DNA of 32,987 nucleotides from Candidatus Auribacterota bacterium (GTDB taxonomy: Bacteria > Auribacterota > Tritonobacteria > UBA1439), in NCBI GenBank assembly GCA_026392035.1, contig JAPLCX010000036.1, forward strand, positions 1-32,987, in the 5' to 3' direction. Positions 1 to 32,987 of the stretch are shown here, in pieces (the first letter of the stretch is position 1; each line of letters begins with the position of its first letter). Position numbers and translations under genes: made by a program. Below the pieces are notes generated by a model that made no database searches, was not told the origin of the DNA, and worked only from the letters and a program-made list of their open reading frames with translations.

Positions 1-463
1 TACCAAAACGCCGGCGCAACCGATTCACCACCGGCGCCAGCGTCTTTACATCCGTCGTGTTGCCCGGCCACATCTCACAGCATATCGGTCTGCCCTCCGA
101 ATCAAGCACCACCCCCACGACCATCTGCTTCAAGTCCGGTCGATGATCTTTTGAATTGCCACGCTCGCCGAGATTTCCTCCTTCTCCCTCGAAATAAATA
201 CTCGTCGTGTCAAAAAAGACCATATCGAAGCCGCAGAAAAGATCCCGGGTATGCTCAAACAACAATTCCTCCACCGTTCTAAAACCGCCTTGCTCAAATG
301 AAGATTGAAGAAGCTCCCCTGAGAATTCAAGTTTGTAAGTAAAAGGGATACCGGGGCCTTTTATCTTGAATAAGAACGCTTCACCACCAGCCCTCCCTGG
401 CTTAATTTGTTCAATCTGAACTTCAAAGCCGTTGCCCAGCTCTCTAACAATATGATCTACCAT
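1..463 (-). CDS. IS1634/IS4-superfamily transposase, fragment running off the window
   Basis: The minus frame is open from ATG at 463 to the window edge (154 codons). It contains FFDTTSIYFEGEGG, SKDHRPDLKQMVVGVV and EMWPGNTTDV, the signature of IS1634-type DDE transposases around the first catalytic aspartate. These proteins normally carry a few hundred residues before this block. Here only about 85 precede it, and I do not recognise the stretch with QIEQIKPGRAGGEAF. An in-frame stop at 494-496 closes the frame upstream. The gene therefore seems to have lost or exchanged its N-terminal part and is probably inactive. The C-terminal end lies outside the window, and no terminal inverted repeat could be assigned. 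Confidence 0.8.
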   Translation of the reverse strand, partial: MVDHIVRELGNGFEVQIEQIKPGRAGGEAFLFKIKGPGIPFTYKLEFSGELLQSSFEQGGFRTVEELLFEHTRDLFCGFDMVFFDTTSIYFEGEGGNLGERGNSKDHRPDLKQMVVGVVLDSEGRPICCEMWPGNTTDVKTLAPVVNRLRRRFG

Positions 464-617
464 AGAATCCCCCAAGATTTTGATACTGTTACGCTAATGA
501 GTTGTTGTATCCCTCTTCGCAGTTAGTTGTATTATAAAGGTTGAATGATGAGTAATGAAAAACTGTTCTTTATCACAACTGGTGGCATAACAATCAAGAA
601 TGGATACAAGAGTTGGA

Positions 618-2288
618 TTAGAGATTCTCTGCATCAGTATGCGGTATGAAGAGCGAGGCGATGAACTCGTCCATGTAGCGCGGGTGGGTGCTCAGGTCGA
701 GGTAGGTGATTCTGTCGGCGAGCGCGCTGATATCAACCCTTTTCTCTTCTGACAGCAGGATCAGGTTCGCGCCCCAGAGGGAGCCGTTCCCGATGTACTC
801 GAACCGGTCGAGCGGGAGGTTGGGGAGCATGCCGATGGCAACGGCGTTCGATGCGTTGATCGCTTCTCCGAGCCGGCCGGCGATCACGACGCGCTCGATT
901 GAAGATGCCGCAAGCTCAACGCTCCTGAGCATCGTGAGGATCGCAGCCTGTATGGCCGCCTTGGTGCGGAGGAGCTTTTTGAAATCAACGCCGGTCAGGG
1001 AGATCTCTCTGGGCGCGCCGCCCTCGCCAGTCCTCCTCACGATATAGGCGGGATGCCCCTGCCGCTCCTCCAGGCGCGGACAGCCTCGATCCCTGTTCAG
1101 AGTGCACTTCCTGTCGAGGATGCCATGCCGGAAAAGCTCGGCCATCAGATCGATCATTCCCGAGCCGCAGAGGCCGCGCGCGGGAGCGCCGGTGATGGTC
1201 TTAAGCACGGGGGATGCGTCCAGGTGCTTGATTTCGACAGCCTCCACGGCGCCGGGGGCGGCCATCATGCCGCTGCTGATACCCACACCCTCCAGCGCGG
1301 GTCCGGTGGAACAGGCGCAGCCCATCATCCACTCGCGGTTTCCCAGAATGATCTCGCCGTTCGTCCCTGCGTCAATGAAAAGGATTACCTCACCCGATTC
1401 GTGCATACGGCAGGCGAGCACGCCCGCGAGCACGTCACCACCGACGTAACTCCCGATACCCGGCGCGAACATGAGAGGGGCGCGGGGGTTGACCGTGAGC
1501 CGCGCCTCGCCCGCGGGGATCACGGGGTAGCGGGTGCGCACGCGGGTGGTTGAGTCGAGCCTGATCGGCGAGGGATCCAGGCCGAGGAACAGGTGGATCA
1601 TGGTCGTGTTGCCCGCCATGGCCGCACTGGAAACCTCATCCGGTCGCGCCCCGGAATGTTCCATGAGGCGCGCGATGACTCCGTTGATCGTTTCGAGGGC
1701 GAGGCCGCGCAGCCGATCGAGCCCGCCCCGGCGCTGGGCGTAGACGATGCGGCTGATGATGTCCGCGCCACAGGAGAGTTGCCGGTTGTAGGCGGCGGCG
1801 CGCGCGCGGTAGTTGCCCGTTTCGAGGTCAACGAGTTCAGCGACCACGGTGGTCGTGCCGAGATCGAGGGCAAGACCGAGAAGGGGGTGGCCGGCCATGC
1901 GCTTCTCGGGCGGCGGAGACAGGGCGAGACCGCTGAGGGCGTGCGCCCGCTTCCGGTCATCTTCAGTGAGCAGTACCGCGGCGAAGTCGAGATCCGCAGA
2001 AGGAAGAAGCGATTCCTCCGGCACGAACACCACGCAATCGCCTGTCACGCGCGCGCCACAGGCGAGCCGGTAACCACGCCGTTCCTGCTCGGGAGTGATC
2101 GAGATGTGAGGAGTGGGAGCGCAGTCACCCGCCTCGATTTTTACGAGGCACTGGCCGCATGTCCCCTGACCACCGCACTCAGCTTTTATCGGGATGCCGA
2201 GGAGGAGGGCAGCGTCGTAAAGTGCTCCGCCCGCTTTAATGTCAACTTCTTTTCCCGAAGGGAGAAACTTGACCCTGTGCAATTTCAT
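618..2288 (-). CDS. RACo-type reductive activator of corrinoid protein (2Fe-2S + ASKHA ATPase)
   Basis: This 556-residue protein has an N-terminal plant-type 2Fe-2S ferredoxin domain with ligands C38, C44, C47 and C77. After a linker, an actin-like ATPase domain of the DUF4445 type carries DLGTTT (142-147), MAGNTTM (224-230) and FIDAGTNGEI (304-313). This is the architecture of RACo, which uses ATP to drive an electron uphill and return the cob(II)alamin of the corrinoid iron-sulfur protein to cob(I)alamin in the cytoplasm. It is the last gene of the minus-strand acs operon, directly after acsC, so AcsCD is its likely substrate. A MITE-like element ends three bases before the ATG. The bases just upstream of the start come from that element and show no Shine-Dalgarno motif. 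Confidence 0.92.
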   Translation of the reverse strand: MKLHRVKFLPSGKEVDIKAGGALYDAALLLGIPIKAECGGQGTCGQCLVKIEAGDCAPTPHISITPEQERRGYRLACGARVTGDCVVFVPEESLLPSADLDFAAVLLTEDDRKRAHALSGLALSPPPEKRMAGHPLLGLALDLGTTTVVAELVDLETGNYRARAAAYNRQLSCGADIISRIVYAQRRGGLDRLRGLALETINGVIARLMEHSGARPDEVSSAAMAGNTTMIHLFLGLDPSPIRLDSTTRVRTRYPVIPAGEARLTVNPRAPLMFAPGIGSYVGGDVLAGVLACRMHESGEVILFIDAGTNGEIILGNREWMMGCACSTGPALEGVGISSGMMAAPGAVEAVEIKHLDASPVLKTITGAPARGLCGSGMIDLMAELFRHGILDRKCTLNRDRGCPRLEERQGHPAYIVRRTGEGGAPREISLTGVDFKKLLRTKAAIQAAILTMLRSVELAASSIERVVIAGRLGEAINASNAVAIGMLPNLPLDRFEYIGNGSLWGANLILLSEEKRVDISALADRITYLDLSTHPRYMDEFIASLFIPHTDAENL

Positions 2289-2291
2289 AAT

Positions 2292-2459
2292 AAGGGGACA
2301 GGCTACTTTATCAGCCGCAACCCTTTTGTTGCTAGTAAGTTATAGCCAGATCTGTCGACATAATGGAACGACACGACTTAACTGCAAATTATCTGCAAGC
2401 ACCGTATGGAACACTTTCCATGGGAAGGCGATAGGTGTCATAAAGTAGCCTGTCCCCTT
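2292..2459. repeat. MITE-like element with 20-bp perfect terminal inverted repeats
   Basis: AAGGGGACAGGCTACTTTAT at 2292-2311 returns as its exact reverse complement at 2440-2459, enclosing about 128 bp with no gene. The core contains a small hairpin (TGGAA at 2407-2411, TTCCA at 2416-2420). The size, perfect ends and lack of a gene fit a non-autonomous miniature element. The end sequence resembles sites associated with IS200-like/REP-associated (Y1) transposases, but that link is from memory. The element fills the gap between acsC and the corrinoid activator gene. It encodes the last residues and stop of acsC and sits directly before the next start codon. Confidence 0.75.
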
Positions 2460-3799
2460 TTCTTACACACGTCCTTCATGTAGGCGGGGATATCGGCGGA
2501 TTCCTGCGGCCCCACCATGACATTCCAGCCAGGGAGCTTGTCCTCCAGATCGCCGCTGATCATCGCCACGTATCCGGGGATGATGATGCGCCTGTGGGGA
2601 ACGGATGTAGTAAGCCCGTGGGCTGTCACTGCTTTCGCGATCACCTCCGCGTTGAACTTCCCTGCGGCCCAGGCGGTGAGGACCGACTGCCCCTCCGCGT
2701 CGGTGACGAGGAGGCGTGACGGGATCTCCGAGGCCTCGATCTCGGTTGACACCATGAAGTAGGTGAGGGAAAAGTTTGTGGTGACGAGGAGCGGGGAATC
2801 CTCGGCGGCTTCCCCGATCCGGTAGATTCCCGGATCGACCTGGAGCGGTTTCTGCGGATCGGTGTAGATATTTTGTCTCAGGGTCAGGAGCGGCAGGTAC
2901 TCCCACAGGGCCGGTTCCTCAATAACGATCACCGAGGCGTATTTGCATATTCCTCCCGCTGCGGCCACGGCGCCCTCGTAACCGCTGCCGCGGGCCGACA
3001 TGATGAGCGGAAAGCCCGTTCCGGGGAACGACCGGGAGAGCGCGCGCCGGCGCAGGAGGGTGAAGTCCCTGAGCCTGGTCGCGGCGCCGTCGCTCATTGG
3101 CGCGAGAAGTATGTCCTCAACGCCCGACTGTTCAACCCGGCAGGCGAGCGCGGTGAGCTCGTCGATTCCTCCGGGCCCTTCTACGACGAGAGGGACAGAG
3201 AATCTTTTCGCGAGCGCGGCCACCTCATCAGCGTGTGCGATTTCCGCCCCCCAGAGGAGAGGGCGTGAGCTGCCGGCGACGTCCAGCCCCGCGCTGATAC
3301 AGAGGGCGTTTCTGGAAATCAGCACGAGCGGCAGCGGGCACTTCTCCTGAACCGTCCTGATGGTCTCCGCGAACCTCTCCGGCGCTCCGCTCGTTTCCTT
3401 CACCGCGATGAGGTCGAGTGCCAGGCGCTCCCCCGCGCGCTCAACTAAAAACGAGCAGGCGAGCTGTAATCGCGAGAGCAGTTCATCGCGTTCCATGGCA
3501 TCATCCACCTGGGCGGCGAGCGCGGTCTTGTGGAAGAAGGTCTTCTCGTGCCGGAACATCACAAGTTCCTCACCGATGCTGACCGCGCGATCGCCGGTCC
3601 CGATGCTCACGAGCCTGATGGGCGGGGCGGCTGCGGCGCCGAGCTTTTCGCGCGCCTCGTCTGAGACATAGGGACAGGCATCCAGCTTGGCCTGTTTCGC
3701 CGCGAGCTTCATGGCGAAGGCGAGGCATGTCTGGGAGCCGCACTCCTTGCAATTCTTGTTCGGCAGCAGCTTAAAAATCTGTAGTCCAGTCAGTTTCAT
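2438..3799 (-). CDS. acsC: Corrinoid iron-sulfur protein, large (gamma) subunit
   Basis: The 453-residue protein begins with a 4Fe-4S domain (C17, C20, C25, C42), followed by a TIM-barrel region and a C-terminal cobamide-binding domain. It matches AcsC/CdhE. With AcsD it forms the CFeSP, which carries a methyl group on cobalt from methyl-tetrahydrofolate to acetyl-CoA synthase. The 4Fe-4S cluster passes the reactivating electron to cobalt. It lies between acsD and the RACo activator in one operon. The last seven residues (KRGQATL) and the TGA stop are encoded by the terminal repeat of the adjacent MITE-like element, so the native C-terminus has been replaced. I see no good Shine-Dalgarno before the ATG at 3799. 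Confidence 0.92.
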   Translation of the reverse strand: MKLTGLQIFKLLPNKNCKECGSQTCLAFAMKLAAKQAKLDACPYVSDEAREKLGAAAAPPIRLVSIGTGDRAVSIGEELVMFRHEKTFFHKTALAAQVDDAMERDELLSRLQLACSFLVERAGERLALDLIAVKETSGAPERFAETIRTVQEKCPLPLVLISRNALCISAGLDVAGSSRPLLWGAEIAHADEVAALAKRFSVPLVVEGPGGIDELTALACRVEQSGVEDILLAPMSDGAATRLRDFTLLRRRALSRSFPGTGFPLIMSARGSGYEGAVAAAGGICKYASVIVIEEPALWEYLPLLTLRQNIYTDPQKPLQVDPGIYRIGEAAEDSPLLVTTNFSLTYFMVSTEIEASEIPSRLLVTDAEGQSVLTAWAAGKFNAEVIAKAVTAHGLTTSVPHRRIIIPGYVAMISGDLEDKLPGWNVMVGPQESADIPAYMKDVCKKRGQATL

Positions 3800-3810
3800 A
3801 ATGTATTTTC

Positions 3811-3952
3811 AGCACGGAGACGCGGAGGACACAGAGATATAGAAAATCTTCATCTCTAAAAGAGCAAGAAGAAAAGAGAACATCAAAAACTCTTTTCTCT
3901 TTTACTCTTTGTAATAACAGAAACTTATTACTCCGTGCCCCCGTGGTTCACG
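3811..3952. repeat. Nested imperfect inverted repeat in the acsD-acsC spacer
   Basis: The left arm (3811-3837) is built from CACGGAG/CGCGGAG/CACAGAG words. The right arm (3930-3952) contains ACTCCGTGCCCCCGTGG, roughly its reverse complement. Between them lies a second purine-rich/pyrimidine-rich pair (AAAAGAG-type words near 3858-3880 against CTCTTTT-type words near 3891-3910). The right arm contains the stop codon of acsD. There is no clear T-run typical of an intrinsic terminator. The same architecture with other words recurs in other spacers of this window. Confidence 0.6.
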
Positions 3953-4907
3953 TTTTTACCATCAATTCGTCTATTGTCTTTTCGACGGCGGCGATCGCAT
4001 CCGGGTGGCGCATGACGAGTATATCCGCGCCCGCATAGAGCAGGGATGCCGCGGTCGCGATTTCCCACAATATGCCGCGCTTTTTCCTGTCTCCCCAGAG
4101 CGGCTCTTTCTCTTCCGGTACCTTCACCTCCTTCACTTTCCACACCTCCTGGCCGACGAAGCAGATGAACGGCATCTGCATCATCGCGTCACCGTCGAGG
4201 GCCTGGAGGCGGATGCGCTCCATGACCGAGTACGTGTACTCCATCCCATATCCCAGGCCGCCGGTGAGCGGGTCGATGACAATCCGGTCCGGGGGGAAGT
4301 GGAGGTCGGAAATGAGGATGTTGAGCTGCTTGCAGAGGTTCACGTCGATCGGCGTTTCAGCAATCACGGCGTGGCCGTACGCCATCGCGCTCGCCACAGG
4401 GGTCTTGTAGTGTTCCTCAACCGCAGATGCGAGGAGGCAGCGCTCACCCTGCGCGGCTTCGGCGCAGGCGCTGAGGACCTGGTTCTGTTTCTCTCCCGGC
4501 CCGGCGCCCTTGATGATCAGGGGAACATTCACCTCCCTGAGAAGGCGCGTCACCAGCTCCGCTGCTTCGGCGCCGCTCCGGTTCTCCCTGTCGGGGTGCG
4601 TGCCCCGCAGAGTGAGGCAGATGAGCCTGGCACCTCTCCTCTCAACAACAGATCTTGCCCACGCGATCGGCTCATCGAGCACGTCGAGATATGGCTCGGC
4701 GGCTGTATCACACCAGTCGTGGGGCCGTACGTCCGTCACTTCCCATGCGACGATCGGCCTGTTCGGATACGTTCCCTCGAAGTGGTGGAAGGGAAGGCAA
4801 TTCTGTCCGCCGATCTCCAGGGAAAAGGCACGTGTGCCGCCGTCCACCGGGGTGTTGCCGATACGGACAGCATGAATATGGCTCGTGGATTTCTTCTGTA
4901 TCTCCAT
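3948..4907 (-). CDS. acsD: Corrinoid iron-sulfur protein, small (delta) subunit
   Basis: With the start chosen here the protein has 319 residues, close to the usual AcsD length. It has a TIM-barrel fold with DPLTGGLGYGMEYTYS and the closing MRHPDA motif of AcsD/CdhD. It forms the heterodimer with AcsC and caps the cobamide. The frame opens at 4979, but the extra 24 N-terminal residues are translated from a low-complexity repeat and overlap the tail of the broken gene upstream. The ATG at 4907, giving MEIQKKSTS, is therefore preferred. A TATAAT on the minus strand at about 4915-4910 is too close to the start to judge. The stop codon lies in an intergenic inverted repeat. Confidence 0.9.
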   Translation of the reverse strand: MEIQKKSTSHIHAVRIGNTPVDGGTRAFSLEIGGQNCLPFHHFEGTYPNRPIVAWEVTDVRPHDWCDTAAEPYLDVLDEPIAWARSVVERRGARLICLTLRGTHPDRENRSGAEAAELVTRLLREVNVPLIIKGAGPGEKQNQVLSACAEAAQGERCLLASAVEEHYKTPVASAMAYGHAVIAETPIDVNLCKQLNILISDLHFPPDRIVIDPLTGGLGYGMEYTYSVMERIRLQALDGDAMMQMPFICFVGQEVWKVKEVKVPEEKEPLWGDRKKRGILWEIATAASLLYAGADILVMRHPDAIAAVEKTIDELMVKT

Positions 4908-4920
4908 ATAATTATAAGGC

Positions 4921-5362
4921 AAACCCGAAACTCGAAATAAACCCAAAACCACAAACTCAAAATAGAGATCTATTGACATTTTGCAACTATTGAGCCAAAT
5001 ATTTTCATGAGTTCAGTAACTTCTCCGATCAGCACATCTTTATCTTTCAGGTGAATCTTCATGAGGCTCGCTTAACTTGAGCCGGTAGGCAGTTTCCTTT
5101 GCCTCCTTACGTGATATCTTTATTCTCATAACAAAATCCTTTTTACTCAACGAATCTTCAGCTTCTATATAGTTTGCACCGATAGAGCCTGCTGATCGGA
5201 TTAGCTGTGTGGCTATCTCAGTATTTGGAATTGTCTTAGGTAGAGCATTTACATAAGGTACGACTGTCTGTGCGAAACGGCAGGTTCTATCCGATAGGTC
5301 ATAAGGTTTTGTATTTTGGATTTTATCCATTCGGGTTTGTTTAGGGTTTCGAGTTTCGGGTT
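4921..5362. repeat. 17-bp inverted repeats flanking the four-helix-bundle gene
   Basis: AAACCCGAAACTCGAAA at 4921-4937 is the exact reverse complement of TTTCGAGTTTCGGGTTT at 5346-5362. Each side extends into further degenerate AAACC/GGGTTT words. Together they bracket the broken four-helix-bundle gene, and the whole block sits inside the acs operon between acsB and acsD. This may be the flank of a small inserted module or another example of the spacer-type inverted repeat with a gene lodged in its loop. Confidence 0.6.
4970..5330 (-). pseudogene. Four-helix-bundle protein (23S rRNA intervening-sequence/S23 family), frameshifted
   Basis: The first frame (5330 to 5040, 96 codons) gives a protein with DRTCRFAQTVVPYV, IATQLIRSAGSIGANYIEAE and RIKISRKEAKETAYRLKL, the hallmark of the four-helix-bundle proteins often encoded in 23S rRNA intervening sequences. 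It then runs into a short unrelated tail. The expected last helix is present in another frame, reading KDVLIGEVTELMKIFGSIVA and ending at TAG 4970-4972. One frameshift near 5060-5085 thus separates two halves of a normal ~120-residue protein. The break could be real decay or a sequencing or assembly error. The function of the family is not established. The gene interrupts the spacing of the acs operon and is bracketed by inverted repeats. Confidence 0.8.
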
Positions 5363-5369
5363 TAGGATT

Positions 5370-7553
5370 TTACAGCAGCCACTCCATCGCCAGTGCCGGG
5401 TGTTTCACCTTCTTGAGGAAGTCGAGGAGCATTGCCGGGTCGGTGGTGACGGTCTCATCGGCGATTTTCGAGAGGAGGTCCCGTTCACCGATCTCTTCAC
5501 AGCGCCTCCTGAGCTCTTCGCCCAGCTTCCCCTTGATCTCCTTTGTCATCCAGACGATGCGCCTCAATCCCCCCTCAGCCGAGATGAATTTTTTGCTCAG
5601 GAGATAGCGCGTCCCGATGCCGATGAAGCCGGGCGTCTGCTGGCCGCCGCCGACCACACCCGCGAGTTCCGAGAAGCTCATGCCGCACGGAGTCTGTCCC
5701 TTGAATTCCCTGTTCACCACCATGAAGCCGTTGGTATCGGGGAGGATTGCCACAATGCATTCGAAGCAGCCGCAGGACGTCATCGGGTCGTCCATGATCG
5801 AGTAGGCGCTGAAGCTCGCGATCGCGCGGTTCGAGCGCTCGTACACGAACGCGTTGATGTCGGCCCACTTGCCCTTGACCGCATCGAGCACCTTGCCCTT
5901 CTTCACGGGCTGGTTGGCGCCGGTCGGGTTGATCTCGTACGCTGCCTTCCCGTCGAGCCAGTTGTACGCGCCGCAGAGACCGAGGCGCTCGGGGGTGATG
6001 ATGCACACGTGGTTCGGGGCGTACGACTGACAGAGCTGGCATGAGTAGAAGAAATCCACCGCCTCGTCGGTGAGGCCCCTCAGGCGGCGGTCGCGCTCGT
6101 CATATGCCTGCTTCGCGCGCGGCACCCACTCCCGCATGTCTTTTTCCTCCGTGTAGAGCGTGACCTGGACCTTGTCGACGATCGCGGGAAAATCGTTGAT
6201 GAGCTTCGCCCTGAGGAGCTCTCCGAGGTGTGTGATCCGGAAGCCCGCCTTCTTCGCTTCCTTGCTGATCCTCAGCCAGACAACCTCGCGCTGCCCGATG
6301 TGCATGACCCCCATTGCCTGACTCAGGAAATGGTGGATGTGGCGCTCGAGGATGGCCTCAAAATCCTTCTGCATCTTGCGGCCCGCAACCCTCACGACGA
6401 TGCCGAGGGGGAGGGCGCCGCCCTCCTCGACACGGTCAAGGTCGGGGCCGACGAGCTCGATCACGCCGTCGCGCACATCCCCCGCCGGAGCGCTGAACAC
6501 GTACTCGAACGCCTGGCTGTATTTTCCGCCGAACTGGATCGCCATATCTTCCTTGCGGACGCGTTCTCCCTCGAAGGCAGGGCCGTAGCGAACGGGGATG
6601 GGGATTTTCGTGATGCGGACCTTGATCCCGCGCACCTCGATCGCCTTCTCCGCCATCCGGTCGTATGGTATGGAAGCGACGATGAGGTCCTTTTTATCAG
6701 GGCCGAAGGCCAGGATCTCCGGAACCGCGCTGTCGGAGAGTATCGGGAAGCCGAAGTTGAGCGCCCCCGCGGCGATGGCGATTCTGACGTCGTCGAGCGG
6801 GCCGAGGGCGATGACAAACGCGTGCACGCGCGCGCGGTTGTAGTTCAGGATCTCCTCTCCCCCGTTTCCCTCCCTCGGAGTGATGCCGCCGAAGGTCATC
6901 GCCGCGCGTGCGGCGAAACCGAGCGCGTATACCGCCGCAGTGAGGTCCTTGCCGTAGGGGACGAGGAAGGTGTCCCAGTTCATCTGGACGCGATCCTCGG
7001 CGAGCTGTTCGGCGAGGCTCACGCCGTTCGTATCACCGGCCATGACCACGAGGATGTTCCGCTCCTGGAGATCGCGCACCAGGTTGACGGCGATCTCTTT
7101 CGAGGGCGCGGCGCCGACGATCGCAGCGATACCCGGCATGCTGCCATCCACCAACTTCACCCCCTGGCTCCGGAGGAGTGCGTCACTGGTCGGTCCGAGC
7201 CAGATGCCGGTGTGGGGAGGGCCGTCCAGGTGCCGGATCGCCTCGATTGCCTCGGCAGCCATGATCGTCGCGCGTCCCGCAGCCAGCGCCTCGTCGAGCG
7301 TGGGGAGCGCGCCGCCCTCCTCGCGGAGGAGCGCGCGGCATCCGGCGAACGCTTTTTTCAATTGGCCGAGTGTTGTCACTTTAAGGCCCGTGATGGCGTA
7401 GATCACGGGGAGGCAGTAGGCCGTGTCGGGGAAGGAAACCGCATGCGCCTCTCCCTTCCCGGCGAGCGCTTTTTCGAGTATGCCCTCAGCGAGCCCGACC
7501 ACCGTGCGCGCGCCTGAAACCGCTCCGTTAAGGATGATTGAAATATCTTTCAT
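5370..7553 (-). CDS. acsB: Acetyl-CoA synthase, bacterial type (CODH/ACS alpha subunit)
   Basis: The 727-residue protein is full length for bacterial AcsB, including the N-terminal CODH-contacting domain missing from archaeal CdhC. The A-cluster ligands are all visible: C505, C508, C517 and C527 in the CQLCQSY...NHVC...LGLC region, and C594-G-C596 in MTSCGCFEC. They match the Moorella numbering with a shift of one. It condenses a methyl group from CFeSP, CO made by CODH, and CoA into acetyl-CoA. The ATG at 7553 is preceded by GAGGAT on the minus strand. It follows the core MetE gene and precedes acsD. The partner CODH subunit is not in the window, and the probable nickel chaperone lies at 20336-21106. 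Confidence 0.96.
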   Translation of the reverse strand: MKDISIILNGAVSGARTVVGLAEGILEKALAGKGEAHAVSFPDTAYCLPVIYAITGLKVTTLGQLKKAFAGCRALLREEGGALPTLDEALAAGRATIMAAEAIEAIRHLDGPPHTGIWLGPTSDALLRSQGVKLVDGSMPGIAAIVGAAPSKEIAVNLVRDLQERNILVVMAGDTNGVSLAEQLAEDRVQMNWDTFLVPYGKDLTAAVYALGFAARAAMTFGGITPREGNGGEEILNYNRARVHAFVIALGPLDDVRIAIAAGALNFGFPILSDSAVPEILAFGPDKKDLIVASIPYDRMAEKAIEVRGIKVRITKIPIPVRYGPAFEGERVRKEDMAIQFGGKYSQAFEYVFSAPAGDVRDGVIELVGPDLDRVEEGGALPLGIVVRVAGRKMQKDFEAILERHIHHFLSQAMGVMHIGQREVVWLRISKEAKKAGFRITHLGELLRAKLINDFPAIVDKVQVTLYTEEKDMREWVPRAKQAYDERDRRLRGLTDEAVDFFYSCQLCQSYAPNHVCIITPERLGLCGAYNWLDGKAAYEINPTGANQPVKKGKVLDAVKGKWADINAFVYERSNRAIASFSAYSIMDDPMTSCGCFECIVAILPDTNGFMVVNREFKGQTPCGMSFSELAGVVGGGQQTPGFIGIGTRYLLSKKFISAEGGLRRIVWMTKEIKGKLGEELRRRCEEIGERDLLSKIADETVTTDPAMLLDFLKKVKHPALAMEWLL

Positions 7554-7567
7554 GGATCCTCGTTTCT

Positions 7568-7665
7568 AAACCACTGAGTGCATTGAGAACGCCGGACTTA
7601 GTTACATCGCATAGTAATCCAATTGAAAATAACTCCCTATCTCAACTCAATGCCCTCAGTGGTTT
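7568..7665. repeat. Inverted repeat between core metE and acsB (ACCACTGAG words)
   Basis: AAACCACTGAGTGCATTGAG at 7568-7587 pairs with CTCAATGCCCTCAGTGGTTT at 7646-7665, with one mismatch in 20, around a 58-base AT-rich loop. Both flanking genes read leftwards. The T-run needed for a classical terminator is absent. The same ACCACTGAG words recur at 16187-16258. Confidence 0.7.
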
Positions 7666-7677
7666 CGCATAATCAGA

Positions 7678-8724
7678 TTATTTTTCGGTTCCCGGCGGTA
7701 TTTTAATTTGCCCCACAGTCTCAAGTATCTTTTGCGCGAGCTCTTCCGAAAGCGTCCCCGTGCCGCAGCTCGGCGTGAGGAGGCAGCGCTCCCAGATCGC
7801 GTCCACGCCGAGGCCGGTTTTTTCACTCAGGGCGCGGAGGCGCTCGCCGAGTTTGACCGAAAGGCTCTCCACGGTTTCGCTCCGTATCTTCTCCGATGTC
7901 GGCACGAGGCCGAGGGCGAGCATCCGGCCGCACTCGAGAAACTTTTTCAGGGCTTCCGGATAGAGCGTCATGCCCGTGAAGTAGTCGTATGCGTCAAAGT
8001 TTATGATGTCGAGTTCTGTGTGCATGAGGAGCGACCAGTCGGTGTTGCCGCAGCAGTGGATTCCTGCCAGGGCGCCGCATCCATGAATGCTCTGCACCAC
8101 TTCCCCGATGTATGAGAACACCTGGTGTGCGGATAGGCTCACGTATCCGGAGCCGAAGCTCGCGAGGTAGGGCTCATCGAGCCAGATCATCACCCGCGGG
8201 CACACCTTCTTCAGTTCGCGCACCTGCCAGGCGGCTTTCATGGAGATGGACTTGAGCGCCGCGTCCATGAGCTCATCATGGTAGAGGATTGCCTTCTTAT
8301 TCTGGTCGGTGACGGTGAGGCCGAAGCTGATCGGGCCGACAATCTGTCCCTTCACGCAGGCGAGGTTGTTGTGCGCCTTCCCGGAAAGCGCGTCGATCAA
8401 GCGATAGAATCCCGGGGCGTACTCCTCGGTGAGCGCGAAGCGATTGAGGTCGCCCTCGATCACCCCGCCGTAGAATGACTCCATCTCAGCCATGATATTG
8501 CGCCCCGTGTCGAAATAGATCTTTTCTTTTTCACGGTCCACGACGAGGCATGGGAGCCCCTCGCTGTACTGGACGTACATGTTTTCAAGGAACGAGCGGT
8601 TCGGCAGCTGAGGCCAGGCCGGGAGTTCAGGGAATGCCCGCAGCACCGCCCGGACGGCCTCCGAGGGATCCCTGTGGGGAAGGCTCCCCACCGATGTCGC
8701 CCTGCCCAAAGGTATAAATTTCAT
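7678..8724 (-). CDS. Core MetE-like (folate-independent) methionine synthase / UroD-MetE superfamily methyltransferase
   Basis: This 348-residue protein corresponds to the catalytic C-terminal barrel of MetE without the N-terminal folate-binding half. Candidate zinc ligands are H223 and C225 in GIHCCGNTDW and C320 in LTPSCGTGT. Short 'core MetE' proteins methylate homocysteine from a corrinoid protein instead of methyl-folate, and one published family has been proposed to take its methyl group from CFeSP. This gene heads the acs operon, with acsB next, so CFeSP as donor is a reasonable inference. A UroD-like methyltransferase for another thiol is the alternative. An AGGA lies a few bases before the ATG. 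Confidence 0.75.
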   Translation of the reverse strand: MKFIPLGRATSVGSLPHRDPSEAVRAVLRAFPELPAWPQLPNRSFLENMYVQYSEGLPCLVVDREKEKIYFDTGRNIMAEMESFYGGVIEGDLNRFALTEEYAPGFYRLIDALSGKAHNNLACVKGQIVGPISFGLTVTDQNKKAILYHDELMDAALKSISMKAAWQVRELKKVCPRVMIWLDEPYLASFGSGYVSLSAHQVFSYIGEVVQSIHGCGALAGIHCCGNTDWSLLMHTELDIINFDAYDYFTGMTLYPEALKKFLECGRMLALGLVPTSEKIRSETVESLSVKLGERLRALSEKTGLGVDAIWERCLLTPSCGTGTLSEELAQKILETVGQIKIPPGTEK

Positions 8725-9124
8725 AGTATCCTACGCGCACAGTGCTATCACGAGGTCTCGAACCAGCTCTCTCCCTCCTCGGCAGAGAAGAATAGTAATT
8801 ATCCCGCAAAATTTTCCCTCCCGCAATAGATTTCGCCCTCTCGATGAACCCCGCCATGAATCTGGCTCTGCTCCGCTCTCCCGGCCTCAGCTCTGTGGGA
8901 AGCATGATTCAGCTCATGCTGACGCACTGTGAGAAACTTAAAGGCGATGCGGTATGGGTGCGGCATAAGGTGGTGAGGGAGCAATGAGTACAACCTGCTC
9001 TGTGGCGAACATGCTGCTGCGTTAAACCTTAGGCCTTTCACTTTGGGCTGTTTCCAAAATCTGCCTGTATAACTCATCATCGAGATGGTACTATACCAGC
9101 CTATTATCGGGGAGGAACTTGAGC
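8725..9124. promoter_or_regulatory. Divergent intergenic region between the acs operon and glucan phosphorylase
   Basis: This 400-bp gap separates two divergently read transcription units and must hold the promoters of both. GGAGGA at 9111-9116 is the Shine-Dalgarno for the phosphorylase start at 9125. A weak -10 candidate, TATAAC, lies near 9069-9074. I looked for cobalamin and SAM riboswitch core motifs on both strands and did not find them. Short open frames on the minus strand (8627-8905, 8799-9080) show no recognisable family. Confidence 0.4.
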
Positions 9125-11683
9125 ATGAGAAAGATTCTGAGATACACGGTGGTGCCTTTTCTGCCTGAGAGGCTGAACGCGCTGCTCGATATCGCGTACA
9201 ATCTCTGGTGGAGCTGGAACCCGGATGCGATAGAGCTTTTCCGGAGCCTCGATCCCGCCGTCTGGGAGAGCACCAGCCACAATCCCGTGAAGGTGCTGGG
9301 AATCCTCAGCACCGACGATATCAACCGCCTCCTCAAAAATGACGCATTCCTCGCCCGGATGGACAGGGTCGCTGTGGAGTTGAACACCTACATGAAACAC
9401 GGCACCTGGTACCAGAAGACGCACCGCGATCATCTGGGGAGCCACATTGCGTACCTCTCCGCTGAATTTGGCGTCCATGAGTGCCTTCCCTTTTACTCCG
9501 GCGGCCTCGGCGTGCTCGGGGGAGACTACTTAAAATCCGCGAGCGAGCTCGGCGTGCCGCTCATCGGCGTCGGCCTCGCCTATCGCTTCGGCTACTTTCG
9601 CCAGTACCTGAACCGCGACGGCTGGCAGCAGGAAACCTACCCCGAAAATGACTTCTATAATATGCCCATGCAGATCGAGGAAAACGCGCATGGCAAGCCC
9701 GTGGTGGTTGATATCTCTTTCCCTGACAGAACGGTGCACGTGCAAATATGGCGGGTTCAGGTGGGCAGACGGCCGCTCTATCTCCTGGACACCAATCTTG
9801 AGCAAAACTCAAATGAGGACAGGAATATCACCTCGCACCTCTACGGTGGCGGCCTCGAGATGAGGATCACGCAGGAGGTCGTCCTGGGCATCGGCGGCAT
9901 ACGGGCGCTCGACGCGCTGGGCTATCCGCCGACGATCACGCACATGAATGAGGGGCATTCGGCGTTCCAGGCGCTCGAGAGGACCCACCAGCTCATGAAG
10001 AAGCACAAGCTCTCGTTCAATGAGGCGAGGGGGCTCGTGACGAGCACCAGCGTGTTCACCACGCACACCGCCGTCCCCGCGGGGATAGATCGTTTTGATC
10101 CGGGGCTGGCGGCGAAATACCTCTCCGGCTACTGCAAGAAGCTCAATGTTTCGATCGAGACGATCCTCGACCTCGGCAGGGAGAGGCCAGGGGACGCGGG
10201 GGAGCCTTTCTCCATGGCGGTGCTCGCCTGCCGGTTCGCCTCACACATCAACGGCGTAAGCAAGCTGCACGGCGAGGTCTCCCGCGAAATGTGGCAGGGG
10301 CTCTGGCCGGAGGTGCCCCTGAGCGAAGTGCCGATCGGATACGTGAAGAATGGCATCCACGTCCCCACGTGGATCTCGGATGAGATGGTGCGCATCTACG
10401 ACCGCTACCTGGGAACGAGCTGGCATTATGAGCCCGAAGACCGTAGCATCTGGGAGAGGTTCGAGAAGATCCCCGACGCGGAACTGTGGGGGAGCCACCA
10501 GCGTCTTAAAGAGCGGCTCGTGGGGTATGCAAGGGCAAAGCTCCAGGAACAGCTCAAGAACAGGGGCGCCCACAGCTCGCGTGTGGTGGAGGCGGGCGAG
10601 GCGCTCGATCCCACGGCGCTCACCATCGGGTTCGCGAGGCGATTTGCCACCTACAAGCGGGCGACGCTCCTCCTCAAGGATCCCGAAAGGCTCGCTAAGA
10701 TCGTAAGCATGCCGGGGAAACCGGTTCAGTTCATCTTCGGCGGCAAGGCCCACCCGGCCGACGAGGGCGGGAAGAAACTCATCAAGGAGATCGCCCACCT
10801 CTCGGAGCAGGAGCCGTTCAGGAACAAGATCATCTTCCTCGAAGACTACGACATGGGCGGCGCGCGCGTGCTGGTGCAGGGCGTGGATGTCTGGCTCAAT
10901 ACCCCGCGGAGGCCCATGGAGGCGAGCGGCACGAGCGGGATGAAGGTGGTGCCGAACGGCGGCCTGACCGTGAGCACGCTCGACGGATGGTGGCCGGAGG
11001 GGTACAACGGGGAGAATGGGTGGGCAATCGGGAGCGGCGAGGAGTACGATGACGAAGAGTACCAGGACCACGTGGAGAGCCTCGCCCTGTATGAACTCCT
11101 TGAAAAAGAGGTCATTCCACTCTATTACGACAGGGGGAAGGACGGATTGCCCCGCGAGTGGATCGCGATGATGAAGCATTCCATCTGCACCCTCTGCCCG
11201 GTGTTCAACACGAACCGCGTGGTGGGTGACTACATCGAGACGGTGTATCTCCCCTCGCTCGCCCACTGGAACTGGATTACGGCGAATGACATGGCTGAAG
11301 CGAAGCACCTCGCACGGTGGAAAGACACGATCGAGGATATCTGGGACGACATCTCCATCAAGGACGTGAAGGTTTCGGGCGTATCGAAGCTGCGCGTGGG
11401 GGCTGAATTGCCGGTGGATGTCCAGGTGGAACTCGGGAGGGTCGATCCGAAGGATGTGCGCGTGGAGTTCTTCTACGGCCCGGTCAACGCGGACGGCGAA
11501 ATTATCGGCGGCAAGTCAACACCGCTCACACACAAGAAACTCGAGAAGAACCACGCACACACCTACGTCGGTTCCATACTTTCAGAATCCAGCGGCCAGT
11601 TCGGCTTCTCGGTGAGGATCCTGCCGAATCATGAGGCGCTCAAGCAGCCGCTTGAAATGGGGCTGATCCACTGGTGGGAGTAA
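9125..11683 (+). CDS. Alpha-glucan phosphorylase (GT35, glycogen phosphorylase-like)
   Basis: The 852-residue cytoplasmic protein opens with the DUF3417-type segment NLWWSWNPDAIELF and continues with LSAEFGVHECLPFYSGGLGVL. It carries the pyridoxal-phosphate site EASGTSGMKVVPNGG, with the lysine at residue 607. This is the alpha-glucan phosphorylase family that releases glucose-1-phosphate from glycogen or maltodextrin. The C-terminal ~100 residues form the beta-rich tail of the family. A TTG at 9119 is in frame, but GGAGGA at 9111-9116 is spaced correctly only for the ATG at 9125. The gene stands alone and faces rmd. A repeat follows six... bases after the stop region and separates the two convergent genes. 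Confidence 0.95.
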   Translation: MRKILRYTVVPFLPERLNALLDIAYNLWWSWNPDAIELFRSLDPAVWESTSHNPVKVLGILSTDDINRLLKNDAFLARMDRVAVELNTYMKHGTWYQKTHRDHLGSHIAYLSAEFGVHECLPFYSGGLGVLGGDYLKSASELGVPLIGVGLAYRFGYFRQYLNRDGWQQETYPENDFYNMPMQIEENAHGKPVVVDISFPDRTVHVQIWRVQVGRRPLYLLDTNLEQNSNEDRNITSHLYGGGLEMRITQEVVLGIGGIRALDALGYPPTITHMNEGHSAFQALERTHQLMKKHKLSFNEARGLVTSTSVFTTHTAVPAGIDRFDPGLAAKYLSGYCKKLNVSIETILDLGRERPGDAGEPFSMAVLACRFASHINGVSKLHGEVSREMWQGLWPEVPLSEVPIGYVKNGIHVPTWISDEMVRIYDRYLGTSWHYEPEDRSIWERFEKIPDAELWGSHQRLKERLVGYARAKLQEQLKNRGAHSSRVVEAGEALDPTALTIGFARRFATYKRATLLLKDPERLAKIVSMPGKPVQFIFGGKAHPADEGGKKLIKEIAHLSEQEPFRNKIIFLEDYDMGGARVLVQGVDVWLNTPRRPMEASGTSGMKVVPNGGLTVSTLDGWWPEGYNGENGWAIGSGEEYDDEEYQDHVESLALYELLEKEVIPLYYDRGKDGLPREWIAMMKHSICTLCPVFNTNRVVGDYIETVYLPSLAHWNWITANDMAEAKHLARWKDTIEDIWDDISIKDVKVSGVSKLRVGAELPVDVQVELGRVDPKDVRVEFFYGPVNADGEIIGGKSTPLTHKKLEKNHAHTYVGSILSESSGQFGFSVRILPNHEALKQPLEMGLIHWWE

Positions 11684-11685
11684 CG

Positions 11686-11820
11686 ACAGCCAAAAGCTGA
11701 AAGTCTAAAGCCAAAAGGTTGCGGAAGGAAAAATGAGGCCAAGGGTTGAAAGTGCAAGGTTGATAGAATCACCGTTTTGATGCGCGCGTATTGCGCCTTC
11801 AGCTTTTGGTTTTTGGCTGT
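11686..11820. repeat. Imperfect inverted repeat between convergent glucan phosphorylase and rmd
   Basis: The left arm (11686-11718) is made of AGCCAAAAGCTGAAAG/AAAGCCAAAAGG words. The right arm (11796-11820) reads CTTCAGCTTTTGG followed by TTTTTGGCTGT. ACAGCCAAAAGCTGAA pairs with the right arm after one internal duplication. The right arm encodes the last residues and stop of rmd. It could act as a bidirectional terminator here, although similar structures elsewhere in the window are not at gene ends. Confidence 0.6.
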
Positions 11821-12776
11821 AGTCGGACCTGCCGTCTCCAGTAGTCGAGAATCTCTCCGAGCGTGGAGTCGAGGTCGTGCTCCGGTCTCCATCCGGTCGC
11901 GCGCAGGAATCGGGAATAGTCTCCGTAGAGGAGGGGGATATCTGATTTCCTAAGCCGTTGCGGATCTTCGCTGAGTTCGATCCTCGCCGTGGTGAGTCTC
12001 AGCATCCTGTGAAGTATCTCCCTGATGGTATGGGCTCGGCCCGAACAGATGTTATAGACCTGGCCGGCGCCGCACTTTTCAGCCGCGAGCCTGTAGGCGC
12101 GGACCATATCCCTGACATCGGTAAAATCCCTGGCCGCATCGAGGTTGCCCACGTTCAGGACGGGAGCCCGCTCCCCCGCCTCAATCTCTGCGATCTGGGA
12201 TGCGAAAGAAGATGTGACGAAACTGCGGCTCTGGCGGGGGCCTATGTGGTTGAACGGCCGGAGTATCACCACCGGGAGAGCATGCACTCTATGGTAATAG
12301 CGTGAAACCTCTTCCGCGCAGAGCTTGGTGAGCGTATAGAAGTTCATGGGGCTGAGCGGGTGATCTTCCGTGATCGGCATTTTCTCCGGTGACACCGCCC
12401 CGTAGACGGTGGCCGAGCTTATGAGAATGATGCGTGCGCGGGGGATGTGTCGGTGACACCCGTCAAGGATGTTGAGGCTCCCCTTCGCATTGATATCGAA
12501 TGTTGCCTGTGGCGCGTCTTCAGCCGAGGGGACGAATGACGTGGCCGCGAGATGGAAGACCACGTCCGGCGTGAGCCGCTCGAATACCCGGGCCACGCCC
12601 CCGGCGCTGACGATATCGCATTCCTCGACCGGCATCCCCCCCGCGACCTTCTCAAGAGCGGCGAGCGAGGCCCCTTGACGCTCGAGGCCCACCACCTCCC
12701 AGCCGTTGTCGAGGAGGTGTTCCGCGAGGTGGCCCCCCGCGAAACCCCCGATCCCGGTAATCAGCGCCTTTGTCAT
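11799..12776 (-). CDS. rmd: GDP-6-deoxy-4-keto-mannose reductase-like SDR epimerase/dehydratase
   Basis: This 325-residue extended short-chain dehydrogenase has the NAD(P)-binding GIGGFAGGHL near residue 8, SSATVYG (120-126), and the catalytic pair Y147 and K151 in YTLTK. RPFNHIGPRQ and DFTDVRDMVRAY are typical of the Rmd/GDP-mannose dehydratase branch. Directly after gmd it would reduce GDP-4-keto-6-deoxymannose to GDP-D-rhamnose for surface polysaccharide. A UDP-sugar 4-epimerase or GDP-fucose role cannot be excluded from sequence alone. The C-terminal residues QPKTKS and the stop lie in the adjacent inverted repeat. Confidence 0.8.
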   Translation of the reverse strand: MTKALITGIGGFAGGHLAEHLLDNGWEVVGLERQGASLAALEKVAGGMPVEECDIVSAGGVARVFERLTPDVVFHLAATSFVPSAEDAPQATFDINAKGSLNILDGCHRHIPRARIILISSATVYGAVSPEKMPITEDHPLSPMNFYTLTKLCAEEVSRYYHRVHALPVVILRPFNHIGPRQSRSFVTSSFASQIAEIEAGERAPVLNVGNLDAARDFTDVRDMVRAYRLAAEKCGAGQVYNICSGRAHTIREILHRMLRLTTARIELSEDPQRLRKSDIPLLYGDYSRFLRATGWRPEHDLDSTLGEILDYWRRQVRLQPKTKS

Positions 12777-12854
12777 GCGATAAAATCCATTCTCAGCGAG
12801 GGGGTCGCTACAGTTAAAGATTCAAAGTCTAACAAGTAAAAAGTTATCCACAGC

Positions 12855-13934
<1,080 letters not shown>

Positions 13935-13989
13935 CCTGGTTTATTCATAAAATGGTACTACCTCAATTATGGTGGGTATGTCTTGTGGT

Positions 13990-14137
13990 GTCATCCCCGT
14001 CCCGGCTTTCGCCGGGATAAACTCCAGCGGGCCTGCCTGCCGGCAGGCAGGGATCCAGCATGAAACTTGGACTCCTGCTCCCCGATCCCCGCTTTCGCGA
14101 GGACAAGTTTCTCGAGGACAAGTTTTGCAGGAATGAC
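13990..14137. repeat. Composite palindromic repeat in the gmd-metX spacer
   Basis: The 405-bp gap between divergent gmd and metX contains a block starting GTCATCCCCG and ending GCAGGAATGAC, the widespread 'GTCATTCCCG...GGAATGAC' intergenic repeat type. Inside are CGGCTTTCGCCGGGAT, the perfect 20-bp palindrome CCTGCCTGCCGGCAGGCAGG (14032-14051), and two copies of GAGGACAAGTTT (near 14099 and 14114). The same 20-bp palindrome word returns at 16097-16116 with one change and in part near 20280 and 32290. GGACAAGTTT returns at 20211. A weak -10 (TATACT, 14232-14237) for metX follows the block. No gene is visible in the gap. Confidence 0.6.
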
Positions 14138-14257
14138 AAATGTTAAAATGGCACCCCGTAACTGAGGCAGTACATGAAATGAGCGTGGCGCCATTGAAAA
14201 ATGGATTAACCCGCCACCCGCGCTATGGTATTATACTTTTTTAATAGGGGTGTGCAT

Positions 14258-15439
14258 ATGAATGAGCGGTGCGGCTCGGTAGGCATTGTAAAAACCAAAT
14301 ACCTGACGTTCGCCGAGCCGCCGCACGAGCTCGTGCTCGAGTGCGGAGAGAAACTGGGGCCGGTGACGCTCGCCTATGAAACCTACGGCCAGCTCGACAG
14401 GCAAAAAGCGAACGCCATCCTCATCATGCACGCGCTCTCGGGCGATGCGCACGCCGCGGGTCGCCACGCGGAGCATGACAGCCGCCCCGGCTGGTGGGAT
14501 ATCATGATCGGCCCCGGGAAGGCGTTCGACACTGATAGGTACTTTGTCATCTGCGCGAACTGCATCGGCGGGTGCATGGGATCAACGGGCCCCTCATCGC
14601 TCAATCCCCGGACGGGCAAACCCTACGCCATGGAATTCCCGCTCATCACGATCGCCGATATGGTGAATGCACAGAAGTGGCTCATCGACTCGCTGGGGAT
14701 CGAGAAGCTGCTCGCGGTGGCGGGGGGGTCGATGGGGGGGATGCAGGTGCTCGAGTGGGCGATCGAATTCCCTGAGCGGATCCGCTCGGCGATACCCATT
14801 GCAACGACGAGCCACCTCTCGCCGCAGGGAATCGCATTCAACGAGGTGGGGCGCCAGGCGATCATGTCCGACCCGCACTGGAATCGCGGCAACTACTACG
14901 AGGGTCCCCCCCCCAACAGGGGACTCGCGCTCGCCCGCATGATCGGCCACATCACCTACCTGAGCGATGAGTCGATGCACCTGAAATTTGGCAGGAAGCT
15001 CCAGGATAGAAAGGGGCTGAGCTACGACTTCCTCACTGACTTCCAGGTTGAGGGCTACCTGCATTACCAGGGCGATGTGTTCACGCAGCGTTTTGATGCG
15101 AATTCGTACCTCTACATTACCAAGGCGATCGATTATTTTGACCTCGCGGAGAAGGGGGAGGGGTCGCTCGTCAGGGCATGCGCGCGCGCGAGGGCGGCCT
15201 TCCTCATTATCGCGTTCTCTTCGGACTGGCTCTACCCACCCTATCAGAACAAGGAAATCGCCGATGCGCTCCGTGTGAACAACGTGGAGGCGAGTTTCTG
15301 CATTCTCGATTCGAGCTATGGGCATGACGCGTTTCTCCTGGAGTCGGAGAAGCAGACGCATCTCATCTCACACTTCCTGAGACACATCTACGAGGAGCAC
15401 GTGTGCGGGGTCCATGAGCGCGGGGGAGGTGCATCGTGA
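14258..15439 (+). CDS. metX: Homoserine O-acetyltransferase
   Basis: The 393-residue alpha/beta hydrolase has the MetX motifs [28 protein letters not shown] and GGSMGGMQ. The catalytic triad is nucleophile S158, D323 (SSDWLYPP) and H356 (SYGHDAF). It activates homoserine to O-acetylhomoserine (O-succinyl in some relatives) for direct sulfhydrylation to homocysteine. An in-frame start at 14225 would add 11 residues from the promoter region. The ATG at 14258, with AGGGG seven bases upstream, is preferred. metW overlaps the stop, so the two are translationally coupled. Its product homocysteine would feed the core MetE at 7678-8724. Confidence 0.95.
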
Positions 15440-16059
15440 GTCCGGAGATGAGCGCGCTCCGGCTGAGGCCGGACCTGATGAGGATTTATGAGATCATCCA
15501 ACCGGGCAGCCGCGTGCTCGACCTCGGAGCGGGGAGCGGCGATTTGCTCAAGGCGCTGGAGAGGCACAAGGGAGTTACGATCCGCGGCGTGGAGATCTCC
15601 GCGGAGGGTATCATGGAGTGCATTGCCAAAGGGGTCCCCGTCTACCAGAGTAATCTCGATGAGGGGCTCGCCGACTACGGGGCGCAGTCGTTTGATTACG
15701 TGATCCTCGCGCAGACGCTCCAGCAGGTGCACAAACCGAAGCTGATTCTTCAGGAGATTGTCCGGGTGGGGAAGATAGGCGTGGTGAGCATCCCCAATTT
15801 TGGCCACTGGCACATCCGGTTCCAGCTCCTGTTGAGAGGGACGATGCCGAAGACGACGTACATTCCCTATAACTGGTACGAAACGCCCAATATCCACCTG
15901 CTGAGCATCAGTGATTTCAGGGATCTCTGCGCAGGGCTCGGAATCCGCATACTGAACGAGTGGCCGGTGAGCTTCAAAGAGGGGCCGCTGACTTCTCTCA
16001 TGGCGCGGTGGCCGAATCTACTCGCCCCGCTGGGGATCTTTGAGATCAGCCGGAAGTAA
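15436..16059 (+). CDS. metW: MetW, methionine biosynthesis methyltransferase-like protein
   Basis: The 207-residue class I methyltransferase-fold protein has [12 protein letters not shown] (SAM motif I), [17 protein letters not shown], and the typical MetW segment [16 protein letters not shown] with [12 protein letters not shown]. MetW accompanies MetX in many bacteria and is needed for full acetyltransferase activity. Its own reaction is uncertain. The GTG start at 15436 overlaps the metX TGA by four bases (GTGA), which indicates coupling in an operon. Confidence 0.93.
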
Positions 16060-16096
16060 AAGTCTGAGGGTGCAGCATCACTGTTTCATCACGGAG

Positions 16097-16278
16097 CCTG
16101 CCTGCCGGCGGGCAGGGACATGGAGGGGGCGCGGAGAGAGGATTAACCGCTGATTCCGCGGATTTTAACAGATAGTAAAGGGCGCACCACTGAGGGCACT
16201 GAATCCACTGAAATAGTGGAAAATTATTATTCAGTGATTTCAGTGTCTTCAGTGGTTTAACAATAATTCGCGGTTTAA
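16097..16278. repeat. Composite inverted repeat in the metW-nucleotidyltransferase spacer
   Basis: The 245-bp spacer holds a palindrome (CCTGCCTGCCGGCGGGCAGG, 16097-16116), then nested arms. The outer pair is TTAACCGC...CGCGGATT (16143-16165) against CGCGGTTTAA (16269-16278). The inner pair is ACCACTGAGGGCACTGAATC and onward (16187-16217) against CAGTGATTTCAGTGTCTTCA and onward (16228-16258), about 25 of 30 positions complementary. The inner arms are strings of ACTGA words and share their text with the repeat at 7568-7665. Confidence 0.65.
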
Positions 16279-16304
16279 ATTTAGCCTGGGAATGGGAGGT
16301 AGCC

Positions 16305-17363
16305 GTGCCGGAGAAAGATTATTTCGAGAGTCAGATTGAGCAGATACTCTGCCCCCTCTCCGATTTCACCCGGGGGGTCTTGGACACGACCTACATGATG
16401 CGGAACGATGGCAGCTTCGTGTACGTTGAGGGGTATTACCAGCCCCCGGGGAAGGTGATAGGCAAGATAATTTATTATCCCACGCCCGACGGCACGACGG
16501 ATATTCATGGCCGACCCTATGAGAGTATGGTGAAGGCCGATCGGGGCGGGCAGACGATCTATATCCCCCACGATGAGCAGATCCGCATGCACTACCGCAT
16601 CGATCCCTCCCTTGAAGATGAGGACCTCATCATCACCAGGTTTCACATCGGGTTTCCCATGTCGAGTTTCCGAGGGTACTTCAACGATCGCCGGTCGCTC
16701 TACTACGCGATGAGCAAGTTTCCGCTCGTGGGCCGAGCGGTGGAGAATACGAGCCGCTTCCTCAACGTGCCGGTGAGCAGGCTCGGGATCACCGGCTCCA
16801 CCGCGCTCGGCCGCAGGGGAGAGCATTCGGACATCGATCTCGTGATCTTCGGGTCCGTCGAGCAGAACAGAGAAACGGCGAGCCGCATCTGCGACAACAT
16901 TCATCGCAATCCGGAGAGCAAGGTGATCGAATTCGGGAAATTCTGGCCGCTCAGATTCGTCTATCAGGGGATTGAGATATGCCCTGCCTATGTGTACATG
17001 AATCTCGATGAGGCGCCGATCAGAGACTGCACGGTTGAGCTGGTGAGAGACCGCGTGGAGGCATACGGCACGATCTCAGACGACACCCACGCGATCTACA
17101 TGCCCCCCGTCGTGAGACTCTCCGACGTCTACCTGGACGCCAGGCCGGCGGATGACATCGTCTTCGTGGTGTACGATGGCTCCCTTCGCGGCGAGTTCTA
17201 TTTGAAGGAACGCCTCCACGTCCGCGGCCGCACCGTCAGAATACGGAAGGGAAGGGAAGAGTTCCTCGCCCTGGTCGCCTTCGACGCGGGCGACATCACG
17301 AGAGAGCAATTCGCGAGAGGGGTGCCCCGCCTTCAGGAGCAGCTGCGCCGGGGGAAGAAATAG
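16305..17363 (+). CDS. Nucleotidyltransferase-domain protein of unknown substrate
   Basis: The 352-residue protein has a central Pol-beta-type nucleotidyltransferase motif, GITGSTALGRRGEHSDIDLV, with G164-S165 and metal-binding D176 and D178. The N-terminal ~155 residues (YYQPPGKVIGKIIYYPTPDG) and the C-terminal region are not a family I can name. Similar proteins occur in archaea and candidate bacterial phyla. It is not an obvious MNT/HEPN toxin pair because no partner gene is adjacent. The GTG start at 16305 is preceded by GGGAGGT (16294-16300) four bases away. The gene stands alone between two repeat-filled spacers. Confidence 0.7.
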   Translation: MPEKDYFESQIEQILCPLSDFTRGVLDTTYMMRNDGSFVYVEGYYQPPGKVIGKIIYYPTPDGTTDIHGRPYESMVKADRGGQTIYIPHDEQIRMHYRIDPSLEDEDLIITRFHIGFPMSSFRGYFNDRRSLYYAMSKFPLVGRAVENTSRFLNVPVSRLGITGSTALGRRGEHSDIDLVIFGSVEQNRETASRICDNIHRNPESKVIEFGKFWPLRFVYQGIEICPAYVYMNLDEAPIRDCTVELVRDRVEAYGTISDDTHAIYMPPVVRLSDVYLDARPADDIVFVVYDGSLRGEFYLKERLHVRGRTVRIRKGREEFLALVAFDAGDITREQFARGVPRLQEQLRRGKK

Positions 17364-17383
17364 AAGCGGGAAGACACGCGACG

Positions 17384-17494
17384 TTAATCACAGATATAAA
17401 AACAGCTCAAAGTGCAAGGTGTAAAGTATAAGGCACACTATGTTCTTTTGACTTTCAACTTTACACTTTCAACCGTAGTGATCATCTGTGTTAA
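17384..17494. repeat. Nested inverted repeat between convergent genes
   Basis: The outer arms are TTAATCACAGAT (17384-17395) and ATCTGTGTTAA (17484-17494). The inner arms are AAAGTGCAAGGTGTAAAGT (17409-17427) and ACTTTCAACTTTACACTTT (17451-17469), 15 of 19 complementary. The arms consist of repeated AAAGTG/GTAAAG words. It separates the nucleotidyltransferase from the convergent amidohydrolase. Confidence 0.65.
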
Positions 17495-17522
17495 TCCGTG
17501 TGTATCGGTGATACACATTGTG

Positions 17523-18995
17523 CTATGAGTGGGCGCCGGTGCCCTTGATCTCAGGAGCAGTGCGCGCGTACTCCGCGAGGAGTTCCGAGAGGCGCTGGAC
17601 ATCGGACTTTATGCGCGCGTCGTCGACGCGCGTGAAGCGATAGTCATCGACGAGCAGCTCGCCGCCCGCTATGACGTAGCGCATCTCGCATCCATTTGCC
17701 GACCAGATGATGTTCTCCACCACGTTGTCCACCCGTGTCGGCGTGAGGTTGGCCGCGCGCAGGTCCAGAAGGACGAGATCGGCGTCCCTGCCGGGCTCCA
17801 GCGAGCCTGCGTTGAGCCGGAGCATCTTCGCCGGCTCAACCGTGATCAACTCCAGCACCTTCTGCGCGGGGAGGAGCGTGGCGTCGGCATGCCTCGCCTT
17901 CTGGTACTGAGAGGCGAGGCGGGCGGCGTTGATGATGTTCTGATTGTCGGCGCTGCCGGAACCATCCGTTGAAATCGCCACCGGAATCCCCATCTCCAGC
18001 ATGCGGATGATCGGCGGCATCCCCGAGCCGAGGATGGTGTTCGCCAGCGGGTTGTGGACCACGCAGGCGCCGGTGTCCCGTATGATCTCGAGGTCGTGGT
18101 CGGTGCAGTTGACCTGGTGGGCGAGGAGCGTGTCCCCATCGAGGAATCCTATGCCCTGCGCGTACTCCACTTCCGTCATTCCGTAGGTCTCGACGAACCA
18201 CCGGGTCGTCCCCGGCTCCTCGGACGAGTGGATGTGGATGAGCGTGCCGTTATCCCGCGCCCATTTCTTGAGCCCGGTGAGCATCTCAGGGCTGTTCGAG
18301 AAGAACTGGTCGGGGCCGGGGATGATCCTTATTCTCTCAGTCCCCTCAAATTCTGCCGCATAGCGCTGCAGCCGTTCCACCGCCTCGCGCGGCGTGTCGA
18401 GGGCCCGCGGGTCGTAGTGCCGGTCTTGGCTGCCGACTGCGATAATCAGTTGCGTGCCTGCCTCGCGGTTCGCATCGACGAGCTCCTGTACGTGGCGCTT
18501 GCTGAAGTTGCAGTGGTGCGTGAGCGCTGATGTAATCCCGTACGAGACATCGTCCAGCCTGGCCTTGCGGTACGCAATAGAATGAGGGGAGCGTGTGAAT
18601 TCTGCCGCGAGCGCGCGGCCCTTCTCCTCCAGGAACCCCATGCATAGGTTCACCGCGTGGTCCAGCCAGTGAGTGAGCGGCTGGTCCTTCGCGATGCCGA
18701 TGATCAGGCTCTCATGGTCGTGCCCATGCGCCTTGACGAAGCCGGGGAGGAGGACGCCGTGGTGCTGTGTGATGTCCCCCTCCTGCGCGGCTCCGGGGGC
18801 GCCGATCACGAGGAGCTCGCCCCGATGGCGCGCGAGTATGCGCTCCCCAATCTCTTTGCGGTAGGGGCCGGCCTCGACGATCTCCCCGCCGGAGGCGAGG
18901 ACGTAGCCGTCAGCGATGCGCGTCGCTCTCCCGATCGCATCGCTCATCGGAAGAAGGAAGCGCGCCCGTATCAGTTTGTATGTGGCCTGATTCAT
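17523..18995 (-). CDS. Amidohydrolase of the Atz/Trz (SAH/MTA deaminase-like) group
   Basis: The 490-residue metal-dependent hydrolase has LLPGFVKAHGHDHES (metal ligands H90 and H92), IHIHSSEEPG (H256), LLAHQVNCTD (H293) and STDGSGSADN (D344). A composite-domain tail, LEPGRDADLVLLDL, follows. This set fits the aminohydrolase group containing 5'-methylthioadenosine/S-adenosylhomocysteine deaminase, guanine deaminase and SsnA. Within a region that also encodes methionine synthesis, SAH/MTA deamination is the likeliest role, but the substrate cannot be fixed from sequence. The AHGHDH and HSSEE variants differ slightly from the common H-x-H and HASE forms. A standalone gene, divergent from the TIM-barrel gene. 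Confidence 0.75.
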   Translation of the reverse strand: MNQATYKLIRARFLLPMSDAIGRATRIADGYVLASGGEIVEAGPYRKEIGERILARHRGELLVIGAPGAAQEGDITQHHGVLLPGFVKAHGHDHESLIIGIAKDQPLTHWLDHAVNLCMGFLEEKGRALAAEFTRSPHSIAYRKARLDDVSYGITSALTHHCNFSKRHVQELVDANREAGTQLIIAVGSQDRHYDPRALDTPREAVERLQRYAAEFEGTERIRIIPGPDQFFSNSPEMLTGLKKWARDNGTLIHIHSSEEPGTTRWFVETYGMTEVEYAQGIGFLDGDTLLAHQVNCTDHDLEIIRDTGACVVHNPLANTILGSGMPPIIRMLEMGIPVAISTDGSGSADNQNIINAARLASQYQKARHADATLLPAQKVLELITVEPAKMLRLNAGSLEPGRDADLVLLDLRAANLTPTRVDNVVENIIWSANGCEMRYVIAGGELLVDDYRFTRVDDARIKSDVQRLSELLAEYARTAPEIKGTGAHS

Positions 18996-19016
18996 TGATG
19001 TACCGGTTGGTTGATG

Positions 19017-19088
19017 GTTGAGCGTTAAGGGTTGAGAAATAGTGCGTGAAACACTGGGTCACTCAACCCGGAACCCTTAACACTTAAC
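19017..19088. repeat. Inverted repeat between divergent genes (GGTTGAG/TTAAGGG words)
   Basis: GTTGAGCGTTAAGGGTTGAG (19017-19036) pairs imperfectly with CTCAACCCGGAACCCTTAAC and ACTTAAC (19062-19088). It lies between the starts of two divergent genes, where a terminator would make no sense. This is the clearest case showing that the class is not simply a set of terminators. Confidence 0.65.
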
Positions 19089-19173
19089 TATTCTCGCACA
19101 GTTTACAACAATTGCCTTGCCAGATAAAGAGTGAATGCACTATCATGTGGCATTTTCTCCGGGGACAGGGTAT

Positions 19174-20049
19174 ATGATCCTGCTTTCTATTGGTTCGCTG
19201 CGGTTCTATGGGCTCGACCGGGTGTTCGGGATCGCGCGCGACCTGGGCTTCGATGGGGTCGAGGTCATCGTGGACGATCGTTGGGACACCTCAGATCCCG
19301 TGTACCTGAAACGCCTCGCGAGTCGCTACCAGCTCCCCATCGCGAGCATCCATTCTCCGTTCAGTTTCGTCGAGACGCCGGCGTGGGGCAGCGACCCGGT
19401 GGAGCGCATGCGGAGATCGCTCGCGCTCGCCGAGGAATGTGCGAGCGAGATCGTCGTCATCCATCTGCCCTTTTTCGCTGAGCGGCGATACGCGCGCTGG
19501 GTAGACGAAGAGCTCCCGCGCTGGCAGGAGGAGACCAGCGTCAAGCTCGCCGTGGAGAACATGCCCCACGCCTACAAGATCCTCGGCCGCCTCGGCGTGC
19601 TCCTCAATACGGGAATATTCTACGAGGTGAACCGCCGCGCATGGCTCAACAGGCTCCTCCTCCCCCTGAGCACGTGCTGCCATGTCGGCAACGACTGGAA
19701 CTACCTCCTCCGCTTCAGGTACCTTGTCCTTGACACCACGCACCTCGCCACAGGCGGGCTGGACCCGATCGCGGCCTACGAGAGGGTGAAATCCAAGCTC
19801 GCGCTCATCCACGTGTCCAACTTTACCGGCGCGGAGCACCAGCCGCTCGGCACCGGCCAGATGGATATGGAGCGGTTTCTCCGCCATGTCGCGAGGAGCG
19901 GCTACCGCGGCCACGTCACGCTTGAATTGATGCCGGACAATTTCCCCGACAGAACGGAATCAACGGCGCGCGAAATCCTCGCCGCGGATCTGGCGCTCTG
20001 CCGCTCATGCCTGGAGAGATTGACGTGTGACACAGATTCACACAGATAG
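19174..20049 (+). CDS. Sugar phosphate isomerase/epimerase-like TIM-barrel protein
   Basis: A protein of about 291 residues of the AP-endonuclease-2/xylose-isomerase-like TIM-barrel family, with GFDGVEVIVDDRW, IASIHSPFSF, IVVIHLPFF, LAVENMP, LIHVSNFTG and HVTLELMPDN placing metal-binding His, Glu and Asp at strand ends. The substrate is unknown, and endonuclease IV or hydroxypyruvate isomerase activity is less likely. An in-frame ATG at 19135 would add 13 residues, but MILLSIGSLRFYGLDR at 19174 is the typical start. The last seven residues (CDTDSHR) and the stop are encoded by a CACAGAT-type repeat, so the C-terminus appears to be borrowed from the spacer. Confidence 0.75.
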   Translation: MILLSIGSLRFYGLDRVFGIARDLGFDGVEVIVDDRWDTSDPVYLKRLASRYQLPIASIHSPFSFVETPAWGSDPVERMRRSLALAEECASEIVVIHLPFFAERRYARWVDEELPRWQEETSVKLAVENMPHAYKILGRLGVLLNTGIFYEVNRRAWLNRLLLPLSTCCHVGNDWNYLLRFRYLVLDTTHLATGGLDPIAAYERVKSKLALIHVSNFTGAEHQPLGTGQMDMERFLRHVARSGYRGHVTLELMPDNFPDRTESTAREILAADLALCRSCLERLTCDTDSHR

Positions 20050-20306
20050 ACACAGATGAACACAGATTTTTCAGTGTCCTCAGTGTTTTCAGTGGCAAAA
20101 AGACAATCATTCAGTTTGAAAGACTTTCTCAAAAAGAAAAGTTTTGCACACTTGTAGTACGGAGGACACGCAGTAGTGTTTGTAGGGGCGCGATCCTTCG
20201 ACTCCGCTCAGGACAAGTTTTATCGCGCCCGATTATAAGGGAAAAGATGATACAGTAAGCGGGTTCGATAAATCCCTGCCCGGCCGGCAGGCGGGGAACC
20301 CCTACA
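20031..20306. repeat. Patchwork of short repeats before the nickel ATPase gene
   Basis: Four imperfect CACAGAT-type units (about 20032-20068) run into TCAGTGTCCTCAGTGTTTTC and onward (20070-20096). The right part belongs to the ACTGA text family, so this looks like a hybrid of two half-repeats, not one true inverted repeat. Further on, TGTAGGGGCGCGAT (20181-20194) can pair with ATCGCGCCC (20222-20230), and TGTAGGGG pairs with CCCCTACA (20299-20306). Between them are TTCGACTCCGCTCAGGACAA, shared in part with 14099-14123, and a CCGGCCGG-centred palindrome near 20280. No gene lies in the 286-bp gap. Confidence 0.55.
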
Positions 20307-20335
20307 GGACCGGTGAAAGGCAGGGGCAACCAATT

Positions 20336-21106
20336 ATGAGAAAAATCGTGGCGATAGGGAGGGGTGGGGTAGGCAAGACATGTTTCATCGCCGGCATGGC
20401 GCGCGTCCTCATGGATCAGGCGCCGCTGCTCTTGATAGATGCCGATCCCGATCAGAGCCTCGCCGAGATGGTCGGCCTGGATATGGAGCGGGAGGGGATA
20501 AAGACAATTTCAGACCTCCTCTTCGATATCAGGTCTGGGAGCATTGAGGAGAAGCTGAATGCCTCCAGCCTGGCCGAGAAGGTGGACTATCTCCTGAGTC
20601 AGCGAGGCTTGTACGAGGGAGCGCGCTTTGATTTCTTCTCACTCGGCACCAAGTGGACGGAGGGATGCTACTGCCAGCCGAATAACATACTGAAGGGATT
20701 GATCGCGAGGATCGAGAAGAATTACCGCTACATCCTGATGGATTCTCCTGCGGGGCTCGAGCATTTGAATCGGAGAATCACGTCTGCGGTTGATGACATA
20801 TTCGCGCTCATCGGTCCCTCGAAGAAGGCGTTCGACAGCGCGCACAGGGCGAAGAGGGTGATCGAGGAGATCAACATCAGCTACCGGAACTTTTACCTGG
20901 TCGCGGGATATGATTTCCCCGCGGACCGCCTGAAGGCGCTCGAGGGTGAGCGCTCCTCCAGGTATGCGGGCAGATTGGAGCGCGACGCAGATGTCGCCAG
21001 GTTGTGCCTGGAGGGGCAATCGCTCCTCACACTGGGGGATGACTCGCCCTTCCTGAATTCCATACGCGAGATCATCTGCGCGGCTGGCTACCGCACGGGT
21101 GGCTGA
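20336..21106 (+). CDS. CooC/AcsF-like nickel-insertion ATPase (MinD/ParA family)
   Basis: The 256-residue P-loop protein begins MRKIVAIGRGGVGKTCF, with Walker A at 8-15, and shows LLLIDADPDQSLAEM plus the paired cysteines C111 and C113 in GCYCQPNN. That CxC is the nickel-binding hallmark of CooC/CooC-like maturation ATPases, which load nickel into CODH or acetyl-CoA synthase. The client is presumably AcsB at 5370-7553 or a CODH elsewhere. The deviant Walker A normally has a signature lysine before GGVGKT (KGGVGKT). Here it is R9, while the second lysine K14 is kept. The 3' end overlaps the convergent next gene by 19 bases. Confidence 0.85.
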   Translation: MRKIVAIGRGGVGKTCFIAGMARVLMDQAPLLLIDADPDQSLAEMVGLDMEREGIKTISDLLFDIRSGSIEEKLNASSLAEKVDYLLSQRGLYEGARFDFFSLGTKWTEGCYCQPNNILKGLIARIEKNYRYILMDSPAGLEHLNRRITSAVDDIFALIGPSKKAFDSAHRAKRVIEEINISYRNFYLVAGYDFPADRLKALEGERSSRYAGRLERDADVARLCLEGQSLLTLGDDSPFLNSIREIICAAGYRTGG

Positions 21107-21759
21107 ATTCCCGCCGGCCTCCCGGATGCCTCGGTGATTTTGACATCCGGGGGCACCTTGAATTTATCAGGCTCTATGGGGACATCGACCTTGAGCTCAA
21201 CCGCCTCCTGCGTCATGTTGCCGAGCGCCGGGTTCTTTATTTTGAGCGCGAGATTATTCCAGAGCCATGATTTCACGCCCATCAGATCGTAGACCGCGCA
21301 CTCTTTCCCCAGGACAATTCCCTTCCCGGCGGGTTTCACCGCCTCCCTGCCGGTAAGGCCTTTGGCCAGCTCCTTGCCGAGTTTCTCCATGTCCTTTTTC
21401 TGGTCCTCGCTCATTGTCCTCACCATCTCTTCCGCCATCTTGGAGTAGCTCGGAGTCTTTTCGCCGGTCTTTCTCATCAAGTCTATCCTGTAGTGGTAGT
21501 TCCCGTCGTCTATCTCAAGCGAGGAGTCCTTTCTTTTCGTCCCCATGACATTCATGGTAGTCTCTCGCTCCGTCCTGGTCTTTGTGCCGTGATCGTCAAT
21601 GTAGAGCGTCTGCGTGCCCTGCTGGATCGAGCCGCTGATCCTGTATGTGATGATCGCGCTCTTGAACGGATAGGCCCTTGAGTTATCAATGGCCATAGCC
21701 GCAGCCACGATTGCCATTATGAGCACGGTTGCGGTTAAGAAGAGCGAATCTCTTTCCAT
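21088..21759 (-). CDS. Exported protein of unknown function (DUF4412-like)
   Basis: The 223-residue protein has a hydrophobic N-terminal signal or anchor (FLTATVLIMAIVAAAMA). A soluble domain follows with YRISGSIQQGTQTLYIDDHG and GKECAVYDLMGVKSWLWNN, resembling DUF4412-type envelope proteins that bind an unknown ligand. A charged, helical middle (about 105-140) separates two beta-rich parts. The start is firm: AAGGAGGT precedes the ATG by five bases. The gene is convergent with the nickel ATPase and overlaps it by 19 bases. There is no functional context, and the family name is offered at low confidence. Confidence 0.65.
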   Translation of the reverse strand: MERDSLFLTATVLIMAIVAAAMAIDNSRAYPFKSAIITYRISGSIQQGTQTLYIDDHGTKTRTERETTMNVMGTKRKDSSLEIDDGNYHYRIDLMRKTGEKTPSYSKMAEEMVRTMSEDQKKDMEKLGKELAKGLTGREAVKPAGKGIVLGKECAVYDLMGVKSWLWNNLALKIKNPALGNMTQEAVELKVDVPIEPDKFKVPPDVKITEASGRPAGIQPPVR

Positions 21760-21898
21760 CGGTGACCTCCTTGTGTCTGACTGTTATCGTAGTGCACAGT
21801 AGATTATGCCGCACAAAATAGGAAGGCAATATATCGCGCGCGCCATTGATGGCGGGGGTTATGCTAAATCATAGTGACTGGACGGTCAAGAGGCAAAC

Positions 21899-22084
21899 GT
21901 CCTGGACTACCCCCAATTCTTGAGAAAATGTTAATTTTCGCCACGGAGCCACAGAGAGCATGGAGAACCCACGGAGAATTAACTGCTGCAATAATTTGCT
22001 TTCCAGAGTGTTATGTAATCTCCGTGTCCTCTGTGATAAAACATCAAAGCTGCTTTTCTGAAAAATAGGGATAGTCCAGAGGAC
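21899..22084. repeat. Double-nested inverted repeat in the 420-bp spacer before the lamin-tail gene
   Basis: Outer arms GTCCTGGACTACCCCC (21899-21914) and AGGGATAGTCCAGAGGAC (22067-22084) are inverted with a two-base indel. Inside, TTTTCGCCACGGAGCCACAG and onward (21935-21965) pairs with CTCCGTGTCCTCTGTGATAA and onward (22020-22041), the CACGGAG/CACAGAG family also present at 3811-3952. One repeat class thus appears to have landed inside another. The gap lies between divergent starts. A TATAAT at 22151-22156 may be a -10 for the downstream gene but has no clear -35. No other gene is visible. Confidence 0.65.
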
Positions 22085-22178
22085 CCTAAATAGCGGATAA
22101 GCAAAGTGGCATAACGCAAAAAAGGTCTCCTTTCCTAGTGTTTACAAGGTATAATCAACATTCTACGCTCTTGGACCG

Positions 22179-24308
22179 ATGCCGACGCCCACGCCGACCC
22201 CGACACCCGTCATAGTATATTCGGCATCGGAGGATTTCAGTTCCACGCAGGGATACCGGCAATGGTACTACCAGAAGTACCAGGGAGAGGAATACAGCGA
22301 TCTGGTGTGGAATGAGGCGGACGGGCGCTGGCAAACGGCTATATCGGGGTGGGCTCCGCCGGCGATATGGGGTAGTGGGAGTCATCCATCTTCTACAGCG
22401 GAGGCCGCACGGAAGTGGGTGGCGCCCGTCTGGGGAAAGTTAACGATCGCGGTGAATGCGAGGAAGGCAGATGTGGGAGGAGATGGGGTTGTGGTGAGGA
22501 TCATCAAGAACGGCGCCACGCTCTGGCAGAATACGATCGCCGGCGATGATACTACCGGTTTCCATTTCCTCTTGAGCGATGTGCCGGTCAATAAATATGA
22601 CGCGATATATTTCCGGGTTGCGAACAACGGAAACGATCTATATGACTCGACCTATTTCGATCCGACGATAACCTACACTTCGGTTGATTCTGATAACGAC
22701 GGGCTGAGCGACACCGAGGAAATATACACATATCACACGGATTATCTCAATGCCGACACGGATGGCGACGGTCTGAAGGATGGCGAGGAAGTGAGGGTTT
22801 ATAATACGGATCCTCTGGATGGCGATACTGACAATGACGGCTATGGTGACGGGTATGAGGCGAATCTCGGGAGGGATCCGCTCGATCCGGATTCTCACCC
22901 CGGTGAAACCAGCCTGTTGGTGATCAATGAGATTCTCTATGATTATCCCGGTGCGGATGATGGGCATGAATTTGTGGAGTTGTATAACAATCAGGACGCC
23001 GCGGTTGATCTGTCGGGATACAAGATTCAGGCCTCGGTTGCTGGGCAGTTCCATACCAGCGCGGTGATCCCCGCCGGCAGAACAATTTCTCCCCATTCCT
23101 ACTTTCTCATCGGCGAGTCAGAGGTACGGGACGTCAATGGGAATCTCTCCGATCTCGTCGTGACTCTCGAATTGCAGAACGGCGATGACAACGACCCGGA
23201 TGACCACACAGACACCGGGCTGAGCGACACGGACGGCGTGAGGCTGGTCAGGCCTGATAGATATGTGTTGGATACAGTACTCTATGACAACCCCAATACC
23301 TCTCTTTATGGGGATGACAGCATCCCCGGTCAGACGTATGAGCTCAATCCGGATGTGAATCCCGGTCAGAGCTTGAGCAGAAAATCAGCCGGTCTTGATA
23401 CCAATAGAGCTACAGACTTCGAGGTGCTCAATACGCCCAGTCCGACGGGTTCGATATCGCCTGATACGGATAATGACGGATTGACCAATGTAGAGGAGAG
23501 TTATTATGGCACAAGCCCGACTGATCCCGACAGCGATGATGACGGGTACGTTGACGGGAGCGAGGTTGGAACCGGGACCGATCCTCTCAATGCCAGTGAC
23601 TTCCCCAAGATAGTGATCAATGAAGTTTACTATGATCCTGCCGGTGCGGACGATGTGCTGAAGCAGGAGTTCATAGAGTTATTCAATCCTGGGGATAACG
23701 CTGTTGATATAAGCGCGCTCAGGATCGAGCATGGGGGAACCTCATTTGGGTATGGGCATGCGGACCTCCCGCAGGGGGCGGTGATCCCTGCCCGCTCATA
23801 CTTTTTGATCGGTGAAGCCAATGTCCAAAGTGTATTTGGAGTGGCGCCGGATCTGGTTGTATCCCTACAGATGCAGAACGGAGACCAGAACGATCCTGCA
23901 GTTCCGTACTTTGGAAAAACCAGCCCGACAGACGGCGTGAGGCTGGTTGGCTATGGTGGAAAATTATTGGATACGGTGCTTTATGACGAACCTAACACAA
24001 ACAATCTCCCCGGTGACGCCAACAATCCAGCCGGCACAGATGAGATTTGCAGTGATGTCCAGCCGGGCCACAGTCTAAGCCGCGTGGTTCCAGGGGCGGA
24101 TACCAATAATAAGGTGGATTGGGTGGAACTCGGCGCGCCTGGTCCCCAGAATTCCACAGCGCCATAACTCAGTGTAACCTATCCGAATGGGGGAGAGACA
24201 TTGACAAGGGTGTCAGCAGTGATGGTCAGGTGGGAGACGAGGGGGCCTGTTGGAGCAACTGTCAATGGGGCTCCTCAGAAGGGGAGTGTCTATACCTTGC
24301 GGCACAGG
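22179..24308 (+). pseudogene. Lamin-tail-domain, calcium-repeat surface protein, truncated at both ends
   Basis: The open frame to TAA 24165-24167 gives 662 residues. It opens with a PTPTPTPTP linker and a jelly-roll-like region (20-165). Three TSP3-type calcium repeats follow (DSDNDGLSDTEE, DTDGDGLKDGEE, DTDNDGYGDG; 170-240), then a lamin-tail domain (about 246-400), two more calcium repeats (430-475), and a second lamin-tail domain (480-640). Such modules belong to large secreted proteins, yet there is no signal peptide or Shine-Dalgarno and the frame is closed by TAA at 22152. Past the 24165 stop the same frame continues for 47 codons with LSVTYPNGGETL, the start of a Kre9/Knh1-like 'PNGGE' domain, then stops. 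It is most likely the middle piece of a longer decayed gene. Confidence 0.75.
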
Positions 24309-24330
24309 TGACCCTAATGTTTCATCATAA

Positions 24331-24567
24331 TCAAGCTGCGGTCATGCAATTCAGAGCTTCAGAAATGTCAATCGAGGTGATACGGGCGCCAGGGTTTTTA
24401 CTGGCAATGATGACGGTGTGAGCACCAATCCCGCATCCCGCTTCCAGAACATGGCTCCCCTCAGGGAATGCAGTGTCAGAGTGCAGTAGATTAACAAGTG
24501 TCGATGCCTGATCTTGCAGACGAATACTTTCCCTCTGGTCATAACCATGCACATATGCTTTGCTCAT
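24331..24567 (-). pseudogene. SAM-dependent methyltransferase, N-terminal stub
   Basis: The 78-codon frame has a proper start: AGGGGA lies before the ATG at 24567. It encodes the beginning of a class I methyltransferase with SAM motif I LEAGCGIGA (41-49) and the acidic residue D67 in ITSIDIS. The fold then breaks off after about 70 residues. The rest of the Rossmann domain is missing, and the break abuts the truncated end of the lamin-tail gene at about 24311-24345. The protein cannot be an active methyltransferase. This looks like a recombination junction between two unrelated gene fragments. Confidence 0.75.
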
Positions 24568-24747
24568 TCTAATCCCCTATTTAAGCGAGCGATAGTCCTG
24601 GAGTTACTATGTTAATTATACGATATACGCCAGACTGCTTGATCCACAACTTCACTTAGTGCAGATCAGGGAGTTTCAATCCCCCCTTATAAAGAACCGA
24701 TTATACCTCGTAGGTGTAACTGGTGTGGCTTTTTCTGCAATCTCCTG

Positions 24748-25632
24748 TCAGTACACCGAAATCTGCACTGAGATCCCATTGTCTTTGAGGAAGGCGAGGA
24801 TGGTCTCCGCGTGAATCCCTTTGCCGACGTTGAGAAACTGGTTTTCCTCAATCTCTGCATTTCCTCTTTTGATCTTCGGGCTGAAGCCAAGGGGGAGATG
24901 TCTCGTTGTGCTCTGGATGCCCCATACTGTACCGTGAGAATCGAATATGGCACCCCCGCTCTGCCCCCTAAGACCGGGCGAGGAGGTCTCAATGAACTTG
25001 ATGTCGTGCTTCCCATCTTTGGTCTTCCCGGCAAGGAGGTTGCGCGTGAAGATTCCTTCTATCGGGAAGTAGGGGGGCGGCAGACAGGCAGGATCAACAA
25101 CGAATGAGTTCTTCTTGGCGTCAAAGGTTGTCTTGATCTCGTGAAAGGGAAACCCGAGTCTGCACAAGCTCGTGCCTTGGTCGAAGTTCCGCGTGGGATC
25201 CTTGAACATGGGGTAGTTAGAAACCCAGGCGGGATCGAACGGCTCAATTCGACCAACGATGAGATCCGCTTCCGGAAGGGGGCGAACGTCATTCAGAAAC
25301 GTGCTGTTCCAACACCCCCACCAGAATGAACTGTTCGTGATCCACTTTGGGTTCGGGCTGAGCGCCGTCTTCTTCGCGTCCTTCTCCTTTGGGGTCAGAC
25401 TGTCGTCCGCATCGATCTCAGCATTACGTTTCTTGAAGCCTTCGATTTCCCGGGCATGTGCCTGGGCCGCATGGTGGGATTGCAGGAGATGGGCGACGGT
25501 AACGATCCAGCCTTCGTGATTGACTACAACAAAGGCGCCACATCCGCTTGAGACCGAGCCGTCATAGAATCGTGTAGAGATGATGAGAGGTCGCGTGAAC
25601 CGTCGAGCAAGACCGCAGGCATTAGCAAACAT
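24748..25632 (-). CDS. Trypsin-like serine peptidase without signal peptide
   Basis: The 294-residue protein has a chymotrypsin-fold triad: H48 in WIVTVAHLL, D123 in EADLIVGRI and S225 in GLRGQSGGAIFD. A charged insertion, probably helical, occupies 55-95. No signal peptide or membrane segment is present, so it should act in the cytoplasm, unlike HtrA/DegP, and it has no PDZ domain. Stand-alone intracellular trypsin-like peptidases sometimes serve as effectors in defence or stress systems, but no partner gene is adjacent. AAGGAGAA before the ATG supports the start. It lies between decayed genes and the fusion enzyme, in what looks like accessory DNA. Confidence 0.75.
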   Translation of the reverse strand: MFANACGLARRFTRPLIISTRFYDGSVSSGCGAFVVVNHEGWIVTVAHLLQSHHAAQAHAREIEGFKKRNAEIDADDSLTPKEKDAKKTALSPNPKWITNSSFWWGCWNSTFLNDVRPLPEADLIVGRIEPFDPAWVSNYPMFKDPTRNFDQGTSLCRLGFPFHEIKTTFDAKKNSFVVDPACLPPPYFPIEGIFTRNLLAGKTKDGKHDIKFIETSSPGLRGQSGGAIFDSHGTVWGIQSTTRHLPLGFSPKIKRGNAEIEENQFLNVGKGIHAETILAFLKDNGISVQISVY

Positions 25633-25804
25633 GATTTCATTCTCCTTATGCCTTGGCCATTATACTTTCGTCGAAAACCTGTGACAAGCGCGGTTTATAG
25701 CCGCGATTTATAGCCTCTGATTATGAAGGTTCTGACTTAAGGAATCCCGGGAGTGTTGTGCGCAAAAAGGGAGCCCGATGGCTAACTATCAGGGCCCAAA
25801 ACTG

Positions 25805-28492
25805 CTAGCGAGGGCTTTTCAGCTCAGCGGGATAGTGCTTTAGTGCAATCACGGCGCTCCTCAAGGCTTGAGCGGCAGCATCGCATTCGTCAGCGCTGGG
25901 TGCTGGCGCGGCGCGGTCACGCAGCTCATTGAATGAGAGAGGATCGCCGAAACGAACGCGAACCGATACGGGCCTCGGGAACCATGTGCCCGGTCCCCAT
26001 GCGCGGTGCGCGCCGCTGATGTACGCGGGGACGATCACTGCACCCGATTCCCTGGCGAGAATTGCGACGCCTTTCTTGAATTCCTGCACATCCCCGCTGA
26101 TGCTCCGGGCGCCTTCGGGAAATACGCAGAGCACTTTTCCATTATCGAGGACATAATGAGAAGCCTGCAACGTTTCTATGATATTGCGCGCCGCATCCAC
26201 CGGAATAATTCTCAACGCCCTCAGCATGTGTTTGAGTATCGGCACCTCAAAGTAGTTGTGAAGCCCGAGAAAGAAAATGCGGAACTTATGAGACAGCGGC
26301 AGCGCGCAGAAGACGATAAAACCATCGAGGTAGCTCGTGTGGTTGGGACAGATGATGAAGCCGCCTTTGGGGAAATGCTCCCGACCCGTGACCCGGAGCC
26401 TAAAATAAAGTTTTAGAGCCAACCAGAATACCAGCGCCCCCGAGAATGTCAGCAGGCTTGAAAACACACCGCCCCTGATGTGTATTTTATCCCTCAACTC
26501 AAGGGGATGTCCCGCCTTCAAGATCTCCCTCCATGATCTCTCCTCCCAGGCTTCGTCGGATATCCCTTTTGGGGCCGTGCGCTCAACAGAGGAGATCAGC
26601 TCTCCCACCGTAAGCGCGCGCAGGAATCCCTCTTCTTCCAGGGTGATCGCGCCTTCCTTCTCGATAGCGCCCATGAGCGAGACGCGGCCGAGCGAATCAA
26701 TGCCCAGGTCAAGCTCGAGCTGGTCGGAGAGGGAGATATGTTCCCTGCCTGTTTCCCGCTGCAATATCTTTCGAACCATTTCGCCCATTATGGAGAGCGG
26801 TTCTTCAGGGCGCGCCACGCGGGCACCCGCGATTTTTCTCTTCAGCTCTTCCCTGTAGATGCCGATAACTTCCTGGCGCTTCACCTTGCCCAGGCGCGTC
26901 TTGGGGAGCCCGTCAACGAGCACGAAATCCTTGAGCCGCTTGTATGGGGGGAGGTGTTCCCCGGCGTATTCGAGATCCCATTTCACATGGTCGCGTATAT
27001 TTGCCTCACCGATTTTTCTAAAATAATCGAGGTCGGGGACTACCGCACCCACCAGTATTTCTCCACGCTCATCAATGAATACGCATAGCTCCTTTATTGA
27101 GCGCACGGTTCCGTAGTGCGCCTCCACCTCTTCAGCGGATACTTTTTTGCCCGAGGAGAGAACAATGAGCTCCTTGATCCTCCCTTCAATGAAGAGAAAA
27201 CCTTGACTGTCGAACCGGCCAAGATCGCCGCTGTGAAACCATCCGTCTTCGAGAGCCTCGCGTGTTGCCGCCTCATCCTGAAAATATCCCTGCATCACAT
27301 TGTCGCCTTTGATCAGGACCTCTCCGATGCCCTTCTCATCCGGGTTGAGGATGCGTATCGAAACGCCGGGGATCGCTTGCCCCACCGAGCCGAGGCATTC
27401 CTTCCCGGGGTGGTTCATTGTTGCGACCGGAGCAGTTTCCGTCAAGCCGTAGCCCTCGAGCACAGGGAACCCCCAGGTGAAGAAATCGCGCGCGATCCGC
27501 GCATCCAAGTGCGCCCCCCCGCAGACGAAGTAACGGAACCCCTTTCCGGTCACTGCCCTCAATTTCCGGAGGAGAGGCCCCTCAGGATTGACGCCGGCAA
27601 TACGTTTGATGCGCCATCCGCATCCCAACGTGAGGCGGAGGAGGCATCTGACCGGCCTGGGCATTTGTCTCAAACGGTCGGTAATGGCTTTATGAAGAAG
27701 CTGGAGAACCTGCGGTGTAACTGCAAATATGGTCACTGACTGCTCGTTGAGACAATGCAAGATCGTTTCCACCTTGAGGGTGGCGACATAGGTGATCCTG
27801 GCTCTGGAGAAGAGAGGAGCGATAAGGGTAATCATAAAGGGGAATACATGGTGGAGCGGCAGGATGGAGAGGAAGTTGTCGCCCGGCTGGATGTAGTTGA
27901 GCTGCGCGAGGCTGTCAAAGTTTGATAGAAAATTCTTATGCGTGAGCATTACCCCTTTGGGGGGACCCGTGGTGCCTGAGGTGAAGATGATCGACGCAAT
28001 GTCGTGCGGCGTCGCAGATGGCAGGTCAATCTCCTCATCATCAGAGGAAAGGATCGACGAGAGCGTGACCGCCTTTTCATCCACGGCGTGTTGCGCGCCG
28101 ACGAGAATGAGCGCCTCAAGGAATTGGAGGCTGCCGATATGCTCGAGCGATATTTTCTCAGACGCGCAGAGCACCCGGCTCATGGTGCGGCTCAGCAGCT
28201 CTCTCATTTCATCCGATCCTGCCTGTGCGTCTATGGGCACCGCAATTGCCCCGGAGAGGAGGATCCCGAAATAGCAGATCGACCACTCAGGGAGATTCTC
28301 CATGGCAAGGGCGACCCGGTCCCCCTTCCTGATCCCCTGGCGGCAGAGCCAGCGTGCCACTTTTTGCGCGGAGTGGTAGAGCTGTCCGTACATCCAGTTG
28401 CTCACGGAGTCGCCGTCGCGCATGAGCATCGCGACAGCCTCGGGAGACTCTAGTGCGATGCGCGAGAATTTTGAGGTGAGGGTCTCGGCCAT
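25805..28492 (-). CDS. Acyl-AMP ligase / acyl carrier / 1-acylglycerol-phosphate acyltransferase fusion
   Basis: The 895-residue protein joins three activities. Residues 1-550 form an AMP-forming ligase with IIFTSGTTGPPKG (168-180), GYGLTET (347-353), SGDLGR (421-426), GRIKELIV (437-444) and a likely catalytic lysine near 536. Residues 565-640 form a carrier domain with LDLGIDSLG, the phosphopantetheine site being S600. Residues 690-870 form a PlsC acyltransferase with NHTSYLD (H718, D723) and FPEGARS (791-797), preceded by a hydrophobic stretch (677-697) that may bind the membrane. It could activate a free fatty acid, hold it on its own carrier and transfer it to a lysophospholipid, like Aas but with a built-in ACP. 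An extended -10 sits just before the ATG. Confidence 0.88.
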   Translation of the reverse strand: MAETLTSKFSRIALESPEAVAMLMRDGDSVSNWMYGQLYHSAQKVARWLCRQGIRKGDRVALAMENLPEWSICYFGILLSGAIAVPIDAQAGSDEMRELLSRTMSRVLCASEKISLEHIGSLQFLEALILVGAQHAVDEKAVTLSSILSSDDEEIDLPSATPHDIASIIFTSGTTGPPKGVMLTHKNFLSNFDSLAQLNYIQPGDNFLSILPLHHVFPFMITLIAPLFSRARITYVATLKVETILHCLNEQSVTIFAVTPQVLQLLHKAITDRLRQMPRPVRCLLRLTLGCGWRIKRIAGVNPEGPLLRKLRAVTGKGFRYFVCGGAHLDARIARDFFTWGFPVLEGYGLTETAPVATMNHPGKECLGSVGQAIPGVSIRILNPDEKGIGEVLIKGDNVMQGYFQDEAATREALEDGWFHSGDLGRFDSQGFLFIEGRIKELIVLSSGKKVSAEEVEAHYGTVRSIKELCVFIDERGEILVGAVVPDLDYFRKIGEANIRDHVKWDLEYAGEHLPPYKRLKDFVLVDGLPKTRLGKVKRQEVIGIYREELKRKIAGARVARPEEPLSIMGEMVRKILQRETGREHISLSDQLELDLGIDSLGRVSLMGAIEKEGAITLEEEGFLRALTVGELISSVERTAPKGISDEAWEERSWREILKAGHPLELRDKIHIRGGVFSSLLTFSGALVFWLALKLYFRLRVTGREHFPKGGFIICPNHTSYLDGFIVFCALPLSHKFRIFFLGLHNYFEVPILKHMLRALRIIPVDAARNIIETLQASHYVLDNGKVLCVFPEGARSISGDVQEFKKGVAILARESGAVIVPAYISGAHRAWGPGTWFPRPVSVRVRFGDPLSFNELRDRAAPAPSADECDAAAQALRSAVIALKHYPAELKSPR

Positions 28493-28498
28493 GGACCC

Positions 28499-28507
28499 AT
28501 TATAGCA
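28499..28507 (-). promoter_or_regulatory. Extended -10 promoter, probably giving a leaderless mRNA
   Basis: On the minus strand TGCTATAAT is a perfect extended -10. Only six bases separate it from the ATG of the fusion enzyme at 28492, so transcription would start at or next to the initiation codon. No Shine-Dalgarno fits in that space. No strong -35 is visible. Confidence 0.5.
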
Positions 28508-28538
28508 CAGGTGCGAACCAGCGATCCGCGGCTGGGTG

Positions 28539-28751
28539 CTACGGCTTTCTCTTCAACACCCTCCCCGCTCGTCCGCCGGTCGGAACTCCCCTTACCATCG
28601 CCGGCACGCCGTTGATCATGACATACTCAATCCTCTGGGAGTATTGGAACCAATCCTGTGGAGTGGAGATGTCCCTGATCTTGTGAGGATCGAAGATAGT
28701 GATGTCGGCATAATAGCCCGGAACGAGACGGCTCTTTTTCGATTGCGGTGA
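28539..28751 (-). pseudogene. C-terminal remnant of an N-acyl-D-amino-acid deacylase-type amidohydrolase
   Basis: The open minus frame from 28751 to TAG 28539-28541 encodes RLVPGYYADITIFDP, RIEYVMINGVPAMVRG and TGGRAGRVLKRKP. This is the final segment of D-aminoacylase/amidohydrolase-3 proteins, where the composite domain closes. The catalytic barrel is absent: the frame is shut upstream by TGA at 28752-28754. Another minus frame there reads SEHVICHYDWYVDVITAIEK, which I do not recognise. No start codon or Shine-Dalgarno serves the remnant. It is a decayed relic. Confidence 0.65.
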
Positions 28752-28754
28752 TCA

Positions 28755-29113
28755 CGTCCACATACCAATCATAATGACAGATGACGTGCTCGCTGAATGC
28801 GAGGTGCGATCCTTGAAATCAGCGCGAAGTTTTTGTAAAATACATAGATAAATCCTTTGAGGGCTGTGCACTCATAATGCGGGCCAGTTCAACTGCTGCA
28901 TTTTGTAATAATCGATTAAGCAATTGCCTCAAAGCGAATCATGCAATTGGGTGCAGATAAACGATCATGCGGGGGAGTTCCAATTCAGTTGTGACATAAT
29001 AGCCTCATTCACAGAAGGTTAGATTAACAAATGTTTTACTGTGAGCATTGCCTCGCCGTGGCATGCATTTTGCTTGTTTATTGGCTGGACATAATGCAGA
29101 AAGGCGGTGTGAT
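28755..29113. other. Gene-poor spacer
   Basis: This 360-bp AT-richer stretch separates the amidohydrolase relic from the small exported proteins. A minus-strand frame at about 28755-28830 could be another gene fragment but matches no family I know. No RNA gene or convincing promoter was found. Confidence 0.4.
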
Positions 29114-29428
29114 ATGAAAAGATTGTTGTTGTCGGCATTCGTGTGCGCGGTTATCTGTGCTGCAGGCGCGGTGGTGGCGGAGCATCACGGGGGCGGGCCT
29201 TATCATAGCCGGCATGGATACCGGGGAGGCTACTATCATGGTTATCACCCGTATTACTATAGGTATCCTCGCTATAGGCCATATTACTATGCGCCTTATT
29301 ATTATCCGAACTATTATCCGCAGCCGTATTACTATCCCTACACATATTCCTATCCTGCTCCTTACTATAGCCAGGAGAGTTACCCGGTGTACGATACGGA
29401 TACCTATGCTGTCCCGTCAGGCGATTGA
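29114..29428 (+). CDS. Small secreted tyrosine/proline-rich protein
   Basis: The 104-residue protein has a clean signal peptide (MKRLLLSAFVCAVICAAGAV, cleavage probably near VVA-EHH). The rest is dominated by Tyr, Pro, His and Gly (HGYRGGYYHGYHPYYYRYP and repeated PYYY/YYYP). Such sequences are intrinsically disordered envelope proteins that may cross-link or coat the cell. No catalytic domain is present. A longer in-frame start at 29048 would mask the signal peptide, so the ATG at 29114 is chosen. Two more small genes follow on the same strand. Confidence 0.65.
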   Translation: MKRLLLSAFVCAVICAAGAVVAEHHGGGPYHSRHGYRGGYYHGYHPYYYRYPRYRPYYYAPYYYPNYYPQPYYYPYTYSYPAPYYSQESYPVYDTDTYAVPSGD

Positions 29429-29491
29429 TGATTGCTTGCGTGTGACTGGGCAGCGCTCGCAGGATGTGCTACGGTGCCAACTGAGGTGATT

Positions 29492-29914
29492 GTGAAACGT
29501 CCCGTCATCATGGCATTCCTCGTTCTGATGTCCTGCGCCTTCGCCGGAGAAAAAGAATCCACCTACGCTGGTCAAAAATCCCATGATAAATCACGCGAGC
29601 CGTACTGGTATTCTTCCGAAACCGCCCCATGGTACGATTCATACGGACGTCTCCAGCATGGTTACGAGGACGCACCGATGAAGAACTATCCCGCGGGGAA
29701 GGAACCGTATTACTACCAGAGCGAAAGTGCGCCTTGGTACGACTCCTATGGTAGGCTCAGGCAGGGCCCACAGGCTACGGATACAAAAACTTATTCACCG
29801 GGGAAAGAATCGTACTACCACTACAGCGATTCCACCCCCTGGTACGATTCCTACGGAAGGCTGCGCTATGGCCCCAAGGGCATTCCGGCCGACGAGTATC
29901 ACAAAAGCCAGTGA
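29492..29914 (+). CDS. Small secreted protein with three PWYDSYGRL repeats
   Basis: From the GTG at 29492, preceded by GAGGTG, the protein has 140 residues and a signal peptide (VIMAFLVLMSCAFA-GEK). The mature part holds three repeats of about 33 residues, each ending in [AT]PWYDSYGRL[QR] and separated by KxYxxGKExYYY linkers. The spacing is regular and the core identical, which implies recent duplication or strong selection. I know no named family with this unit. It follows the tyrosine-rich gene by 63 bp and may act with it at the surface. An upstream in-frame start at 29432 would hide the signal sequence. Confidence 0.65.
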   Translation: MKRPVIMAFLVLMSCAFAGEKESTYAGQKSHDKSREPYWYSSETAPWYDSYGRLQHGYEDAPMKNYPAGKEPYYYQSESAPWYDSYGRLRQGPQATDTKTYSPGKESYYHYSDSTPWYDSYGRLRYGPKGIPADEYHKSQ

Positions 29915-29937
29915 AATCCAGAAGGAGGGTTTAATCA

Positions 29938-30183
29938 ATGAGTAAGAAAAAGAACAATCATATGCCGCCCAAAAAACCCAAGCCGGATCCGCCCACAGAT
30001 GAGAAGTGCTCCGTCCCTCCCGACATGGATGGTAAGAGCAAGCCGGTGGACCCCAAGCCACCCGAAGAGAATGAGGAGGGCGATGTGGGGACCTCCAGCC
30101 CCCCTGACAGCGAGTTCTTTCCTGAAATAGACCATGGGGAGGACGAGTTAACCAAATTTCTCATATCGATAGGTTGGCTATAG
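29938..30183 (+). CDS. Small hydrophilic proline-rich acidic protein
   Basis: The 81-residue protein has a strong Shine-Dalgarno (AGGAGGG at about 29921-29927) and lies 23 bp after the repeat protein, so it is probably co-transcribed. The N-terminus is basic (MSKKKNNHMPPKKPKPDPP), the middle is rich in Pro, Glu and Asp, and the end is amphipathic (DELTKFLISIGWL). It has no signal peptide and no known domain. Its function is unknown. Confidence 0.55.
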   Translation: MSKKKNNHMPPKKPKPDPPTDEKCSVPPDMDGKSKPVDPKPPEENEEGDVGTSSPPDSEFFPEIDHGEDELTKFLISIGWL

Positions 30184-30448
30184 CTTAATAGCGCGGGGCA
30201 TTGCCAACCAATTCGCTTATTTTCACTCTTGAAAAACATCAGGTAGAGTAGGGAACAGGATTGATCTGATTTAGGTTCAGCTTGTCTGTATCCGCCGTTT
30301 CTCCCGCCTTGGCGGGATGCCCGTATAGCTTTCCCGTTTCAGTTTTCCTGCTCCCCCTCATCATCCCGCTTAGCGGGACAGTTTTCTCCCGCCATGGCGG
30401 GACGTTCCGAGCACCTTCGTCCTGAGGCATTCGCTATCGCCTTCCAGG
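30184..30448. repeat. Gene-free spacer with three CCCGC...GCGGG hairpins
   Basis: The spacer contains TCCCGCCTTGGCGGGA (about 30302-30317), TCCCGCTTAGCGGGA (30365-30379) and TCCCGCCATGGCGGGA (30387-30402), each a near-perfect 6-7 bp stem with a 2-4 base centre. Related TCCCGC...GCGGGAT palindromes appear at 31247-31263 and around 32283-32316. They look like one family of short mobile or REP-type palindromes. No gene is visible. Confidence 0.6.
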
Positions 30449-31060
30449 GAGGCTCTTGCTTGGCCTTCAGGTATAGCTTCGGCTGTAAGCTTCTGATACT
30501 TTCAGGAGTTTTTAGCCTTATCGGCAATCTTCACTCTTGGCTTACGTGGAAAGCATGGTGCAAGTCGTGCCCCTTCCCGCAGCCGCACCTGCCGGCATTC
30601 GGAGCAAGTTTTGCTGTCTTGCTCCTCTGGCGGTACTAGGAGCACTTCCGACTCCCTTTTAGACCTGGGGGAATTTCGGCTCAGCCTTATATCCACCGGT
30701 TGATCCCAGCTCGATCATCTAACGGGGTCTCCCGCACTTCACCATTCGCCCCTTCCTGCGTGTCGCTCCTGCTACTCCGGGGGATCTATCGGCTCCGGCC
30801 TGTTCATGTGGAACCGCAAGCGGCGGCCTTCTCCCTTTGACCACGGGATCGGCATCCCCTACCAAAATTTCGGAGCTACCTATGGATTTACTTTCGTTAC
30901 AACCTGTCTCGTCACCGGGATTGCCAGGGTGTCAGAGAACCGGCGCTTTGGGTTACCCCTCACTCCTCTCTCAAGCTACCGGGGTGCACAGGCAATTTCC
31001 CGGACGGGACTTCAACCCGTTGGCCGAATGACTATTGCGGCATACGGTTCGGACCACGAT
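30449..31060 (-). mobile_element. Group II intron remnant: 5' ribozyme region and start of the maturase only
   Basis: On the minus strand, TTG at 30527 begins LPIRLKTPESIRSLQPKLYL and KAKQEP. This is the standard N-terminus of bacterial group II intron reverse transcriptase/maturases, and it breaks off at about 30449 before the RT domain. About 530 bases upstream of it are G+C-rich, gene-free and highly structured, as expected for domains I-III preceding an ORF in domain IV. The RT, maturase and endonuclease parts are missing, and I could not identify domains V and VI, so the element is dead. The 5' boundary near 31060 is an estimate because no clear GUGYG end was found. Confidence 0.65.
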
Positions 31061-31202
31061 ATCTTCTTGAGTGAGCGTGAATTAGGTAGATTTCAGGCCT
31101 TAAAATAGGCTTTAGACACGATTTTTGGGCCTGGAAATCGCCTGTAAGAAATGAAGAATCAGAGTCTATACCATGACTATTGACTGGAGAACCTGAGGAG
31201 CA

Positions 31203-31287
31203 CCGGCGCGGATGCGCAACACGTCGTGCGTTCGCCCCCTGCCTCGTCCCGCAGTTAGCGGGATCGCCGCTCAATTCCGTTGTTAGT
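31203..31287. repeat. attC-like repeat, copy 1
   Basis: The repeat starts CCGGCGCGGATGCGC and contains the palindrome TCCCGCAGTTAGCGGGAT. It ends with CGCCGCTCAATTCCGTTGTT followed by AGTC. The right end resembles the integron attC right-half consensus ending in GTTRRRY. Two further copies follow at 31900 and 32244. It lies 50 bp before the BrnT gene. The matching left core (RYYYAAC) was not found. Confidence 0.5.
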
Positions 31288-31328
31288 CGCGGAAAAACGG
31301 GATTGAGATGGGAGGCGGAATACGGTAG

Positions 31329-31603
<275 letters not shown>

Positions 31604-31620
<17 letters not shown>

Positions 31621-31834
31621 ATCCCTTCAGAGAGACGAATTGCGCCCGGAATACGATCTTTCAGGGCTGAAGGGGGGCATCCGTGGGAAATACGCCAAGC
31701 GCTATCGCGCAGGGACGAATCTCGTACGACTTGAACGCGATGTCGCACGGGTTTTCACGGACGATGTTTCAGTCAACAAGGCCCTTTGTTCCCTGATCAG
31801 AGTGGCTGAGGCACAGGTTCCTTACACTCATTAG
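31604..31834 (+). CDS. Antitoxin-like partner of the BrnT gene
   Basis: The 76-residue protein (ATG at 31604; an in-frame GTG at 31589 is possible) carries RPEYDLSGLKGGIRGKYAKR, followed by YRAGTNLVRLERDVARVF and DDVSVNKALCSLI. This is a small protein family commonly found directly after BrnT-type toxins. The last third resembles a ribbon-helix-helix/BrnA-like dimerisation segment. It overlaps the toxin by 17 bp, which is typical for toxin-antitoxin pairs. It is intact even though the toxin frame is broken. Confidence 0.7.
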
Positions 31835-31899
31835 TCGAGGGTGATGGACTAGCCATTCGAGCGGACGACCCCTCCATTCGTCTAGGGGCTGCCGCCTTG

Positions 31900-31992
31900 C
31901 CGGCGCGGATGCGCGAACGAGGCCAGCGCAAACGCTGGAGCCTTGCCGCTGATCCGGGCTGTTCAGCGCGACCGCAGGGGGTTGCGCTGAAC
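31900..31992. repeat. attC-like repeat, degenerate copy 2
   Basis: It shares CCGGCGCGGATGCGCGAACG with copy 3 and retains TTGCCGCTGATCCGGG as a diverged right end, without the GTTAG core. Two hairpins are embedded: CCAGCG...CGCTGG (31923-31938) and GTTCAGCGC (31961-31969) with GCGCTGAAC (31984-31992). It lies between the antitoxin gene and the 36-residue basic protein. Confidence 0.5.
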
Positions 31993-32040
31993 GGGGCTCG
32001 CGGCGAAAAGATGAGGGACAACGGGAAAAGGAGGTGCGCA

Positions 32041-32151
32041 ATGGGAGACAAAGGCAGGAAGGATAAGGACAAGGGTCGGAAACAGAAGATAAACAAACAG
32101 GAACAAAAGGCAAAAAGGGAGCTGGAGAAGCAACAGAGAAAAACCCCTTGA
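32041..32151 (+). CDS. 36-residue lysine-rich basic protein
   Basis: The protein MGDKGRKDKDKGRKQKINKQ and its tail (EQKAKRELEKQQRKTP) is almost entirely Lys, Arg, Gln, Asp and Glu, probably helical or disordered. AAGGAGGT five to six bases before the ATG is the best Shine-Dalgarno in this part of the window, which argues for a translated gene. Similar short MGDKG-K-rich proteins occur in many bacterial genomes without known function; nucleic-acid binding is a guess. It sits between attC-like copies 2 and 3 like a single-gene cassette. Confidence 0.6.
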   Translation: MGDKGRKDKDKGRKQKINKQEQKAKRELEKQQRKTP

Positions 32152-32243
32152 CAGAAAGCATGGCGCGGTGTGCGCCTCACCCATACTGTCAACATCGTCG
32201 GGTGGCGCGGGGTCAAATCTTTATCCTTGACAATCGGGCTTTT

Positions 32244-32341
32244 CCGGCGCGGATGCGCGAACGCTTTCGCTCCGTACCGCGTCCCGCTCTTGCCTACCGG
32301 CAGGCAGACAGCGGGATTGCCGCTCAATTCCGGCGTTAGTT
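32244..32341. repeat. attC-like repeat, copy 3
   Basis: The most complete copy. It has CCGGCGCGGATGCGCGAACG, then a hairpin formed by CCCGCTCTTGCCT and AGGCAGACAGCGGG around ACCGGC. It ends GCCGCTCAATTCCGGCGTTA followed by GTT. The end matches the attC right-half consensus GCSGCTKANCTCVRRCGTTRRRY at all but three positions. The next start codon follows 13 bases after the core, as in integron cassettes. A left R'' core was not found. Confidence 0.55.
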
Positions 32342-32354
32342 GGTATAAATACAT

Positions 32355-32552
32355 ATGTCACAACTATCCATCCATGCAGTCACGGGCGCCTTCGGATACT
32401 CTGGAAAATACATGGCTCAGCGACTTTTAGGCAAAGGACATAAAGTTATAACGCTCACCAACTCTCGATGCCGCAAAAACCCTTTTGGCCCAAAAATACA
32501 GGCATACCCCTTTAATTTCAATGATCCAGATGCACTTAGAGCTTATCCGTAA
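32355..32552 (+). pseudogene. NAD(P)-binding epimerase, N-terminal fragment cut by IS5-family insertion
   Basis: The 65-codon frame begins MSQLSIHAVTGAFGYSGKYM, giving the Rossmann motif GAFGYSG, and continues with KVITLTNS and IQAYPFNFNDPDALR. This is the start of an atypical short-chain dehydrogenase (NmrA/complex-I-assembly-like epimerase). The fold is cut after about 60 residues where IS5-like sequence begins near 32539, so the last codons and stop come from the insertion. The substrate cannot be inferred. It follows attC-like copy 3 like the third cassette of an array. Confidence 0.7.
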
Positions 32553-32987
32553 ATAAATAGTTGCACTGATTGGGGCATAATGATAACCTTCCTGCATGAA
32601 CATTACATATTCGTGGGAAGTGTCGGACGCGCTCTGGGAAAAAGCTGAGCCATTGATTCCGCGGCGGAAGCGAGAGAAGGGGCGGAAATATAAAAGGCGT
32701 CCGGGAGGAGGACGCAAGCCGCTGGATTCGCGGAAGATATTTGCGGGGATCGTGTATGTATTGCGCACGGGATGCCAGTGGAAGGCGTTACCCAAAGAGC
32801 GGTTTGGTAGCGCAAGCTCAGTGCACAAATACTTCTTGGAATGGAAGAAGCAGGGGGTTTTCGTTCGGCTGTGGCGCAAAGGACTGGCGGAATACGATGA
32901 AATGGAGGGCATAGCCTGGGCTTGGCAAAGCATAGACGGAGGCATGGTCAAAGCGCCTCTGGCGAAAGAAGCCGTCGGGCCAAACCC
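32539..32987 (+). mobile_element. IS5-family insertion sequence, left part
   Basis: The left end is inferred at about 32539, where homology to the epimerase ceases (GAGCTTATCCGTAAATAA). The preceding TTA may be part of a target duplication. The right end is beyond the window, so the terminal repeats cannot be compared. Confidence 0.6.
32596..32987 (+). CDS. IS5-family transposase, N-terminal part (runs off the window)
   Basis: The open frame of 130 codons reads SDALWEKAEPLIPRRKREKG, PGGGRKPLDSRKIFAGIVYV, LRTGCQWKALPKERFG and VHKYFLEWKKQGVF, then reaches AWQSIDGGMVKAP. The first block is the DUF4096 helix-turn-helix region of IS5/IS427-like transposases. SIDGG holds the first catalytic aspartate of the DDE domain. 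The remaining DDE residues lie outside. It sits 57 bp inside the inferred left end of the element. Confidence 0.88.
   Translation, partial: MNITYSWEVSDALWEKAEPLIPRRKREKGRKYKRRPGGGRKPLDSRKIFAGIVYVLRTGCQWKALPKERFGSASSVHKYFLEWKKQGVFVRLWRKGLAEYDEMEGIAWAWQSIDGGMVKAPLAKEAVGPN

Follow-up and report, generated by a model that had tools for sequence, protein, structure and literature searches.

The window, the whole 32,987-nucleotide stretch analyzed here, is a contig (JAPLCX010000036.1) from a Candidatus Auribacterota genome of 2.8 Mb (96.5% complete), and it carries on its minus strand, in order of transcription, mesB, acsB, a broken insert, acsD, acsC, and the gene for RACo (Table 1). A first-pass annotation had read the same order from the sequence, calling the leading gene core metE, and had placed that gene first in the operon. 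Both observations hold, the second because the next gene upstream of mesB, encoding an alpha-glucan phosphorylase, is divergent; no terminator-like sites were found between the operon genes. AcsB contains six cysteines (C505, C508, C517, C527, C594, and C596) that would serve the A-cluster, as in the Moorella enzyme, and AcsB and CFeSP both look intact as judged from their sequences. The metX and metW genes, of which metX would supply homocysteine, form a separate unit on the opposite strand at 5.5 kb from mesB (earlier given as 6 kb).

Table 1. Features of the window, with positions counted from its first nucleotide.
Feature	Position	Strand	Evidence
Contig ends, within transposase genes (IS1634 and IS5 families)	2-475 and 32596-32985		
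RACo, ATP-dependent reductive activator of CFeSP	618..2288	(-)	PF14574, PF17651, PF00111
acsC, CFeSP large (corrinoid, 4Fe-4S) subunit, 453 aa	2438..3799	(-)	NF003195 537 bits; PF04060, PF03599
acsD, CFeSP small subunit	3948..4979, true start probably 4907	(-)	NF003376 406 bits, above cut-off
Four-helix-bundle / 23S rRNA intervening-sequence protein gene, frameshifted	4920..5363; gene about 5330-4971	(-)	TIGR02436, PF05635
Perfect inverted repeats (17 nt) flanking the insert	4921-4937 and 5347-5363		
acsB, acetyl-CoA synthase, 727 aa	5370..7553	(-)	NF040764 994 bits
mesB, predicted core methionine synthase (MesB family)	7678..8724	(-)	phmmer, ligands, AF2 model
Alpha-glucan phosphorylase, next gene upstream of mesB	9119-11683	divergent	
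metX, homoserine O-acyltransferase (homocysteine supply)	14225..15439	(+)	NF001209 524 bits
metW	15436..16059	(+)	TIGR02081 231 bits
MinD/CooC-like ATPase	20336-21106		
Protein with lamin-tail domains and bacterial TSP3 repeats	22179-24167		
Acyl-CoA/ACP ligase, phosphopantetheine, and acyltransferase fusion, 895 aa	25805-28492		

The insert between acsB and acsD is bounded by inverted repeats, and its frame shifts near 5070-5080, with the C-terminal part running on in another frame. No homolog of the insert was detected in the examined acs regions of relatives (tblastn, E 1e-4); by the same method, a mesB operon of Armatimonadota (L033) proved to carry a homolog at 2060-2299, between its cooC and acsB.

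The mesB product (348 aa) shares with full-length MetE the catalytic barrel, which is the best match of its predicted structure, but lacks the N-terminal folate-binding half, as had been recognized in the first pass, and has Asp in place of Glu as a zinc ligand. The H-x-C motif and late Cys noted earlier correspond to H223, C225, and C320, to which D244 is added as the fourth ligand. By phmmer, the protein scored 256 bits against a protein that we take to be the MesB of D. mccartyi 195. This score exceeds the published cut-off for MesB membership (a phmmer score of 173 bits or more with DET0516; Price 2021), and on sequence criteria the window protein is a member of the MesB family, consistent with the earlier designation as a folate-free methionine synthase. 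A quick tree likewise placed it, together with its Auribacterota relatives, inside the family holding the Dehalococcoides enzymes, with three paralogs outside. The Dehalococcoides reference proteins, from two genomes, are 342 and 343 aa long, and His122, His215, Cys217, Asp236, and Cys312 of the 343-aa protein correspond to the positions published for the characterized core-MetE; H223, C225, D244, and C320 have spacing identical to that of H215, C217, D236, and C312. Among 95 aligned homologs, the His, Cys, and Asp ligands are invariant (95/95), and the last Cys, and with it the full set of four, is present in 93; the two proteins with a gap at this position are paralogs scoring below the MesB cut-off. 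Homocysteine-binding residues are also present (S14, in 92 of 95 homologs; D183, in 94 of 95). The residue aligned with Dehalococcoides His122, the proposed cobalamin ligand of that enzyme (Deobald 2020, PMC7005905), is Q127, and Gln occupies this position in 66 of the 95 homologs.

The AF2 model of MesB (pLDDT 91.7) found its best structural matches in MetE and also matched UROD and a Methanosarcina methyltransferase. Among NCBIfam models, one for methionine synthase matched weakly (30 bits), a Pfam search of the protein gave no family match, and a PDB sequence search with the protein and its profile returned nothing useful. PF01717 matched neither the protein nor anything else in the genome, which was rejected as evidence against a methionine synthase and ascribed to a limit of the model, since the Dehalococcoides enzyme itself matches an NCBIfam methionine synthase model only weakly. 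The UroD family PF01208 did not match the window protein and matched four of 30 homologs weakly (best E 0.0038). MesB-like paralogs from the class holding Dehalococcoides (L157, 3359-4438; L158, 8016-9095; and L159) have an insertion before the last-cysteine region, and those of L157 and L158 score 139-143 bits, below the MesB cut-off.

Searches by tblastn with the window proteins revealed the same gene order, over the stretches compared, in three other genera of the order (L009, L010, and L012), whose proteins are roughly 60-79% identical to those of the window; a further locus (L011) lies on a short contig with mesB alone of this gene set. Individual loci carry additional genes: in L009, cooC, cooS, an iron-sulfur protein gene, and an NADH-type oxidoreductase gene are inserted between mesB and acsB, and in L010 a phosphotransacetylase gene (pta) is directly upstream of mesB. 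The mesB-acs order is thus conserved synteny, not chance. When species genomes were scanned for the best 80 mesB loci, acs genes were nearby in 17 of the 80, from about ten phyla, and mesB stood ahead of them on the same strand in 16 of these 17, counts that depend on locus lengths and on the limit of 80 best matches. Clustering of mesB with Wood-Ljungdahl genes has been described, with methanogens highlighted (Price 2021, PMC7857596), and the partnership of MesB and CFeSP predicted in the literature gains weight from the repeated position of mesB in front of ACS genes, seen in about ten phyla.

Elsewhere, the genome encodes Fhs, MetF, and a MetH (818-829 aa) that combines homocysteine, pterin, and B12 domains; adjoining it is a 218-aa protein that resembles 1J6R, a methionine synthase chain of solved structure, presumably the T. 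maritima activation-domain protein. These genes likely provide a complete folate-dependent methionine route, and mesB, whose type is present in a single copy, would not be the sole methionine synthase. The first-pass annotation had named two findings that would together tell against its reading, a complete MetH or full-length MetE elsewhere in the genome and clustering of the protein among UroD-like enzymes. MetH was indeed found, with MetF and the activation protein, but the clustering was not, and the objection as a whole falls.

No stand-alone AcsE was detected in six genomes of the order searched with AcsE models; the matches were MetH-length proteins and marginal ones, one of them the acsC product of the window. 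A Pterin_bind match considered as AcsE was rejected, the protein being MetH. Prismane proteins were likewise searched in the six genomes and typed in five, the single G005 match being left out: four contain Hcp only, and G003 contains Hcp plus the cooS product of its operon. The sole prismane protein of the window's own genome, a candidate CooS, was rejected as Hcp, and no CO dehydrogenase (CODH) was found there; among the six genomes it was found in one, inside the mesB-acs operon. AcsE and CooS, the pair taken to mark a complete Wood-Ljungdahl pathway, were thus not found in this 96.5% complete genome, and a search of a limited literature collection returned nothing on Auribacterota with that pathway.

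The reading that we consider fairly probable is that MesB takes its methyl group from methyl-CFeSP, itself charged through acetyl-CoA cleavage by AcsB, beside the folate route. The MesB zinc site would activate homocysteine, which would accept the methyl group of methyl-CFeSP (AcsCD) to give methionine, while RACo would rescue oxidized CFeSP. AcsB would cleave acetyl-CoA and pass its methyl group to CFeSP, with CO as by-product, and the AcsB-CFeSP-MesB route would run beside the separate folate route of Fhs, MetF, and MetH. CFeSP is probably the donor to MesB, as suggested by the operon and the published family analysis and supported by the linkage of mesB to ACS/CFeSP genes in many phyla. This idea is already published (Deobald 2020, PMC7005905; Price 2021, PMC7857596), neither study reporting a direct test of CFeSP as donor to a MesB, and the remaining interest lies in a CODH- and AcsE-free setting alongside MetH. 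With AcsE and CODH undetected, nothing visible links CFeSP to folate or CO2; acetyl-CoA cleavage is therefore its only visible methyl source and most likely the one used. The pta gene upstream of mesB in L010 and the lack of a detected MttB-type methyltransferase in the window's own genome also speak for this reading. The first-pass proposal, in which acetyl-CoA and methionine diverge at CFeSP as a branch point, implies charging from folate, but the enzymes for this were not found, and a one-way flow from acetyl-CoA to methionine fits better. Against the AcsB-CFeSP-MesB route, MetH and MetF would make a methionine-only role of MesB redundant, and the His122 of Dehalococcoides is replaced in the window protein. 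It is also possible that a contig with cooS or acsE was lost from the assembly, although the same absence recurs in relatives.

A further objection is that the MetH pterin domain, which scores close to AcsE models, might charge CFeSP. With the AcsE-like model NF005719 it reaches 241-244 bits, and the corresponding domains of two relatives exceed the cut-off of 259. Given that Fhs, MetF, and MetH are present, MesB could then use methyl-CFeSP that had received its methyl group from methyl-THF through an atypical methyltransferase (for example, a MetH-like pterin domain or an unrecognized AcsE), in which case the cluster would form acetyl-CoA and methionine would be a side branch, in line with the first-pass proposal. 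We regard this as unlikely, as the pterin domain is fused, as is typical of MetH, to homocysteine and B12 domains, the activation protein adjoins it, and, without CODH, a source of CO for acetyl-CoA synthesis is undetected. Less likely still, MesB could work with a methylated nutrient or with a corrinoid protein other than CFeSP, and its operon position would then reflect shared corrinoid chemistry only. Some MesB paralogs have been suggested to use other corrinoid proteins (Price 2021), and methionine is already made here by MetH; however, mesB is single copy, its place ahead of the ACS genes is conserved across phyla, and no MttB-type methyltransferase was found in the genome. It is very improbable that the window protein belongs to the UroD/MtaA-like methyltransferases and has a thiol other than homocysteine as its substrate (e.g., coenzyme M-like), for although its model also matches UROD and the Methanosarcina enzyme and no Pfam family matches it, MetE structures match best, S14, D183, and all zinc ligands are kept, and its sequence groups with the D. 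mccartyi core-MetE, which accepts homocysteine and not cysteine, glutathione, or DTT (PMC7005905).

The preferred route from acetyl-CoA through CFeSP to methionine is reminiscent of that proposed for Dehalococcoides, in which AcsB cleaves acetyl-CoA and the methyl group passes by way of CFeSP to MesB (Deobald 2020, PMC7005905). The D. mccartyi enzyme (cbdbA481, DET0516) used methylcobalamin but not methyl-THF-Glu3 in vitro (PMC7005905), and it resembles the window protein (38% identity) in length (342-343 versus 348 aa), in zinc ligands and their spacing, and in the lack of a folate half. The Dehalococcoides genome likewise has acsBCD and lacks AcsE and CODH. In contrast, its mesB gene sits among methionine-salvage genes whereas that of the window heads the acs operon, and the window genome also has MetF and MetH. 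Methanogen mesB-acsC-acsD operons (Price 2021, Fig. 3B) similarly join mesB with both CFeSP subunits, but the window operon is bacterial, includes acsB and RACo, and has mesB first. MesA, MesC, and MesD share the core MetE catalytic barrel but are other families with <30% identity to MesB; MesC has mostly His at the second ligand, and MesD requires MesX and oxygen (PMC7857596).

That CODH and AcsE are apparently missing suggests that Dehalococcoides is not alone in having a route from acetyl-CoA to methionine. More tentatively, and with somewhat less than even confidence, the ACS and CFeSP of this lineage may be detached from carbon fixation and serve one-way breakage of acetyl-CoA for the methionine methyl group, with a complete folate/MetH route alongside; on that view, what is seen in Dehalococcoides would be a recurring design and not an oddity of a reduced genome. 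An operon that joins MesB, AcsB, both CFeSP subunits, and RACo without CODH or AcsE also offers a compact protein set for testing the partnership.

Other genes of the window include one for a MinD/CooC-like ATPase, which lies at a distance of 12 kb from the acs operon, in a genome where CooS was not detected. This ATPase is 30% identical to the CooC-like gene of the L009 mesB operon and may insert nickel into AcsB. Transposase genes lie at both contig ends, and insertion sequences are thus the probable cause of the assembly breaks. Also present are the 895-aa ligase-acyltransferase fusion and the lamin-tail protein, which is probably secreted.
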